Source of the DNA: Nitrospirales bacterium
Lineage (GTDB): Bacteria; Nitrospirota; Nitrospiria; Nitrospirales; UBA8639
Reading direction: 5' to 3'
DNA: 56,998 nucleotides
Assembly: GCA_020027535.1 (NCBI GenBank)
Contig: JAHRAK010000092.1
Location: 1-56,998, forward strand
Shown here: positions 1 through 56,998 of the stretch, piece after piece
Layout of the letters: each line of letters begins with the position of its first letter
How positions within the stretch are numbered: the stretch's first letter is position 1
Translations under genes and position numbers: made by a program
Notes under the pieces: model-generated
Seen by the model: only the letters and a program-made list of their open reading frames with translations
Database searches by the model: none
What the model was told of the DNA's origin: nothing

Positions 1-1
1 G

Positions 2-109
2 GGCATTCAGGGCATCGTGTGGGACTGGGACGACCTCCTAGATCTGATCGACGCCCACCGGCCGACCACCGGACCCCGAGGCCCGTATAAAAAACGCATT
101 TCAAACTGA
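2..109 (+). CDS. C-terminal end of a possible transposase (partial)
   Basis: The window opens inside a reading frame that ends at a TGA at 107-109 and gives 35 residues. The tail has a Trp/Asp-rich WDWDDLLDLID segment followed by a basic RGPYKKR end. Such short acidic-aromatic plus basic endings are seen in IS1-like and related transposases, so this may be the end of an insertion sequence. The visible part is too short to assign a family. It sits in a gene-poor, fragment-rich stretch, which fits a mobile or decayed region. It could also be the end of an unrelated DNA-binding protein. Confidence 0.35.
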   Translation, partial: GIQGIVWDWDDLLDLIDAHRPTTGPRGPYKKRISN

Positions 110-299
110 CGCACTACCAGCGCCTGACAATGGTGTGATTCTTGAAGGAATATTACACGGATGAGCAGACTACTGAATCGTATTCACTAAGCGGTAGAGG
201 CGCGTATCGTCACCGGGATTCACGCTCATCCCCTGACCCTTCTTCACGACCACCATACCCGCGTTAACCGCAGACTCTGGTCCGCAACGATGACGGCGG

Positions 300-773
300 G
301 TGCGCATACAGGAATGGGGGGAACGCATACGGATATTCCGCCCCATCAGGAGCGGCGAGGACGTCACGCTCACCTACGTGGACCCCACCCCGGACTTGGA
401 CGACTTCGAGCGCAGAAACGTCATCCGCTACCGCTGGGGTGGCGTCGGCGGTAACCCTGGTTATGACGCCCGGCATGCGACCATGGGCTTGACACATCCG
501 AAAACGTCCGACGTGACAATGAGAGCCGAGGCTGTGCGTTGCACAGCGGAGCGACGCACGGTCGCCCGTTCTGCGCTACGTCTCTTCGCTACCCTGCGGG
601 TGTTCGAAGACGTCGTCGACAGCATTTGGAATCTCCGGGCGGACATCAGGGGATGGCGGCTATTGCGGGATGGTTTGGATCGGCAAATCCAGCAACATGA
701 CGAGCGCAGTCGGACAGCACGGAGCCAAAAGCCGGGAGCCGACGATGTTCGAGAGTGGTGGCCGATATGCTGA
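300..773 (+). pseudogene. Fragment resembling the end of a SET domain
   Basis: The reading frame opens with a GTG just after an in-frame stop. Residues about 9-40 (RIRIFRPIRSGEDVTLTYVD followed by a run of charged residues and FERRN) resemble the last part of a SET methyltransferase domain, where an R-x-I-x-x-G-E-x-[VL]-T-[IL]-x-Y core precedes a post-SET region. The upstream NHxCxPN motif of a complete SET domain is not visible in any frame. The rest of the frame (about residues 60-157) is Arg-rich and resembles nothing I know. I read it as a degraded fragment. The 110-299 stretch before it shows no convincing gene. Confidence 0.3.
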
Positions 774-1930
774 ACACCCCGTCAGGATATGTCGACGGCT
801 ACGCGTTCGCGCGCGCCGTCGACCGGGAAACCGCCGACAACTACATCCGGCACACCACTATCGGCGATCCCGAACTCGATCAGGTCATGGAGGAGCTTGC
901 GGATCTGCCGCAGGACGACATGCATCGGTTCATCGCCGCCGGCATCGATAGCCAAACCGAGATTCTGCGCAACGCGCCGAGGGCGCTGCGGGACTTCTTC
1001 GAGAGCATCGACGATGCTCCCACCTGGGTCGATTACGAGGCCTTTCGCCCCGGCGTGCGCGCCTTCATGAACAACGCCGTCTCGATCTTCGCCGCCTTCG
1101 TGGCCGGCACACTGATCGAAGGCTTTGCAACCAAAATTAGCAAGTCGTTCTTTATGACCGGCCGCGTGATCGACAAAGGCGTCAGGCGGCTTCGGCAGAA
1201 CAATCGCCACCAAGTGGAGATCTTCTACCCTGAGGGCTTGCGACGAGAGAACGACGGGTGGAAGCTGTCGGTCAGGATCCGGTTCGTTCACGCTCAGTTG
1301 AGGCGCCTGCTGGCCAGTTCCAGGGAGTGGGACGTGGACGACTGGGGCACCCCCATCAGCGCGGCCAACCTGGGCTACGCCATTGCGTGCTTCTCCGTGC
1401 GGACCCTGGTGCACTCGACTGCGCTAGGCGCCCGCTACAGCCCCGAAGAGCGTGAGGGCTATTGCGCGATTTGGCGATACACCGGCTATCTCATGGGTAT
1501 TCCCGAGACCATCCTCTACACGACGGAAGAGGAGGGCCGGCATATGTTCAGGATAGGCTTTCTCTGCGAGCCGGACCCCACCGACGAGTCGGTGGTCATG
1601 GCGAACGCATTGATCAATTTCGCGCCCCTGATCGCGGGCATCTCGAAACCCGCCGAACGCAAAGCCCTCGTCGGGGACCTCATCTACCCCATTTCGCGCG
1701 CGCTGGTCGGGAGTGAGCTCGCCGATCAGTTGCGTTTCCCGGCGCACACGAAGTTGAGGGCGCTCCGCACACTGTACCTGTATCGGCTCGATACATGGCT
1801 CAAGCGAAATGGGGTCAAGAAAAGTGAAAGCACGATGGAGACGATCTTCAAAGCGTCGTTGTACGACCCGGCGGGTATCACCTACAATCTGCCCGACCAC
1901 GTCATCGCGGATCGGTCCTCGCCGTGGTGA
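755..1930 (+). CDS. Oxygenase MpaB family protein (DUF2236-like)
   Basis: The 391-residue product matches the general pattern of the MpaB/rubber-oxygenase-like family (DUF2236), whose members are haem or metal oxygenases of mostly unknown substrate. Recognisable features are the WGTPISAANLGYAIACFS stretch near residues 195-212, followed by GYCAIWRYTGYLMGIPE near 240-256, the usual family core of an interaction loop and a Trp-Arg helix. Residues about 105-125 form a hydrophobic segment. The start may be GTG 755 or the ATG at 767; no strong ribosome-binding site separates them. The gene is flanked by broken ORFs and a transposase-like tail, so it may be part of an acquired segment. The substrate is unknown. 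Confidence 0.7.
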   Translation: MVADMLNTPSGYVDGYAFARAVDRETADNYIRHTTIGDPELDQVMEELADLPQDDMHRFIAAGIDSQTEILRNAPRALRDFFESIDDAPTWVDYEAFRPGVRAFMNNAVSIFAAFVAGTLIEGFATKISKSFFMTGRVIDKGVRRLRQNNRHQVEIFYPEGLRRENDGWKLSVRIRFVHAQLRRLLASSREWDVDDWGTPISAANLGYAIACFSVRTLVHSTALGARYSPEEREGYCAIWRYTGYLMGIPETILYTTEEEGRHMFRIGFLCEPDPTDESVVMANALINFAPLIAGISKPAERKALVGDLIYPISRALVGSELADQLRFPAHTKLRALRTLYLYRLDTWLKRNGVKKSESTMETIFKASLYDPAGITYNLPDHVIADRSSPW

Positions 1931-1933
1931 GCG

Positions 1934-2173
1934 ATGCTCATGCCGTGGCATCGGCTGTTGGGGCGGTTCCGTCGATGGCGTGGCGCCCCCCCCCATTCCC
2001 CTCGGGTCGACTCTCTCACGAACTACTTCCATAGCGAGGCGTTCGAGGACGACCTGGTCGTCGAGCCGCTGGTCGAGAACGCGCGCTCGCTGGACGCGGC
2101 GGCCCGCGGCTAGGGCGAGTTGGAGCAGACCCTGACCCAGGGCCTCCAATTCCAAGCCACCTGGGGCTTCTAA
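1934..2173 (+). pseudogene. Unknown small ORF interrupted by an amber codon
   Basis: An ATG three bases after the oxygenase stop opens a frame with 59 codons, an in-frame TAG at 2111-2113, then a further 19 sense codons to a TAA at 2171-2173. The peptide after the TAG (starting GELEQTLTQG) has the same style as that before it, suggesting that one gene was broken by a nonsense change. The N-terminus is basic and Trp-rich, and the rest is acidic. I do not recognise the family. Tight spacing suggests it was co-transcribed with the oxygenase. Confidence 0.35.
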
Positions 2174-2204
2174 GTTGAGGGGGTGCCATTCCGGCAGGTG
2201 TTCA

Positions 2205-2480
2205 GTCATTCCCTTCGACTGCGCTCCCTTCGACTGCGCTCCCTTCGACTACGCTCCCTTCGGCTACGCTCAGGGCAGGCAGGACAGGCTCAATCCCCCT
2301 TCTCAGGGGGACGGCAGAACTCCGCTCCCCCCTGATAAGGGGGGACGGGGGGTTCAGTAGGGGCGGACCGGAGCCTGCCCTGAGCGAAGCGAATGGGTGT
2401 CCGCCCTCCCTTCTTGTGGGCAGATCCTCATGCTGTCAACGCCTGTCCTGAGCCTGTCGAAGGGAATGAGTGAACATTTA
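2205..2480. repeat. Cluster of GTCGAAGGG-type intergenic repeats
   Basis: Four near-perfect head-to-tail copies of the 15-mer CCCTTCGACTGCGCT lie at 2211-2225, 2226-2240, 2241-2255 and 2256-2270. They run into CAGGGCAGGCAGGACAGGC. Inverted relatives follow at about 2370-2392 (CCTGCCCTGAGCGAAGCG) and 2443-2466 (CCTGTCCTGAGCCTGTCGAA). G/C-run palindromes (CCCCCTTCTCAGGGGG and CCCCCCTGATAAGGGGGG) occupy 2291-2350. The stretch from 2174 to 2591 otherwise holds no gene that I can support. Confidence 0.75.
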
Positions 2481-2591
2481 CAATTCCGACTCGACAGGCA
2501 GGGGAGCCATGCAGCCGGTTGACGGTCTCGGGAATTCCTGAATAAGATGAAATCCGGTCGGGCAGACGCGCCCGTGGAAGTAAAAGCAGTG

Positions 2592-2597
2592 TATAAT
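2592..2597 (+). promoter_or_regulatory. Candidate -10 element ahead of the tlpA-like gene
   Basis: A perfect TATAAT lies 34 bases upstream of the GTG at 2631. No good -35 hexamer is visible 16-18 bases upstream, so this is only suggestive. It argues against the longer in-frame start at 2547, which would lie upstream of the transcription start. Confidence 0.35.
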
Positions 2598-2630
2598 AGT
2601 TGGGGATCGGTGACTGCTTGGATCAAAAAT

Positions 2631-3206
2631 GTGTGCGAAGGAGAAGCGCTTACCTGGAAACTGGTTTGTTGCCTGGGGATGTTGGTTGTCCTGTCAGGGG
2701 TAGCCTGTGATTCGGGGTATTCGGATCAAAAGGAATCCTCGGGGAACGCCGTTGCCGTTCGCCGGGCCCCACCGGCCATGGGGTCCCCGGCTCCTGATTT
2801 TCAACTCATTGACTTGCAGGGGAACCGGCAGGCGCTTCCGGACTATCACGGCAAGGTGGTACTCCTGAACTTTTGGGCGACGTGGTGTGGCCCGTGCCGC
2901 GTCGAAATGCCGAGTATGGAACGCGTGTATCAGGATCTCAAGGACGAAGGCTTTGCAATTCTTGCGATCTCTTCCGACCCGCAGGGGAGTATCGTGACTC
3001 GCCCGTTTGTGGCATCCAAAGGGTTGACCTTTCCGATCTTGCATGATTCGGACTACCGGGTGAGCGGGAGTTATGGCGTACGAACGCTTCCCATGAGCTT
3101 TCTCATCGATCGAAACGGCACGTTAATTCAGCGAGTGTTCGGGGCGCGGGACTGGAACAGTCCGGAGGCTCGTGAACTGATCCACGGTCTTCTGCAGGAG
3201 TCGTAA
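2631..3206 (+). CDS. TlpA/ResA-like thioredoxin-fold lipoprotein
   Basis: This is a periplasmic, membrane-anchored thiol-disulfide oxidoreductase. From the GTG at 2631 the protein has a hydrophobic N-terminus ending in a lipobox-like LSGVAC, then a TlpA-type domain starting GSPAPDFQLIDLQG. The active site is WCGPC at residues 85-89, preceded by VVLLNFWAT, and a cis-Pro loop TLPMSFLID follows. Family members reduce apocytochrome c haem-binding cysteines or other exported thiols. The next gene, four bases downstream, encodes a CcdA-type electron carrier, which would supply reductant across the membrane. ATG 2547 is a possible longer start but lacks signal-peptide character. Confidence 0.85.
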   Translation: MCEGEALTWKLVCCLGMLVVLSGVACDSGYSDQKESSGNAVAVRRAPPAMGSPAPDFQLIDLQGNRQALPDYHGKVVLLNFWATWCGPCRVEMPSMERVYQDLKDEGFAILAISSDPQGSIVTRPFVASKGLTFPILHDSDYRVSGSYGVRTLPMSFLIDRNGTLIQRVFGARDWNSPEARELIHGLLQES

Positions 3207-3210
3207 CGCG

Positions 3211-3948
3211 ATGAGTCACGTCTCCCTGTTTGCGGCCTTCAGTGCGGGCTTCCTGTCCTTCATCTCGCCTTGCGTGTTGCCGTTGGTTCCTTCCTATGTC
3301 TCCTATATTACGGGGCTTTCCCTGGAGCAGTTGGCGGATGCGTCGGACCGGCAGCATTTTCGCAAAGCCATTATCCTGAATTCACTTCTGTTCGTGGCGG
3401 GGTTTTCTTCCGTGTTCATTGCGTTCGGCGCCTCTGCCAGTTTTGTCGGGCAAGTGCTGTATGAATATCAGGATATCATTCGAAAAATCGGAGCCGTGTT
3501 GATTATTGTCTTCGGGCTCTACATGTTGGGTTTGATCAAGTGGAGCGCGATGATGACCGAGCGCCGGCTCTTCTCGTTCGGCAGTCGGCCCGTGGGGTAC
3601 GTCGGGTCGTTCCTGATCGGGACGGCCTTCGCCGCCGCGTGGACGCCCTGCGTCGGGCCTATTCTGGGCGCGATCCTGGCCTATGCCAGCACCACGGAAT
3701 CCATGCAGTTTGGGATTCTGCTCCTGGCGTCCTATTCCTTGGGGTTGGGGCTGCCGTTTCTTCTCACCGCCTTCAGCGTCGATCGATTTCTCAACTATTT
3801 TCAAAAGGCCCGGCTCTACCTCCACGGAGTGTCTCTGGCCGGCGGCGTCTGCCTGGTCCTGGTCGGCGTGATGATTTACGTCGATTCCCTGGCACGCTTT
3901 ACCAGCTTTCTCGAACGCAACGGGATTGGCTGGTATATCGGACAGTAG
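3211..3948 (+). CDS. ccdA: CcdA/DsbD-type transmembrane thiol electron carrier
   Basis: The 245-residue polytopic membrane protein has six hydrophobic segments. It carries the two family cysteines, each in a Pro-rich helix: SFISPCVLPLVPSY near residue 22 and AAWTPCVGPILGA near residue 147. These form the redox pair that passes electrons from cytoplasmic thioredoxin to periplasmic acceptors. The partner is almost certainly the TlpA-like lipoprotein encoded immediately upstream, the two forming a cytochrome c maturation or periplasmic thiol-reduction couple. The length is that of the short CcdA type, not full DsbD. Confidence 0.9.
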   Translation: MSHVSLFAAFSAGFLSFISPCVLPLVPSYVSYITGLSLEQLADASDRQHFRKAIILNSLLFVAGFSSVFIAFGASASFVGQVLYEYQDIIRKIGAVLIIVFGLYMLGLIKWSAMMTERRLFSFGSRPVGYVGSFLIGTAFAAAWTPCVGPILGAILAYASTTESMQFGILLLASYSLGLGLPFLLTAFSVDRFLNYFQKARLYLHGVSLAGGVCLVLVGVMIYVDSLARFTSFLERNGIGWYIGQ

Positions 3949-3964
3949 GCCGCGCGGAAGGATG

Positions 3965-3995
3965 TAGGGACAAACCCCCTGTGGTTGTCCGTCAT
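3965..3995. repeat. GTAGGGACA...TTGTCCGTC palindromic repeat
   Basis: GTAGGGACAAACCCCCTGTG and GTTGTCCGTC form an imperfect hairpin between the convergent ccdA and bamD ends. The same element recurs at about 13651-13680, 26650-26680, 27799-27831, 34434-34463 and 34659-34685, with a diverged copy at about 45663-45692. Confidence 0.7.
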
Positions 3996-4007
3996 CTATT
4001 AATCAGT

Positions 4008-4982
4008 TTATTCGCACCAAGTGCCGGGTCGACACGTCACGGAAGGAGTATTGCGGGGATTCGGCGCGAAGGCATTGGATAGAGACGTTCCTGTTTCTCC
4101 ACACCACGATCCCAGTTGGCAGTCGGTCACTGCTGAAGGGGCTGGCGATACCCGCGAAGGGGCTCGATTGCTTGCGGTCGTTGCGGGGCGGAAAACGGGC
4201 CGCGGCACGTTTTGGTTGAAGGACCCACGCGGTCGGGCCGCCATCATAATGTTGGGGTTTTCGTCTTGAAGCGTCGCCAGCAACTTGAGCCCATCGTCCC
4301 GTAATTGATGTCGGGGATGTTCTTGAACCAAGGCCACCGCCCAATCGCGTGCCCATTCCAGTGCCCCTAACTTCTGGTACGATTTGGCCAACTGCAGCTT
4401 GGCCTCGACGGCTTCCTCCATGGAAGGGTAGCCGTTGATAATTTTCTCGAACCGTTTTGCCGCGGCCAGGTACTGTTCTTTTCGATAATAGAACGTTCCT
4501 ACGAACAAATGGTTTTGGGCGAGGTAGCGTTCACATTCTTTAATCTTGACCCGTGCCTCCGCTTCGTACCGGCTTGCGGTGAAGGTGTTAATGAGTTCCC
4601 AAAATTCTTCGTGAGCCTTTTTGACGGAAGTCATGTCCCGGTCAATCGTTTGAATCATTTTAAAATGGCTGAGGGCCAACCGGTATTGCGCGTATGGGGC
4701 AAGGACGTGATTGCGGTGCAGGTCCAAAAAATGTTGATATTCGATGATCGCTTCCGCGTATCCCTCTTTTTCATGAAACGCTTCCGCTCGTTTCAGGATG
4801 ACGTTGGGGTCATAGTTCATTTCGATGGTGTCCCCGACAAAAATCTGGGCATCGGTTCTCCCGGCACCGGCGGTAGGGGCCGGTGACTCGTTGCCCGGGA
4901 ACATCGAACAGCCCAAGGTCAGGCAACTGGCCACGGACAGGATCAACATCGTGACCGGATGGCGAAACACGTACGTCAGCAT
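4008..4982 (-). CDS. bamD: Outer-membrane assembly lipoprotein BamD, with a Cys-rich tail
   Basis: BamD is the TPR lipoprotein of the BAM complex, which inserts beta-barrel proteins into the outer membrane. The start chosen at 4982 gives a lipoprotein signal ending in LTLGCSMF. Longer in-frame starts reach 5129 but put 49 non-signal residues in front. TPR-type repeats follow (AEAFHEKEGYAEAIIEYQHF, LFVGTFYYRKEQYLAAAKRF with EKIINGYP), matching the BamD/YfiO pattern. After about residue 245 there is a Ser/Pro/Arg-rich extension ending in two copies of a C-x2-G-[ST]-W-C motif (CQLGSWC and CRPGTWC, the latter two residues from the end). This tail is not typical of BamD. The gene is divergent from fabH. 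Confidence 0.85.
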   Translation of the reverse strand: MLTYVFRHPVTMLILSVASCLTLGCSMFPGNESPAPTAGAGRTDAQIFVGDTIEMNYDPNVILKRAEAFHEKEGYAEAIIEYQHFLDLHRNHVLAPYAQYRLALSHFKMIQTIDRDMTSVKKAHEEFWELINTFTASRYEAEARVKIKECERYLAQNHLFVGTFYYRKEQYLAAAKRFEKIINGYPSMEEAVEAKLQLAKSYQKLGALEWARDWAVALVQEHPRHQLRDDGLKLLATLQDENPNIMMAARPRGSFNQNVPRPVFRPATTASNRAPSRVSPAPSAVTDCQLGSWCGETGTSLSNAFAPNPRNTPSVTCRPGTWCE

Positions 4983-5020
4983 ATGCGTTGAAATCCTTAG
5001 AAAATTCAGTCCAGCTTTAA

Positions 5021-5050
5021 AGCATAGCAGAGTTCCGACCCTTAAGACAA
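5021..5050 (-). promoter_or_regulatory. Candidate sigma-70 promoter for bamD
   Basis: On the minus strand, TTGTCT (5050-5045) and TATGCT (5026-5021) are separated by 18 bases and lie about 40 bases before the bamD start at 4982. Both hexamers deviate from consensus. Confidence 0.35.
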
Positions 5051-5132
5051 GATTGACGACTTGAGAAACAGGGGCGCAAGTTCTCCGTGCGCCAACCTGA
5101 AAACCGGGAGTTCCCCGAACGGGTAACAATCA

Positions 5133-6146
5133 ATGGCCCATTCCTATACCAGTCGAATCTGCGGGACCGGTTCATACGTTCCGGAACGGCGAGTGACCAA
5201 TGATGAGGTGGCAACGACATTTGCCCTCCACGATCAGGACGTCTTTCGGGTCACTGGAATACGGGCCCGGCATTGGAGCCAAGCCGACGAAACCTGTTCG
5301 TACTTGGCCGAGCGTGCGGCTCGGCAAGCCTTGGAGTCTTCGGGCCTGTCGAGTGAAGCGATGGATGCCATTCTGGTATCGACCACTTCTCCGGATACCC
5401 CGTTTCCCTCCACGGCCTGTGCGCTTCAGGAACGGCTGGGCACGCGCCGCGTGGCGGCCTTTGATCTTGCGGCATCGTGCAGTGGATTTCTGTACGGCTT
5501 ATCCATGGCCGATGCGTTTATCCGGTCAGGACAGTTTCGAAGCTGTTTGGTGGTTGCAGCCGAAGTCAAATCCCGCTATCTCCATGTTTCCCAACCTGCG
5601 AGTGGAATACTCTTTGGTGATGGAGCCGGGGCGGCGGTGGTGACCCGGGAAGAATCGTCGAGTCGCAATTCGGGTGCGAACCCGAAGGGGATCATGGAGA
5701 TTCGATTACATTCGGAGGGAGCCTACCACGACCTGATTATGATTCCGGCAGGAGGATCGAGGCACCCCATGAGCCAGGAAACGATTCGCGGTCATCAACA
5801 CAGTATTCGATTGCAGGGTGGGGCGGTTTATCGCGTGGCCGTCAAACGGTTGACGGAGGCGATCGAGACGATCCTTCGTGAGACCCGCACGAACTTGTCC
5901 GAGGTGAAGCAAGTGATTACGCATCAGGCCAATGGCCGTATGCTTCACACCATTGCGAAACGGTTGGGCGTGCGCCAGGACCAAATGGTCTCTATCGTTG
6001 ACCAGGTTGGCAACACGTCGTCGGCCTCTTTGCCGATGGCCTTGGATTGGGCGTACCGGCAAGGAAAATTTCGGGAAGGGGACCTCATTCTTCTTGGAGC
6101 GTTTGGTGGAGGATTAACGTGGGGTACTGCCTTGATTCGATGGTAA
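5133..6146 (+). CDS. fabH: 3-oxoacyl-ACP synthase III (FabH)
   Basis: This enzyme condenses an acyl-CoA with malonyl-ACP to start fatty acid synthesis. The 337-residue length is normal for the family. The catalytic triad is visible: Cys116 in DLAASCSGF, His264 in ITHQANGRML and Asn294 in VGNTSSASLP. The glycine-rich end (GAFGGGLTWG) is also typical. The gene stands alone, divergent from bamD, without the usual plsX/fabD neighbours. A specialised ketoacyl synthase III role cannot be excluded, but all diagnostic residues agree with FabH. Confidence 0.9.
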   Translation: MAHSYTSRICGTGSYVPERRVTNDEVATTFALHDQDVFRVTGIRARHWSQADETCSYLAERAARQALESSGLSSEAMDAILVSTTSPDTPFPSTACALQERLGTRRVAAFDLAASCSGFLYGLSMADAFIRSGQFRSCLVVAAEVKSRYLHVSQPASGILFGDGAGAAVVTREESSSRNSGANPKGIMEIRLHSEGAYHDLIMIPAGGSRHPMSQETIRGHQHSIRLQGGAVYRVAVKRLTEAIETILRETRTNLSEVKQVITHQANGRMLHTIAKRLGVRQDQMVSIVDQVGNTSSASLPMALDWAYRQGKFREGDLILLGAFGGGLTWGTALIRW

Positions 6147-6176
6147 TGGGTCTTAACGGGCCGGGCCATGACTGAG

Positions 6177-6204
6177 TTGACGAATCTTCAATTTCTGTCA
6201 TAAT
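6177..6204 (+). promoter_or_regulatory. Candidate promoter for ispH
   Basis: TTGACG (6177-6182) and CATAAT (6199-6204) with a 16-base spacer lie about 87 bases upstream of the ispH start. Confidence 0.45.
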
Positions 6205-6290
6205 GTCAACAGACGTTTCGCGGGCATGCCGTTTGCAAGGAACAATCATCCTCCAGCATCCCGATTGTCCACAGACCTTAGGGGGTCGGA

Positions 6291-7250
6291 GTGAAAAAAA
6301 TTTATTTGGCCAATCCACGGGGTTTTTGCGCCGGCGTTGATCGGGCCATCGAGATCGTGGAAATGTCGCTGAAGCGCTACGGCGCTCCGATTTACGTGCG
6401 ACATGAAATCGTGCACAGCCGGCACGTCGTCAACTCACTTCGCAAACGGGGAGCGGTGTTCGTAGAGGAACTGGATGAAGTCCCGGACGGCGCACTGGTG
6501 ATTTTCAGCGCCCATGGAGTGGCCCAACAGGTATGGGAAGAGGCGCGGCGGCGCAATCTGAAGGTCATCGACGCGACGTGCCCTCTGGTGATCAAAGTTC
6601 ACAATGAAGTCAATCGCGATTACAACAATAATTACGAGCTCATTCTCATCGGTCATGCCGACCATCCCGAGGTGGTCGGAACCCTGGGACAGGTTCCGGA
6701 TAAATTTCATCTGGTCTCTTCAGTCGGCGACGTGGAAATGCTCGAAGTTGAAAATAGAGAACACCTGTCTTACGTCACACAAACGACGTTGAGCGTGGAT
6801 GAATGCAGTGAAATCGTCGAAGCGCTCAACCGGCGTTTTCCCGGGATCAAAGGTCCGTATCAGGAAGATATTTGTTATGCCACGCAGAATCGGCAAAATG
6901 CCGTAAAGGAGTTGGCCAAATTCGTCGATTTGATCCTGGTTATCGGGTCTCCCAACAGTTCAAACTCCAATAGACTTCGTGAATTGGCGGAACGGTTTGC
7001 GGTCCCCGCCTATCTCATTGATTCCTATCAGGACATCCAGCCTGAGTGGCTCAAGAACGTGGAAGCCATCGGGGTCACGGCCGGAGCCTCTGCACCGGAG
7101 GTTCTCGTCAGTGAAGTGGTCGCGTACCTCAAAGGAGTCGGGGCCGAGGAGGTCGAAGAGCTCACGGTCGTTGAGGAAGACATCGAATTTTTGCTTCCCA
7201 AAGAACTGATGATGCCCGGACAAAAGCGAAACGAAAGGGCCGTCGTCTAG
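6291..7250 (+). CDS. ispH: 4-hydroxy-3-methylbut-2-enyl diphosphate reductase (IspH)
   Basis: This is the last enzyme of the MEP isoprenoid pathway, reducing HMBPP to IPP and DMAPP with a [4Fe-4S] cluster. The three cluster cysteines are in conserved settings: GFCAGVDRA (Cys13), IDATCPLV (about Cys99) and [11 protein letters not shown] (about Cys196). The substrate-binding [16 protein letters not shown] and [11 protein letters not shown] motifs are present. The GTG start at 6291 follows a purine-rich GGGGGTCGGA. Its 319 residues match the usual size. It lies upstream of smc, separated by a 188-base gap holding repeats and a promoter. Confidence 0.95.
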
Positions 7251-7285
7251 TCCTGATTCCAGCCGGTTTCCGTATCTACAGGTAG

Positions 7286-7353
7286 CCCACAGTATATACA
7301 CGGAAACCCACAATATATACACAGCCTTTCCATCAACACCACAGTATTTAGTA
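7286..7353. promoter_or_regulatory. Three phased direct repeats upstream of smc
   Basis: CCCACAGTATATACAC at 7286-7301 and CCCACAATATATACAC at 7307-7322 differ at one base. A diverged third copy, ACCACAGTATTTAGTA, starts at 7338. Start-to-start spacings are 21 and 31 bases, so all three face one side of the helix. They lie just upstream of the smc promoter. The ATATACACA core resembles a DnaA box at 8 of 9 positions in the second copy only. An inverted repeat GGTTTCCGT/ACGGAAACC (7264-7272 and 7300-7308) overlaps the first copy. Confidence 0.55.
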
Positions 7354-7361
7354 TAAATCCC

Positions 7362-7389
7362 TTGATTTTTTTGTCTTCTGTGATACAGT
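7362..7389 (+). promoter_or_regulatory. Candidate promoter for smc
   Basis: TTGATT (7362-7367) and TACAGT (7384-7389) are 16 bases apart, about 50 bases before the smc ATG, immediately downstream of the phased repeats. Confidence 0.45.
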
Positions 7390-7438
7390 CCTGGCACGAG
7401 TCCGTTTGCCCCATCACCCACCTCTCTGAGAGTTTCTC

Positions 7439-10400
7439 ATGAAGTTGAAATCCCTCCTGGTTTCCGGATTCAAGTCCTTTCCCGAAGCTCGACTCGACTT
7501 TCCCCAAGGCATTACCGCGGTGGTGGGGCCTAACGGAGTAGGCAAAAGCAACATCGTCGATGCCATTTTGTGGGTCTTGGGTGAGCAAAGCACCAAAACG
7601 CTGCGTAGTGAACGCATGGAAGACGTCATCTTCAATGGGACGGAATCCCGTAAGCCATTGGGGATGGCGGAAGTCTCGCTGGTCGTCGGCGACGTGACGA
7701 GTCAAGAACTCGAGCCTGTAGCCGGCGTGCTGGAGGCATTGCCGGGCAACAAAGAGTTAATGGTCACTCGCCGGTTGTACCGTGACGGGGAAAGCGAATA
7801 TTCCATCAATAAAATCCCTTGCCGGCTGAAAGATATTCGCGGCCTGTTTTTGGAAGCGAGGGCCGGCACCAAGGGGCATACGGTGATCGAACAGGGTAAT
7901 ATCGATCAAATTCTCTCCGGGTCTCCCCAAGACCGCCGGACGTTTATAGAGGAAACGGCGGGAATCGGTCGCTTCAAAAAACAAAAGACGGAAGCGCTGA
8001 ACAAACTCAAAACCACGCAACAGAACCTGATTCGAGTTCGAGACATTATTGCCGAGGTCCAAAAACAACTGCGGACCTTAAAACGCCAGGCGCAACAGGC
8101 CGAGCACTATCGAACGTTGAAGGAAGAATCGCGCGCACTCGAAATCCGGCTCCTGAAACACGATTTTGAAGGCTTACATCACCAGCGGACGCACGTTGAA
8201 TCCGAACTCGCCGGGTTGGAGTTGCGCGAGGCTGAACTCATGGCCGAGGAAGCACGCCTGATGGCGTCGTATGAGGAAGCCAAGTCGGTGCTTCTCCGTG
8301 ATGGGGAACTCGTCGGACATATGCAGGAAGAGCTTCGACAATTGGAACATGGCATCGGGCAGGCGCTCACGACCATGGAAGTCGAGCGGAACCGTGCAGA
8401 CTTGTTTGACCAGCAACGAACGCAAGCGTTGGAAGAACAGACCCGTCTCGTCGCGGTTTCCGAGCAAGCCGCGACGAACATCCGGAGCCTTCAGGAGCAG
8501 GTTCAACGCTCTGAAGGAGACATGGCTCAGGTGACCGGACAATTGACGGAACTGGAGATGGAACAGCAACAGCGAGGTGAGCGCCGGACTGCGTTACAGA
8601 CCCGGACCGAGCAAAGCAGGCAACGCCTGTTCGATCTTGCCGTCGAGCGTTCGCAAACCGAATCCCAGTTGACGAATCTCGATACCAAGCAACGGGAACT
8701 GCTGAGCCGCCTCCAGGACATTCAGGATGACCAAGCTCATTGCCGGCAGGAACGATCGAACGCCGAAGAGGCCCTGACCGGGCAAAACGTTCTCTTGCAA
8801 CAAGTCACTCAACACCTGGCAGTCGATCGTGAAAAGCACGAAACGCTGTCAGCCGCGAGGTTAAAACTCGAAGAACGGCTTCAAGAGGTCGATCAACAGC
8901 GGATTCAGGAACAAACCAACCGTGCGGCAGCCGAGTCGAGGCTGCGAGCACTGCAAGCCGTGCTTCAGGAAGAGTTGGGGTATCGGCAAGGCCAGGAAGA
9001 AAACGACCCCTCCCTGCGACGGGTGTGTCAGGGGGTCAAGGAAGTGTTCGCTGAACGGTTGAAGGTTCCACAAGAATATGAAGTCGCCATCGAGGCGGCA
9101 TTGGGAGAGCATATTCGCGCCTGGGTCGTGGACGGGGTTGATGACGTGCTGCAAGCGCTGGCGTTTGTCACGGAACATGGTTGGGGGCGTGGGACCTTTG
9201 TGACCGTGCAGCCTCCCGTTTCCTCCGCCGGGTCGTTCCTTGAGTCGTGGCCTGCCTTGGAGAAGGCGAAAGGCGTGTTGGGCAGGGCGGTCGACCTGGT
9301 TGCCGTCCCCGAGGATCTTCAGGGGGTGTTGCATTGTCTCTTGGGGCGTGTGGTGCTGGTGGATACGCTCGAAGACGGTCTGTCGGCGATCAACCACGTC
9401 ACTCAAGCCGATCTCGGGTCCTTGCTGTTGGTGACGCGGACCGGAGCAGTCATTGATCCCCGGGGCATCGTGACCGGCGGTTTCTCCGGTGAGGCAAGCG
9501 GGCTGCTTCAACGACGGCGTGAAGTGCATTCGTTGGAGCAGGAATTGTCCTCGATGAATCAACGCATTGCAGAATTTGACGGTCAACGCCGGACGGTGCA
9601 GGAACGGTTCGAGACGAACAAGCAAGAGCTTCAAACCCTTGAAGCCTCCTTGAAAGAATCCGAAATGAGGCAGCTCGTGGTTGAGCAGGAAATCTCCACC
9701 CTTGCGAGTCGCCTGCAGGACGCGGAGCAACGGTTGAATGCGAATCAAACGGAACGTGATTCGTGTCAGGTCGAACTCGCTCGGGTTCGAGAGCACGAAA
9801 GCCTGGCGCGAACGCGGCTCGGAGAGATCGCGCAACGACACGGCGAAGAAGAACAACGGCTGAAGGAATTGACCACACAACTTCAGGAAGTGGACGAAGC
9901 GATACGAGTGCTCTATGACCGGTTGACGGAGACGCGGTTAACCTTAACCACGTATCGGGAACGGCATGAACGGGCACGGGCGGATTTGGATCGCTTACAA
10001 GAGGAGGATCGCAGCCGCCGGGCACGGCTCCAAGGTCTTGCCGAGCAAATCGAGTCCCTGCGGACTCAAACCGGGAAGAGCCGGGAAGAACGCCGGCGAG
10101 CGGATTCGGTGTTTCAGGAATTGGATGCCAGGAAGACGAGTCTTCAGGGGGAGCTTCGTGAGGTTGAAGAGCGACATACGAACGGTCTTGAACGGACTCG
10201 GGAATATGAACACGGTCTCAATGAGAATCGAAAACAGTGTTCTTCGACCAGGGAAACGCGGCGAGCATCGGACGTTCACCTTGCGGAAATCCGGACGAGA
10301 ATGCAAACCATCGAGGAAGCCTTGACCGGCACCTATGGGGAATCCATCGACGAACGTGGAGAAAAAACGCCGCAGGCGGACGTTTCGCAAGATCCCGGGG

Positions 10401-11095
10401 CCGAGAACGAAGGGCCTGAGGCCTGGAAGGAACGGTTGCAGACCATTCGGACCAAGATGGATCGCATGGGGGCGTTGAATTTGGCCGCGATCGACGAGCA
10501 TCGAGAATTGGAGGAACGCTATCGGTTTCTCCACGAACAGGAAGAGGATTTGTCTGAATCGATACGCTCGCTTCAAGAAATCATCGAACGCCTCAATCGA
10601 ACGACGAATCGAATGTTTCAGCAGATGTTCGAGGCGATCCAGGAAAAGTTCGGGGGAGTCTTTTCGGCCTTTTTTGCCGGAGGACAGGCGGAGTTGGTGT
10701 TGGTGCAGCCGGACCCGGAAGAACAAGAGGAAGAGATGGGGATGGAGCCCGGCGTCGATATTATCGCGCAGCCTCCAGGCAAACGTCTCAAAAATCTGAC
10801 GATGTTATCCGGCGGGGAAAAAACCCTGACCGTATTGGCCTTGCTGTTTGCCAGTTTTCTGACGAAGCCGTCGCCGTTTTGTATTTTGGACGAGGTCGAT
10901 GCCCCATTGGATGAACCAAACGTGGTCCGGTTCGCTCGATTCTTGCCTCAGTTAATCCCGCTTTCTCAGTTTCTCGTGATCACGCATAATAAACGCACGA
11001 TGGAAGTCGCCGATTCCCTGTTTGGGGTGACCATGGAAGAGCCCGGCGTCTCAAAGTTTGTTTCCGTGCGAATCGCGGATTTCGAGAAAGTATAA
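7439..11095 (+). CDS. smc: Chromosome segregation SMC ATPase
   Basis: SMC is the ATPase core of the condensin-like complex that compacts and segregates the chromosome. The 1218-residue protein shows the full architecture. Walker A GPNGVGKSN lies at residues 30-38. A long coiled coil runs from about 170 to 505, followed by a hinge (about 515-685, with VAIEAALGEHIRAWVVD and a GIVTGGF end) and a second coiled coil to about 1000. The ABC signature LSGGEKTLTVLALLFA lies near 1123 and Walker B FCILDEVDAPLD near 1147. An acidic insertion (residues 975-1000) precedes the C-terminal head. ScpA/ScpB are not in the window. The gene is monocistronic, ending at a bidirectional terminator. Confidence 0.97.
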   Translation: MKLKSLLVSGFKSFPEARLDFPQGITAVVGPNGVGKSNIVDAILWVLGEQSTKTLRSERMEDVIFNGTESRKPLGMAEVSLVVGDVTSQELEPVAGVLEALPGNKELMVTRRLYRDGESEYSINKIPCRLKDIRGLFLEARAGTKGHTVIEQGNIDQILSGSPQDRRTFIEETAGIGRFKKQKTEALNKLKTTQQNLIRVRDIIAEVQKQLRTLKRQAQQAEHYRTLKEESRALEIRLLKHDFEGLHHQRTHVESELAGLELREAELMAEEARLMASYEEAKSVLLRDGELVGHMQEELRQLEHGIGQALTTMEVERNRADLFDQQRTQALEEQTRLVAVSEQAATNIRSLQEQVQRSEGDMAQVTGQLTELEMEQQQRGERRTALQTRTEQSRQRLFDLAVERSQTESQLTNLDTKQRELLSRLQDIQDDQAHCRQERSNAEEALTGQNVLLQQVTQHLAVDREKHETLSAARLKLEERLQEVDQQRIQEQTNRAAAESRLRALQAVLQEELGYRQGQEENDPSLRRVCQGVKEVFAERLKVPQEYEVAIEAALGEHIRAWVVDGVDDVLQALAFVTEHGWGRGTFVTVQPPVSSAGSFLESWPALEKAKGVLGRAVDLVAVPEDLQGVLHCLLGRVVLVDTLEDGLSAINHVTQADLGSLLLVTRTGAVIDPRGIVTGGFSGEASGLLQRRREVHSLEQELSSMNQRIAEFDGQRRTVQERFETNKQELQTLEASLKESEMRQLVVEQEISTLASRLQDAEQRLNANQTERDSCQVELARVREHESLARTRLGEIAQRHGEEEQRLKELTTQLQEVDEAIRVLYDRLTETRLTLTTYRERHERARADLDRLQEEDRSRRARLQGLAEQIESLRTQTGKSREERRRADSVFQELDARKTSLQGELREVEERHTNGLERTREYEHGLNENRKQCSSTRETRRASDVHLAEIRTRMQTIEEALTGTYGESIDERGEKTPQADVSQDPGAENEGPEAWKERLQTIRTKMDRMGALNLAAIDEHRELEERYRFLHEQEEDLSESIRSLQEIIERLNRTTNRMFQQMFEAIQEKFGGVFSAFFAGGQAELVLVQPDPEEQEEEMGMEPGVDIIAQPPGKRLKNLTMLSGGEKTLTVLALLFASFLTKPSPFCILDEVDAPLDEPNVVRFARFLPQLIPLSQFLVITHNKRTMEVADSLFGVTMEEPGVSKFVSVRIADFEKV

Positions 11096-11132
11096 CGGCA
11101 AGGGGTCGGAAGATTTTGTGCGAGGTGAAAAC

Positions 11133-11168
11133 ACAAAGCCCCGTCTTCGTATGAAGACGGGGCTTTGT
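11133..11168. terminator. Bidirectional terminator between smc and ferredoxin gene
   Basis: A perfect 16-bp stem (arm ACAAAGCCCCGTCTTC at 11133-11148, its complement at 11153-11168) with loop GTAT lies between the convergent gene ends. Short A and T tracts sit at the stem base, so it can serve both strands. Confidence 0.8.
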
Positions 11169-11178
11169 CAACATCCTG

Positions 11179-11526
11179 CTAGTTTCGTACGCCGCTCCAC
11201 ACCTTTTCAGGATCGATTTCTTTATCAGGGTTCAAGGTTCTTGCTTTATCGAGTAAGACATCGGTGGTTTCAGGGACTTCCGGGTCGGAGATGCAACAGT
11301 CATCAACCGGGCAGACGGCCGCGCATTGCGGTTCGTCAAAATGCCCGACGCATTCGGTACAGCGTTCATGGGTAATCACGTACACCGTATCCCCCTCGCC
11401 TTGTCCTTCACCCACCGCATACCCTTTTTCTTCTGCGGCACTTCGAGTTTCGAAGATGGCCTCATTCGGGCATTCCGGCAAACATGCTCCGCAATTAATA
11501 CATTCTTCCGTTATCAATAACGACAT
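11179..11526 (-). CDS. YfhL-like 2[4Fe-4S] dicluster ferredoxin
   Basis: The 115-residue soluble electron carrier has one cluster motif CINCGACLPECP near the N-terminus. A second, spaced set (CTECVGHFDEPQCAAVCPVDDC) follows, with the insertion typical of the YfhL/alloferredoxin type. Between them is a loop (about residues 30-50) rich in Gly and Glu. It has a strong ribosome-binding site (AAGGAGG seven bases before the ATG) and its own promoter. Possible clients in this window are IspH, ThiC, NadA and the ferredoxin-type nitrite reductase NirA. No physical operon links it to any of them. Confidence 0.9.
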   Translation of the reverse strand: MSLLITEECINCGACLPECPNEAIFETRSAAEEKGYAVGEGQGEGDTVYVITHERCTECVGHFDEPQCAAVCPVDDCCISDPEVPETTDVLLDKARTLNPDKEIDPEKVWSGVRN

Positions 11527-11588
11527 AAATTCCTCCTTCTATCGAACCAGCAAGAGTCTGGGATCACCCAAAGCGATATAGACTATAT

Positions 11589-11617
11589 ATTCTAGGCACC
11601 CGTGAATATCGAGTCAA
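11589..11617 (-). promoter_or_regulatory. Sigma-70 promoter for the ferredoxin gene
   Basis: On the minus strand, TTGACT (11617-11612) and TAGAAT (11594-11589) are separated by exactly 17 bases, about 63 bases before the ATG at 11526. Confidence 0.6.
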
Positions 11618-11743
11618 CGGGACAGAAGCCCTATGGCCCTAAGCCATTTGGACTGTTCTCCTAACGGGTTGTGGCCATGGTTGCACTCTTTTCGCGGAAC
11701 TGAAAATGACCCGCGCTCAGGACAAAGCCTTGCCAACGGCCCG

Positions 11744-12520
11744 TCAATCCTCAAGGTGATAGTCCCACCCCCGGACAAGAGATGACCTTCCTGCAACCGC
11801 CAATGCTCCCCAGAACCCTTGTCCCAAGGGGAGATTAAACAGGGACCAAGCAGCAGGAACGTGTCCCTGAACGTTGAGGATTCGAGGCGGTTCGTCGGGG
11901 GTAAAGGAAACCGTCACATGCTTCAGAGGAAACGAAAATCCCTTTCCAATGGCTTTAATAAAGGCTTCTTTTCTGGTCCAACAACGAAAGAATGCCGCCT
12001 GTTGTTCGGCCTGGGGAAGCTGCTGAAAAGCCGTGAATTCTTCAGGACTGCAAATGCGTTCGGCAAGACCCGTATAATCCAAGGAATCCCGCTCACCCTC
12101 AAGATCAATGCCGACTTCAATGTCGAGGGAAACGGCGTACACAGCCATGTGTTGCGAATGAGACACGTTAAAATGAAGCGGTTGATTCACGGGGTCTTGC
12201 ACAAACGGTTTTCCAAAGGGGCCCGATTCAAAACGGATGTCCCGTGGAGGTGTCCGGAGATAGCGAGCGAGGATATGTCGCAGGATTCCCCGTGCCGCGG
12301 TAAAGCGTCGTTGGTGTTGGGATAATTTCAAACGTTGCGCGCGTGTTCGCTCGTCCGGACTCAGGGTATCCTGATACACTTGAAGACGTGCGAAGGGTAC
12401 GTCTACAATCGCGCGCCACACGTGAATATGGCCCGCCTGCAGAAGGTACCCGCCCTCGGGAACGTTCCCAAAGAAAGAAGATGGGGAGGACGATGGGGTC
12501 AGGGAACTCTCGTGACTCAT
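11744..12520 (-). CDS. 4'-phosphopantetheinyl transferase (Sfp type)
   Basis: This enzyme transfers phosphopantetheine from CoA to a serine of carrier proteins. The core motifs are FESGPFGKP, LHFNVSHS, VGIDLE (Mg-binding Asp and Glu) and FFRCWTRKEAFIKAIGKGF with the WxxKEA signature, as in Sfp-type enzymes. Sfp-type members often serve polyketide or peptide synthetases, but some bacteria use them for fatty acid ACP as well. The start at 12520 (MSHESS) is preferred because the alternative ATG at 12559 would overlap the divergent transporter gene. The N-terminal 30 residues are Ser/Pro-rich and probably disordered. Confidence 0.9.
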   Translation of the reverse strand: MSHESSLTPSSSPSSFFGNVPEGGYLLQAGHIHVWRAIVDVPFARLQVYQDTLSPDERTRAQRLKLSQHQRRFTAARGILRHILARYLRTPPRDIRFESGPFGKPFVQDPVNQPLHFNVSHSQHMAVYAVSLDIEVGIDLEGERDSLDYTGLAERICSPEEFTAFQQLPQAEQQAAFFRCWTRKEAFIKAIGKGFSFPLKHVTVSFTPDEPPRILNVQGHVPAAWSLFNLPLGQGFWGALAVAGRSSLVRGWDYHLED

Positions 12521-12608
12521 GCCTGATTCATAGAAAGACACACAGTGCGCTCCGTGCATGCTTGATCCGCGGAGCGGGCTAAGAAGTATTGTACAAAGAA
12601 ACGCATTC

Positions 12609-13517
12609 GTGAGGCGAGCGTTGAGTAGACCACCAAAATCAGCGGCTTATACCGCATTAATCACCGCCTCGGTGGTGTGGGGCGGGTCGGTCGTGGCCCA
12701 GAAAGTGGCGTTGGGTGCCTTCTCCGCCGTGGAAGTGTCGGTGTTTCGAGGACTCGGCGCGTTGGTCATTCTGGTTCCGTTGTGGTGGTGGCAGGAGCAG
12801 TCCAAGACGCGTTTGACCGTGCGGGATTTCGGGGTGCTCACGGCCTTGGGGCTCGCCGTGCTCGGGAATCATCTTCTGGTGTTGTATGGGCTTCAGTACA
12901 TCGGGGCCGGAGCCGCCGGCGTGATTATCGGGGCCAGCCCGGCCATTACGGCTTTTCTTTCCTCATTGATGCTGCGAGATATCCCGTTTCGTCAAGTCTG
13001 GGTCGGGTGTGCGGTGTCGTTCATCGGTGTGGCCCTGGTGTCGGGTGGCGATGCAACGGCGGATGGCGGCGCGAACCCGGTTTTGGGTGGAGGGTTGGTC
13101 GTCCTGGCTTTGATAAGCTGGGCTTTATATACCATCGGGAGCCGCTGGATGATGGAAGGGCTGTCGCCGCTGACGGTGAATTGGACGACGCTCTCCATCT
13201 CCATCGTCTTTCAAGTCCCGTTGCTGTGGATAGACCAGCAAGTGTTGGAGACAGGTATCGGGAGTATTCCCACCTCAGGGTGGGTGGCGTTGGGGTACGT
13301 CATCGTCTTTGCCACTGCACTTGGACAGCAAGCCTGGCTCTATGGAGTGTCCGGTATCGGACCTTCGCGTGCCGGGGTGTTTACCAATTTGATTCCCGTG
13401 TCCGCGCTTGTCTTGTCGTTTGGTATCCTCGGAGAATCCCTGGATCTGATCAAAGTGCTTGGCATCGGATTCGTGTTGGGCGGGGTCTGGTTGGTCACCC
13501 GGTCTTCAGGGACCTGA
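12609..13517 (+). CDS. EamA/DMT-superfamily transporter
   Basis: The product is a ten-helix inner-membrane transporter of the drug/metabolite family, with two EamA repeats: residues about 15-140, ending in GVALVSGGD, and about 160-300, ending in GGVWLVTR. Members export amino acids, metabolites or drugs; the substrate cannot be told from sequence. GTG 12609 and TTG 12621 (the latter behind GAGG) are both plausible starts. An upstream ATG at 12558 would overlap the divergent transferase gene and precede a TATTGT-like -10 near 12588. Confidence 0.85.
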   Translation: MRRALSRPPKSAAYTALITASVVWGGSVVAQKVALGAFSAVEVSVFRGLGALVILVPLWWWQEQSKTRLTVRDFGVLTALGLAVLGNHLLVLYGLQYIGAGAAGVIIGASPAITAFLSSLMLRDIPFRQVWVGCAVSFIGVALVSGGDATADGGANPVLGGGLVVLALISWALYTIGSRWMMEGLSPLTVNWTTLSISIVFQVPLLWIDQQVLETGIGSIPTSGWVALGYVIVFATALGQQAWLYGVSGIGPSRAGVFTNLIPVSALVLSFGILGESLDLIKVLGIGFVLGGVWLVTRSSGT

Positions 13518-13557
13518 GGGGCCGAGGGTTGCTCAAACGTCGCTCGAATGGGATGAT

Positions 13558-13730
13558 GATTTTCGGGACGGCACCCTTCGGCTTCGCTCCCTTCGACTAC
13601 GCTCAGGACAGGCAGGGCAGGCGGGGGCCGTCCCCTACAACGACAACGATGTAGGGACAACCCCCCGTGGTTGTCCGTCCGAGATGGCACATGGTTCATA
13701 CGGGACGGCACGGGGGCCATGCGCTGCCTG
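13558..13730. repeat. Mixed intergenic repeats after the DMT gene
   Basis: GGGACGGCACCCTTCGGCTT and CCCTTCGACTACGCTCAGGA (13567-13640) are followed by the GTAGGGACAACC/GGTTGTCCGTC hairpin (13651-13680) and a further GGGACGGCACGGGGGCC. The same compound order recurs at 34659-34790. No gene is visible between 13518 and 13767. Confidence 0.75.
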
Positions 13731-13767
13731 ATTGCGGAACGCGTTGAATGGAGAAAGGTAGAACCGA

Positions 13768-14160
13768 ATGCTGAAAGAGCGAATCGAGGAAGTGACGTTG
13801 GCCAACGAGGCGTTTTATCGGGCCTTCGAGAGTCTGGACATCGGGGAAATGGATAAGGTGTGGGCGCACCAGGAATACGTGACGTGCATCCATCCGGGCT
13901 GGAGTATGCGGGTCAGCTGGCCGATGGTTCGGGATTCCTGGGTCGTCATTTTTAATAATATTTTTTCCATGGAGTTTTCCCTCACGGAATTACAGGTCCA
14001 AGTCGCCGGTGAGGTGGCCTGGGTGATTTGTACCGAAAATATTACGAGCCGGCACGCGGACAGCAACCAAAACAGTCGAGTCGTGGCGACCAATCTGTAT
14101 GAGCACATGGACGATGGCTGGAAGATCATCCACCATCACGGCTCCCCGTTAATGGAGTAG
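13768..14160 (+). CDS. SnoaL-like / NTF2-family protein
   Basis: The 130-residue protein has the NTF2-like cone fold signature. An N-terminal helix (ANEAFYRAFESLDIGEMDKVWA) is followed by a CIHPGW turn, a WPMVRDSW helix and a beta-sheet ending in DDGWKIIHHHGSP. Related small proteins are annotated as nuclear transport factor 2 family or SnoaL-like; many are of unknown ligand, and some act as limonene-epoxide-hydrolase or ketosteroid-isomerase relatives. No catalytic residue set is recognisable. AAAGG lies 11 bases before the ATG. Confidence 0.75.
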   Translation: MLKERIEEVTLANEAFYRAFESLDIGEMDKVWAHQEYVTCIHPGWSMRVSWPMVRDSWVVIFNNIFSMEFSLTELQVQVAGEVAWVICTENITSRHADSNQNSRVVATNLYEHMDDGWKIIHHHGSPLME

Positions 14161-14246
14161 GCGGGGGATCACGATCGTTGTTCCCTGGCTATTGGCAGGA
14201 TTATTTCCTGTAGGGGCGAACCTGCGTGTTCGCCCTGCTCCACGAT

Positions 14247-14462
14247 TTAATGCGGAATGGCGAGGGTGTTGTACCATTCTTCGACAATCGCATCCCGTTC
14301 CACCATCGTCATGCCGTTATATTTCCGGAATATCCCTTTGCCACCCTTTTTTCGCCGCCAGGTCACAAAATCGGAAAAATGGTCTTTGCACACGGTGCCG
14401 GTTCCGGCCGGGGCATAGCCTTGGTTCGCGCATCCTTCGATCATACAATCTCGAGCATTCAT
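14247..14462 (-). CDS. Small conserved-looking protein with Cys/His knuckle
   Basis: The 71-residue protein starts at 14462 behind a good ribosome-binding site (AAAGGAG, eight bases away). It has CMIEGC near the N-terminus and a later C-K-D-H, which could bind zinc, then a basic WRRKKGGKG stretch and an acidic C-terminal helix. I do not recognise the family. A longer frame to 14525 reads through an intergenic repeat (translated as PHPNPLPEGEG) and is rejected. Confidence 0.6.
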   Translation of the reverse strand: MNARDCMIEGCANQGYAPAGTGTVCKDHFSDFVTWRRKKGGKGIFRKYNGMTMVERDAIVEEWYNTLAIPH

Positions 14463-14476
14463 ACCGTTGACTCCTT

Positions 14477-14516
14477 TTCCCTCTCCCTCTGGGAGAGGGT
14501 TGGGGTGAGGGGGCAG
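14477..14516. repeat. CCCTCTCCC...GGGAGAGGG palindrome
   Basis: CCCTCTCCCTCTGGGAGAGG followed by GTTGGGGTGAGGG. Relatives lie at 18251-18305, 34617-34652, 45152-45192, 45795-45858 and 49228-49265. Confidence 0.75.
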
Positions 14517-14683
14517 CGCAGACACGCAGATCTGCCCTTACGGTCCAGTATGCCCAACCGTCACGCAGCATTGCAACGGCACGGCGAACACTTGCATTCT
14601 TGCCGACGGACTGGCTATCGTAGCCGACAGCTTGATTCGGGCGAAAAGCCCGTTCTGAACGGATTGAGAAAGGAGAGTGACTT

Positions 14684-15154
14684 GTGGCAACAGCGAAAGA
14701 GGTTTTTGAACAAGTGAGAACGGCGGCTCTGGCGGCGACTGGGCCGGACGAGCGCGCCTTGCAAATCGATTATCCCGCCTTGGAGAAGAAAATAGACGCG
14801 GCGCTGGGCACCCGGACTATCGCCATCTTGCATATCAATCAATATTTACCGGAAGGGTATGAAGACCAGGGACACTTCAATGCGGTCGCCGTGACGGAAG
14901 GCAACGTGGTGTATGATATGGTCATCGGCGATCAATATTTTCGCTATGATATGTTTTCCGCTGCCGATCTCACCAAATTCCAAGCCATCGACGGCATCTA
15001 TAAAGACGAGGAAAAACGGGAAGAAATTTCCTTTTTGAGTTTGCGACTCCAGCATGGAGACGAAGCGCATATTTTGTTGGGATTAGATGATGCTCAGCGA
15101 GCCAGTGCCCTGGCCATTGGCGAAAAACTTTCGTCAGCGCGCCATCCGGAATAA
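14684..15154 (+). CDS. Conserved hypothetical acidic protein
   Basis: The GTG start follows AAGGAGA eight bases upstream. The 156-residue soluble protein has an N-terminal helix, then HINQYLPEGYEDQGHFNAVAV and aromatic-rich DMVIGDQYFRYDMF strands, then a helical end. No signal peptide, membrane segment or known motif is visible, and I cannot name a function. It is a single gene between repeat-containing gaps. Confidence 0.6.
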   Translation: MATAKEVFEQVRTAALAATGPDERALQIDYPALEKKIDAALGTRTIAILHINQYLPEGYEDQGHFNAVAVTEGNVVYDMVIGDQYFRYDMFSAADLTKFQAIDGIYKDEEKREEISFLSLRLQHGDEAHILLGLDDAQRASALAIGEKLSSARHPE

Positions 15155-15231
15155 CAACCCTTCAAACGTTTATTCTGCTTCAGAATCCTTTCACGTGTTA
15201 CTTCACCACGGGCAGACACGCAGGTCTGCCC

Positions 15232-16326
15232 CTACGCGTGATAAAACGGAAGGGCCTGCACGATGGAGGGCTGGCGTTGTCCGTTGACGTCCACGTCCAG
15301 GGCGGTGCCCGGAGCGGTGAAGTCCCTCAACGGAAAAGCCAAGGCAATGGTTTTGTTGAGGGTCGGGGAGTGAATCGCACTGCTGACCCACCCGACCTCT
15401 CGATCGTCACTGAACACTTTGGCATCGGGAGGCGGAACCGTGTTCTCCGGTGAATCAATCACCAGGCCCACCAGTCGCCGTTTGACTGTGCCGTACGTGT
15501 CCATGCGCGCGACGACTTCTTGTCCGGGATAGCACCCTTTACTGAGGCTGAAGGCTTTACCTTCCAAGTTGGCTTCGGGCGGCACGATCCGTTCATTCAA
15601 ATCCGGTCCCAGTTTGGGGAGGCCCGCTTCGATACGCAGGGATTCTCGTGCTGCCGTGCCGATGGCTCGCAGGGCAACGGCTTCCCCGGCTCCCCACAGC
15701 CGGCTCCAGGCTTGGTCCATGGCGTCATTCGGCATCAGAATTTCAACGTCGCGTTCCCCGGTTTCCTGGGTGGTGGCAATCAGAGCTGTTTGCCCATTCA
15801 GGTCGTGGGTCAGGAAGGACCCCGGTTTCAAGTCGGTGACGTCGACTCCCAGCGATTGCCGGATAAGGAGCGGGGCCTTTGGACCACTGACCAGAATAAT
15901 GCCCCAGGTATCCGCACCGTTCTTCATTTTGGCTTTGGTGCCGTAAAGAAGAAACTTGCGAAAGGTTTCATAGGTGACGGCCCCTGATTCGCCCACGTCT
16001 TCCACGAACAGAGACTCCTCAAGCCGGTAGACTCGAAAATAGCTCAGCATCTTGCCTTTGTGCGTCATGAAACTCGAATACAACCAGTCTCCGGACTGGA
16101 GCGGCAGAATGTCGTTACTGATAATGCTTTGAAGCCAGGTGACGCGATCGTCTCCCGTCACGTGCAGTTTTCCGCGATGTGAGATATCGGCAATCCCTGC
16201 GCCGTTTCTGACCGCGTGATGTTCGGCAACGGGATCGCCATAATGGACCGGCATCTCCCACTCCCCGGCGGGGCCGAAGTGGGCTCCCAGTTGCTGATGG
16301 GTGGTATGAAGGGAAGACTGTTTCAT
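15232..16326 (-). CDS. ygfZ: Folate-binding YgfZ/GcvT-like protein
   Basis: YgfZ-family proteins bind tetrahydrofolate and help maintain or repair Fe-S enzymes; they are homologous to the glycine-cleavage T protein. The diagnostic K-G-C-Y-x-G-Q-E motif is present (KGCYPGQEVVARMDTYG, near residue 258), and the N-terminal GcvT-like part has DISHRGKLHVTGDDRVTWLQ. At 364 residues it is close to GcvT length, so an aminomethyltransferase role is possible. However, the KGCYPGQE motif and the absence of other gcv genes favour YgfZ. Its ATG overlaps the stop of the upstream pseudo-receiver gene, implying translational coupling. Confidence 0.8.
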   Translation of the reverse strand: MKQSSLHTTHQQLGAHFGPAGEWEMPVHYGDPVAEHHAVRNGAGIADISHRGKLHVTGDDRVTWLQSIISNDILPLQSGDWLYSSFMTHKGKMLSYFRVYRLEESLFVEDVGESGAVTYETFRKFLLYGTKAKMKNGADTWGIILVSGPKAPLLIRQSLGVDVTDLKPGSFLTHDLNGQTALIATTQETGERDVEILMPNDAMDQAWSRLWGAGEAVALRAIGTAARESLRIEAGLPKLGPDLNERIVPPEANLEGKAFSLSKGCYPGQEVVARMDTYGTVKRRLVGLVIDSPENTVPPPDAKVFSDDREVGWVSSAIHSPTLNKTIALAFPLRDFTAPGTALDVDVNGQRQPSIVQALPFYHA

Positions 16327-16703
16327 GCCGGGGGTTGCGTCACTTCTTGGAGGAGAGCCAGGGTTCTGGCGGAAAATTCATTGCGTGAGACGATTTTATC
16401 GATGCCGAGTTCCTTCGCCTGGCGCCACGTGTCGACTTCTTCATGATTGGCAAACGCCAGGACCGGGACGCGGTTCAACGCCGTCTCGCTTTTGGCGGTT
16501 TTCAGCATGGTGGTGGCATCGAGCCCGGGATCGTTCATATTCAGCACAATGGCAGTCGGCGCATGGATCTTGGCCTTTTCGAGGATCTGATCCGGAGACG
16601 TGACGCGCTTGAGCCCATAGCCGGCGGGTTTAAAGGCATCACGAATCTTCGTATAGAAAAAAATATCGGTCACACCCACGAGAACGATTTTTTCGTGTTC
16701 CAC
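16323..16703 (-). CDS. Receiver-like protein lacking the phospho-acceptor Asp
   Basis: The 126-129-residue protein has the length and alternating pattern of a CheY-like domain (KIVLVGVTDIFFYTKIRDAF, then TAIVLNMNDPGLD, then VPVLAF). The position that is normally the phosphorylated Asp in LVLDxxxPGxD is Asn here (IVLNMNDPG). The acidic pocket near the N-terminus (usually DD or ED) is replaced by VTD, and the late Lys is not evident. It should therefore be a pseudo-receiver that cannot take phosphate. The GTG at 16703 with AGGTGG upstream is preferred over GTG 16712. Its stop overlaps the ygfZ-like start. Confidence 0.65.
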   Translation of the reverse strand: MEHEKIVLVGVTDIFFYTKIRDAFKPAGYGLKRVTSPDQILEKAKIHAPTAIVLNMNDPGLDATTMLKTAKSETALNRVPVLAFANHEEVDTWRQAKELGIDKIVSRNEFSARTLALLQEVTQPPA

Positions 16704-16878
16704 GAGTTCCACCTTTCTTGTGAAAACCGGTCAGCGAACAAAGTTGAGGAACCTCTGATTTATTGTGATAGCGGGATGCAGTGCAAGGCGTCCCGCAACG
16801 AGACCTGAGACATATCAAGTCGATAGTCGAGGGTTGAGCGAGGACACAACGCAGCAATGCGCCCGATAGTGCAATAAA

Positions 16879-17394
16879 TCAATTCATCAAGGTGATCAGC
16901 CGCATCATCGCTTTTTTAGCCGGCATATAGTTGGCATTGAGCGTCACGGCGGTTTTATACGATTCGATGGCGAGCGACCAGTCACCTTTTCGTTCATAGA
17001 CGCGCCCCAGGTTCATGTGCGGAAAGGCCGGACTTTCATACCGCCTGGCTGTGGTGGCGCGTTCGAGCCAGGGGATCGCTTCATCCAACCGGTTCAGTTC
17101 AATAAGATAGGCCCCAATGTCATTATACGGATTCCCGAAGTCCGGGTCCGTTTGGATGGCCCGATGACATTCTTCAATGGCTTCGTCCAGTTGCCCCATA
17201 AAGCTGTAGGTCCATCCGAGGAAGGTATAGGCTTCGGCCGTCGGAAAGAGGTCAATGGAGTTCTGGTATAATTTGACGGCGTCATCCAGCTTGCCTTTCA
17301 TCTGACATTCGTAGCCCTGCTGGAATAAATCCCACGCGGTCAGTTTGTCCTCTTCCCGCCCTTCACCCTGTTGAATAAAATCTTGTTGGTTCAT
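16879..17394 (-). CDS. TPR-repeat protein
   Basis: The roughly 171-residue soluble protein contains about four tetratricopeptide repeats (for example AWDLFQQGYECQMKGKLDDA, AEAYTFLGWTYSFMGQLDEA, GNPYNDIGAYLIELNRLDEA and AFPHMNLGRVYERKGDWSLA). It is a protein-interaction scaffold, partner unknown. ATG 17394 is preferred because CCGGAG lies four bases upstream; a TTG at 17412 would include that site. It lies 38 bases downstream of thi4 in the same direction and may be in the thiamine transcript. Confidence 0.85.
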   Translation of the reverse strand: MNQQDFIQQGEGREEDKLTAWDLFQQGYECQMKGKLDDAVKLYQNSIDLFPTAEAYTFLGWTYSFMGQLDEAIEECHRAIQTDPDFGNPYNDIGAYLIELNRLDEAIPWLERATTARRYESPAFPHMNLGRVYERKGDWSLAIESYKTAVTLNANYMPAKKAMMRLITLMN

Positions 17395-17432
17395 TGACTC
17401 CGGAAGGACCAATCGCTCAATGAATGAGTCCC

Positions 17433-18233
17433 TTACTCACCTTTCAGTTTATGACGAACGAGGGCGGCGGCACGTTTTCCCGACAACAACATCGCCCCGA
17501 AAGCCGGGCCCATACGGGGAGAGCCATCCACGGCAGCCACGGCCAAACCGGTGACAAAACAGTTCGGGAAGACCTCACGGGTATTTTCTACAACCATGGC
17601 CTCGGAGCGTGCAACCCACATGGCCCCGTTGCCCGGGACCGTTTGATGGAAACCGCGTTGGTTGAGCAATCCGACGATAACCGCGTCATGTCCGGTGGCA
17701 TCGACCACAACTTTCGACTCGAGTGCGATAGGATCGACGTGGATGATATCGTGTCCGGCCATCTCAGCCGTCGTGTTATTGACGACGACGCCTTCGAGCA
17801 CGCCCTCGCCGCGCAGGATCAGGTCCACCACCCTGGTCAGGTTGAGCACTTTCGCCCCGGCTTCATACGCCGAGGCAATGAGGCGGGCGGTGGCATGCGG
17901 AGGGTCCACGATTCTCATGCCCGCGCATTCTTTAACGGGTTTGCACGGGATGCCCATGCTCTCGAGGATGGCGTGGGCCGGTTCGCACAGGGTGGCTTTA
18001 TTCATGAGGTACCCGCCGGACCAGAATCCTCCGCCGAGCGCGAGACTTTGTTCGATGACAAGGGTGCGAAATCCTTGTGTCGCCAGGTCATGAGCGCAGA
18101 CCAGACCCGACGGTCCGCCTCCCACGATAATCACGTCACTTTCAATGAGTTGATCAAACTCTTTATAGAATTCGCGCGCGATGTGGCGAGTCACGTCTCG
18201 TTCACGAAGCGGCGCCGGCTGGAGATTGTCCAT
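17433..18233 (-). CDS. thi4: Thiazole synthase Thi4, sulfide-dependent type
   Basis: Thi4 makes the ADP-thiazole precursor of thiamine from NAD, glycine and sulfur. The 266-residue protein starts with a Rossmann motif (DVIIVGGGPSGLVCAHDLA) and has GGGFWSGGYLMNKATL and VVDATGHDA, which are typical of the prokaryotic family. At the position where yeast Thi4 has its sacrificial Cys (C-x-D-P), this protein has His (DIIHVDPIAL). This is the arrangement in archaeal enzymes that use free sulfide catalytically. It lies downstream of thiC, under the same TPP riboswitch, and would replace the ThiG/ThiO/ThiS route. Confidence 0.9.
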   Translation of the reverse strand: MDNLQPAPLRERDVTRHIAREFYKEFDQLIESDVIIVGGGPSGLVCAHDLATQGFRTLVIEQSLALGGGFWSGGYLMNKATLCEPAHAILESMGIPCKPVKECAGMRIVDPPHATARLIASAYEAGAKVLNLTRVVDLILRGEGVLEGVVVNNTTAEMAGHDIIHVDPIALESKVVVDATGHDAVIVGLLNQRGFHQTVPGNGAMWVARSEAMVVENTREVFPNCFVTGLAVAAVDGSPRMGPAFGAMLLSGKRAAALVRHKLKGE

Positions 18234-18250
18234 GGCAGAAATTCCTATGT

Positions 18251-18305
18251 TGCCCTCTCCCTCAAGGAGAGGGGCAAGGTGAGGGAAAAGGTCAGGGTGA
18301 GGGAG
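18251..18305. repeat. CCCTCTCCC-type palindrome between thiC and thi4
   Basis: CCCTCTCCCTCAAGGAGAGG plus GTGAGGG units form an RNA hairpin candidate in the 93-base thiC-thi4 spacer. It could affect downstream expression. Confidence 0.6.
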
Positions 18306-18326
18306 CAGGGCTCGTGCCTCCGTTGG

Positions 18327-20421
<2,095 letters not shown>

Positions 20422-20440
20422 GCTATTCATTGAGTTGCAC

Positions 20441-20469
20441 AATATACGCCTTGTCCTAATGCTTGTCAA
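20441..20469 (-). promoter_or_regulatory. Sigma-70 promoter of the thiC leader
   Basis: On the minus strand a perfect TTGACA (20469-20464) and TATATT (20446-20441) with a 17-base spacer would start RNA about 15 bases before the riboswitch. Confidence 0.7.
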
Positions 20470-20506
20470 TCAGGCATTCGTTCGTTCGCTCCCGGACCAG
20501 GCACTG

Positions 20507-20534
20507 TTGCAGCATGTTTCATATCTGCTACAAT
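20507..20534 (+). promoter_or_regulatory. Candidate promoter for nadA
   Basis: TTGCAG (20507-20512) and TACAAT (20529-20534) with a 16-base spacer lie about 90 bases before the nadA GTG. Confidence 0.5.
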
Positions 20535-20625
20535 TAAACGTTTAGACTCGGTACATGCTTGTTTCATCGAGCGAAGGGAGTAAACCATTGAAAATATGTG
20601 AGCCACCGGAGGAAGAGGTGCGGGT

Positions 20626-21729
20626 GTGAATTCCGTTGAAACCAGGGCATTCCCCATCACCGATTACGAGTCGGTCCCGGTCGAGGAACTCTTTGACCGG
20701 ACCAGGGCGGCCAAGCAGGCACTCGGCGATCGGGTGCTGATCCTGGGGCATAACTACCAGCGGGACGAAGTCATCGTGCACGCCGACCTCAGGGGGGACT
20801 CCCTGTTGCTGTCCAAGTTGGCGGCGGAACGGTCGCAGCACCCCTACGTGGTCTTTTGCGGTGTCCACTTCATGGCGGAAACCGCCGATATTTTGAGCCG
20901 GTCGAACCAGACCGTCCTTTTACCGGATTTGGCCGCGGGGTGTTCCATGGCGGATATGGCGGCCATCGAGCAGGTGGACCAGTGTTGGGAAGAACTGGGG
21001 CGCGTGCTGTCCGTGGAAGAAGACGTTATGCCGGCGGTGTACGTGAACTCTGTCGCGGTCCTCAAGGCCTTTTGCGGGGAGCACGGAGGCATTACCTGTA
21101 CGTCGTCCAATGCCAAGGCCGTCATGGAATGGTGCTGGGCCCGGCGAGAAAAGATCCTGTTCTTCCCGGACGAACATCTCGGACGCAACGTGGCCAATAC
21201 CATGGGAATGCCGCGGGAACAGATGATCGTCTGGGACCCGTACCTGCCGTACGGGGGGAACACGAAAGAAGCGATACGAAAAGCCCGCTTGATTTTATGG
21301 AAAGGGCATTGCAGCGTTCATCAGATGTTTCAACCCACGCACGTGGAGTATTTTCGGAAGACCTATCCGGGCATTCGGATCATCGTGCATCCGGAATGCC
21401 ACGAAGACGTGGTCAACCAAGCCGATGCGGTGGGGTCCACCGAGACAATTATTCGGACGGTCAAACAGGCTCAACCGGGGACCCTGTGGGCCGTGGGGAC
21501 GGAGTTGAATCTGGTCAACCGGCTGAAAAACGAAGAAACCGACAAGCAGGTGTTCTTCCTGTCTCCCACCGTGTGCCGGTGCGCGACCATGTTTCGGATC
21601 GATGCCGCTCACCTGTGTTGGAGCATGGAAAATCTCGCGCAAGGCTGTGTGGTGAATCAGATTTCCGTGCCGGTCGACGAAAAGGTCCTGGCCCGGATTG
21701 CGCTCGATCGAATGATGGCAGTCAGCTAA
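20626..21729 (+). CDS. nadA: Quinolinate synthase NadA
   Basis: NadA condenses iminoaspartate with dihydroxyacetone phosphate to quinolinate, the de novo NAD precursor, using a [4Fe-4S] cluster. Likely cluster cysteines are in AAGCSMADM, WKGHCSVHQ and SPTVCRCATM. The substrate motifs GHNYQRDEV, TSSNAKAV, PDEHLGRNVA and HPECHEDVV are all present. The 367 residues fit the long form. The GTG start is supported by GGAGGAAG about ten bases upstream. NadB and NadC are not in the window. Confidence 0.96.
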   Translation: MNSVETRAFPITDYESVPVEELFDRTRAAKQALGDRVLILGHNYQRDEVIVHADLRGDSLLLSKLAAERSQHPYVVFCGVHFMAETADILSRSNQTVLLPDLAAGCSMADMAAIEQVDQCWEELGRVLSVEEDVMPAVYVNSVAVLKAFCGEHGGITCTSSNAKAVMEWCWARREKILFFPDEHLGRNVANTMGMPREQMIVWDPYLPYGGNTKEAIRKARLILWKGHCSVHQMFQPTHVEYFRKTYPGIRIIVHPECHEDVVNQADAVGSTETIIRTVKQAQPGTLWAVGTELNLVNRLKNEETDKQVFFLSPTVCRCATMFRIDAAHLCWSMENLAQGCVVNQISVPVDEKVLARIALDRMMAVS

Positions 21730-21744
21730 CGAGCGGAGATCCTT

Positions 21745-21885
21745 CATGCAGGCTTGCCGCCTGCACCCCCAGAGATGAAAATGCCCCAAGTTGTTATCCT
21801 GAGCGAAGCGAAGGATCTGCTTTTCCATGCGTTCAATGGTTGAGCGAGAGATTCCTCGCTACGCTCGGAATGACCAATCTGGGAC
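21745..21885. repeat. TCCTGAGCGAAGCGAAGGATCTG repeat copy 1
   Basis: A CATGCAGGCTTGCCGCCTGC hairpin (about 21747-21766) is followed by TCCTGAGCGAAGCGAAGGAT, a CTGCTTTTCCATGCGTTC link and an inverted GATTCCTCGCTACGCTCGGA arm. A second copy of the latter part lies at 29006-29090. This accounts for the nadA-ileS gap. Confidence 0.7.
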
Positions 21886-21923
21886 GACGTTGGCTATTTT
21901 CATGCCCATGACAGAAGAAGACG

Positions 21924-24770
21924 ATGGATTATAAATCAACGCTCAATTTGCCTAAGACGGCATTTCCCATGAAGGGGAACCTGCCGAACCGCGAGCCGGA
22001 GTTCGTTGCCCGGTGGGAGAAACAGGGGCTCTATCAACGCATTCAGGCGTCACGGGCGGACCAGCCGCTGTATGTCCTGCATGACGGTCCGCCGTACGCC
22101 AACGGCCACATTCACATCGGCCATGCGCTCAACAAAATCCTCAAGGACATTATCGTGAAGTCCCGCACCATGGAAGGCATGCGATCGCCCTACGTGCCGG
22201 GCTGGGATTGCCACGGGCTGCCCATCGAACATCAGGTCACGAAGCAACTCGGCGACAAGAAAAAAGACATGAGCGCCACGGAACTGCGCCGGCAATGTCG
22301 GGAGTACGCGGACAAATTCTGGAACATCCAACGGGACGAGTTTCAACGATTGGGCGTCCTGGGTGATTGGGAACGTCCCTACCTCACGATGGACAAAGCC
22401 TACGAGGCGACCATCATTCGAGAGTTCGGCAAATTCGTGGAGCAGGGCGGGGTCTACAAAGGGCTGAAACCGGTGTTGTGGTGCACGCAGGATCAGACCG
22501 CCCTGGCCGAGGCCGAGGTGGAATACATGGACTATACCTCTCCTTCCGTCTATGTGAAATTTCCGTTTGATGCGGCCTCAAGGGAACGGCTTGGCCTTGC
22601 CGGTTTTGCCAGAGTCGAGAAGGTTTCCATCGTCATTTGGACCACGACTCCCTGGACGCTTCCCGCGAATCAGGCTATCGCGATGCATCCTGAGATCGAG
22701 TATGCGTTCGTCCGCGTCGGCGACGAAGTTCTGGTCATGGCGGAAAAGCTGGTCGAGGAAGTGTCCAAAGCCTGTGAGTTGAAAAACCCTGAGATCCTCG
22801 CCCGCAAAAAAGGCCATGACGGATTCGAGGCTCTTCGCTGTCAACGACCCTTGAGCGACGGGCTTTCGCCGGTTCTGCTGGGCGACTTTGTGACCCTGGA
22901 ACAGGGAACCGGGTGCGTGCATATCGCGCCGGGTCATGGGATGGACGACTATCTGCTGGCTTCGAAGTACAACGCGCCCGGCCAGCGGCAGGTGCTTACG
23001 GAACCCCTCCAGGTCCTGGTGCCGGTCGATGATTACGGACGCTTCACCGATGAGGTCCGGGAGTTTGCCGGGCAGCACGTGTTCAAAGCCGACCCGGCGA
23101 TCGTGGAAAAACTTGAGCAACTGGATGTCTTACTCGGCCACGACAAATTGATCCATTCCTATCCCCATTGCTGGCGCTGCAAGAAACCGGTGATCTTTCG
23201 CGCCACGCAGCAATGGTTCGTGTCCATGGACGAAGGCCGGTTGCGCGAGCGGGCGCTCGAAGAAATCGACCGCGTGCAATGGATCCCGGAGCGGGGCCGT
23301 GAGCGCATCTACGGCATGGTCGAGAACCGGCCGGACTGGTGTTTGTCCCGTCAACGGATTTGGGGGACCCCGATTCCCGGATTCACCTGCGCGCGATGTC
23401 AGACCCCCTTGATCAACGCGCAGGTCATTGACCGGATCGCCGGTCTGGTGAGCGAGCATGGCTCGGACGTGTGGTTCGAACGATCGGCGCGGGAATTGCT
23501 CCCCGAGGGCACGGCCTGTGCGACATGCGGGGCCACCGAATTCAACAAGGAACAGGATATCCTGGACGTGTGGTTGGAGTCGGGGGTGAGTCATGCCGCG
23601 GTCGTGAAACAGCAGGGCGACGACTGGTGGCCCGCGAGCCTGTATTTGGAAGGGTCGGACCAGCACCGGGGGTGGTTCCACAGCGCGCTCCTGTCATCCG
23701 TGACCACGGACGGACGGGCGCCCTATCGGGCCGTCCTGACCCACGGGTTCGTGGTGGACGGGCAGGGTAAGAAGATGTCCAAGTCGGCCGGCAACGTGGT
23801 GGCGCCGCAGGACGTCATCAAGCAGCACGGCGCGGAAATCCTGCGTCTGTGGGTTGCGGCCCAGGATTACCAGGAAGACCTGCGCATCTCATCGCAGATC
23901 CTCACGCAATTGGTCGAGGCCTACCGGAAAATCCGGAATACCTGCCGGTATTTGCTCAGCAACGTCTATGACTTCGACCCGCACAATCCGGCGCATCAGG
24001 TGGAGATCTCCCGATTGCCTGAGTTGGACCGGTGGGCCCTGCTGCGATTCAACAACCTCATTCGTCACGTCCGGCAGGGCTACGAGGAATTCGATTTCCG
24101 TCAGATCGTGCACGAACTGGACTACTTCTGTTCCGTGGATATGAGTGCGACCTACCTGGATATCTTGAAAGACCGGCTCTACACCTTTCGACCGGACTCA
24201 CCCCTGCGACGGGGCTCGCAAATGGTCCTGTTCCACATCGTCACGGGACTGGCCCGGCTCATGGCCCCCATCCTGAGCTTTACCGCGGAAGACGTATGGG
24301 ACGCCGTGCCGGGCAAGGAACCGTCGCCGGAGGACTCGGTCCATCTCTCGACTTTTCCCGAGCCCGTGGCAATACACGATGAGGCCGAACTGGAAGCCAA
24401 CTGGAAACAATTACTGGCCATCCGGACCGTGGTCCTTTCGGCATTGGAACAACAGCGGCGAGAAAAAGTCATCGGGTCTTCGCTGGAGGCTCGCGTGGTG
24501 CTGAACGTGGTTCCGGCCTTGCACGGGTTCCTGCAAGCCTATGAAAACGATTTGCCGGCGCTGTTTATCGTGTCCCAGGTGGTTCTCCGTCCCATTGGAA
24601 ACCCGTCCGGCGAGAAACACCTGGCAGGTGACGAGGCGTTGGGCATGAGCGTGAACGTCGTCAAGGCGGAGGGAGAAAAATGTGAGCGCTGTTGGAATTA
24701 TCGCGGCTCCGTGGGCAACGCCCCCGACCATCCGACACTCTGTGACCGGTGCATCGAGGCCGTGACGTGA
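21924..24770 (+). CDS. ileS: Isoleucyl-tRNA synthetase
   Basis: This class I synthetase charges tRNA-Ile. The 948-residue protein has the HIGH motif in PPYANGHIHIGHALNK (residues about 55-70) and a CP1 editing domain (TTTPWTLPANQAIA, then GTGCVHIAPGHG). The KMSKS motif in GKKMSKSAGNVV lies near 616, with a C-terminal zinc knuckle (CERCWNYRG and CDRC) at about 915-945. All diagnostic elements are intact, and the length is typical of the bacterial type. Its stop overlaps the lspA GTG (GTGA), so the two are translationally coupled, a common ileS-lspA arrangement. Confidence 0.97.
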   Translation: MDYKSTLNLPKTAFPMKGNLPNREPEFVARWEKQGLYQRIQASRADQPLYVLHDGPPYANGHIHIGHALNKILKDIIVKSRTMEGMRSPYVPGWDCHGLPIEHQVTKQLGDKKKDMSATELRRQCREYADKFWNIQRDEFQRLGVLGDWERPYLTMDKAYEATIIREFGKFVEQGGVYKGLKPVLWCTQDQTALAEAEVEYMDYTSPSVYVKFPFDAASRERLGLAGFARVEKVSIVIWTTTPWTLPANQAIAMHPEIEYAFVRVGDEVLVMAEKLVEEVSKACELKNPEILARKKGHDGFEALRCQRPLSDGLSPVLLGDFVTLEQGTGCVHIAPGHGMDDYLLASKYNAPGQRQVLTEPLQVLVPVDDYGRFTDEVREFAGQHVFKADPAIVEKLEQLDVLLGHDKLIHSYPHCWRCKKPVIFRATQQWFVSMDEGRLRERALEEIDRVQWIPERGRERIYGMVENRPDWCLSRQRIWGTPIPGFTCARCQTPLINAQVIDRIAGLVSEHGSDVWFERSARELLPEGTACATCGATEFNKEQDILDVWLESGVSHAAVVKQQGDDWWPASLYLEGSDQHRGWFHSALLSSVTTDGRAPYRAVLTHGFVVDGQGKKMSKSAGNVVAPQDVIKQHGAEILRLWVAAQDYQEDLRISSQILTQLVEAYRKIRNTCRYLLSNVYDFDPHNPAHQVEISRLPELDRWALLRFNNLIRHVRQGYEEFDFRQIVHELDYFCSVDMSATYLDILKDRLYTFRPDSPLRRGSQMVLFHIVTGLARLMAPILSFTAEDVWDAVPGKEPSPEDSVHLSTFPEPVAIHDEAELEANWKQLLAIRTVVLSALEQQRREKVIGSSLEARVVLNVVPALHGFLQAYENDLPALFIVSQVVLRPIGNPSGEKHLAGDEALGMSVNVVKAEGEKCERCWNYRGSVGNAPDHPTLCDRCIEAVT

Positions 24771-25336
24771 ACCACGGCTTCCAGCGGTGGGGTATCCTGC
24801 TTGGCGTGGGTCTCGTCATCGTGGTCCTGGATCAAATCACCAAGACCCTCGTCATGCATACCATGCACTTGCATGAATCGATTCCCGTCATCGCCGGGTT
24901 TTTCAACCTGACCTATATCCGGAATCCCGGCGCTGCCTTCGGCATGTTTGCCACGACCAATAGTGCGTTCCGGCTCATCTTCTTCGTGGGGACGTCCATC
25001 TTCGCCCTGGGGCTGTTGGGGACGATCTTTTATCGCATGCACCCGGCGGACGTGTGGGGCCAACTGAGCGTCTCCGGCATTTTCGGAGGGGCGATCGGGA
25101 ATTTGCTCGACCGGCTGCAATACGGTGAAGTCGTGGACTTTCTCGACTTTTACATGGGCGGCTACCACTGGCCGGCATTCAACGTGGCGGACAGCGCCAT
25201 CAGCGTGGGCGTCGTGTCTTTGCTAGTCCTGTTTGCGATGGATAAAAAAGGCGAACAGCCTGCTCCCGGCGTGCTCGCAGAAGAAGGGACCCTCAACGGT
25301 AAAGAAGAAGCCAGGAGGTCAGACCATGATCTGTGA
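24767..25336 (+). CDS. lspA: Lipoprotein signal peptidase (SPase II)
   Basis: LspA cleaves the signal peptide of prolipoproteins after lipid modification; substrates here would include BamD, the TlpA-like protein and the peptide-binding protein. The protein has four transmembrane segments. The catalytic aspartates lie in GNLLDRLQYGEVVDFLDF and NVADSAISVGV, and the family motif NPGAAFGMF is present. GTG 24767 overlaps the ileS stop; the frame also extends to 24749 but without reason to prefer it. The last 30 residues form a charged tail beyond the usual end. Confidence 0.95.
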   Translation: MNHGFQRWGILLGVGLVIVVLDQITKTLVMHTMHLHESIPVIAGFFNLTYIRNPGAAFGMFATTNSAFRLIFFVGTSIFALGLLGTIFYRMHPADVWGQLSVSGIFGGAIGNLLDRLQYGEVVDFLDFYMGGYHWPAFNVADSAISVGVVSLLVLFAMDKKGEQPAPGVLAEEGTLNGKEEARRSDHDL

Positions 25337-25469
25337 TCGCTGCGGAGAAATCACCGAAACCTACATGACCGAAGAACACGGCGAAATCTGCGAAGCCTGC
25401 CTGCAAGCCATCCAACAGGAAAATCGCCAGCAGTTCGGCCGCGCCCGCCCCCAAGGCCAGGACGGCTAA
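25326..25469 (+). CDS. Small zinc-ribbon protein
   Basis: A 47-residue protein starts with ATG 25326 behind a perfect AGGAGG (25313-25318), overlapping the lspA end. It has two Cys pairs, CDRC and CEAC, 17 residues apart, which suit a single zinc site, followed by a Gln/Arg-rich tail. It is probably the third gene of the ileS-lspA operon. The function is unknown; such mini-ribbons resemble the ends of DksA/TraR-like proteins. Confidence 0.65.
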   Translation: MICDRCGEITETYMTEEHGEICEACLQAIQQENRQQFGRARPQGQDG

Positions 25470-25491
25470 GGTTGAGCAGTCGAAGGCTTGA

Positions 25492-25955
25492 ATGAAGGCA
25501 CAGAACCCCAAAAGAGAGTCGCCAGCCATCACTCCCCCCTTGAGGGGGAGTCGGCAAGCCAAGGGCGTCAGCCCGCAGGCGAGCCGGTGGGGGGAAATAC
25601 AACGCCAATACACCCGACCAACCCTCCAAAGAGCCCATACCCTCCGAGAACGCCGGACCGATGCCGAAGGGCTCCTCTGGCACTACCTGCGCGACAAACA
25701 ACTCGACGGCTACAAATTCCGCCGCCAACAGCCGATAGGCCCGTACATCGTCGATTTCGCCTGTATGCCTCACAAACTGCTCATCGAACTCGATGGCGGT
25801 CAGCATGCGGAACGAAACACCTACGACCAAAAGCGCGCTGCATACTTGCGAGAGAAGGGCTACAAAATCCTGCGCTTCTGGAACAACGAAGTCTTCGAGA
25901 ACTGTTTGGGGTGTTGGAGAACATTTATGATGCCTTACATCATCACCCCCCGTGA
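25492..25955 (+). pseudogene. DUF559 endonuclease-like gene with a frameshift
   Basis: The N-terminal frame encodes a DUF559 (very-short-patch-repair-endonuclease-like) domain: RRTDAEGLLWHYLRDKQLDG, FRRQQPIGPYIVDFACMPHK, LLIELDGGQHA and GYKILRFWNNEVFEN. The family's usual ending (here LFGVLENIYDALHHHPP then TGA at 25953-25955) is in the next frame, so a base seems to be missing near 25902 (AACTG where AACCTG would join the frames). If not corrected, the first frame runs on to 26274 through repeat sequence, overlapping cbiX. The gene is flanked by long inverted repeats, and translation of the first residues also reads the left repeat. Confidence 0.75.
25528..25595. repeat. Left inverted repeat flanking the DUF559 gene
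   Basis: It begins ATCACTCCCCCCTTGAGGGG, continues GAGTCGGCAAGCC and ends GAGCCGGTGGGGGG. Its reverse complement matches the right repeat at 25990-26057 closely over the first 27 bases and loosely thereafter. Confidence 0.7.
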
Positions 25956-25989
25956 GAGAGGGTCGATAGGCGTCAGTCTTTCGGAGAGG

Positions 25990-26057
25990 CCCCCCACCGC
26001 ATCAGCCTTCGCCTCACGGCTCGGCTTCTGCGACTTCCCCCTCAAGGGGGGAGTGAT
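25990..26057. repeat. Right inverted repeat flanking the DUF559 gene
   Basis: It reads CCCCCCACCGC, then CGGCTCGGCTTCTGCGACTT and CCCCCTCAAGGGGGGAGTGA. It is the inverted partner of 25528-25595. A CCCTCTCCCTCAAGGGGAGA palindrome follows at 26069-26090. Confidence 0.7.
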
Positions 26058-26104
26058 TGCAAGACCACCCTCTCCCTCAAGGGGAGAGGGGGTGAAGAAG
26101 GACA

Positions 26105-26629
26105 TCATCCGACGGGGTTGTCCTGGAAGCGGTCGAGGTGTTCGCAGAGCATTTCCGCAACCTTGTCCAGGTCGAAGGGCCAGGCGTAGGTCAGGGTCAC
26201 GTCTGGATGTTTCTGGCGCAGTTCGGCCATTTCCTCGGGAATTTCATATTCCGAGTGCGAGCCGCCCGGGGTAAACATGGTGGAGACCACGGTAATGTCT
26301 TTGGCTCCGTCGGCGATCTGTTGTTCAATGGCTTCGCCGAGCGTGGGCGTGCAAAACTCGTTATACGCCGTGGAGAACCGCGCGCCGCGCAGGAGGGGAT
26401 TGAGGCGGGTGGCCAATAATTCCAGGCCGGCCTGGTAGGGATCGGTTTCCGGGGTTCGGGGCCACAGCCGGATTTTTTGGTCGAGTTCATATTCTTCCTG
26501 TGACATCGGAACGCCCGCGGCTCGTCGTTGGGCTTCCAGACGTTTGAGCTTCGTGACCAGTTCTCCGGGGTAATCTTTGGGAATGCCTCCATGCCCGACG
26601 AGCACCACACCTTTTGTTGATTCACTCAT
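26105..26629 (-). CDS. CbiX-like sirohydrochlorin chelatase family protein
   Basis: CbiX/SirB-type enzymes insert Fe or Co into sirohydrochlorin for sirohaem or cobalamin. The protein starts VVLVGHGGIPKDYP, with the family's N-terminal His in LVGHG. It has a long helical insertion, a central STAYNEFCTPTLGEAI and DITVVSTMFTPGGSHSEYEI, the latter resembling the second metal-binding region (VPxFLxxGxHxxxDIP). At 174 residues it is longer than a minimal CbiXS. A sirohaem role would suit NirA elsewhere in the window. GAGAGG lies seven bases before the ATG. Confidence 0.75.
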   Translation of the reverse strand: MSESTKGVVLVGHGGIPKDYPGELVTKLKRLEAQRRAAGVPMSQEEYELDQKIRLWPRTPETDPYQAGLELLATRLNPLLRGARFSTAYNEFCTPTLGEAIEQQIADGAKDITVVSTMFTPGGSHSEYEIPEEMAELRQKHPDVTLTYAWPFDLDKVAEMLCEHLDRFQDNPVG

Positions 26630-26642
26630 GGTTACCTCTCTT

Positions 26643-26770
26643 TACGTTGATGGACAACCACGGGGGGTTGTCCCTACGTCATACCGAATCATTGTAGGGG
26701 ACAGCCGGAGCCTGCCCTGCCTGTCCTGAGCCTAGCCGAAGGAAGCGAAGCCGAAGGGTGCCGTCTTGAA
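26643..26770. repeat. Palindromic repeats upstream of cbiX-like gene
   Basis: GGACAACCACGGGGGGTTGT at about 26653-26672 is followed by GGAGCCTGCCCTGCCTGTCC and GAAGCGAAGCCGAAGGGTGC. These are the inverted forms of the elements at 13558-13680. Confidence 0.7.
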
Positions 26771-26781
26771 TGATCTGAAAA

Positions 26782-27783
26782 TCAGACATGGTTTCGCGAC
26801 ATGAGTTCCTTGGGATGAGGCGCAAGATACACCTGGTCCTTCAGGTACGGGACGTCCAGCACACGGACGTAGTGTCTGATCAAGGTGACGGGGACGCTCA
26901 GCGGCACAAACCCTTTCTGATAATCGCCGAGCACCGCGTGGAGTTCATCCCGCACCGCGGGACTTAAGGCGTCCTTGAAATGACCGGCCAGGTGTTGAAG
27001 CACGTTTACGTGTTTACGAATGGTGGTCTTGACGGCCAGGGCTTCCATAAACCGTTGTCCGTAGGTCCGGGCCAGTTCCCGGACGGAGTATTGTTTGACA
27101 TCGGTGACCAAACGACCAAGCTCCCGGTAATGGCGCGGGCTGTGGGCCAAGAGGAGATATTTGTGGGCCGTATGGAAGGCCACCAGCCGTCCGCGGGTGA
27201 GGCGTGCGGTGAGCACTTGCCACCGGTGATAGCCGAACACGCGTTCGATAAAGTTTTCCCGAAGGCTCTGGTCCTGGAGTCGTCCTTCTTCCTCGATGGG
27301 AGTCAAGGGAAACGTATGTTGGAACGCATCGGCAAACAGTCCCTTCCCTGTCCCCAACAGATTGCCGTCGCGGGCGTATACGCGAACGCGTTGCGTCCCG
27401 CAACTGGGGGGATCTTTTTTGAACACGTATCCGGACAGGTTCAGCGATTGCAAGTCGCGCAGGCGTTGTTTGGCGTAACGGCGCATCCGGTCGGTATGAT
27501 CGTGATGAGAACGAACTGCCATCAATCGCGGTTCAGCCACGTCATCGACCAAACGCATCGATTCTCTCGGCGTGCCGAATCCGGCCTCCACTTCGGGACA
27601 CACCGGAATCCATTCCACGTGTTGCCCGAGCACGTCCACCAGAAAATGATCCCGTTTATGGCCGCCGTCAAACCGGACAGGTTCACCCAACAGGCAGCGG
27701 CTGATCCCCAACCGCATGGGAAGCTCCGACGCGCGGGGCGCCTCTGCAGGGAGTCGATGTTTGGGCGTGACGAGGGACGACAT
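26782..27783 (-). CDS. DUF523 plus DUF1722 (TudS-like/YbgA) fusion protein
   Basis: The N-terminal half (to about residue 165) is a DUF523 domain, the fold of the thiouracil desulfurase TudS. Its three expected cluster cysteines lie in GISRCLLGEPVRFDGG, IPVCPEVEAGFGTPRE and KKDPPSCG. The C-terminal half (HRWQVLTARLTRGRLVAFHT, then LVLLAHSPRHYRELGRLV-like sequence) is DUF1722/YbgA, of unknown role and often linked to photolyase genes. The fusion is a known arrangement. ATG 27783 is preferred; a TTG at 27807 lies inside an intergenic repeat. The molecular substrate is uncertain. Confidence 0.85.
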   Translation of the reverse strand: MSSLVTPKHRLPAEAPRASELPMRLGISRCLLGEPVRFDGGHKRDHFLVDVLGQHVEWIPVCPEVEAGFGTPRESMRLVDDVAEPRLMAVRSHHDHTDRMRRYAKQRLRDLQSLNLSGYVFKKDPPSCGTQRVRVYARDGNLLGTGKGLFADAFQHTFPLTPIEEEGRLQDQSLRENFIERVFGYHRWQVLTARLTRGRLVAFHTAHKYLLLAHSPRHYRELGRLVTDVKQYSVRELARTYGQRFMEALAVKTTIRKHVNVLQHLAGHFKDALSPAVRDELHAVLGDYQKGFVPLSVPVTLIRHYVRVLDVPYLKDQVYLAPHPKELMSRNHV

Positions 27784-27796
27784 GAAAGGCCTTGAA

Positions 27797-27912
27797 ATGA
27801 CGGACAACCACGGAGGGTTGTCCCTACATTATTGTCGTTGTAGGGGACGGCCCCCGTGCCGTCCCGTATGATCCATGTGTCATCTCCAACGGACAACCAC
27901 GGGGCGTTGTTC
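27797..27912. repeat. Two inverted GGACAACCAC repeat copies
   Basis: GGACAACCACGGAGGGTTGT (from 27802) and GGACAACCACGGGGCGTTGT (from 27892) flank GTAGGGGACGGCCCCCGTGC. The second copy runs to the stop of the PDZ gene. Confidence 0.7.
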
Positions 27913-28386
27913 TTAAATTCGTTGTTCTTCTTCGGTCAGCTTCGCCTCGCTGGCGCGAATGATTTTCACTTCCTTCACGTCGGAAAAGGTCTTGACCAGG
28001 AGCGTGACGGACGTCCCGACCTCGCCCCGTATCATGGACACGACCTCCCGGTACGTCTTGCCTTTGACGGACTGCCCGTCCACGGCCAGGATTTCCTGCC
28101 CGTGCGTAAGCCCCGCTCTCACGGCCGGTCCCAGGGGATGGGTAGCCCGGATAAACAAACCGGCGGGATCGCCGATGCGTTCGGCCGTGAGGTGCAGCGC
28201 GACTCCGACGATGCCGGGCGGGGGCAGCATGGGGTCCGACAAATCACCGTGGGGATTGCCTTGTGGGGGCAGTCCTTGTTGCGCATGACCGTGTATCGGG
28301 ATCATCAACAGGAGAGCAAACAAGACGGCAAGCAGAAAACGATCATGCAAGGCCCGAAGCGATAACGTCGTGGCTGGTGGTGGCAT
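27913..28386 (-). CDS. Exported PDZ-domain protein
   Basis: The 157-residue protein has an N-terminal signal sequence (LLAVLFALLLMIPIHGHA, probable cleavage after AHA-like GHA). It then has a single PDZ domain with PLGPAVRAGLTHGQEILAVD, the groove-forming region and the V-S-M-I-R-G helix. No protease domain is present, so it is probably a periplasmic scaffold or adaptor. A very good AAGGAGG site lies seven bases before the ATG. It follows the DUF4149-like gene in the same direction. Confidence 0.85.
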   Translation of the reverse strand: MPPPATTLSLRALHDRFLLAVLFALLLMIPIHGHAQQGLPPQGNPHGDLSDPMLPPPGIVGVALHLTAERIGDPAGLFIRATHPLGPAVRAGLTHGQEILAVDGQSVKGKTYREVVSMIRGEVGTSVTLLVKTFSDVKEVKIIRASEAKLTEEEQRI

Positions 28387-28404
28387 CTGTATCCTCCTTC
28401 TTGG

Positions 28405-28866
28405 TCAGATCAATCCGATCAAGCACAATCCCAGTATGAGCACCACGCCGTTGAGTTGAACCGCGCGGCGATGCAGGGCATCCCGATCCTTGCGAACCGG
28501 GACAACGGTCGCCCCGCCTTGGCCGGCGTCCTTGAGTTGGTCACTCAACGCATTGATGCGTGGGGTTAATGGAGAGCGGCAGTAATTCTCGATGGCCAGC
28601 ACGCCGAGCCAGAGCGTCGCGGCGATCAAAGCCGGCGGGCCGAACCCATTGAGCAGGCCGAGACTCGTGACACTCCACCCCACGGTGGCCGCGATCATGC
28701 CCAACGCGTAGTAGCGCGGAATGAGCAGGCGTACCAGGCGGGCAAAGGCGTCCGCGTTCAGGGTTTGGACGAAGACCGGCGCGGCGACGAACGACATGAA
28801 GACGACCTTTCCGACCAACACGGCGACCGCCAGCAGATGGAGATAGGTGAGAATTTCGACGATCAT
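28405..28866 (-). CDS. DUF4149-like four-helix membrane protein
   Basis: The 153-residue protein has four hydrophobic helices: LTYLHLLAVAVLVGKVVFMS, the segment around YYALGMIAATVGWSV, the segment around LIAATLWLGVLAIENY and the final VVLILGLCLIGLI. F-V-A-A-P and the N-terminal His match the TMEM205/DUF4149 group, whose role is unknown. ATG 28866 is chosen; GTG 28878 is possible. Confidence 0.7.
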   Translation of the reverse strand: MIVEILTYLHLLAVAVLVGKVVFMSFVAAPVFVQTLNADAFARLVRLLIPRYYALGMIAATVGWSVTSLGLLNGFGPPALIAATLWLGVLAIENYCRSPLTPRINALSDQLKDAGQGGATVVPVRKDRDALHRRAVQLNGVVLILGLCLIGLI

Positions 28867-29005
28867 GTTATGAGGCACGCAGGCCTAGGACCCATCGAGC
28901 CGCGGTCAGAGCGGCGGTGAAATTTGGCAATTGGCTCATCGGCACACTTTCACTATACCGCACGACGTTCCGCTCATCCACCGCCATGACCTGGCGCTGC
29001 AGGAT

Positions 29006-29092
29006 GTCATCCTGAGCGAAGCGAAGGATCTGCTTTCCCATGCGTTCGGTTATTGAGGGAAAGATTCTTCGCCTTTGGCTCAGAATGACCAA
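29006..29092. repeat. TCCTGAGCGAAGCGAAGGATCTG repeat copy 2
   Basis: Same element as at 21794-21880, including the CTGCTTTCCCATGCGTTC link and the inverted GATTCTTCGCCTTTGGCTCA arm. It fills the gap between the DUF4149-like and epimerase genes. Confidence 0.7.
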
Positions 29093-29118
29093 TTTTGGTG
29101 TTTGCATATCGACGTCGA

Positions 29119-30045
29119 TCACCCGTCCTTTCCCAGGATCGCAGACAAAGCCGATTCCAGGTCCGGATATGTGAAGGCAAATCCCAACTGTCGTGCCCTG
29201 AAAGGATTCACCGATTGACCGCGAGTCATGAGCGTCGACAGTTCACCCAACCCGAGTTGAAGAGCCCACGCCGGAACGGGGAGCCAGGACGGTCTGCCCA
29301 AGGCTCGCCCCAGTTGACGGCAAAATTCCTTCATCGTGACCGGATGGGGGGAAGCCGCATTGATCACGCCGCTGTAAGAAGGCTGCCTAAGAATGGTCGC
29401 GATAAGCCGTCCCAGATCCTCGACGTGGATCCAACTCACGGGCTGAGTGCCCTTGCCGATGGGACCTCCAAGAAAGAGTTTGAAGGGAAGCAGCATTTTT
29501 TGCAGGGCGCCGCCGTCCTTGCCCAACACCATACTGATTCTCAGGCACGTGGTCCGAATGCCATGGTCCGTTGCCCGGAAGGCTTCACGTTCCCATTCCA
29601 CGCACAGGTCAGCCAAAAACCCGTTCCCCGGCCCCTGCATTTCATCGACGGCGTTGGCGGTCTCGAGTCCATAGAACCCGATACCCGATGCATTGATGAG
29701 GATTTTCGGTCGAACGGGCGCGAAGAGACGGGATAAGGCCATCACGAGCATCCGCGTGGTCTCGATCCGGCTGGCACGAAGCACGGCCTTGCGCGCCGGC
29801 GTCCACCGGCGTTCGACAATAGACGCGCCCGCAAGGTTGATGACCGCGTCCTGTCCCTGAAAGGGGTTTCCCGAGGTCTTCCCATTCAACGGATCCCATT
29901 TTCGAACGTGAACGTCGCCCCCGACAACGGCAGAGGCCGCGCGTGGGTTACGGGTCAGAATGGTCACCGTGTTTCCACCGCCGGCAAGAACCGGCGCAAT
30001 GTTCCTTCCGATAAACCCCGTTCCTCCGACGATGACCACCTTCAT
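29119..30045 (-). CDS. TIGR01777-family NAD(P)-dependent epimerase
   Basis: The 308-residue short-chain-dehydrogenase-like protein starts with VVIVGGTGFIGRNIAPVLAG, the Rossmann glycine motif. It has the TIGR01777 signature regions VINLAGASIVERRWTPARK, NASGIGFYG and GGPIGKGTQPVSWIHVEDL, plus the C-terminal DUF1731-like stretch. The family (YfcH/SulA-like) is of unclear substrate. Its start overlaps the stop of the upstream SUMF1-like gene by four bases, so it is the last cistron of that operon. Confidence 0.88.
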   Translation of the reverse strand: MKVVIVGGTGFIGRNIAPVLAGGGNTVTILTRNPRAASAVVGGDVHVRKWDPLNGKTSGNPFQGQDAVINLAGASIVERRWTPARKAVLRASRIETTRMLVMALSRLFAPVRPKILINASGIGFYGLETANAVDEMQGPGNGFLADLCVEWEREAFRATDHGIRTTCLRISMVLGKDGGALQKMLLPFKLFLGGPIGKGTQPVSWIHVEDLGRLIATILRQPSYSGVINAASPHPVTMKEFCRQLGRALGRPSWLPVPAWALQLGLGELSTLMTRGQSVNPFRARQLGFAFTYPDLESALSAILGKDG

Positions 30046-30833
30046 CGTTCACCTCGTTTGACCGGCCTGGGCGTTGCAGACATGTCCCTCGCACAACGGA
30101 AGCCGGTGCCATGGGTTTTCAGAGCGAACCCGCCTTTCCCACGGGCTGCCGTCCGAATGTCGGATTCGAAGCTGTGCCAGGATCCGCCGCGTATGACTTT
30201 AAGCAGTCCGGTTTCAGGGCCCTTGGGGTTTCGATCCGGCGCCATCCGGTAATAATCTTTCGCGTACCAGTCCTGGACCCACTCCCGTGCGTTGCCGGAC
30301 ATGTCATGCACGCCGTAGGGAGAGGCTCCGTCGGGTAATGATCCGATCGGCAACAGCGCCCCCGTTGCCACCCAATCACGATTGAAATTGACGTGACGGG
30401 GTGAGGGTGCCTTGTCTCCCCAAGGGTATGGCCTCCCATCAATGCCCCTGGCGGCTTTTTCCCATTCGGCTTCAGTCGGCAACCGTTTGCCCACCCACTG
30501 GCAATAATCCGCGGCATCATGCCACGTGACCTGCACCACGGGTACGGTCTCAATACCCTTCATATCGAATAAGGAGCCCGTGCCGGCAATGAATTTGAGG
30601 TACTGCGAATTGGTGACTTCATATTGATCAATCATAAAGGCGCTGAGATAAACCGTCCGGCGAGGCCGCTCGTCGGCCCGTCCGGTTTCCAAACCGCTTC
30701 CTCGAATGAAACTTCCCTCCGGAACGTTGACCATGGGCACGGGATCCCTCTCTCTCACGGGACGTTCTGCCAAAGCGGACCCGTGCCCTAAAAGTATGTA
30801 GATTGTGAATAACACGATCAATTGCGAATTCAT
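30042..30833 (-). CDS. SUMF1/FGE-domain protein A (no catalytic Cys pair)
   Basis: The 263-residue exported protein has a short signal sequence. Its formylglycine-generating-enzyme fold is shown by MVNVPEGSFIRGSG, MIDQYEVTNSQYLKF, VTWHDAADYCQWVGKRLPTE, GNAREWVQDWY and VIRGGSW, ending GFRCARD. True FGE enzymes have a CysxxxxCys pair just after GGS; here that part reads WHSFESDIRTAARGK with no Cys, so formylglycine synthesis is unlikely. NirV-type and other structural members of the family share this loss. It overlaps both neighbours by four bases. Confidence 0.88.
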   Translation of the reverse strand: MNSQLIVLFTIYILLGHGSALAERPVRERDPVPMVNVPEGSFIRGSGLETGRADERPRRTVYLSAFMIDQYEVTNSQYLKFIAGTGSLFDMKGIETVPVVQVTWHDAADYCQWVGKRLPTEAEWEKAARGIDGRPYPWGDKAPSPRHVNFNRDWVATGALLPIGSLPDGASPYGVHDMSGNAREWVQDWYAKDYYRMAPDRNPKGPETGLLKVIRGGSWHSFESDIRTAARGKGGFALKTHGTGFRCARDMSATPRPVKRGER

Positions 30834-31201
30834 GGTTTTTGCCTTCGACTCTTTTCTTTGATTTCTCTTGAAATGTTTTCAATTCGTGTCGTGAGCAGGG
30901 AGACGCCCCGTTCGTCGTTGTCCCGTGCGGCCTTTCGGGCATCGACCAACAGCAGCCGGGATGTATTCAAGGCCTGTTCGATCTGCGTCTGGAGGGCCGG
31001 CGACGCCAGGGTGCCTCCCAGCGCGGCCTGGTGAAAGGCCTCCCACGCCTCATCCACGTTCTTATCGGCCCGGTAGAGAGACTCTTGCATAGGGCTTTTT
31101 GGATGAAAATGGAGTCCCGCGTGACCGGCCCGGACCAGCCCCGTTCCCCAAATGATGCTCCATGCCATGAAAATCAGGGTCAAGCCATAGAGAATTTTCA
31201 C
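30830..31201 (-). CDS. Small exported helical protein of the SUMF1 operon
   Basis: The 123-residue protein has an N-terminal membrane or signal segment (ILYGLTLIFMAWSIIWGTGL) and then an all-helical, charged body with possible coiled coil (residues 45-120) ending in KEKSRRQKP. I do not recognise a family. Start and stop each overlap neighbouring SUMF1-like genes by four bases, so it is translationally coupled and probably works with them in the periplasm or at the membrane. Confidence 0.7.
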   Translation of the reverse strand: MKILYGLTLIFMAWSIIWGTGLVRAGHAGLHFHPKSPMQESLYRADKNVDEAWEAFHQAALGGTLASPALQTQIEQALNTSRLLLVDARKAARDNDERGVSLLTTRIENISREIKEKSRRQKP

Positions 31202-32199
31202 GATCCACCTCTCTTGGTTTTTCCGTCATCTTTCAGGGAACGCGCCTGTGAGAGCATTTCCTTTTTTATGTCGTGTGAGGCCGTTTTCGCACATCGAAAG
31301 CCCAGCCCCACCCCATAGCTGTTGTTCAAAGGGTCATTCCAGAACCGGTGAGTGGTCGTCACGGTTTGCTCCGCGGCGATCCATGATCCGCCCCGGATCA
31401 CCTTTTTGGCGCCGATTGTGAGACGGTCCACGTAGGTGCCGGTTCCACCGAGCCACACGGGAGTCGGGGGCCCGGACGGATTTTTGGAAAACGGTTGTGT
31501 GGAATAGTAAGCGGGGTCATACCAATCGCCGACCCATTCGAACACGTTGCCGGCCATGTGGTGCAATCCATAAGGACTCGCGCCGCTGGGCAGCGAGTCC
31601 ACGGGCATCGTGGCGTCGCCCTGTTTCCCGTAATTGACGTATCGAGCGTCAAAGACGTTGCCCCAGGGGTAACGGAATCCGTCCGGGCCGCGAGCCGCCT
31701 GTTCCCATTCGGCCTCCGTGGGTAACCGCTTGCCTGCCCATGCACAGAAGGCTTGGGCGTCGTACCAGTTCACCCCGACCACGGGTTGGTCGGGCTTGTT
31801 CAGGCGCGGGTCGTCCCAGTACGCGGGCGCCGGATGTCCCGTCGCCTTCATGAACCGTGCGTACTTCCCATTCGAGACTTCATAGGTATCGATGAGATAC
31901 GAACTCAACAACACTCGATGGGAAGGCCCCTCATCGTGAAAAGCCTCTTTGGACCAGGGCATCGACATTCGTCGCTGATAGGGCGTCTCCTGTATTCCCG
32001 ATACGTCGTCGGCCGGCTCTTTGTCGATGCCGATGACGGTCACGCCGTAAGGAATATAGGCCATGTCCTCCGGGACCGGAGGAAGGTCCTGAGCATGGAA
32101 GGTCGAAGGCGGAGGACCCCCAACGCTCAGCACGATTGCCAGCCATACCGGTCCCATGGTTTTCAGGTAGTGTTTGGGTACTGTCTCGAATACGTTCAT
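31198..32199 (-). CDS. SUMF1/FGE-domain protein B (no catalytic Cys pair)
   Basis: The 333-residue exported protein has an N-terminal hydrophobic segment (MGPVWLAIVLSVGG). The domain includes YLIDTYEVSNGKYARFMKAT, VVGVNWYDAQAFCAWAGKRL, MAGNVFEWVGDWY and KKVIRGGSWIAAE, ending HRFWNDPLNNSYGVGLGFRC. The catalytic Cys pair of FGE is absent. It is a close paralog of the next upstream gene, sharing long identical stretches such as HPAPAYWDDPRLNKPDQPVV, so the pair arose by tandem duplication. Its N-terminus has an extra 50-residue region (DIPYG-like to PWSKEAF) missing from the paralog. Confidence 0.88.
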   Translation of the reverse strand: MNVFETVPKHYLKTMGPVWLAIVLSVGGPPPSTFHAQDLPPVPEDMAYIPYGVTVIGIDKEPADDVSGIQETPYQRRMSMPWSKEAFHDEGPSHRVLLSSYLIDTYEVSNGKYARFMKATGHPAPAYWDDPRLNKPDQPVVGVNWYDAQAFCAWAGKRLPTEAEWEQAARGPDGFRYPWGNVFDARYVNYGKQGDATMPVDSLPSGASPYGLHHMAGNVFEWVGDWYDPAYYSTQPFSKNPSGPPTPVWLGGTGTYVDRLTIGAKKVIRGGSWIAAEQTVTTTHRFWNDPLNNSYGVGLGFRCAKTASHDIKKEMLSQARSLKDDGKTKRGGS

Positions 32200-32215
32200 C
32201 GGATCCCTCGCATGT

Positions 32216-32248
32216 CAGGCTGGTGGGGGTATTCGCCCCACCAGCCTG
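32216..32248. other. Intra-operon hairpin between SUMF1 genes B and C
   Basis: A perfect 13-bp stem (CAGGCTGGTGGGG and CCCCACCAGCCTG) with a short loop lies in the 55-base gap. No T-run follows on either strand, so it is more likely an RNA stabiliser or processing site than a terminator. Confidence 0.55.
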
Positions 32249-32254
32249 CCTACA

Positions 32255-33208
32255 TTACATCTCGATTTGTTTCATAATGATCTCACGCGTTTGCCGATAT
32301 TCCATGTTCTCGGGATCGCGTTCGATCGCCTGGTCAATGGATTTCAACGCATCGGTCCATTGCTCCTTGCCCATGCTGATGAGGGCGTGCATGAAATCAT
32401 ATTTCACCACGTCGCGTCCCTTGGTATCCGCCGACAGGGCGCATCGGAACCCGAGCCCCACCCCCACCCCGTAGGAGTTGTTCTCCGGCTGATTCCAGAA
32501 CCGGTGGCTGGTGTGCAGGGACGTTTGAGGAGCCAGCCAAGAGCCGCCTTTCAGGACTTTGACGGGACCCTGGTTGGCAAAGTCGTAGCCATCGGCAGGT
32601 CCTTGTGGATTGAAGGCCGGGCTGACCTGGAAATAGTTCGGTTCGTACCAATCACTGACCCATTCAAAAACGTTTCCGGCCATGTTGTAGATTCCAAACC
32701 CACTCACGCCGTCCGGGTAGGAGTTCACGGGCATGGTTTTCCCCACGTTTTGACCGTAGTTCGCCTTGGTGGCGTCGATGGTGTGTCCCCATGGGTAATG
32801 GCGCCCATCAGGCCCTTTGGCCGCGTGTTCCCATTCCGCTTCCGTGGGCAGCCGTTTGCCCGTCCACTCACAGTAGGCCGTCGCGTCGTACCAGTTCACC
32901 CCGACCACGGGTTGATCCGGCTTGTTGAGGCGCGGGTCGTCCCAGTAGGCCGGAGCCGGATGGTCGGTGGCCTTCATGAAGTCTCGATAGTGGCCGTTCG
33001 AAACCTCATATGTGTCAATGTAATATCCATCCAGCACGACCTGATGGGTCATTTCATCGCTGTGGTCCTTGCTGCCCATGGTGAATTCACCTTTTGGGAT
33101 CAGGACCATGACCGTGGTGTCGGCGGCCAGGGCCGTAGCCCACGAGCAGAAGAGCAAGGCCAGAGCCATCAATAATCCCTTGGTCGGGGAAAGAATTAGT
33201 TGGTTCAT
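32255..33208 (-). CDS. SUMF1/FGE-domain protein C with C-terminal TPR
   Basis: The 317-residue protein has a signal peptide (LLMALALLFCSWATALAADT). Its SUMF1 domain includes IPKGEFTMGSKDHSDE, YYIDTYEVSNGHYRDFMKAT and VNWYDATAYCEWTGKRLPTE, ending HRFWNQPENNSYGVGVGLGF. There is no catalytic Cys pair after GGSW. The last 50 residues (MGKEQWTDALKSIDQAIERD and onward) form one TPR-like helical pair that protein B lacks. It is the second gene of the operon, 48 bases after the zinc-ribbon gene. Confidence 0.88.
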   Translation of the reverse strand: MNQLILSPTKGLLMALALLFCSWATALAADTTVMVLIPKGEFTMGSKDHSDEMTHQVVLDGYYIDTYEVSNGHYRDFMKATDHPAPAYWDDPRLNKPDQPVVGVNWYDATAYCEWTGKRLPTEAEWEHAAKGPDGRHYPWGHTIDATKANYGQNVGKTMPVNSYPDGVSGFGIYNMAGNVFEWVSDWYEPNYFQVSPAFNPQGPADGYDFANQGPVKVLKGGSWLAPQTSLHTSHRFWNQPENNSYGVGVGLGFRCALSADTKGRDVVKYDFMHALISMGKEQWTDALKSIDQAIERDPENMEYRQTREIIMKQIEM

Positions 33209-33256
33209 GCGTTATCTCCTTTGTTGAAGGTTGTGCGGTTATTCCAAAATCGACGA

Positions 33257-33541
33257 TCAACGGTACGTGGACTTCTTGATCAAAACGTCTATGCCCGTCC
33301 AACGTCTGCGATTCAGGAGTTTGAGGGACGGGAGACCAACACCCATGCGGTGTTTGAGAATGAGCGAATCCACGATATCTCCACACTGCACGCACCGCCG
33401 TGCCCATCGGCGCATGTGACCGGTATCGTCGAACAGGTCGAACAGACCTTCCCTGATCAACAGTCCGCCGCACCTGTTGCACGTGTGCATGTCTTGATAG
33501 GCACCCAACCTCTGGTCCTGGATGTTTTTTGAAGTAGCCAT
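33257..33541 (-). CDS. Small double zinc-knuckle protein, first gene of the SUMF1 operon
   Basis: The 94-residue cytoplasmic protein has CNRCGGLL and CVQCGDIVD, about 27 residues apart, forming a likely zinc ribbon, with basic flanks (MRRWARR, NRRRW). It could bind RNA, DNA or protein; the function is unknown. AAGAGG lies eight bases before the ATG. A sigma-54-like promoter lies about 75 bases upstream and a TGTCTCATA-N7-TATGAGACA palindrome about 185 bases upstream. Confidence 0.7.
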   Translation of the reverse strand: MATSKNIQDQRLGAYQDMHTCNRCGGLLIREGLFDLFDDTGHMRRWARRCVQCGDIVDSLILKHRMGVGLPSLKLLNRRRWTGIDVLIKKSTYR

Positions 33542-33614
33542 ATGTACGCCTCTTGGTTAAACGGTAAATATTCCGGCTGCTGTCTTCTCCGATTTTCCGT
33601 CTCTCTCAACATCT

Positions 33615-33630
33615 ATCAAATTGCGTGCCA
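33615..33630 (-). promoter_or_regulatory. Candidate sigma-54 promoter of the SUMF1 operon
   Basis: On the minus strand the -24 element TGGCACG is perfect. The -12 element is TTGAT at the correct register (GG, ten bases, then GA in place of GC). It lies about 75 bases before the zinc-ribbon ATG. Confidence 0.55.
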
Positions 33631-33725
33631 AATTTTTCAATGAGAATTTTCAGCGCAATTTCATATGGTTAGAGAAAAACTCGCCAAAGGAACTCGGCTG
33701 GAGTCTTTTTTGTGAGACAGAAATA

Positions 33726-33750
33726 TGTCTCATAATTTGAATATGAGACA
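33726..33750. promoter_or_regulatory. Palindromic activator site TGTCTCATA-N7-TATGAGACA
   Basis: The perfect 9-bp inverted repeat is 96 bases upstream of the -24 box at 33630, a usual place for an NtrC-family enhancer. The half-site TGTCTCA recurs as three direct repeats at 34572-34600. Confidence 0.65.
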
Positions 33751-33796
33751 CATCAAGGAGAGAGGAAAGGGAAAAAACGAACGCGTGAACCAATAC

Positions 33797-33900
33797 AACG
33801 GGACGGCCGGAGCCTGCCCTGAGCGAAGCCGAAGGGTGTCGTCCCGCAGGTTGCGTAGGTCGGGTTAGCCCTGAGCTTGTCGAAGGGCGTAACCCGACGT
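33797..33900. repeat. GAAGGG/GTCGGGTTA intergenic repeats
   Basis: GGGACGGCCGGAGCCTGCCC and GAGCGAAGCCGAAGGGTGTC are followed by GGTCGGGTTAGCCCTGAGC...GTAACCCGAC, an inverted pair. The rest of the 33542-33919 gap holds the sigma-54 promoter and enhancer. Confidence 0.7.
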
Positions 33901-33919
33901 GCAACCAGGGAAAAGGCGT

Positions 33920-34351
33920 TTACGTGGTGTATGTCGAGGGAAGGTGCGCCGTCCGGATCCAAAAATATTCAAAAGCTTTGACGACGTCGATAAAGGCTTC
34001 GAAGTTTGCGGGTTTGGTCAAATAACAGTTGGTGTGCAGATCATACGCCTTGGCAATGTCTTCAGGATTTTGCGAAGAGCTGAGGACAATCACCGGAATC
34101 CGCTTCAGCATCTCGTCACGTTTCACGTACGCCAACACCTCAAACCCGCTTTTTTTCGGGAGGTTCAAATCAAGAATAATCAGGTGCGGGAAGCCGTCCC
34201 GCTTTCTTGTTTCCAAAAAGTGAGTGGCTTCGACCCCATCACGTGCAAAATACAGGGTGGGGTCTATGGGGGAGGTTTTCAGTGCCTCTTTGATAAGGCG
34301 AACGTCTCCCGGATTATCTTCGACGATCAGAATAACGGGTGATTGCTTCAT
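33920..34351 (-). CDS. Single-domain response regulator (Rcp1-like)
   Basis: The 143-residue protein is one CheY-like receiver: acidic pair in ILIVEDNPGD, phospho-acceptor Asp in LIILDLNLPKKSG, Thr/Ser in VIVLSSSQNP, and late Lys in CYLTKPANFEAF. The spacing and the LPKKSG insert are those of Rcp1-type regulators, which usually pair with phytochrome-like or PAS/LOV kinases. A LOV kinase lies 2.3 kb upstream. No output domain is present. Longer frames to 34441 read through an intergenic repeat. A candidate sigma-54 promoter and three TGTCTCA sites lie upstream. Confidence 0.85.
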   Translation of the reverse strand: MKQSPVILIVEDNPGDVRLIKEALKTSPIDPTLYFARDGVEATHFLETRKRDGFPHLIILDLNLPKKSGFEVLAYVKRDEMLKRIPVIVLSSSQNPEDIAKAYDLHTNCYLTKPANFEAFIDVVKAFEYFWIRTAHLPSTYTT

Positions 34352-34367
34352 GGATGGTTGTTGTAGG

Positions 34368-34465
34368 GGACGGCCCTTCGACAGGCTCAGGACAGGCCCC
34401 TGTGCCGTCCCGCATGACCCCGTGCTCGCGCCCACGGACAACCACAGGGGGTTGTCCCTCCATCG
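34368..34465. repeat. GTCGAAGGGCCGTCCC and GGACAACCAC repeats
   Basis: GGGACGGCCCTTCGACAGGC and CTCAGGACAGGC are followed by GGACAACCACAGGGGGTTGT. They lie between the receiver gene start and its candidate promoter and would be transcribed as leader RNA. Confidence 0.7.
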
Positions 34466-34480
34466 TTATACAACCACTAT

Positions 34481-34496
34481 ACAAAGGTTATGCCAA
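34481..34496 (-). promoter_or_regulatory. Candidate sigma-54 promoter of the receiver gene
   Basis: On the minus strand TGGCATAACCTTTGTA has GG and GT ten bases apart; consensus is TGGCACG-N4-TTGC. The -12 C is replaced by T, so support rests partly on the enhancer-like sites 75-105 bases upstream. Confidence 0.4.
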
Positions 34497-34571
34497 AGGT
34501 CACCTTGGAGAGAATAGTCGTGTAAATTCAACTGGTTACGATTCCATTCCAGTCTCCGTCATTCCACAGGA

Positions 34572-34600
34572 TGTCTCACGAGTGTCTCATGGCTGTCTTA
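34572..34600. promoter_or_regulatory. Three 11-bp-phased TGTCTCA direct repeats
   Basis: TGTCTCA at 34572-34578, TGTCTCA at 34583-34589 and TGTCTTA at 34594-34600 are spaced exactly 11 bases. They match the half-sites of the palindrome at 33726-33750 and are likely bound by the same protein. Confidence 0.6.
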
Positions 34601-34616
34601 TTGACGAGCCATTTTC

Positions 34617-34790
34617 TCCCTCTCCCCTCGCGGGAGAGGGTTGGGGTGAGGGGGAGGTAGGGACAACCCCCCGTGGTTGTCCGTCGGGGAGGTTCCATGG
34701 TTCATTCGGGACGGCACCCTTCGGCTTCGCTCCCTTCGACTACGCTCAGGACAGGCAGGGCAGGCTCCGGCCGTCCCCTGCAATGATAAT
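34617..34790. repeat. Compound block of three palindromic repeat families
   Basis: CCCTCTCCCCTCGCGGGAGA with GTTGGGGTGAGGG is followed by GGGACAACCCCCCGTGGTTG and by GGGACGGCACCCTTCGGCTT to GGCAGGCTCCGGCCGTCCCC. This block and the TGTCTCA sites fill the 34352-34817 gap. Confidence 0.75.
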
Positions 34791-34817
34791 GAGATGCCGC
34801 GTGACCCGAGAGCCGGC

Positions 34818-36359
34818 CTATGAGAGATCGTGTTTGGAAATGTTCAGATCATCCAACCAGCGATAGAACGTGGCGCGACTGATGCCGAGCCGTTGAGCCG
34901 CCCTGGCGCGATTTCCTTTGGCTTCCTTGAGGGCGCCCAGGAGACGCTCCCGGTCCTTGCCTGTTGCGGTCGTTTCCGTCACGGGACCCGCGGTTCCGGA
35001 TGATTCGAGCAGTTCAGGAGGAAAATGCCCGGGTTGGATGGTGTCGCCTTCGCATTGGAGCACGGCATATTCGATCACGCTTTTCAGTTCGCGAATATTG
35101 CCAGGCCAGGGATACCGGGTCAGGCGTTGCAAGGCCTCGGAGCCGACGTCCTGCACGAACAGTTTTCCCATCGCCTTCCGGCATTGGCCGACGAACGCCC
35201 AAATCAACAGGGGAAGATCCTCTTGTCGTTCCCGGAGCGGAGGCAAATGAATGCGTCCCACCCGAATGCGGTAGAGCAGGTCGGCCCGGAAGGTCTGCCG
35301 GGCCACCTGTGCCTGTAAGTCGTGATGCGTGGCGCAGATAATGCGGACGTCCACCTTTCTCGGTTGCGATTCGCCCAGCCGGGTGATTTCTTTTTCCTGG
35401 AGCACCCTGAGCAGACTCGTCTGCACGGGAGCCGGCATGTCGCCGATTTCGTCCAGGAAAATCGTCCCCCCGTGAGCGGATTCGAAAAATCCGCGGTGGT
35501 CGCTGTTGGCTCCGGTAAAGGCGCCTTTCTTGTGACCGAATAATTGACTGCCCAGCAGGGATTCGGTCAGGCCGGCGCAATTCACCGCGAGAAAGGGGTT
35601 GTCTTTTCTCGGGCTTAAATCGTGCAGTGCCCGCGCGACGAGTTCCTTGCCCGTCCCGGTCTCTCCTTCGATGATGATCGTCGATTCGACCTGGGAGAGA
35701 TTGCGAATCTGCCGGTACACCTCCTGCATGGGCTGGCACTTCCCGATCAAATCGTGAAATTGGGATTTGTCCTCCAGTTGTTTGCGGAGCGTATGGATTT
35801 CAGTCACGTCGTAAAGAAAGAACATTTTGGCCCGCGTGTCACGAGGATCATCGTGGATATCGATCTCAAGCCAACGTGAGGAATGGCCCGGTGGCGTGAA
35901 ATGGACGACGAATTTGTTCCGTTCGTCCTGCTGCATGAGCCGTTCCAGAGCGTGGACGTCATGGTCGGTAAAGCCCACGACGTCCTGCCAGGGCCGGCCT
36001 TCCTGAATGTTCTCGTTTTTGCCCAATAACCGGAGGGCGGACACGCTCATGTGAAGAATCCGGCCGTCGAAACCGATCAATATCGTCCCGATGTGCAGTT
36101 GGTTCAGGATGGAATGAAGATCCTCCGCGTTTTTTTGGAGCCGGGCATTCGCGGCTTCCAATTCGGCTTGGACGCGTTTTCTTTCGATGGCATAGTCGAT
36201 GGCCCGGATAAGGACGTGCGCGTCCACCTCGCCTTTGAGCAGATAATCCTGGGCCCCTTCTCGAACGGCCTGGATAGCGGTTTCCCGGTCATTCAGGCCC
36301 GTCAATAGGACTTGTGGGAGCGAGGGGTGGCCTGCGGCGATCTTCCGAAACGTGTCCAA
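34818..36359 (-). CDS. Sigma-54-dependent activator: PAS, AAA+ and Fis-type HTH (3' part of a split gene)
   Basis: This frame has the end of a receiver domain (VLLTGLNDRETAIQAVREGA, late Lys in YLLKGE), a linker helix, a PAS domain (about residues 60-190) and the sigma-54 AAA+ domain. Walker A is GETGTGKELVARAL, the sigma-54-contacting GAFTGA loop is intact (KKGAFTGANSD), and Walker B is GGTIFLDEIGD. A Fis-type helix-turn-helix (RARAAQRLGISRATFYRWL) ends it. The first half of the receiver is encoded upstream in the same frame but separated by a TAG (36363-36365). As written, translation could restart at TTG 36359, giving an activator without its phosphorylation site. Confidence 0.85.
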   Translation of the reverse strand: MDTFRKIAAGHPSLPQVLLTGLNDRETAIQAVREGAQDYLLKGEVDAHVLIRAIDYAIERKRVQAELEAANARLQKNAEDLHSILNQLHIGTILIGFDGRILHMSVSALRLLGKNENIQEGRPWQDVVGFTDHDVHALERLMQQDERNKFVVHFTPPGHSSRWLEIDIHDDPRDTRAKMFFLYDVTEIHTLRKQLEDKSQFHDLIGKCQPMQEVYRQIRNLSQVESTIIIEGETGTGKELVARALHDLSPRKDNPFLAVNCAGLTESLLGSQLFGHKKGAFTGANSDHRGFFESAHGGTIFLDEIGDMPAPVQTSLLRVLQEKEITRLGESQPRKVDVRIICATHHDLQAQVARQTFRADLLYRIRVGRIHLPPLRERQEDLPLLIWAFVGQCRKAMGKLFVQDVGSEALQRLTRYPWPGNIRELKSVIEYAVLQCEGDTIQPGHFPPELLESSGTAGPVTETTATGKDRERLLGALKEAKGNRARAAQRLGISRATFYRWLDDLNISKHDLS

Positions 36360-36362
36360 GCC

Positions 36363-36554
36363 CTAGCTGTCGGGCAAGGACAAGTCGACCAGGGCGAGGT
36401 CCACGTTGCGTTCTTGCAAGCGATCACAGGCCTGTCGAAAGGATTCGGCGGTGATGATGTCAAAGGATCGGCCTTGAATGTCACGAAAGAGTTCCCGGAT
36501 CAGGCGAGCGTCGCCGGGGTTGTCTTCCACTAAGAGAATGGTCGTCGTATTCAT
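36363..36554 (-). pseudogene. 5' part of the split receiver-sigma-54 activator gene
   Basis: The 63-residue start of a receiver domain has the acidic pair in ILLVEDNPGDA and the phospho-Asp in LALVDLSLPDS. It ends at an amber codon in exactly the place where related regulators read LPDS-Q-GLDTF. CAG to TAG is a single transition, and the frame continues without other damage into the 513-codon downstream part. ATG 36554 has GGAG twelve bases upstream. It may be a nonsense mutation, a sequencing error or a leaky stop. Confidence 0.8.
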
Positions 36555-36614
36555 GTGCCTGGGTTCTCCGGCCCTTCCCCAAGAGATTGTAGCAGATTCC
36601 GAGGAGCCGGTCGT

Positions 36615-38420
36615 TTATGGCAGAGGCTCCATGACCTCTCGAGGGGTGGTCAGGGTGAAATAAAAGGTCGATCCCGTGCCGGGTTCGGATTCCACCCGGA
36701 TGCTCCCGCCGTATTTTTCCACGATTCGCTTGCAGATGGCCAAGCCGATCCCCGTGCCCGGGTATTCGCGTTGACCGTGTAATCGTTGAAAGATCGAAAA
36801 GATTCGACCGAGTTGATCGGCCGGGATCCCGACCCCATTGTCGCGGACCGAGAATTCCCACCCGTCCGGGAGTGCCTTGGCCCCCACGTGAATCCTGGCA
36901 GGAGAGTCTCCCTGGAATTTCAGCGCGTTGCCGATCAGGTTTTGGAAGACTTGAGTCAGGTGCGTCGGGTTGGCATGGACAATGGGAAGCGGATCATGGG
37001 TCACCTCGGCGTGACGTTCACGGACCGACGCGGAGAGATTATCCAGGACCTGTCGCAGCACGAGTTCACAGTCGGTGTGTTCAAGGGACTTGTTCTCGGA
37101 CCCGACTCGCGAGTATTCCAGCAGGTCGCGAATGAGCCGTTGCATGCGGGTGGCCCCGTCCACGGCGTACCCGATAAATTCATCGGCGTCTTTGTCCAGC
37201 TTGCCCCGGTATCGTTTGCCCAATAACTGCGTGTAACTCGCCACCATGCGAAGCGGTTCCTGCAGGTCGTGGGAAGCCACGTAGGCGAACTGCTGGAGTT
37301 CCGCGTTGGATTGGGCCAATTCCCGCGTCTTGTGCGCCAGTTCGGTTTCCTGGTGTTTGCGTCGGGTAATGTCCGTTTGGATCCCGATGAAATGCGTGAG
37401 CCGTCCCTGTTGATCCTTCACCGGTGCGATGTAGAGTTCGTTCCAAAACAGGCTGCCGTCCTTGCGATAGTTTTGGAGTTCCGCTTTGGCCTCGGTGCCC
37501 TCCCGGATCGCCCGGCGTATGGCGTCGAGCCCGGGTTGCTGATGGTCCGTGCCCTGGAGAAAACGGCAATTTCGGCCGAGCACTTCCTCCGCGGCATAGC
37601 CCGTGATTTTTTCAAACGCGGCGTTACAATAGACCGTGGGCATGTCGGGTTGACGGGCATCGGCAATGAGAATGCCGTTGGTCGCCGAATTGATCGATCG
37701 GTCGCGTAAGACCAGTTCTTCCTCATAGGCTTTGCGCTCATCCTCGGCTTTTTTGCGCTGCGCGATTTCCCGTTCGAGCCGGCGGCTGGCGGACACGACC
37801 TGCCGGGCCAGGACCAGGCTCAGGAGAATGACCAGGAATCCGATGACCGGTTCGCTTCTCAGGAGATTCATGATGTTCTGACGGGAACGGGCGCTGAACA
37901 ATTTGAACACGGTGTCGGCGTTTCGTTGAAGTTCATCTTGGAGTTGACTGAGCGAGGAAAAAGACTCCGACGGGAGGAAGTGATCGGGATCTTCGAGCAG
38001 CAGGGTTTTGGTTTTGACAAAAAATAGTTCAAGCAGGGAACGTTGCTGGTCCAACAGTTTCAGTATCCGGGCGGTCGGGGCTGCGGGAATGGAGCGCTGT
38101 TCGCCGGTGTACAGGTTCACGATCACGTCTCCCCCGTGTTGCAAGGCATCGACGGTGTGCAACAACGTCTGTTGCGTCTGTTGAAGATCCGTCCGGATCC
38201 CATGGGAAGCCAACATCGTTTCATTGAGATGCCGTTGAATCATCATGCGCTGGCGGCCCGCCACGTCCATCACCACCATGTCGAGTTCGTGCGTTGTCAC
38301 CGCGGTATGGGTAAAGGCCAGGATGGCGCCCAGCGCCAGAATGAAAATGACCACCATGGCGAGCAGACGTTGCCCGATGGTCAGTGGAAACCGTATCCCC
38401 GGTCCGGACGATGCATTCAT
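36615..38420 (-). CDS. Membrane LOV-domain histidine kinase with PilJ/NarX-like sensor
   Basis: The 601-residue kinase has two membrane helices (about residues 18-38 and 190-207) enclosing an extracytoplasmic domain with a P-box-like MDVAGRQRMMIQRHLNETML, as in NarX/PilJ-type sensors. A cytoplasmic PAS domain at about 235-352 has every LOV hallmark: GRNCRFLQG with the flavin-adduct Cys285, Asn317 in NYRKDG, Asn327 in FWNELY and Gln348 in GIQTDIT. The kinase core has the phospho-His384 in SHDLQEPL and N, G1 and G2 boxes (NLIGNALKF, DNGVGIP, GTGIGLAI). GGAGGG lies nine bases before the ATG. The likely partners are the adjacent receiver proteins. It should sense blue light and a second, periplasmic signal. 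Confidence 0.88.
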   Translation of the reverse strand: MNASSGPGIRFPLTIGQRLLAMVVIFILALGAILAFTHTAVTTHELDMVVMDVAGRQRMMIQRHLNETMLASHGIRTDLQQTQQTLLHTVDALQHGGDVIVNLYTGEQRSIPAAPTARILKLLDQQRSLLELFFVKTKTLLLEDPDHFLPSESFSSLSQLQDELQRNADTVFKLFSARSRQNIMNLLRSEPVIGFLVILLSLVLARQVVSASRRLEREIAQRKKAEDERKAYEEELVLRDRSINSATNGILIADARQPDMPTVYCNAAFEKITGYAAEEVLGRNCRFLQGTDHQQPGLDAIRRAIREGTEAKAELQNYRKDGSLFWNELYIAPVKDQQGRLTHFIGIQTDITRRKHQETELAHKTRELAQSNAELQQFAYVASHDLQEPLRMVASYTQLLGKRYRGKLDKDADEFIGYAVDGATRMQRLIRDLLEYSRVGSENKSLEHTDCELVLRQVLDNLSASVRERHAEVTHDPLPIVHANPTHLTQVFQNLIGNALKFQGDSPARIHVGAKALPDGWEFSVRDNGVGIPADQLGRIFSIFQRLHGQREYPGTGIGLAICKRIVEKYGGSIRVESEPGTGSTFYFTLTTPREVMEPLP

Positions 38421-38533
38421 TGTTCACTGCCCTCCATGGCCTGCTACGGCCCCTTGGTGGTAGAGGAACGTCTTACACGAAAATTGTTACTTGCGTGGAC
38501 GCCGACGGCGAACGTGGTTGCGGCATTTGGCCT

Positions 38534-38562
38534 ATTATGAGTCGAGACAATGTCTGACTCAA
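38534..38562 (-). promoter_or_regulatory. Candidate promoter of the LOV kinase gene
   Basis: On the minus strand TTGAGT (38562-38557) and CATAAT (38539-38534) have a 17-base spacer. The near-palindrome at 38538-38561 fills the spacer, so the binding protein would compete with RNA polymerase. Confidence 0.45.
38538..38561. promoter_or_regulatory. Operator-like near-palindrome shared by divergent promoters
   Basis: TGAGTCGAGACA, A, TGTCTGACTCA: outer arms TGAGTC/GACTCA and inner arms AGACA/TGTCT, with one unpaired G. It contains GAGACA and TGTCT, the same core as the sites at 33726-33750 and 34572-34600. Confidence 0.6.
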
Positions 38563-38574
38563 CCAATGCCCCCA

Positions 38575-38603
38575 TTGACAAACGGAGTAAAGTGCGGTTA
38601 ACT
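38575..38603 (+). promoter_or_regulatory. Candidate promoter of the sigma-54 activator gene
   Basis: A perfect TTGACA (38575-38580) and TTAACT (38598-38603) are 17 bases apart, immediately downstream of the operator-like site. Confidence 0.5.
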
Positions 38604-38664
38604 ACGATCTGAGAATGACAAAGTCGTCATTCCGCTGAAAGAGCCAAGCTGTGTGAGGACAATG

Positions 38665-38706
38665 AACGTCCTTCCCCAATGAAGATTGGGAAAGGGCGTT
38701 TTTTTT
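38665..38706 (+). terminator. Terminator-like hairpin in the activator leader
   Basis: AACGTCCTTCCCCAAT, loop GAAG, ATTGGGAAAGGGCGTT: a 16-bp stem with one mismatch and one G-U pair, then eight T residues. It lies after the candidate promoter and before the coding start at 38722. An upstream hairpin GAATGAC/GTCATTC (38613-38632) precedes it. No plus-strand gene ends just before it, so attenuation is likely. Confidence 0.7.
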
Positions 38707-38721
38707 GCGTTTTTGGGAGAC

Positions 38722-39966
38722 ATGAGCGGCACGATGAAACGCGATCTTTCAAAGGACGACGACAGGCTCATCACCAGACTGTGGGCTATTCTGGATGGAA
38801 AGGATGCTCCTGAAACACGGATTGGCCAAGCTCTGGCTATGCTGGAGCAGGAATCTGAAACGGGAGAGACTCCGGGCCGTTCCTCCGAGGCGTTCGGGTC
38901 GTCTCTGCGCTTTGAGCAAGCAGATGGTTCACCGACCCCTGTAGGGGACGACCTGCGTATCGTCCCTGCCGCCAGGAAAAAGAAGCAGGCGCCGGTCATC
39001 ATTGGCAACAGCACGGCGATGCAAGCGGTATACGCGGCCATTCAGCGGGTCTCGAACACCTCGGCAACGGTCCTGCTCCGCGGAGAAAGTGGAACGGGCA
39101 AGGAGTTGGTCGCACAGCGCATTCATCTCTCCAGTGCACGCGCCGGTCAACCGTTCGTGGCGGTCCATTGCGCGGCGGTTCCGGAGACCCTGATTGAAAC
39201 GACCCTGTTCGGGCATGAACGGGGAGCCTTCACGGGAGCGAATCAGGCCAGAAAAGGACGACTGGAACAGGCACATGGCGGAACGCTGTTTCTTGATGAG
39301 GTCGGGGACATTCCCCTGTCAACCCAAGTCAAGCTCCTTCGCGTGCTGCAGGACAAAGAATTCGAGCGAGTCGGGAGTGGACAGACGCTCTCCGTGGACG
39401 TCCGGGTGATTGCCGCGACGCATCGTCATCTCGAAGGCATGGTCCGCTCAGGCGAGTTTCGGGAAGATTTGTATTATCGGCTGAACGTCGTACCGCTCAC
39501 GCTTCCTCCCCTACGTGCCCGGCGGGACGACGTGCATGCGCTCATGACGCATTTTCTGGACAAGTTCAATCGCGCCAATAGCCGGGACATTCAATTGGGG
39601 AAAGACTTGGTCGCTATGATGAGCGTCTATCATTGGCCCGGCAACATTCGTGAATTGCAGAATTGCATCGAACGCCTGGTCGTCCTGGCGGAGACGTCGC
39701 TGATCGAGTTACAGTCCATTCCCGAATCACTCACTCCTTATTTCGACCACATGCGAACCGTTCAATCCCAGTCCACTCCCAAGTCAAGCAGCCCTGCCTC
39801 ATCACAAACGCTCCCCGCGCGGTTGGATGCGCTCGAACGGGACCGTCTTCGAGAAGCCCTCAGGAAAGCCGGATGGGTCAAGGCGAAGGCGGCCAGGCTG
39901 TTGGGCATGACGCCGCGTCAAATCGCCTATCGAATCGAAAAATACCGGCTGCTCGAAGAAGCCTGA
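38722..39966 (+). CDS. Sigma-54-dependent activator without N-terminal receiver
   Basis: The 414-residue protein has a short, charged N-terminal region with no receiver or GAF domain. The AAA+ domain follows, with Walker A GESGTGKELVAQRI, intact GAFTGA (ERGAFTGANQ) and Walker B GGTLFLDEVGD, and then a Fis-type HTH (AKAARLLGMTPRQIAYRIEKY) that is strongly NifA-like. Without a sensory domain it may be constitutively active or controlled by another protein. ATG 38722 has GGGAG four bases upstream; a TTG at 38686 lies inside the terminator hairpin and is rejected. It lies upstream of the nirC-like genes. Its 3' end is duplicated at 41490-41766. Confidence 0.92.
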   Translation: MSGTMKRDLSKDDDRLITRLWAILDGKDAPETRIGQALAMLEQESETGETPGRSSEAFGSSLRFEQADGSPTPVGDDLRIVPAARKKKQAPVIIGNSTAMQAVYAAIQRVSNTSATVLLRGESGTGKELVAQRIHLSSARAGQPFVAVHCAAVPETLIETTLFGHERGAFTGANQARKGRLEQAHGGTLFLDEVGDIPLSTQVKLLRVLQDKEFERVGSGQTLSVDVRVIAATHRHLEGMVRSGEFREDLYYRLNVVPLTLPPLRARRDDVHALMTHFLDKFNRANSRDIQLGKDLVAMMSVYHWPGNIRELQNCIERLVVLAETSLIELQSIPESLTPYFDHMRTVQSQSTPKSSSPASSQTLPARLDALERDRLREALRKAGWVKAKAARLLGMTPRQIAYRIEKYRLLEEA

Positions 39967-40009
39967 GTGCCAGGTTACGTGTCGCTCGCCCGACCTGCCC
40001 GACCTACTC

Positions 40010-40445
40010 CTTCTGTCATCCCCGACCCCGATCGGGGATCCAGGGTTTTTGTCGTCGTCTACCCGAGCCTGAGATTTTGGAAAAATTCGCTTGCCATGTT
40101 TTTTTCGGCGCCATCTCTCTATACTATAAGCAGGGATTGGTATGAAAATATCCAACGACATCCCGAATTTGTCATTCCGGTTTTTCTCCTTCTGTCATCC
40201 CTGTAAATGTTCACTAATTCGTTGACAGAATGGTCAGCCTGAGCGGGGGGGACCAGATTCTTTTCCTCCCCTTTGTAAGTGGGCGCATTTCCGAAGAGGG
40301 AATGCGGGTGGGGTAGAGTCGCAGACACAAAGGGCGTCAGCACTGAACCCCCCGTGCAGGGGGGACAGGAGTTCTGCCGTCCCCCTGAGAAGGGGGATTG
40401 AGGGGGTTGTCTTTCAAAGGAGGGGAAGGAAAAGGTAGAAAGTGT
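40010..40445. repeat. Intergenic repeats between the activator and first nirC
   Basis: TGTCATCCCCGACCCCGATC with GGGGATCCAGGG (about 40015-40048) and a partial TTGTCATTCCGG copy (40167) are followed by CCTCCCCTTTGTAAG, AACCCCCCGTGCAGGGGGGA and GTCCCCCTGAGAAGGGGGAT (about 40264-40420). These explain most of the 597-base gap. I find no sigma-54 promoter of correct spacing here. Confidence 0.7.
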
Positions 40446-40469
40446 CAACGAATGACTGAACACAGACAG

Positions 40470-40508
40470 GAATCCCTCATGCAGGCCGCAAGCCTGCATG
40501 GGGGATTC
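40470..40508. other. Strong inverted repeat upstream of the first nirC
   Basis: GAATCCCTCATGCAGGC (40470-40486) pairs with GCCTGCATGGGGGATTC (40492-40508) with one T-G step and loop CGCAA. It is related to hairpins at about 21747 and 49583. No T-run follows. Confidence 0.6.
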
Positions 40509-40563
40509 TCGGATAGATACGATCATTTGTGTCTAACTTCCATATAGAGAAGAGGTGCGAACC

Positions 40564-41313
40564 ATGTATCAAGAAGATCTGAAACACATGTCGGACGTTT
40601 CAAGAAAAAAAGTGGACTATTTACTCCACTCGCCCGGCGGCTATTTTATTTTATCGGCCCTCGCGGGCATTTATTTGGGATTCGGCGTCTGTTTGATCTT
40701 CAGCGTGGGGGCCCCCTTCTATGCTGAAGGGTCGGCTGCCTTGAACCTGGTGATGGGCGTGTCATTCGGCGTCGGCCTGACGCTGGTCATCTTTGCCGGA
40801 TCGGAACTGTTCACGGGCAACACGATGGTCTGCACGATCGGCGCGCTGTCCCGGGCGATCGCCTGGAAATACGTGGGTTGGATTTTTTTATGGTCCTTCA
40901 TCGGGAATCTCGTCGGCTCGTTAGCTGTTGCCTGGTTGGTGGCGCAATCCGGAGTGGTCGCGCAGGCTCTTCAGGCGGATCTGTTCCTGAGCGTGGCTGA
41001 AACGAAAATGTCCGTCCCGGCCTGGGAACTCTTCAGCCGGGGAGTGCTCTGTAACATGCTGGTGTGCCTGGCCGTGTGGATGGCGGCGCGAACGACGAAT
41101 GAAACCGCGAAAATCATGGTGCTCTTCTGGGGCGTGTTCGCGTTCGTGGGAAGCGGATTCGAGCACAGCATTGCCAATCAATCGGCGTTGGGCATCGCGC
41201 TGTTCCTCCCGCACGGACAGGCGATTTCGTGGGAAGGATTCATGTGGAACCAGGTCTTCGTCGGACTGGGAAACATCGTCGGCGGAGCCTTGCTCGTCGG
41301 GGCGGCGTACTAG
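40564..41313 (+). CDS. nirC: Formate/nitrite-family channel, copy 1 (amber-shortened)
   Basis: This is an inner-membrane channel of the FNT family, likely for nitrite given the nirA gene downstream of copy 2. The six-helix protein includes SPGGYFILSALAGIYLGFG, the FAGSELFTGNTMV omega-loop, FIGNLVGSLAVAWLV, SRGVLCNMLVCLAVWMA and GSGFEHSIAN with its central-pore His. It ends at TAG (41311-41313) exactly where copy 2 has TGG (Trp), so the hydrophilic C-tail, still readable in frame to 41376, is lost. All membrane helices are kept, so the channel may work. ATG 40564 has AGAGG nearby; GTG 40555 is less likely. Confidence 0.88.
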   Translation: MYQEDLKHMSDVSRKKVDYLLHSPGGYFILSALAGIYLGFGVCLIFSVGAPFYAEGSAALNLVMGVSFGVGLTLVIFAGSELFTGNTMVCTIGALSRAIAWKYVGWIFLWSFIGNLVGSLAVAWLVAQSGVVAQALQADLFLSVAETKMSVPAWELFSRGVLCNMLVCLAVWMAARTTNETAKIMVLFWGVFAFVGSGFEHSIANQSALGIALFLPHGQAISWEGFMWNQVFVGLGNIVGGALLVGAAY

Positions 41314-41454
41314 CTGAGCAGTCCCTATCGCGTGACCAAAGAAGACAAGCCGAGAGAGATGTTGACTCGTCCTACATAGGTGACGTGATCGGGAAATCCC
41401 ATCGTTGCGATGAGAGCAGGATTCGTGACTGACGTGCAACGGAATCGGGGTGCG
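41314..41454. other. Duplicated nirC tail and spacer after copy 1
   Basis: After the amber codon the sequence continues to match copy 2: the C-tail coding region (CTGAGCAGTCCCTATCGCGT and TTGACTCGTCCTACATAG) and the nirC-nirA spacer (GATCGGGAAATCCCATCG, GACGTGCAACGGAA). A short in-tail deletion is visible relative to 42804-42903. Confidence 0.75.
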
Positions 41455-41766
41455 ATGAATAAATTGGAAATATGGAAACAAGAAAGAGATGGCCTGGAAA
41501 CATTCGCGAATGACAAAATGGCATTGAACGGTTGGTCGTCTTGGCAGAGGCGTCGCTGATCGTTCAATCCTAGTCCCCCCAAGTCAAGCAGCCTTGCATC
41601 CCAACAAACGCTCTCCGCACGGTTGGATGCGATCGAACGGGACCGTCTTCGAGAAGCCCTCAAGAAAGCAGGATGGGTCAAGGCGAAGGCGGCCAGGCTG
41701 TTGGGCATGACTCCACGTCAAATCGCCTACCGGATCGAACAGTACCGGCTTATCGAAGAACCTTGA
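41455..41766 (+). pseudogene. Chimeric remnant: nirA 5' end joined to activator 3' end
   Basis: Positions 41455 to about 41490 match the first 12 codons of nirA (MNKLEIWKQERD). The sequence then switches abruptly to a diverged copy of the activator gene, from its GNIRELQN-coding region to its TGA at 41764-41766, with an internal loss of about 54 bases. The HTH part (KAGWVKAKAARLLGMTPRQI) is still readable from about 41665 in one frame. It is the scar of a regulator-nirC-nirA tandem duplication followed by a deletion. Confidence 0.85.
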
Positions 41767-41812
41767 TCGCCTGAGGCGTACTTGGTTCTCGTCAGTGCAT
41801 CCCCTACCGCCA

Positions 41813-41827
41813 AGACATTTTTGTCTC
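41813..41827. promoter_or_regulatory. AGACA-TTTT-TGTCTC activator-like site
   Basis: The small palindrome AGACATTTTTGTCT with a following C carries the TGTCTC core. It lies 104 bases upstream of the sigma-54 -24 box at 41931. Confidence 0.45.
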
Positions 41828-41930
41828 TTTGCCTACAATAGAGTGCGTGATGAACAGGAATGTCCGGTTGGGTGAGAGGGTTTTGTCATGATTACGCTTG
41901 ATTCTTTGAGGTTTTTGAAAAAATGTGTTC

Positions 41931-41946
41931 TGGCATGGCTCTTGCG
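41931..41946 (+). promoter_or_regulatory. Sigma-54 promoter of nirC copy 2
   Basis: TGGCATG-GCTC-TTGCG has GG and GC exactly ten bases apart and matches the consensus TGGCACG-N4-TTGC at all but one defined position. The nirC ATG is 108 bases downstream. Confidence 0.75.
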
Positions 41947-42053
41947 AGAAGAATAGAAATGAATGCTTGGCGAATAGCGCATCTGCCTGGCTGTGGCGAT
42001 AGAGATACAATCGTTTTTTTCTCGTGTTTAAAAAGAGAGAAGGGGTTCGAACA

Positions 42054-42902
42054 ATGTATCAAGAAGATCTCAAACGCATGTCGGACGTTTCAAGGAAAAA
42101 AGTCGACTATTTTCTCCATTCGCCTGGGGGCTACTTCATTTTGTCGGCCCTGGCAGGCATCTATTTGGGATTGGGGATCTGTTTAATCTTTAGTGTGGGG
42201 GCGCCGTTCTCCGCTCAAGGGTCGGCTGCGCTGAAACTTGTGATGGGAGCGTCATTTGGCATTGCCCTGACGTTGGTGATCTTTGCCGGATCGGAATTGT
42301 TCACGGGCAACAATATGGTCTGCACCATCGGCGCGCTTTCCAGGGCGATAACCTGGAAATACGTGGGCTGGATTTTCTTATGGTCATTCATCGGGAATCT
42401 GGTCGGCTCGTTAGTCGTTTCCTGGCTGATCGCTCACTCCGGCGTGGTGGCCAAGGCTCCTCAAGCGGATCTGTTCGTGAAGGTTGCGGCCATGAAAATG
42501 TCTGCGCCGGCCTGGGAACTCTTCAGCCGGGGCATTCTCTGTAACATGCTGGTGTGTCTGGCTGTGTGGATGGCGGCCCGTACCGCCAATGAAACGGCGA
42601 AAATTATGCTGATCTTCTGGTGTTTGTTCGCGTTCGTGGGGAGCGGATTTGAGCACAGCATTGCGAACCAATCGGTATTGGGAATCGCGCTGTTCCTCCC
42701 GCATGGAGAGGCGATTTCTTGGGGCGGATTCATGTGGAACCAGGTTTTCGTCGGATTGGGAAACATTGTCGGCGGGGCCGTACTCGTCGGGGCAGCGTAT
42801 TGGATGAGCAGCCCCTATCGCGTCACCGAATCGGTCATCGCTCACCCTGCGACAATGGAAGAAAAGCGCGAGACAAGAGAATTGTTGACTCGTCCTGCAT
42901 AG
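42054..42902 (+). CDS. nirC: Formate/nitrite-family channel, copy 2
   Basis: The 282-residue FNT channel is a close paralog of the gene at 40564, with the same six helices, FAGSELFTGNNMV loop and GSGFEHSIANQ pore His. It has an intact hydrophilic tail (WMSSPYRVTESVIAHPATME and onward) that copy 1 lacks. It lies 77 bases upstream of nirA and downstream of a sigma-54 promoter, so it should bring nitrite to NirA. ATG 42054 is homologous to the copy 1 start; AAGGGG lies about ten bases upstream. Confidence 0.93.
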   Translation: MYQEDLKRMSDVSRKKVDYFLHSPGGYFILSALAGIYLGLGICLIFSVGAPFSAQGSAALKLVMGASFGIALTLVIFAGSELFTGNNMVCTIGALSRAITWKYVGWIFLWSFIGNLVGSLVVSWLIAHSGVVAKAPQADLFVKVAAMKMSAPAWELFSRGILCNMLVCLAVWMAARTANETAKIMLIFWCLFAFVGSGFEHSIANQSVLGIALFLPHGEAISWGGFMWNQVFVGLGNIVGGAVLVGAAYWMSSPYRVTESVIAHPATMEEKRETRELLTRPA

Positions 42903-42979
42903 ATGCTGTGATCGGGAAATCCCATCGCTGTGATGGGAGCAGGATTCGTGGCTGACGTGCAACGGAAGCGGGGGGTGTG

Positions 42980-44608
42980 ATGAATAAATTGGAAATATGG
43001 AAACAAGAAAGAGATGGGTTGGATATCAGGAGTGATCTTGCTCGATTTGCCCTTGAGGGGTGGGAATCGATTTCGGAGGCTGACGTGCAACGCCTGAAGT
43101 GGTGCGGGCTGTTTCTCAGGAATCCAACACCAGGGTATTTCATGGTGCGTGTACGCATTCCAGGAGGACGCGCTACGGCGACACAACTTCGAACGCTGGC
43201 CGAGTTGGCAGGGATATTTGGCAATGGGCTGTTGGATATGACCACCCGGCAACAAATTCAAATTCGGCAACTACGGATAGAAGATGTGCCGGACGTGTAC
43301 AAACGGATGGAGGAAGTAGGGCTGACGGCATTGCAAACCGGCATGGACAATATCCGGAATATTATGACCTGCCCGGTAGCCGGTCTGTCTCCATCAGAGT
43401 GCTTGGATGCAACCTCTCTGGTCCAGGCCTTAACGCAAGAGATTGTAGGGAATCGGGAGTATTCGAATTTGCCTAGAAAATTCAATGTGGTGATTACGGG
43501 ATGCCCCGACAATTGTTTGCATGCAGAAACGCAAGATCTCGCGTTGGTTCCAGCCACCAAAGAAATAGAGGGAGAGATGAAGCAAGGATTCAATGTGCTC
43601 ATCGGTGGGAAACTCGGGTCCGGCGGCTACCGGATTGCCACGCCGTTGGACGTGTTTGTCCTTCCCGAAGAGGCCGTGGCGGTGTCGTGTGCCGTGATTA
43701 AAGCGTTTCGCGATTATGGATTTCGTGATTCCAGAACAACGGCACGGCTCGCGTTTCTGTTGGAGGAATGGGGCGAACTCCGTTTTCGGGTAGAAGTTGA
43801 ACGTCGGCTTGGTCGAGGATTACCGGCTGCAGGACAAGATGTACGCAACTTTACTGTCAATACCCATGGAGGTATTTTCAGGCAATCCCGACCGGGATTG
43901 AATTACGTGGGGTTGCACGTCCCCGTTGGGCGAATTCCTGCCGACGAGTTGGGAAGACTCGCCGGTCTGGCAGAGAAATACGGAACGAGCGAATTGCGTG
44001 TAGGGGCCAATCAATCCATCGTCATTCCGAACATCCACGACAAACAACTCGCAACTTTTCTCGAAGAGCCGTTGCTCGCGAAGTATGGCTACAATCCTTC
44101 TCCACTGCGGAAAGGGTTAGTCAGTTGCGTCGGGAACGATTATTGTAACCTCGCCGTGATTGAAACCAAGAGTCAAGCAATGAAAACCGCTCGTGCCCTG
44201 GAAGAAAAAGTTGGAACGGAGATCAAACCGATTACCATGCATTGGTCCGGATGCGTAGCCGGGTGTGGCAACCATTTAGTTGCGGACGTGGGTCTGCTGG
44301 GGAAAAAGATCAAACGGTGTGGTCAGATCGTAGAGGCGGTGGACGTCTATGTCGGTGGAAGATCCGGCCCGGCCCCGAAGCTCGCGACGAAATTATTAGA
44401 AGATGTTCCGTGTCATGAACTCCCTGATGTCTTAGCGGGGATCTTGCCCTATCACACCCGCGAAAAAATGTACCGGGAGAAAAAGAAAACTCGAACAAAA
44501 CCAAAGGGTTCGCACAGTAAGGGACAGGAGTCGCAAGAACGTCACTCGACTCAACTGTCTCAGAAGGGGGACGTCGTTCCTGAAGGGCAGCAACTGATTC
44601 AGGTGTGA
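42980..44608 (+). CDS. nirA: Ferredoxin-nitrite reductase NirA
   Basis: NirA reduces nitrite to ammonium with electrons from ferredoxin for assimilation. The 542-residue protein has the two-fold nitrite/sulfite-reductase repeat: PGYFMVRVRIPGGRATATQL and DMTTRQQIQIR near the N-terminus, and a second copy with LHVPVGRIPADEL and GANQSIVIPNI. The sirohaem/[4Fe-4S] cysteines are Cys383 and Cys389 (SCVGNDYCNLA), then Cys425 and Cys429 (GCVAGCGNH). An assimilatory sulfite reductase is the alternative, but the adjacent FNT channel favours nitrite. The last 50 residues are a Lys/Gln-rich tail. ATG 42980 follows a GGGGG stretch. Confidence 0.9.
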   Translation: MNKLEIWKQERDGLDIRSDLARFALEGWESISEADVQRLKWCGLFLRNPTPGYFMVRVRIPGGRATATQLRTLAELAGIFGNGLLDMTTRQQIQIRQLRIEDVPDVYKRMEEVGLTALQTGMDNIRNIMTCPVAGLSPSECLDATSLVQALTQEIVGNREYSNLPRKFNVVITGCPDNCLHAETQDLALVPATKEIEGEMKQGFNVLIGGKLGSGGYRIATPLDVFVLPEEAVAVSCAVIKAFRDYGFRDSRTTARLAFLLEEWGELRFRVEVERRLGRGLPAAGQDVRNFTVNTHGGIFRQSRPGLNYVGLHVPVGRIPADELGRLAGLAEKYGTSELRVGANQSIVIPNIHDKQLATFLEEPLLAKYGYNPSPLRKGLVSCVGNDYCNLAVIETKSQAMKTARALEEKVGTEIKPITMHWSGCVAGCGNHLVADVGLLGKKIKRCGQIVEAVDVYVGGRSGPAPKLATKLLEDVPCHELPDVLAGILPYHTREKMYREKKKTRTKPKGSHSKGQESQERHSTQLSQKGDVVPEGQQLIQV

Positions 44609-44612
44609 AATC

Positions 44613-45134
44613 ATGAGGAACTGGGCTGAAGCGTTGAATGTTCGGCATGACCATCGGAAAGACATGATTCTTGACTGGGGGATTGAAAAATGCGTCGAGG
44701 TCACAATAAGATACTCCCCGGTCATGCAAACCCTCGACGTTGATCATCCCGAACTGCCGGACCTGCAATTCGTGCTCATGGTGGCGGCCTTGTGCACGGC
44801 GGACATCCCGAGCCTGAACGTGCCGGAAGACGTTCGACGAATGGTCTTCGACCGTTGCTGGGCGTTGCTGCACGACATACCCCCGCCAACGGAACCATCC
44901 CAACGCGTATTGGATCTGCGAGAAGGGGACGACGTGACCCTTGAGGCACTCGTCGAAGTCATCCGCAGCACACTGCATGAACATGGCTACTCCCGCATGA
45001 CCTGGGACCAGGGGCCCAGTGAACCGAGCCAATCCACCAGCCCGGATGCCCAACCCCTGATTGATCGCTTGCAGTATTGGGACCCTGCTCATCCGCCACC
45101 GGTGGACGGGCCGCCCGAGACGAGTCACAACTGA
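44613..45134 (+). CDS. Hypothetical protein downstream of nirA
   Basis: The 173-residue soluble protein starts five bases after the nirA stop, so it is probably co-transcribed. It has no signal or membrane segment. The middle (LPDLQFVLMVAALCTADIPS) is hydrophobic, and the C-terminal 45 residues are Pro/Ser-rich and likely disordered. I do not recognise the family. Placement suggests a role with nitrite assimilation, for example as a maturation factor, but nothing in the sequence proves it. Confidence 0.6.
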   Translation: MRNWAEALNVRHDHRKDMILDWGIEKCVEVTIRYSPVMQTLDVDHPELPDLQFVLMVAALCTADIPSLNVPEDVRRMVFDRCWALLHDIPPPTEPSQRVLDLREGDDVTLEALVEVIRSTLHEHGYSRMTWDQGPSEPSQSTSPDAQPLIDRLQYWDPAHPPPVDGPPETSHN

Positions 45135-45149
45135 TTCACGGCGGTTCTA

Positions 45150-45265
45150 TTTTCTCCCTCTCCCCGCCGAGGGAGAGGGCTGGGGTGAGGGGGAAACGGT
45201 CAATGAGTGAGCCCATCTCTCGGATTACGCTACGCCTGTCCTGAACGTAGTCGAAGGGCTAATCC
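45150..45265. repeat. CCCTCTCCC and GTCGAAGGG repeats downstream of the nirA operon
   Basis: CCCTCTCCCCGCCGAGGGAG plus GCTGGGGTGAGGG (45152-45192) is followed by GGATTACGCTACGCCTGTCC and GTAGTCGAAGGGCTAATCCG. Confidence 0.7.
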
Positions 45266-45268
45266 GAC

Positions 45269-45469
45269 CTACTCCGATGCACTTGGCTCGTCGCACTTTT
45301 TGCAGACAAGCGTTTCTCCCAACTTCCGTGCTCTCCCCTGTGGGGTCACGACCCATGGCCGTTCGCTCCAGGGTGGAGCGTGGCGCACGTGTTGCCCGTG
45401 GCCGCATTCGAGGTCGGCGACCCAATCGCCGTGTTCGTCCTGGTAGAACCCGATGATGCGTTGTTTCAT
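45269..45469 (-). CDS. DUF3565-family small protein
   Basis: The 66-residue protein starts at 45469 behind GGGAG. It has the DUF3565 pattern: IIGFYQDEHGDWVADLECGH, then QHVRHAPPWSERPWV and a final LVCKKCDEP. The Cys-Gly-His and CKKC could bind one zinc ion. The family function is unknown. A longer frame to 45514 only adds repeat-derived sequence. Confidence 0.8.
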   Translation of the reverse strand: MKQRIIGFYQDEHGDWVADLECGHGQHVRHAPPWSERPWVVTPQGRARKLGETLVCKKCDEPSASE

Positions 45470-45864
45470 GGCGTTTTTTCTCCCTCTGTGATCCTCGACG
45501 CCCCCTCCGGTCATCCTCGACGCTTGTCCCCGACCTGATCGGGGATCCAGGCGATCTATAGGATCCAGCGTCTTTGCCTTTTCCTGCGTCCGTGAAGACG
45601 CGGGACGGCACCCTTCGGCTTCGCTCAGGGCAGGCGCAGGCCGTCTCCTACAACCGCAAACCGTAGGAACAGGCCCCCGTGCCTGTCCGTCAATCTGTCG
45701 GTTTATGCTATGGATTGTTGTGCTATGCTATGATCTGCTGCAATATGCTATGAACTGTCGGGTTACGCTACGCAACCCGACCTACGGAGCTCATCACCCT
45801 CACCTTCATCCTCTCCCATCAAGGGAGAGGAGACTTAGAGGAGGTTGGGGTGAGGGTGAAACGG
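45470..45864. repeat. Repeat-filled intergenic region
   Basis: GTCCCCGACCTGATCGGGGA (about 45525-45545), GGGACGGCACCCTTCGGCTT (45602), a GTAGGAACAGGC/GCCTGTCC hairpin (about 45664-45688), four 20-base tandem units at 45695-45774, and CCCTCTCC/GGAGAGGA elements at 45795-45858. I see no gene in this 395-base stretch. Confidence 0.75.
45695..45774. repeat. Four 20-bp degenerate tandem repeats (TATGCTATG core)
   Basis: Units are CTGTCGGTTTATGCTATGGA (45695), TTGTTGTGCTATGCTATGAT (45715), CTGCTGCAATATGCTATGAA (45735) and CTGTCGGGTTACGCTACGCA (45755). All are exactly 20 bases; the last merges into the GGGTTACGCTACGC repeat family. Confidence 0.75.
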
Positions 45865-46689
45865 TCAACGAATGAGCCCCTCTGCGGTTTTTCGTGTTTG
45901 ACTCTTGACGTCCAACCAGTCGCGTAGCCGGTCCCCGAGGACGTTCATGGCAAGGACCACGCCCATCAGGGCCAAGCCCGGGGCGATGACCATGTGCGGT
46001 GCGACCAGCATATACCGCGTCCCGTCCCGAATCATACTGCCCCAGGACGCGGAGGGCGGTTGCACGCCCAATCCCAGAAAGGACAGGCCGGCCTCACCAA
46101 TGACCACGTTCGCCATCCCGAAGCTGGCTTCGACAATCAGCGGGGCGCTGATGAGCGGGAGCAGGTGGCGGGCGATGATTTGCGGCGGTGGGGTGCCGAT
46201 CGCCACGGCGGCGTGCACGTGATCACGTTCTTTCATGGAGAGGACTTGCGCACGGGCGAGCCTGGCATAGCCCACCCAACTCACGACCGACAAGGCAATG
46301 ACGACGTTGTCGATGCCCGGCCCCATCACACCGGCCAGCGCAATGGCCAGCAGGATTCCCGGGAACGCCAGAAAGATATCGATGACGCGGACGAGGACGA
46401 GATCGATCCATCCTCCGACGTACGCACCAACGGTGCCGAGCAGGCTCCCGATGATCAGCGAAACACTCACGACGACAAAGGCCACGAGAAAGGAGGTTCT
46501 TGCGCCCACCAGCAAGCGATCGAAAATCGGCCGGCCCAGGTCGTCGTAGCCTAACCATTCGTCCGGGCTTCCGGACGCGAGGATCTGCGGCAGGTCGATG
46601 GCGTTCGGGGACAGGGGCAGCATGGGCGCAAGAAGAGCGACAAGCGCCCAGAGCAGGATAATGCCGAGGGGCACCAGGATGCGCCTCAT
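45865..46689 (-). CDS. Peptide-type ABC transporter permease (DppC/OppC-like)
   Basis: The 274-residue inner-membrane permease has an N-terminal helix (ILVPLGIILLWALVALLAPM), then the DppC-type loop GYDDLGRPIFDRLLVGARTS and further helices. Its EAA-type coupling motif is EAGLSFLGLGVQPPSASWGS. With the next gene it forms the transmembrane pair of an oligopeptide/nickel-type importer. ATG 46689 overlaps the dppB-like stop by four bases; the longer frame to 46779 only covers the neighbour. No ATPase gene follows within the window. Confidence 0.9.
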   Translation of the reverse strand: MRRILVPLGIILLWALVALLAPMLPLSPNAIDLPQILASGSPDEWLGYDDLGRPIFDRLLVGARTSFLVAFVVVSVSLIIGSLLGTVGAYVGGWIDLVLVRVIDIFLAFPGILLAIALAGVMGPGIDNVVIALSVVSWVGYARLARAQVLSMKERDHVHAAVAIGTPPPQIIARHLLPLISAPLIVEASFGMANVVIGEAGLSFLGLGVQPPSASWGSMIRDGTRYMLVAPHMVIAPGLALMGVVLAMNVLGDRLRDWLDVKSQTRKTAEGLIR

Positions 46690-47618
46690 GGCCGGGCTCC
46701 GAATCGGACGCGAGGATCGACCCAGGCATACGCGAGATCCGTGAACAGGTTCAGCACCACGTAGGACGTGCTGATACACAACACGGCGGCTTGCACCACG
46801 GGATAGTCGCGTCGGTGAATGGCTTCGACGACCAGGGAGCCGATGCCCGGCCAGGAAAACACGGTTTCCGTAATGACGGCACCGCTCAGTAATGCCCCGA
46901 GTTGCAGGCCCACCAACGTGATTACGGGAAGCAGCGCGTTCCGCAAGCCGTGTCGAACGATGACGGTCCGGTCGGGGAGGCCTTTCCCGCGCGCGGTGCG
47001 CATGAAGTCTTCATTCAAGACTTCCAGCAGGGTACTGCGAATCATGCGCGGGAGAATAGACGCCAATGCGGTGCCCAGGGTCAGCGCCGGAAGGACGAGA
47101 GAGGAGACCCCGCCCCGGCCGCTCACGGGGAACCATCCCAGCCACAACGCCCCGACCAGAATCAGCATGGGTCCCATCCAGAAATTGGGGATCGAGACGC
47201 CGAAGAGGGCAATCCCCATGGCGCCGAAATCCCACGCGGTTTCTTTCTTCACGGCAGCCAGGATTCCGAGTGGAACGGCGAGCAGCAGCGCAAACAGGAG
47301 CGCTGCGACCCCGAGTTCAACGGTGGCTGGTAATCGTTCGAGCAGGAGTTCACGAATCGGTCGTTTGGAATAGAGGGATGTCCCCAGGTCAAATTGACAC
47401 AGGCCGGCCAGGTATTGCCCGAACTGAACGTGGAGCGGCTGATCGAGCCCCAGGGCCCGTTGCAGGGCTTCTTTGTCCGCGGGGTGTGCCGATTCGCCCA
47501 ACATCACTTCCACGGGATCGCCGGGAACCAGATGGAGCAGAAAGAAGACGAGACACACGACCCCGAGCACGACGGCGAACGCCGTCAGGACCCGTGTTAT
47601 GAGAAATCGAACGAACAT
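46686..47618 (-). CDS. Peptide-type ABC transporter permease (DppB/OppB-like)
   Basis: The 310-residue permease has the typical DppB start (FLITRVLTAFAVVLGVVCLV, then FFLLHLVPGDPVEVMLG). Its ALGLDQPLHVQFGQYLAGL and YSKRPIRELLLERLP regions and the ETVFSWPGIGSLVVEAIHRR motif near the C-terminus are also typical. It should pair with the DppC-like protein, translationally coupled by the ATGA overlap, and receive substrate from the lipoprotein encoded six bases upstream. Confidence 0.92.
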   Translation of the reverse strand: MFVRFLITRVLTAFAVVLGVVCLVFFLLHLVPGDPVEVMLGESAHPADKEALQRALGLDQPLHVQFGQYLAGLCQFDLGTSLYSKRPIRELLLERLPATVELGVAALLFALLLAVPLGILAAVKKETAWDFGAMGIALFGVSIPNFWMGPMLILVGALWLGWFPVSGRGGVSSLVLPALTLGTALASILPRMIRSTLLEVLNEDFMRTARGKGLPDRTVIVRHGLRNALLPVITLVGLQLGALLSGAVITETVFSWPGIGSLVVEAIHRRDYPVVQAAVLCISTSYVVLNLFTDLAYAWVDPRVRFGARP

Positions 47619-47624
47619 GATCGG

Positions 47625-49124
47625 TTACAACGCGCCCGGAGATGAACGGCGTACCTGAGTCAGGCCGTCATAATTGCCGTCCCGGGCCATGGTAAAGCCT
47701 TCGACCTCGCGACGGGCGATGAAAATATGGTCTTCGTACCACAAGGGGACGTACGGCAGCGTGCCGGCAAGGTGATGCTGGAGTTGCACGTACCACCGTT
47801 GTTTGGTTTCGAGGTCGGGAGCCGCCCGTGCCCGGTCGATGAACGCATCGGCCCGTGTGCTGCGGAACCGGCCACGATTCGCCCCGCGTGGGGGAACCGA
47901 CTCACTGTGGAACACGTAATCGAAAATATCGGGAGTTTGGATGCCGACCCACGCCAAGCTGTACATCTGGAATCTGCCGGCCTTGATGTCTCCGTAAAAC
48001 GTGCCCCAGTCGTAACTGCGGAGGTCCACGACAATGCCGACTTGTTGCAATTGATGTTGAAGAATGGTGGCGAGACGGATCCGAAAGGGATCGCTCGAGG
48101 TTTTATAGACGATCCGGGGCGGACGGTCGAGGGAGTATCCGGCCTGGTGTAACAACGCCCGTGCTTTTTCCGGATCATAGGTGATCGGGTTGAGATCTCG
48201 AGCGCCCGCCCAATGTTCGGGTGGCAAGAGCGACTGTGCGGGCCTGGCCGCGCCATCCAGGACGTACCAGATGATCTCCCGGCGATCGATGGCATGGGCA
48301 ATAGCCCGTCGAACGAGTGCCTGTCGGGTCACGGCGTCTTCAAAGCTGAATCCGAGGTACGAAAAATTCGTACCGGGTGTTCGTTGGACCTTCAGCGTCT
48401 CGTCGTTTTCCAGGTAGCCGATGAGTTCAGGAGGAAGATCATTTTGGAGCATGTCGATTTCGCCGGCCATCAGTTTTAACGTCCGTACCGTGGGGTCCGG
48501 GACCGTCATGAACTCAAAGCGTCGTTGATCCCGAATCCTGAGGAGGTGGAGTCGCGTCTCATCCGGTCGTGCCAGGAATGAAAACGGTCCGCTTCCGATC
48601 GGGTGCTCGTAGAGCGGGTAGTGTGTGGCGATGAGGCGTGCCGGCACGATGCCGATGACGAGATACCCGGGAAAGAGCGGTTCCGGCCGGTGAAGAAAAA
48701 AGTCGAGACTCGTTTCGTTTTGAACGGTAATGCGGTCGATGACGGCCAACGGGGCGCGGTGCGGGGAGGCGTTGTCCGCATTCAGGATAAAGTCATAGGT
48801 GGCTTTGACGTCGTAGGCGGTCAGAACGGTGCCGTCATGAAACGGATGATCGTTCATTTTGAGATGGAAGCGGTAATGGGTGGGCGAACGTTGTTCCCAA
48901 TCGGCCAGGGACGGAACGGGTTCGAAGGCGTCGTTGAAATCCACCAGCCGGTCATAGAGCAGGCGGTTGATGCGGGCTGACGTCGCATCCGTGGCAAAGC
49001 GCGGATCGAGGTTCGTGGGCGCGCTGGCCAGACCAAAGCGGAACGCGTCGGACGCGGGGTCCGTACACGCCGAACCGAGAAGAATGAGCAGCGCGAGCGC
49101 ACACAGCCGTTTCAGGTCTATCAT
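47625..49124 (-). CDS. Family 5 solute-binding lipoprotein (peptide/nickel type)
   Basis: The 499-residue exported lipoprotein has a signal ending in ALLILLGSAC. The family 5 binding-protein fold includes DAFRFGLASAPTNLDPRFAT, PFHDGTVLTAYDVKATYDFI, and a C-terminal TLPYVPLWYEDHIFIARRE. It captures peptides, opines or metal chelates; the exact ligand is not predictable. ATG 49124 is chosen since a longer frame to 49289 translates intergenic repeats (CCCTCTCCC and GTCGAAGGG families). It is first in a three-gene operon with the two permeases. Confidence 0.9.
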   Translation of the reverse strand: MIDLKRLCALALLILLGSACTDPASDAFRFGLASAPTNLDPRFATDATSARINRLLYDRLVDFNDAFEPVPSLADWEQRSPTHYRFHLKMNDHPFHDGTVLTAYDVKATYDFILNADNASPHRAPLAVIDRITVQNETSLDFFLHRPEPLFPGYLVIGIVPARLIATHYPLYEHPIGSGPFSFLARPDETRLHLLRIRDQRRFEFMTVPDPTVRTLKLMAGEIDMLQNDLPPELIGYLENDETLKVQRTPGTNFSYLGFSFEDAVTRQALVRRAIAHAIDRREIIWYVLDGAARPAQSLLPPEHWAGARDLNPITYDPEKARALLHQAGYSLDRPPRIVYKTSSDPFRIRLATILQHQLQQVGIVVDLRSYDWGTFYGDIKAGRFQMYSLAWVGIQTPDIFDYVFHSESVPPRGANRGRFRSTRADAFIDRARAAPDLETKQRWYVQLQHHLAGTLPYVPLWYEDHIFIARREVEGFTMARDGNYDGLTQVRRSSPGAL

Positions 49125-49149
49125 TGTCTGTCCTGGCCTCGGACCGGAG

Positions 49150-49745
49150 GTCGGAGTAGTCGGGGTAGGTCGGATTAGCCCTTCGACTACGCTCAGGACA
49201 GGCGTAGCGTAACCCGACAATCCGTGTTTCCCCTCACCCCGGCCCTCTCCCTCAGGGGAGAGGGAGAAAATAGTAGCGTAACCCGACAACTAACAGAATA
49301 CCCTTAAGTGTAAATTTTGTTCAATCCTAAAGAGTCTCTCATATCTGGTGCCGGGTTTCGGTGCCCGCGCTCTACCTCCCAACTTTTCCCTCTTCGGAAA
49401 AAGTTCCCGTCCTTACAAAGGAGGGGAACAGGCAAGAGAGCCGACTTTTTCCTCCCCTTTGTAAGGGGAGGTCAGGTGGGGTAGAGCCAAACTTGTGCTT
49501 TTTGTGCTACATTGAACACGAAAATTTCGCGAATGGTGGAGAAGCCTTAACACAAATGAAACATAGAGCCAATAAAATTCCGTATGCAGGTTTGCCGCGT
49601 CCACCTCAAGGGATATGAAAATGAGGATGAATCTGTCATCCTCGACATTTTTAATCGAGGATCCAGGGTTTTTTCTTTTTTCTCCGTCCGTGGAGAGAAC
49701 GACACTGGATTCCCGATTACTAACGTCGGGAATGACAGAGGATGG
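49150..49745. repeat. Repeat-rich 716-base gap upstream of phoB
   Basis: GGTCGGATTAGCCCTTCGAC with GCGTAGCGTAACCCGAC (about 49168-49218), CCCTCACCCCGGCCCTCTCC (about 49230-49262), CCTCCCCTTTGTAAGGGGAG (about 49452-49471), a TGCAGGTTTGCCGCGTCCAC hairpin relative (49583) and GTCATCCTCGAC...GTCGAGGATCC-type elements (about 49636-49740). No gene is supported between 49125 and 49840. Confidence 0.7.
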
Positions 49746-49840
49746 CTATTTTCATGCCAATCACGATGGCGGGCATGCTTCGTTTGCAATGAAGCGATTC
49801 CTGCTTCCCGGATAAGGAATTCACAACAAAACGGGTGTCC

Positions 49841-50530
49841 ATGGCTCTGAAAGCCTTAATCGTGGATGATGAACAGGCGATCGTGAACCTTGTTCGCCAC
49901 CACTTGGAGAAAGAAGGACTGTCCTGTATCGAGGCGTACGAGGGAGAAACGGCGCTCCAACTCGCACGGACCGAACGTCCTGATCTGATTGTGCTGGATC
50001 TCATGCTGCCCGGTATCGACGGGTTGGAAATTTGCCGGTTGCTTCGTCGTGATCGGACCCTCGCCAACGTGGCGATTATCATGCTGACGGCCAAAGCCGA
50101 AGAAGTCGATCGAGTGGTGGGCTTGGAGATGGGGGCGGACGATTACCTCGTCAAGCCGTTTTCCCCCAGAGAGTTGGTGGCTCGGATCAAGGCGGTGTTG
50201 CGGCGGGGGCGCGATTCTCAAACGGGCGGCGTCAGGCGAGTCGGAACTCTTGAAATCGACGAGGCGAAACATCAGGTTCGCGTTGGAAGCAGTTCCGTTG
50301 AACTTACGGTGAAGGAGTTTGATCTGCTCCGTGCGCTGATACAAGCCAACGGGCGGGTGTTGAGTCGGGAGCAAATTTTGGAAATGGTCTGGGGGTACGC
50401 CAATGCCGTGGAGATTGAATCACGGACCGTGGACGTGCACATCAGGCGCCTTCGAGAAAAACTCAAGAATGAAAGTCACCGAATCGTGACGGTCATGGGT
50501 GTGGGCTACCGATTCGAGGAAGAAGGCTGA
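49841..50530 (+). CDS. phoB: PhoB-type response regulator
   Basis: The 229-residue OmpR-family transcription factor has an N-terminal receiver: acidic pair in LIVDDEQAIV, phospho-Asp in LIVLDLMLPGIDG, Thr in IIMLTAKAEE, Lys in DDYLVKPFSPREL. The C-terminal winged helix contains VELTVKEFDLLRAL and ESRTVDVHIRRLREKL. The downstream kinase and pst genes identify it as PhoB, controlling the phosphate-starvation response. ATG 49841 is chosen; GTG 49835 is possible. Confidence 0.92.
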   Translation: MALKALIVDDEQAIVNLVRHHLEKEGLSCIEAYEGETALQLARTERPDLIVLDLMLPGIDGLEICRLLRRDRTLANVAIIMLTAKAEEVDRVVGLEMGADDYLVKPFSPRELVARIKAVLRRGRDSQTGGVRRVGTLEIDEAKHQVRVGSSSVELTVKEFDLLRALIQANGRVLSREQILEMVWGYANAVEIESRTVDVHIRRLREKLKNESHRIVTVMGVGYRFEEEG

Positions 50531-50532
50531 AC

Positions 50533-50569
50533 CTGTCCTGAGCGTAGCGTCAGCGGAGTCGAAGGATGA
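50533..50569. repeat. CCTGAGCG...GTCGAAGGATGA repeat at the phoR start
   Basis: CCTGTCCTGAGCGTAGCG, TCAGCGGAG and TCGAAGGATGAGG lie between the phoB stop and the chosen phoR start. A longer phoR frame would translate it as PVLSVASAESKDE. Confidence 0.7.
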
Positions 50570-50582
50570 GGAAATTTCGATT

Positions 50583-51971
50583 GTGAAGGGCCGGTTGATT
50601 TTCCGTTCAGGTTTATTGGTCAGTTGCCTGACATTGCTCGGCATGGGGGCGGCGTGGGTGTTGACCTCTTCCGGGGCCACCGGCGGGACCCTCTGGGTTG
50701 GAGCCCTGGTGGTTGCCGCGCTGGTTTTCCCTTTCGGGGTCTGGTTGGGCAGAAGGCTTTTGGTGCCGGTCCAGGACCTCGAAGCCCGCGCCGATCGGTT
50801 GTTGCAGGGATGGACGGAGCAGGAGAAAAAATCCGAGGAAGATGAATTGAGCGGCTTGCGAAAGGCGTTGGAATACATCACGACGTACTCCCAGGCACGG
50901 GTTCAGGCATTGGAGTCTGAACGAGCCAAAGGCACCGCCATCCTCCACAGTATGACCGAAGGCGTGATCGCCTTGGATTGGCAAGGATACGTGGTGCTCA
51001 TGAATCCCGCTGCGCGAACGATCCTTGATTTTGCTCAAGACGAACAAGTAGAAGGACGCACCTTATTGGAGGTTGTCAGAAATCGGGGATTGGCCGATTG
51101 GGTGGAGATGTGTCAAGCCCTCGATACCGCGGAACCGTGCAAGCGGGAAATCGAGTGTTATTTGCCCTCGCTGAGAATCATTGCGGTCAATGCCATGCCC
51201 ATGCCTTTTTCATCGGAGCGCCGGGGGTTTTTACTGGTCCTGCACGACATCACCGAACTCCGGCGGTTGGAAAAAGTCCGCGCTGAATTTGTGGCCAACG
51301 TCTCCCATGAGTTACGCACGCCGTTGACGGCCATCAAGGGATACCTGGAGACCGTGCTCGATGAAACCAGGCTGGAATCGGACACGCATCGACGATTTCT
51401 GGAAATCGCGAACAGTCACGCGGAACGGATGGGGCGCTTGATTAACGACCTGCTGAACCTTTCCGATATTGAGACGGGGAAAGTGGTTCTGGACCCCACT
51501 CCCATCAGTCTTGGGACCTTCGTGCAGGAAGTTTCGGCGATTTTTGAGAAAGATGCCGCGAAAAAAGACGTGAAGCTTGTCAATAAGGTGCCTCCCGATG
51601 TATGGGTGCAGGCCGACCGGGACCGGCTCTCTCAGATTCTTGTGAATCTGGTCGACAATGCCGTGAAGTATACGCCGAAAGGGGGCTCGGTCAGTTTTCA
51701 GGCGGAGAGAACACTCAACCATGAAATCCGTATCATGGTCCGGGATACGGGACAAGGGATCCCGCCCAACGATTTGCCTCGCATTACGGAACGGTTTTAC
51801 AGGGTCGATAAGGCGCGTGCCCGCGTGGAAGGCGGCACCGGCCTTGGTCTCGCCATTGTGAAACATTTAGTGCAATTGCACGGCGGGACGCTTCACATCG
51901 AGAGTGAATACGGCAAAGGCACGACGATCGAATTTTTGCTTCCGGCCGTGCAACTCCAACCCGCTTGCTAG
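50583..51971 (+). CDS. phoR: PhoR-type membrane histidine kinase
   Basis: The 462-residue kinase has two N-terminal membrane helices (LLVSCLTLLGMGAAWVLTSS and WVGALVVAALVFPFGVWLGR) with almost no periplasmic loop, as in PhoR. A HAMP-like link is followed by a PAS domain (about 120-220; ILHSMTEGVIALDWQGYVVL). The phospho-His is in NVSHELRTPLTAIKGYLETV, with N, G1, F and G2 boxes (NLVDNAVKYT, DTGQGIP, FYRVDKAR, GTGLGLAIVKH). GTG 50583 is preferred because upstream in-frame codons are made of an intergenic repeat. The partner is the adjacent PhoB. Confidence 0.9.
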   Translation: MKGRLIFRSGLLVSCLTLLGMGAAWVLTSSGATGGTLWVGALVVAALVFPFGVWLGRRLLVPVQDLEARADRLLQGWTEQEKKSEEDELSGLRKALEYITTYSQARVQALESERAKGTAILHSMTEGVIALDWQGYVVLMNPAARTILDFAQDEQVEGRTLLEVVRNRGLADWVEMCQALDTAEPCKREIECYLPSLRIIAVNAMPMPFSSERRGFLLVLHDITELRRLEKVRAEFVANVSHELRTPLTAIKGYLETVLDETRLESDTHRRFLEIANSHAERMGRLINDLLNLSDIETGKVVLDPTPISLGTFVQEVSAIFEKDAAKKDVKLVNKVPPDVWVQADRDRLSQILVNLVDNAVKYTPKGGSVSFQAERTLNHEIRIMVRDTGQGIPPNDLPRITERFYRVDKARARVEGGTGLGLAIVKHLVQLHGGTLHIESEYGKGTTIEFLLPAVQLQPAC

Positions 51972-52200
51972 ATTGTCGGGCTACGCTACGCCATCCTGAT
52001 CTACCTGACTTTATCCTGTCATCCCCGACCTGATCGGGGATCCAGCGTCTTTGCTTTCTTCTGGGTCTCCTTCTGTCATCCTCGACATCTTTAATCGAGG
52101 ATGCAGAGTTTTTTTGTCTTTTCCTCCGTTGGCGAAGAGAACGACCCTGGATTCCCGCGTGCGCGGGAATGACAGACTAGAGGCAGGTCTTCTTCCACGG
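51968..52200. repeat. CATCCCCGAC/GGGGATCCAG and related repeats
   Basis: GTCGGGCTACGCTACGCC (51976) is followed by TGTCATCCCCGACCTGATCG with GGGGATCCAGCG (about 52017-52048), GTCATCCTCGACATC with ATCGAGGATGC (about 52076-52104) and GATTCCCGCGTGCGCGGGAA (about 52150-52169). The 52200-52340 stretch holds no recognised element. Confidence 0.7.
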
Positions 52201-52346
52201 GAGCAGGGCGCAGAAAATATACCGAGGCGTAACCCTCTTCATACGTGGTTGCAACACGTTCCTCATATAGTGTGCCCGTCGATTCCGAGGGTTGGCATTG
52301 CCGGAGCAAGGCGGCTCACCCCCTCAATCAGGGAATCTTCCTTCGC

Positions 52347-52375
52347 GTAACAATTTCGTAATCTGTTTTTTACAC
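52347..52375 (+). promoter_or_regulatory. Candidate Pho box upstream of pstS
   Basis: GTAACAA (52347), GTAATCT (52358) and TTTACAC (52369) are spaced by 11 bases, the periodicity of PhoB half-sites. The sequence differs from the E. coli consensus. They lie about 55-75 bases before the pstS ATG and next to the phoB/phoR genes. Confidence 0.4.
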
Positions 52376-52424
52376 CGGAGTAACATTCAACGCTTAGAGT
52401 GAAGCAACTATCAGGGAGGGTCCG

Positions 52425-53495
52425 ATGATTGAAGGAACGTTGCAGAAGGAAGGTTCACAGATGATGAGACGGTTCGTATTGGCAAGTGGTACACATCGGT
52501 CAACCGGATTTTTCGGTAAGAGGGTTTTATTCCTCAGTTTCGTTCTCCTGGTAGTCGGCATGGGCAGTGCAGTCCGGAGTTGGGCGGCTTCCGATTCCAT
52601 GGTGGATCCGGATTGGAAAGCCTACAGCCAGGTAAGTGGGGTTTCCGGCAACCTGAACAGCATCGGGTCCGACACCCTGAACAATCTCCTGACGCTGTGG
52701 GCGGAAGGGTTCAGAAAAGAATACCCCAACGTGAAGATTCAAATTGAAGGGAAAGGCTCCAGCACGGCTCCTCCGGCGTTGATTGAAGGGACGGCTCAGG
52801 TGGGTCCGATGTCGCGGCAAATGAAAGCGAAAGAGATGGACAAGTTCGAGGCGAAATTCGGCTACAAAGCCACCAACTTTCCTGTTGCCGTCGATGCGTT
52901 GGCCGTGTACGTCAACAAAGACAATCCCGTGAAATGTATGAGCATGGAAGAAGTGGATGCCGCCTTTTCCAAAACCCGGAGGCGCGGGCATATCGTGAAT
53001 ATCGATACGTGGGGGAAAGCGGGGCTTGACGGCAACTGGAAAAGCACGAGGGTGAGCCTGTACGGTCGAAATTCAGCCTCGGGGACCTATGGATTCTTCA
53101 AAAAAAAGGTGTTGAAGAAAGGCGATTATAAAGATGAGGTCAAGGAGCAACCCGGCTCGGCGTCGGTGGTTCAGGGCGTGACGGAAGATCGGGGCGGGCT
53201 CGGGTACAGTGGCATCGGGTACCGGACCTCGGGCGTGCGGACGATTCCGTTGTCGGCCAAGGGCGGCGAAGCGTGCTATGAGCCGACCTTTGCCAATGCC
53301 GGGGCCGGCAAGTATCCCTTGGCACGATTCCTTTACCTGTATGTGAATAAAGCTCCGGGGAAACCGTTGCCTCCGTTGGTCGCGGAATTCCTGAAATACG
53401 TCTACAGCCAAGCGGGGCAGCATATCGTGATCAAGGACGGCTATTTCCCCTTGCCGCAAACCTTGATCAACAAGAAATTAGGGGAAATGCAATAG
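52425..53495 (+). CDS. pstS: Phosphate-binding protein PstS
   Basis: PstS is the periplasmic phosphate receptor of the high-affinity Pst importer. A long N-terminal region includes a signal segment (VLFLSFVLLVVGMGSAVRSW, cleavage near SWA). The mature protein starts with GNLNSIGSDTLNNLLTLWAE and has the phosphate-site GKGSSTAPPALIEGTAQVGP and YGRNSASGTYGFF regions. ATG 52425 has GGGAGGG five bases upstream; ATG 52461 with AAGGAAGG is an alternative. It is directly followed by pstC (13 bases). Confidence 0.93.
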   Translation: MIEGTLQKEGSQMMRRFVLASGTHRSTGFFGKRVLFLSFVLLVVGMGSAVRSWAASDSMVDPDWKAYSQVSGVSGNLNSIGSDTLNNLLTLWAEGFRKEYPNVKIQIEGKGSSTAPPALIEGTAQVGPMSRQMKAKEMDKFEAKFGYKATNFPVAVDALAVYVNKDNPVKCMSMEEVDAAFSKTRRRGHIVNIDTWGKAGLDGNWKSTRVSLYGRNSASGTYGFFKKKVLKKGDYKDEVKEQPGSASVVQGVTEDRGGLGYSGIGYRTSGVRTIPLSAKGGEACYEPTFANAGAGKYPLARFLYLYVNKAPGKPLPPLVAEFLKYVYSQAGQHIVIKDGYFPLPQTLINKKLGEMQ

Positions 53496-53508
53496 GTCTC
53501 CACACCCC

Positions 53509-55845
53509 ATGAACCAGGCTGACCCCACAGCGAATCAGGTTGAGATGGCATCCCCTCCGGCGCGGCCGTTCCTCTCGAAGATAACCTCCCGGACGTTGCG
53601 GCGTTGGGCCGATCGGGGCGCACAGGTCGTGATCACCCTTGGCGGGTGGGCGACCATTTTCAGCATCTTCGGCATTTTTGCCTATCTGTTTATCGAAGTG
53701 GCTCCGTTGTTTTACGCCGCTTCCTGGACCCAATCGACTGCCGTGCACGTCGACCCGTTTGACGAAGCCGATCGGAAGCCGGAGCACGTCGCCGTGGGGA
53801 TCAATGAATACATGGAAGTGGGATACGTGCTCCGAAAGGATGGCATTGCCTTCTATGCGTTTCCCGCCGGGACCCCGATCCGTCTCAAGTCCGTGCCGGA
53901 ATTCGAGAGCGGGGACATTACCGCGCTGGCGCGCTCTCCGGGGAAAAGCCATACCTATGGACTCGGGACGGGAATCGGCCGAGTCATTCCCTTCTACGTC
54001 ACGTTTCGAGTCACGTTCGAAGACGACGTACGATACACCGAACCGGTGGTGACTGCGGGCGAGCCGTTTGAGGCCGTCCCGACGTCCGTCGGTCCTGAGC
54101 GGAGCGGAGTGAAGTCGAAGGATGCCCCCATTGCGCGACTCGCCTACCGGGAGACGGACAGCGGCACCATCGCCGCCGCCTTGACCGAGTCGGGACGATT
54201 GTTCCTCACGAAGATTCAGGAATCGGAAGCGGAGGGGTTGTTTGCGCTCGAAACGGAATCGGAACTCCTGCAGGCCGAGATCACCGGGGACGGCGTGGAA
54301 GCGCTTTCGGTGTTGCTCCTGGACGACCTGGGAGAAACCCTGTTGGGGGGCACGAAAGACGGCCGGTTGCTGTACTGGGATATTCAGGATATCGAACGCC
54401 CGAGACTGATGGGGATTTACTCCGCCGGGACGTCCATCACCGCCCTTTCCTATCTCATCGGTGATCGGTCCATCGTGGTCGGCACGGAAAGAGGGACGGT
54501 TGCCGTTTGGATGTCCGTGATCGACCCTGACGTGGGCGGTGATCCGCGTCTTGAAAAGATTCGGGATCTGGCTCCGCATGAGGGGGCCGTGACCGCCATT
54601 TCACCGTCGCTTCGGGATAAAGGATTTCTTACGGCCGACGTCTCCGGTGGGGTGGCCGTGCATCATTCGACCTCCAGCCAGACGCTCATCCAAATCCCCG
54701 GGAATGGGTCCTCCGTTTTAGCGGCAATGTTTGCACCGAAGACCGACGGCGCCTTGGTGCTCGATGACTCGGGACGGCTGATTACCTATGACATTGAGAA
54801 TGAGCATCCCGAATCCACGTTCTCGTCGTTGTTCTTTCCCGTGCTCTATGAGGGGTACGAAGAGTCCCTCCATATTTGGCAATCGACCGGAGGGTCCGAT
54901 GCGTTCGAGCCGAAATTCGGCCTGTGGCCGATCATGTTTGGCACGCTGAAAGGGACGATCTACGCGATGTTGCTGGCGACGCCCCTCGCCGTGCTGGGAG
55001 CGATTTATACCTCGATGTTCATGCGTCCGAATATTCGCGCCGTGGTCAAACCGGTCGTGGAGATCATGGCGGCCTTCCCGACGGTCGTCCTGGGATTCCT
55101 GGCCGGGCTGTGGTTCGCGCCGCTGTTGGAAAAGATCTTTCCCGCCCTGGTGGCCATGTTTCTCCTGATCCCGCTGGCCGTGGCGGTGGTCTGCGTCGGG
55201 TGGCAATTTCTTCCTTCAAGACTCAAGGGACACTCGGGGAACGTAACGGAATTGGCGACGTTCCTGCTGGTCCTCGCCGGAACGGTCTGGCTCTGTCTCC
55301 AGTTGAATCACCAGGTCGAATCCTGGCTTTTCGATTCGGACTATAAGCAATGGTTACAGTCGACCTTCGGGTTGGCGTACGACCAGCGAAACGCGTTGGT
55401 CATTGCTTTTGCCATGGGCATGGCCGTGATCCCCACGATTTTCAGCATCAGCGAGGATTCGCTGAGCAACGTGCCGCCCCACCTGATCGCCGGATCATTG
55501 GCCCTCGGGGCCACCCCGTGGCAGACCCTGACGAAATTGGTCATCATCTCGGCGAGTCCGGGAGTGTTCTCCGCTCTCATGATCGGGTTGGGGCGGGTCG
55601 TGGGAGAAACCATGATCGTGCTGATGGCCACGGGCAACACCCCGGTGATGGACATGAATCTCTTCAACGGATTCCGAACCTTATCGGCGAACATTGCCGT
55701 GGAAATGCCCGAGGCCCCGCATGGAGGCACGCTGTATCGGTTACTGTTTCTGGCCGGCCTCCTCCTGTTCGTGTTTACGTCGATCGTCAACACCCTTGCG
55801 GAAATCGTCCGGCAGCGGCTTCGGGCGCGATACAGCCAATTTTAA
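53509..55845 (+). CDS. pstC: Phosphate ABC permease PstC with large beta-propeller-like insert
   Basis: PstC is one of two membrane subunits of the phosphate importer. At 778 residues it is more than twice the usual size. One N-terminal helix (WATIFSIFGIFAYLFIEVAP) is followed by about 400 residues that look periplasmic and repeat WD-like strands (ETLLGGTKDGRLLYWDIQDI, DRSIVVGTERGTVAVWMSVI). The permease core starts near residue 475, with LWPIMFGTLKGTIYAMLLAT, FPTVVLGFLAGLW, a coupling region with LGATPWQTL, and GRVVGETMIVLM. Residues about 196-205 are encoded by an intergenic repeat inserted in frame (54093-54124). Confidence 0.92.
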   Translation: MNQADPTANQVEMASPPARPFLSKITSRTLRRWADRGAQVVITLGGWATIFSIFGIFAYLFIEVAPLFYAASWTQSTAVHVDPFDEADRKPEHVAVGINEYMEVGYVLRKDGIAFYAFPAGTPIRLKSVPEFESGDITALARSPGKSHTYGLGTGIGRVIPFYVTFRVTFEDDVRYTEPVVTAGEPFEAVPTSVGPERSGVKSKDAPIARLAYRETDSGTIAAALTESGRLFLTKIQESEAEGLFALETESELLQAEITGDGVEALSVLLLDDLGETLLGGTKDGRLLYWDIQDIERPRLMGIYSAGTSITALSYLIGDRSIVVGTERGTVAVWMSVIDPDVGGDPRLEKIRDLAPHEGAVTAISPSLRDKGFLTADVSGGVAVHHSTSSQTLIQIPGNGSSVLAAMFAPKTDGALVLDDSGRLITYDIENEHPESTFSSLFFPVLYEGYEESLHIWQSTGGSDAFEPKFGLWPIMFGTLKGTIYAMLLATPLAVLGAIYTSMFMRPNIRAVVKPVVEIMAAFPTVVLGFLAGLWFAPLLEKIFPALVAMFLLIPLAVAVVCVGWQFLPSRLKGHSGNVTELATFLLVLAGTVWLCLQLNHQVESWLFDSDYKQWLQSTFGLAYDQRNALVIAFAMGMAVIPTIFSISEDSLSNVPPHLIAGSLALGATPWQTLTKLVIISASPGVFSALMIGLGRVVGETMIVLMATGNTPVMDMNLFNGFRTLSANIAVEMPEAPHGGTLYRLLFLAGLLLFVFTSIVNTLAEIVRQRLRARYSQF
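54093..54124. repeat. Intergenic-type repeat inside pstC
   Basis: TCCTGAGCGGAGCGGAG, TGAAG and TCGAAGGATG match the repeat at 50536-50568. They are translated in frame as PERSGVKSKDA between two strands of the propeller-like region. Confidence 0.7.
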
Positions 55846-55854
55846 GGACATTCC

Positions 55855-56998
55855 ATGCGTGCCAGGATCAAAAAATTCTTCGACTCAGGGACGCTGTTCG
55901 TGTGGTTTTGCGGCACGGCGGTGGCCGTCTCGCTCCTCCTGGTTGGCGGCGTCCTGCTCCTGATCATGATCAACGGCTTCGGGTTTTTCTGGCCCCATAC
56001 GCTTGTGGAAATGACCCTCAAGGACGGCACGCACGTGCTGGGAGAACTGAAAGGGGAAGAAGTCATCCCCTATTCGGAAACGCCGGAATTTCCCGAAGGG
56101 AAAACACGGGTGAGGCTGAAAGTCGGGAATCGCGACCTCTATGGCCTGGACTTCAGGTGGGTGGATACCGAGCACATCACGTCGGCGGAATCCCCGAAAG
56201 ATGTGGCTGCGTTCGAACGGAGGGAATGGGGGAATTTTTACGGCCGGATTCGTGAGGTCTCGCGCGGCGAAGACGTCGTCGCCTCGGGAAATCAGGAAGG
56301 GTGGAAGGCGTTACAGCCGCTGATCGAGCAGGCCAATGATCTGCATGAAGAGATTGAGCACCTTCATCGAGACGTTATCGGCGACATCAATTATGAAATC
56401 GAAGAAACCCGTTTGAAAATCCGGGAGTTTGCATTACGAGGTCAGGGTGAGGCCACGGAGGTGGCCGAGCTTCAAACTGCCACGAAACAGTTGGAAACGC
56501 GATACCAGAAGCACGTTGCGACCCTTCGGACATTGAGCCGTCAACTCGACGAGTATTCCGTGGTCCTCGTCGAGACAAACGGCCGGGAGAAGCGCCTCGC
56601 GGTCGGTCAAATCGTGAAAGCCCTTCGTCCCAACGACATGGGCCTCTTCGAAAAAATTCTCAGATACTTCATGAATTTTTGGTCCGTGCTGAGCGAAGAA
56701 CCACGGGAAGCCAATACCGAGGGAGGCATTTTCCCGGCGATCTTCGGCACCGTCATGATGGTCTTGATCATGAGCGTGGCCGTGGTGCCGTTCGGCGTCC
56801 TGGCCGCGTTTTACTTGCGGGAGTACGCGCGACAGGGATTGATCGTCCGGGTGATCCGCATTGCCGTCAATAACCTGGCCGGTGTGCCGTCGATCGTGTT
56901 CGGCGTCTTCGGGTTGGGGTTTTTCGTCTACGCGGTCGGCGGGACCCTGGACAACCTGTTCTATCCCGAAGCCTTGCCGACTCCGACGTTCGGCACGG
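55855..56998 (+). CDS. pstA: Phosphate ABC permease PstA with coiled-coil insert (partial, runs off the window)
   Basis: The frame from ATG 55855 is open to the window end (381 codons). The first helix (FCGTAVAVSLLLVGGVLLLI) is followed by about 230 extra residues. These include a charged region and a helical coiled coil (about residues 145-215, LHEEIEHLHRDVIGDINYEI, then VAELQTATKQLETRYQK). The permease core begins near residue 285 with GGIFPAIFGTVMMVLIMSVA, followed by PFGVLAAFYLREYA and the EAA-type NNLAGVPSIVFGVFGLG. The insert matches the style of the enlarged PstC upstream. It starts nine bases after the pstC stop. PstB should follow outside the window. Confidence 0.9.
   Translation, partial: MRARIKKFFDSGTLFVWFCGTAVAVSLLLVGGVLLLIMINGFGFFWPHTLVEMTLKDGTHVLGELKGEEVIPYSETPEFPEGKTRVRLKVGNRDLYGLDFRWVDTEHITSAESPKDVAAFERREWGNFYGRIREVSRGEDVVASGNQEGWKALQPLIEQANDLHEEIEHLHRDVIGDINYEIEETRLKIREFALRGQGEATEVAELQTATKQLETRYQKHVATLRTLSRQLDEYSVVLVETNGREKRLAVGQIVKALRPNDMGLFEKILRYFMNFWSVLSEEPREANTEGGIFPAIFGTVMMVLIMSVAVVPFGVLAAFYLREYARQGLIVRVIRIAVNNLAGVPSIVFGVFGLGFFVYAVGGTLDNLFYPEALPTPTFGT

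Follow-up and report, generated by a model that had tools for sequence, protein, structure and literature searches.

DUF559 Nuclease Genes between Inverted Intrastrand Triplex Motifs: A Candidate Autonomous Partner of the PIT/BoxC/TM Repeats

Results

A DUF559 Gene Enclosed by Inverted Repeats behind lspA

The window, that is, the whole 56,998-nucleotide stretch analyzed here (Nitrospirales bacterium, assembly GCA_020027535.1, contig JAHRAK010000092.1), carries behind lspA a gene with a DUF559 (PF04480) nuclease domain, which lies between two inverted copies of a repeat. The features of the locus are as follows (window positions):

25492..25526, + strand: apparent start codon plus about 11 codons, resembling the hsdM start beside the same site in genome G001
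25527..25594, + strand: left end (LE), with an 8-bp hairpin, a second-loop hairpin and a gene-facing tail GGTGGGGGG; single-strand fold z -3.0
25624..25902, + strand: DUF559 (PF04480) nuclease domain by profile match; the frame shift after 25902 costs the last ~12 profile positions
25938..25965, + strand: probably what is left of a second left end (LE2), from by-eye comparison with relatives
25966..25989, no strand: putative spacer from the LE2 remnant to the right end, resembling the spacer of the gene-less pairs of G008
25990..26057, - strand: right end (RE), of the other subtype of the repeat of LE, with its tail toward the gene
26068..26094, + strand: another hairpin alongside, similar in kind to the triplex motifs and decayed in part; member of inverted pair I2

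The sequence-only reading of this locus had described imperfect 68-bp inverted repeats around the DUF559 gene, and such repeats are indeed present: local alignment recovers a repeat of about 68–71 bp in which 58 of 68 aligned bases match, with a 25-nt core (25525–25549 / 26036–26060) that is 96% complementary, and the inverted-repeat score reaches 28, when the highest of 108 shifted-window controls from the same genus loci reaches 12.5. The left arm, formerly placed at 25528–25595, runs to 25594, and both arms lie in open frames, in line with the earlier view that they extend into the reading frame. The suspected frameshift near 25902, read as a sign that this copy is decaying, is supported as well, because the domain match (E 2.5e-38) reaches only position 96 of the 109-position profile while related copies run to 108. 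The second left end is intact in the relatives L022 and L133.

Left and right ends differ consistently in subtype, and their arms are unequal. In single-strand folds, each arm forms a hairpin of 8 or 6 bp with another hairpin behind it; the G-rich end stays unpaired in the left arm and largely unpaired in the right one. The left end of the window has the purine arm GGGGGAG and the tail GTGGGGG, and the second loop of this repeat, hereafter type A, is about 34 nt long and structured. Five solo copies of the repeat are found elsewhere in the genome of the window, and tens in most genomes of the genus.

Other repeats and traces accompany this locus. Six more triplex motifs of other types are found in the window, at 14479–14511, 34618–34652, 45156–45191, and 49451–49483 on the + strand and at 45797–45831 and 49231–49264 on the - strand, along with weaker ones at 2327, 18253, and 40380. 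The site behind lspA (25470–25530; L069) looks in relatives like an hsdM/restriction island, of which the window retains only the apparent first hsdM codons. In genome G013 (L142, L143, and L144), left ends repeat in tandem every 149 bases, and left and right ends alternate in arrays with a period of about 365 bases.

The DUF559 Protein

The only Pfam matches in the element are DUF559 and the related nuclease family MTES_1575, with no transposase among them. A viral scan with the DUF559 protein of the window gave no matches, and PADLOC detected no defence system beyond a weak DpdF fragment. The predicted model of the protein (mean pLDDT 86) matches the DUF559 structure 3hrl, then I-Bth0305I, a homing endonuclease (probability 1.00; TM up to 0.74), and Vsr (probability 0.97), and DUF559 is accordingly predicted to fold like these last two; at the sequence level, the similarity of our five-row profile to 3r3p is weak (E 0.02). 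E25, D54, D67, H71, and D78 are invariant in a 26-row alignment of DUF559, and this E, D, H, D residue set is what we take to be the EDxHD motif. The available part of PMC12350094 uses the EDxHD name for homing endonucleases. DUF559 thus has its fold and its E, D, H, and D residues in common with the I-Bth0305I/EDxHD/Vsr enzymes (3r3p), whereas it lies outside any intron or intein and is framed by triplex motifs. The Caulobacter protein VsrA, likewise a DUF559 protein with the same Pfam domain as that of the window, is tied to DNA damage and proposed for mismatch repair in the available part of PMC12907096, a role that differs from the one considered here.

The Framing Repeat Is a Known Motif

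The unusual fold of intrastrand triplex repeats has been a subject of study since 2000, and Hoyne and Maher are said to have worked on the PIT element. The repeat that frames DUF559 is this known bacterial intrastrand triplex motif (PIT/BoxC/TM), named TM_ECO, and also PIT or BoxC, in Holder et al. 2015 (PMC4666352). In it, a pyrimidine arm rich in C is followed by a short loop, the complementary purine arm, 2–3 bases, and a G-rich tail, which mirrors the purine arm and has A or T where that arm has A. A mirror tail (at least 0.9) was found in 107 of 202 asymmetric-arm hairpins, the corresponding count for a direct copy being 48 of 202 (one locus, L250, was dropped as a duplicate of L199). The DUF559 ends and TM_ECO/PIT/BoxC are alike in their hairpin followed by a mirror tail, that is, in the succession of pyrimidine arm, purine arm, and mirroring third arm, as well as in their two second-loop classes, TTA and CCG/CTG, and in their inverted A+B pairs; in our reading of Table 1 of PMC4666352, part of which was available, tails point inward in four of the five MG1655 motif pairs. 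Loops of 1–6 nt, as searched for in the available part of that paper, are found in our types B and D and in other phyla, whereas the second loop of type A in the window, at about 34 nt, exceeds this range. The two loop classes also sort to the two ends, with TTA at the upstream end and CCG or CTG at the downstream end in Desulfobacterota (L158–L161) and likewise in the type B loci of the genus, an assignment that is reversed in some Dyella loci and thus not universal.

What sets the present loci apart from TM_ECO/PIT/BoxC is that the motif frames DUF559. The available part of PMC4666352 reports that neither transposase or integrase remnants at motif sites nor a mobility gene nearby was found, and leaves the origin and mechanism of the motif unanswered. 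Our search of titles and abstract openings, with subscription papers and preprints mostly outside its scope, returned no literature tying DUF559 to inverted repeats or triplex motifs. The repeat was known already; its partner, DUF559, is what is new here.

Inverted Motifs Frame DUF559 across Phyla

Within the genus, we scored inverted repeats in 300-base DUF559 flanks independently of strand labels, and found a score of at least 20 in 20 of 28 loci versus none of 108 shifted windows. A scan of named genomes with a five-row alignment profile gave 80 DUF559 loci; once those with less than 150 bases of flank were left out (6 of the 80 named, four same-genus, L147–L150), 74 non-genus loci were usable, among which 53 score at least 18, versus 1 of 548 shifted windows, one of the 53 (L168) being an artefact of an N run. 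With this locus dropped and the mirror rule used as detector, motif polarity was counted at 73 named loci: a tails-inward motif lies upstream, on the gene's strand, in 59, downstream, on the other strand, in 52, and on both sides in 46, when the opposite polarities give 16 and 14 at the same loci and shifted controls give 11 of 1,072 strand-windows and 0 of 268 pairs. In the order of Lysobacter, the motif is upstream in 23, downstream in 20, and on both sides in 17 of 30 loci (which include the duplicate L250), and the inverted score is at least 18 in 27; in 22 of the 24 Nitrospirota loci (L059 and L062 left out), the corresponding counts are 17, 18, and 14, with control pairs at 0 of 40. Among eight loci on named replicons, a strong inverted pair is present in three (Deinococcus, S. 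meliloti, and Sphingomonas), and no flanking repeat was found at the P. aeruginosa locus. This placement of the gene between inverted repeat copies across phyla suggests that gene and repeat make up one self-spreading element.

Two variants may be mentioned here. The type E loci (L016, L032, L033, L036, L038, and L040) have, by eye, a repeat on the 5' side and none on the 3' side, and may represent a form that is fixed or in decay. A contig titled as a Rickettsia typhi MAG, a doubtful species label, holds a DUF559 element (L154) that lies within a long frame and whose repeat is related yet distinct.

Repeat Type Follows DUF559 Clade and Motifs Follow the Gene

For the genus tree, we kept 26 of 30 DUF559 domains (no stop, more than 85 aa), 25 of them with enough flank, and assigned the repeat types A to E from the flanks. 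Each of the five types occupies one branch, the five changes on the tree being the minimum, and none of 200 shuffles came as low as five, with rows that include orthologous sites and are therefore non-independent. Types A and B, judged by their flanks, are present at several different sites.

We then looked at the distribution of gene and motif across 299 genomes of the order to which a Lysobacter genome belongs. Of these, 120 have DUF559 and 91 the exact motif pattern, the reversed pattern, used as a control, being present in none. The motif is found in 83 of the 120 genomes with DUF559 versus 8 of the 179 without (odds ratio 48, shared descent ignored), which leaves 37 genomes with the gene only, 8 with the motif only, and 171 with neither; motif copies total 1,810 in DUF559 genomes versus 42 in the others. 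For the REP transposase family Y1_Tnp, taken as a control, the motif is found in 69 of 205 genomes versus 22 of 94 (odds ratio 1.7, p 0.08). DUF559 is also present in 130 of 295 genomes of one phylum, and the motif in all 15 searchable genomes out of 16 named DUF559 genomes that were asked for. Within the genus, the genomes without DUF559 (G002, G003, and G007) have the lowest counts of the canonical pattern, 8, 9, and 0, when the other eleven have 13 to 135. Other observations count against the model: type A repeats are numerous in G001, G006, G010, and G011, which have no type A gene, and E. coli O157 and LF82 are without the DUF559 gene ycjD, at least O157 having repeat matches elsewhere.

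The Same Sites with and without the Gene

At the lspA site, where the window has LE–DUF559–RE, genome G001 has the same left flank followed by LE, 18 bp, and RE, with no gene. At an hsdS site, the full element is present in G005, G004, and G013 and a gene-less pair in G009 and G008; G011 and G001 have neither gene nor pair there, and their alleles were rejected as exact precursors, their divergent flank differing from that of the element-bearing allele. Some full copies have the order LE–gene–LE–spacer–RE, and because these hold two direct left ends, recombination between the two would yield precisely the gene-less pair.

Two of the motif pairs of MG1655 vary among E. coli genomes. The hrpB–mrcB query is covered at 80% or more in 3,521 of 5,426 genomes, and 10 of 30 lack about 102 bases among the matches listed; for fepB–entC, the same coverage is reached in 2,752 of 5,426 genomes, and 11 of 25 are about 186 bases shorter among the matches listed. 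Three E. coli motif pairs (L264, L265, and L266) have a similar spacer of about 30 bases and a similar outer flank beyond the triplex arms, and because these parts are common to them too, the repeated unit may be of about 110 bases. Two further E. coli candidates were set aside. The ycjD gene with its surroundings, present in 3,361 of 5,426 genomes, was rejected as a clean empty-site case, its motif lying on the 3' side only and its other allele being the eefRABCD efflux operon (PMC12817139, available in part). The alx–sstT site of strain L272 was likewise rejected as an empty site and reads as a partial loss, because one motif remains there.

In the sequence-only reading, the locus could be a small unit, mobile or self-spreading, with the palindromes for ends, to be recognized by such ends at the borders of DUF559 genes in other genomes and by empty sites in related strains. 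Inverted ends do frame DUF559 across phyla and gene-less sites do exist in relatives, although at the window's own site G001 keeps the repeat pair and lacks only the gene, and because the repeats are thus nonrandom around DUF559 and such sites exist, the reading of a presumably mobile unit is supported; no clear target-site duplication or clean junction was found at hsdS, hrpB–mrcB, or fepB–entC.

An Element in Frame inside hsdS

Within HsdS, between FDPV(R/H)AKAALR and WTVERARAYL, Nitrospira genomes and one Binatota genome carry the type A element in frame, and a second Binatota locus has the same HsdS flanks. The reading passes through both ends and the DUF559 domain and results in frames of 745–790 aa. 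The loci concerned, which share one position in this type I specificity gene between Nitrospirota and Binatota, are L148, L147, and L152 (HsdS frames) and L151. A palindromic element in frame within coding genes is a feature of the Rickettsia palindromic elements as well, from which type A differs by the nuclease gene that it carries; to our knowledge, their repeat sequence is unrelated.

Discussion

We consider it probable that DUF559 and its two inverted triplex-motif ends form an autonomous element, of which the scattered single and paired PIT/BoxC/TM repeats are the non-autonomous offshoots. Four observations support this: the framing of the gene by the motifs in a strongly preferred polarity, the repeat type matched to the DUF559 clade, the occurrence of the motif mostly in gene-bearing genomes, and the existence of gene-bearing and gene-less forms at the same sites. 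Weighing against it are the failure to find a target-site duplication or clean junction, an association across genomes that ignores shared descent, the genus genomes rich in type A repeats and devoid of a type A gene, the repeat matches in E. coli O157, which has no ycjD, the single 3' motif of ycjD and its operon as alternative allele, the one-sided type E loci, and the strong pairs at no more than three of eight replicon loci. As to how such an element may spread, the repeat, as a single strand, for instance on the lagging-strand template, would fold into a triplex or a hairpin; recognition and cutting, of the folded repeat or of its target, would fall to the EDxHD-type nuclease; and host break repair would then copy the element or its ends in a homing-like manner, with no strand transfer by the enzyme. 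Nucleases of this superfamily are not known to join strands, hence our preference for copying by cut and repair. Recombination between the direct left ends (LE–gene–LE2–spacer–RE) would delete the gene and leave an LE–spacer–RE pair.

A parallel is offered by the REPtrons, formed by REP/REPIN repeats and RAYT, which, in the available part of PMC3733652, also have an enzyme gene between inverted palindromes, a matched repeat type, and many gene-less copies or pairs; a repeat type of its own for each enzyme clade, as in REPtrons, is likewise found for DUF559. The DUF559 enzyme, in contrast, is not a Y1/HUH transposase, and the tail of its repeat is a mirror repeat. Membership in REP/RAYT was rejected on the grounds that there is no Y1 domain, that Y1_Tnp is not predictive of the motif (p 0.08), and that the GTAG tag is lacking, neither GTAG nor CGTC having been seen by eye beside the window hairpins. 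With insertion sequences and MITEs, the element shares terminal inverted repeats and not the transposase.

Other relationships between gene and repeat have to be weighed. The pairs could arise by a separate process and DUF559 be a true homing endonuclease that enters only pre-existing repeat pairs, as the LE–spacer–RE of G001 facing the LE–DUF559–RE of the window at one site, the hsdS pairs of G008/G009 facing the gene in G004/G005/G013, and the nearest solved relative after DUF559 itself, a homing endonuclease, would all allow. We nonetheless deem this unlikely, for the same-site forms have no set direction, being compatible with gene gain or gene loss, and the motif is absent from 171 of 179 genomes without the gene, a scarcity that suggests that the gene drives the pairs too. 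It is also conceivable that other machinery spreads the repeats and that DUF559 is a Vsr-like repair nuclease, a passenger shuffled by inter-repeat recombination, for which the direct second left end would provide a route; the repeats outnumber DUF559 genes and persist without them, and the DNA-damage link and proposed mismatch-repair role of the Caulobacter protein (PMC12907096, available in part) point the same way. Passengers would however be expected to vary, whereas the polarity of the pairs and the clade-matched repeats point to a single gene family and no pair was seen in 268 shifted control windows, which makes this explanation improbable in our eyes.

Even less credit can be given to a regulatory relationship, in which the DUF559 protein would bind the motif at its own gene and the scattered motifs would be the sites of its regulon. 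Motifs near both gene ends, often overlapping the 3' coding end, and a match of clade and repeat type would suit a protein and its site. Nevertheless, E. coli PIT/TM motifs are described as devoid of promoter or terminator activity and of gene-class bias (PMC4666352, available in part), elements sit within hsdS reading frames, and the predicted fold is that of a nuclease.

Returning to DUF559 as the proposed autonomous partner of the repeats, a broader proposition can be put forward tentatively, as a serious possibility that we would not yet bet on: the loci may represent a new class of selfish element, made of one gene for an EDxHD-fold nuclease and of triplex-folding ends, in which a non-B structure would be the mobility signal, PIT/BoxC/TM repeats would be the gene-less descendants, no transposase would take part, and life in frame within genes, as in hsdS, would be tolerated.

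The triplex repeats hereby gain, in DUF559, a candidate driver gene for their origin, a question that is now directly testable through the presence or absence of DUF559. If true, this would provide a domain still labeled "unknown function" with a working role, and it suggests that a non-B DNA structure can act as the end of a mobile element.

Follow-up and report, generated by a model that had tools for sequence, protein, structure and literature searches.

Remnant of a doubled reg-nirC-nirA unit and a proposed sigma-54 regulon for nitrite and cyanate use in a Nitrospirales genus

Assimilatory nitrite reduction in Nitrospirales has been described from genomes in which the gene for a NirC channel lies next to that for a ferredoxin-type NirA (PMC12342949), and the excerpted part of that survey makes no mention of nirA regulators or duplication. 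The locus analyzed here shares this adjacency, but unlike the loci in that part of the survey it has two nirC genes, predicted sigma-54 control, and palindromes that also mark a cyanate operon (cyn). It lies on a stretch of 56,998 nucleotides (assembly GCA_020027535.1, contig JAHRAK010000092.1), referred to as the window. The host, a member of genus bin75 (Ca. Nitrosymbion; genome G000), is a nitrite oxidizer and probably sponge-associated. Features are listed in Table 1.

Table 1. Features of the reg-nirC-nirA locus, in window coordinates.
Feature	Position	Strand	Evidence or remark
reg, orphan sigma-54 activator	38731..39966	+	PF00158 E=8e-73, PF02954; orthologues upstream of nirC-nirA in relatives
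Repeat elements between conserved far-upstream region of nirC1 (40079-40128) and nirC1	40168..40473		dozens of genomic copies elsewhere
nirC1, formate/nitrite channel family	40564..41313	+	PF01226 E=4e-65; alignment with relatives; promoter scan
nirC1 tail and nirC-nirA spacer	41314-41454	+	copy of about 42791-42979
nirA', first 12 codons of lost nirA	41455-41490	+	94% over 52 bases to 42972-43023; NirA tblastn match
reg', decayed 3' end of second activator copy	41490-41766	+	in-frame TGA, 54-base deletion; repeat search, alignment, decay counts
UAS1 GACATTTTTGTC	41814..41825		sole GACA-N4-TGTC in window
UAS2 AACAGGAATGTC, weaker copy	41853..41864		palindrome scan
Sigma-54 promoter CTGGCATGGCTCTTGCG of nirC2	41930..41946	+	score 13.3
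nirC2, intact formate/nitrite channel family protein	42054..42902	+	PF01226 E=2e-67
nirA, ferredoxin-type nitrite reductase	42980..44608	+	PF01077, PF03460; NF007125 E=4e-162, under curated cut-off
orfZ, conserved protein without family	44613..45134	+	no Pfam or NCBIfam match

Direct-repeat searches and pairwise alignment placed a nirC tail with spacer, a nirA start, and an activator 3' end, in that order, between the two nirC genes, as a preliminary description had claimed. Identity was 85% for nirC (40546-40845 vs 42036-42335), 87% for the nirC tail and spacer (41348-41450 vs 42871-42973), and 94% for the spacer end and nirA start (41447-41498 vs 42972-43023). The claimed homology of 41490-41766 to the activator 3' end was present in two segments, with 82% identity between 39634-39706 and 41490-41562 and 89% between 39778-39971 and 41578-41771. 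These matches are far above chance, since the activator of a related genome recovered 41561-41769 (E=6e-64) and a NirA protein search independently recovered the 5' scrap (E=1.3e-4). The pieces support the former presence of two copies of the unit activator-nirC-nirA, the first having lost its nirA and the second most of its activator. Homology to nirA extends 12-14 codons from the ATG at 41455, and the nirA'/reg' junction is a 3-base overlap (TGG) within AGATGGCCTGGAAAC. Spacers 1 and 2 had no clear overall homology in alignment except for a short stretch before the start codon. An Rfam search of the locus and its relatives returned tRNAs and one chance match only.

The scar is non-coding and in decay. 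Compared with the original activator, reg' is missing 54 bases and has a TGA in frame, and the copies in its two carriers differ by 10 non-synonymous vs 1 synonymous changes, which indicates unconstrained evolution. We rejected the scar fragment as a conserved small gene because the short frame spanning the junction has a different end in the other carrier and the reading frame of reg' is broken, in agreement with the preliminary description.

The activator reg combines an AAA+ sigma-54 interaction domain with a Fis-type HTH. The Pfam scan found no receiver domain, so reg does not qualify as an NtrC two-component response regulator, and no known N-terminal sensor domain was detected. Both channel proteins fell short of the NCBIfam NirC equivalog cut-off of 293 bits (nirC1 175, nirC2 210), and the name NirC, for a predicted nitrite channel, rests on gene neighborhood and family membership. 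While nirC2 retains the residues invariant in other NirC, six of these are changed in nirC1. With a dN/dS of 0.08-0.13, nirC1 is under purifying selection. A premature TAG at 41311-41313, overlooked in the preliminary description, shortens nirC1 from an original frame that ran to 41379; nirC2 and the nirC1 of the other carrier have TGG there. NirA contained both NIR_SIR Pfam domains and scored 540 bits to NF007125, against a cut-off of 594. The flanks of the repeat insertion upstream of nirC1 (40079-40128 and 40519 onward) are conserved in relatives.

The same scar occurred in one related genome (G001) and was absent from 394 other Nitrospirota. The window genome is a draft MAG of 140 contigs with a contamination value of 3.33, in which assembly or binning might have fused the locus versions of two strains. 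The same junction, at ~95% identity, is however present in another MAG, Nitrospira sp. bin75, which was reported independently and has diverged flanks of its own on that contig, and we give an artefact almost no credence. Neighboring genera had a single-copy reg-nirC-nirA, one of the two states that the preliminary description had suggested looking for in sister genomes. The other, an undeleted tandem duplication, was found in none of the genomes searched, which counts against the history proposed below. Four relatives (G012, G006, G003, and G010) had a single nirC and no nirA, in the order reg-nirC1-orfZ. Their deletion edges were common to G012 and G006 (41371/44677) and close by in G003 and G010, with the right edge (44677-44681) inside orfZ. 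These near-shared edges point to a nirA loss that predates the split of the nirA-less species, in which case G000 and G001 would seem to have re-acquired the second unit rather than retained it.

In the NirC tree, nirC1 of both carriers grouped with the single nirC of those four relatives (100/100) and nirC2 fell outside, so that nirC1 and nirC2 were not each other's closest relatives. Their split is then older than these species, unless a close relative supplied the second unit. The preliminary description had held that the gene order could be explained only by tandem duplication, implying that the duplication arose recently in the lineage of the window itself, with deletion afterwards. Piece order and the clean junction fit such an event, but AU tests rejected duplication both within the lineage of the carriers (p=3e-4) and in only the window genome (p=1e-7), the nirC1-nirC2 dS of 0.6 is roughly double the distance separating these species, and G001 has the scar as well. 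Only massive conversion of nirC1 by the nirC of relatives could rescue a recent duplication, and we consider it very improbable. An AU test also rejected agreement of nirC1 with the species tree (p=0.002). Across its 59 codons, reg' had a silent distance of 0.30 to reg, below the 0.6 between the nirC copies, and its placement in the tree was without support; the second unit may consequently combine halves of different history. Dating by reg' was dropped because the fragment is too short and its tree position unsupported.

The carriers are not sisters in the species tree: G001 grouped with G012 (99.3/99), then with G006 (95.8/92), and only then with G000. Between G000 and G001, dS was nonetheless 0.076 for reg, 0.071 for nirC2, and 0.126 for nirA. 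Against a background of seven genes only, these values are ~3-5 times below those of six (HK 0.27, orfZ 0.40, abc 0.33, rpoB 0.38, gyrB 0.35, and cynS 0.31), the seventh being a partial nrtA at 0.17. Slow evolution was rejected as the cause for reg, whose dS was 0.30 between G000 and G006 and 0.36 between G000 and G012. The low block divergence between non-sister carriers thus argues that the block moved between species. The stretch of high identity begins near 38.4 kb and stops near 44.4 kb. This exchange had been missed in the preliminary description.

The promoter scan found a sigma-54 promoter before nirC2 and none before nirC1, as first described; four sites scored 13 or more in 114 kb of background sequence. 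Two GACA-N4-TGTC-type palindromes lie 77 and 116 bases upstream of the nirC2 promoter. Promoter and palindromes were found together in 7/7 nirC loci that follow reg or reg', nirC1-type loci excepted, and the pair was absent from nirC1-type loci and from nirC loci without an adjacent reg. A like arrangement preceded the cyn operon across genus bin75. The combined pattern occurred 16 times in 49 genomes (control 0), and all but one of these occurrences (15/16) preceded cynA or nirC. From these sites we propose reg as the activator of both nirC2-nirA and cyn, with nirC1 no longer under its control; cynABD-cynS is very likely a target.

We favor an old tandem, a deletion scar, release of nirC1 from control, and later exchange of the block between species as the whole explanation, with a probability of roughly 0.6. 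The reg-nirC-nirA unit would have doubled in tandem before the main radiation of genus bin75. A deletion, joined at the 3-base microhomology seen at the junction, would then have taken out almost the whole first nirA and the greater part of the second reg, after which the nirC copies presumably diverged. Ancestral control would have been retained by nirC2-nirA, with reg predicted to bind the two UAS ~80-115 bases upstream and activate the sigma-54 promoter. For its part, nirC1 would have lost promoter and UAS and changed at its six otherwise invariant residues while purifying selection persisted, and in relatives still having nirC it would be the sole copy because nirC2-nirA is gone. Finally, homologous recombination may have carried the block reg-nirC1-scar-nirC2-nirA between this species and that of the bin75 MAG, or from a third species to both.

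A different origin of the second unit is less probable, but a real contender. Here nirA would already have been lost, leaving reg-nirC1-orfZ, and recombination would have brought in, beside nirC1, a complete reg-nirC-nirA unit from a near relative outside the sample, the scar being the meeting point of resident remnant and incoming unit. The near-identical deletion edges of the four nirA-less relatives span both subclades and may make the nirA loss ancestral, the block is far more alike in the two non-sister carriers than most of their genes, and nirC2 lies outside all nirC1. Conversely, the scar holds a nirC1 tail, spacer, and nirA start, which shows that a nirA once stood next to nirC1 itself in this order, and there is no known donor genome. 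Furthermore, nirC2 is no nearer to the closest outside genus than to nirC1, and its grouping with that genus was weakly rejected (p=0.04).

The two copies and their promoters can serve to date one another, and the locus thereby allows loss and possible regain of nitrite assimilation to be tracked in mostly sponge-associated nitrite oxidizers. The paired palindromes define a specific, testable regulon, not described in the literature searched, that would unite nitrite and cyanate use under one activator, and selection on nirC in genomes without NirA raises the question of the channel's cargo. More tentatively, and with the odds somewhat against the full combination, an undescribed orphan sigma-54 activator of lineage IV Nitrospirales may control nirC-nirA and cynABD-cynS via paired GACA-N4-TGTC sites, nitrite assimilation may have been regained in the mostly nirA-less Ca. 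Nitrosymbion lineage through cross-species recombination of the scarred double-unit locus, and the freed nirC1 may have become a divergent channel, retained for a role other than supplying NirA.

The scar itself is an ordinary duplication-deletion remnant, and the regulon is a useful lead. Like other tandem duplications with partial deletion that leave a pseudogene remnant, the locus has ordered partial copies, a microhomology join, and a frame-broken, decaying fragment; unlike them, its paralogues predate the carrier species and the locus later moved between species. With NtrC-type sigma-54 activators such as NifA and NtrC, reg shares the AAA+ sigma-54 domain, the Fis-type HTH, and paired palindromes before a -24/-12 promoter. 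It differs from NifA and NtrC in having neither a receiver nor a known N-terminal sensor domain, in its proposed site GACA-N4-TGTC, and in its proposed targets, nirC-nirA and cyn.

The window corresponds to contig 15 in a draft genome of 2.23 Mb (G000), whose nearest relatives include MAG Nitrospira sp. bin75 (G001). Candidatus Nitrosymbion has been proposed as the name of GTDB genus bin75, lineage IVb nitrite oxidisers that are mostly sponge-associated (PMC11812461). The genomes compared were drafts with few exceptions, and window genes were assigned to families with Pfam and NCBIfam. orfZ had no match in either database; its position near nirC was conserved across the family, and tandem-like repeats of ~20 bases each lay downstream of it (45693-45770).

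Features of the nirC-nirA locus in the window and hairpin regions in nirC leaders of related loci
Feature	Sequence	Coordinates	Strand
Sensor kinase	window	36615-38420	minus
reg, orphan sigma-54 activator	window	38731-39966	
nirC1	window	40564-41313	
Scar	window	41314-41766	
nirC2	window	42054-42902	
nirA	window	42980-44608	
orfZ	window	44613-45134	
nirC leader hairpin region	L013	5750-5870	
nirC leader hairpin region	L018	5850-5980	
nirC leader hairpin region	L019	5790-5930	

Of 14 genomes in the genus, only two (G000 and G001) had nirA with two nirC genes, and eight lacked nirC. The locus read kinase-reg-nirC-orfZ, without nirA, in G006 and G012, and kinase-nirC-orfZ, with reg at another location, in G003 and G010. 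Neighbouring genera had either single-copy reg-nirC-nirA or nirC-nirA without reg. Homology to the window in G006 and G012 ended at 41371-41372 and restarted at 44677, and the nirA-less loci of G003 and G010 had similar deletion edges. A transposase-like gene (judged by eye; L037, 8351-9322) and then a contig break follow the activator in G001, so reg and nirC1 are on separate contigs there.

The preliminary description read the stretch between the nirC genes as pieces copied from nirC, nirA and the activator, and repeat and pairwise alignments bore out every piece. The tail and spacer of nirC1 matched those of nirC2, and 12-14 copied codons of the nirA start ran into the activator 3' end across a 3-base TGG overlap in AGATGGCCTGGAAAC. 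The activator fragment (reg') was missing 54 bases and contained an in-frame TGA before reaching its natural stop at 41766. G001 had the same junction, with ~95% identity across it, and among 396 Nitrospirota genomes a pattern search (≤3 mismatches) found it in G000 and G001 alone. Over its last 59 codons, reg' showed 10 non-synonymous changes and 1 synonymous change from one carrier to the other, versus 4.2 and 7.8 in the equivalent stretch of intact reg, and these counts indicate that the fragment is a dead remnant. The tandem without the deletion was not found in any genome searched.

The duplication had looked recent, but the copies predate the carriers. Codon and protein trees nested the nirC1 of each carrier with the single nirC of nirA-less relatives (100/100) and placed the two carriers' nirC2 as sister to this nirC1-type clade. 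Constraining the four carrier copies together was rejected (AU test, p=3e-4), and constraining the two window copies more strongly so (p=1e-7). Silent divergence between nirC1 and nirC2 (~0.5-0.8) was intermediate between that of the subclade split (0.38-0.65; rpoB, gyrB) and that of the separation from G013 (0.7-1.1). The duplication is therefore older than the carriers. The reg'-reg silent distance (0.30) was lower than the nirC1-nirC2 distance, on a fragment too short for dating.

Six residues invariant in 18-19 other NirC were changed in all six nirC1-type proteins (I42V, K61N, A71G, N87T, C190G, and L191V in nirC2 numbering). A dN/dS of 0.08-0.13 among nirC1-type genes indicates that they were under purifying selection, nirA-less genomes included. 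In the window, a TAG truncates nirC1 at the end of the last membrane helix, and repeats separate the gene from its conserved upstream region; the inserted elements (40168-40473) had dozens of copies genome-wide. The nirC of G006 was interrupted early by a TAG. In a survey of the order, a NirC encoded near cynS is suggested to be a candidate for cyanate import (PMC12342949).

In a consensus scan, a sigma-54 promoter preceded nirC2 both in the window (CTGGCATGGCTCTTGCG, 41930) and in G001, and neither nirC1 nor the genus's single nirC had one, in keeping with the earlier claim of a promoter at the second copy only. Upstream of the nirC2 promoter are two GACA-N4-TGTC-type palindromes, at ~116 and 77 bases. 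Across the window's 57 kb only the first matches the motif exactly; since the motif alone would give about one match by chance, what counts is where it lies and that it recurs. Promoter and palindromes occurred together at seven nirC loci with reg or reg' ahead of them (nirC2 of the window and G001, and five from neighbouring genera), and as a pair they were missing from nirC loci without adjacent reg and from all nirC1-type loci. Proximity to reg is insufficient by itself, since reg still adjoins a nirC1-type gene without the sites in G006, G012, and the window. A gapped pattern of palindrome plus promoter, whose gap limit the nirC2 site misses by one base, matched 16 times in 49 whole genomes of the family (reversed control, 0), with 15/16 matches upstream of nirC or the cyanate transporter gene leading cynABD-cynS (cyn). 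A further palindrome-plus-sigma-54 site in G015 (L104, 1501-1627), ahead of iron-sulfur and membrane-subunit genes recognised by eye, may be a chance match. reg was divergent beside cyn in several genomes, e.g. G003, G005, G009, and G010; at L040, L043, and other subclade-2 loci the activator was gone from the nirC locus and now divergent to the cyanate operon. We infer that the paired palindromes are putative reg sites, through whose binding reg would activate nirC2-nirA and cyn.

The species tree (rpoB and gyrB) grouped G001 with G012 (99.3/99), then G006 (95.8/92), then G000; the carriers are therefore not sisters. For reg, nirC2, and nirA, dS between the carriers was 0.076, 0.071, and 0.126, respectively, compared with a seven-gene background of 0.27-0.40 for kinase, orfZ, ABC permease, rpoB, gyrB, and cynS, and 0.17 for a partial cyn transporter gene. 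Slow evolution of reg was ruled out as the cause, its dS to G006 and G012 being 0.30-0.36. Identity between the carriers climbed near 38.4 kb and dropped near 44.4 kb, and nirC1 was mosaic, mainly 95-100% identical with one 100-base stretch at 80%. The simplest reading of these comparisons would be that homologous recombination moved the reg-to-nirA block between species. nirC2-nirA may have been regained rather than retained, a reading favored by how nearly the nirA-less relatives share deletion edges.

An ANTAR-domain protein was present in 49/49 family genomes. The window nirC2 leader (41946-42053) has lost its hairpin (z +1.2). nirC leaders of neighbouring genera contain a strong hairpin (AAAGGCGCC...GGCGCCTTTTTT; z about -4 to -5) that looks like a terminator and resembles the attenuators of nitrate-assimilation operons.
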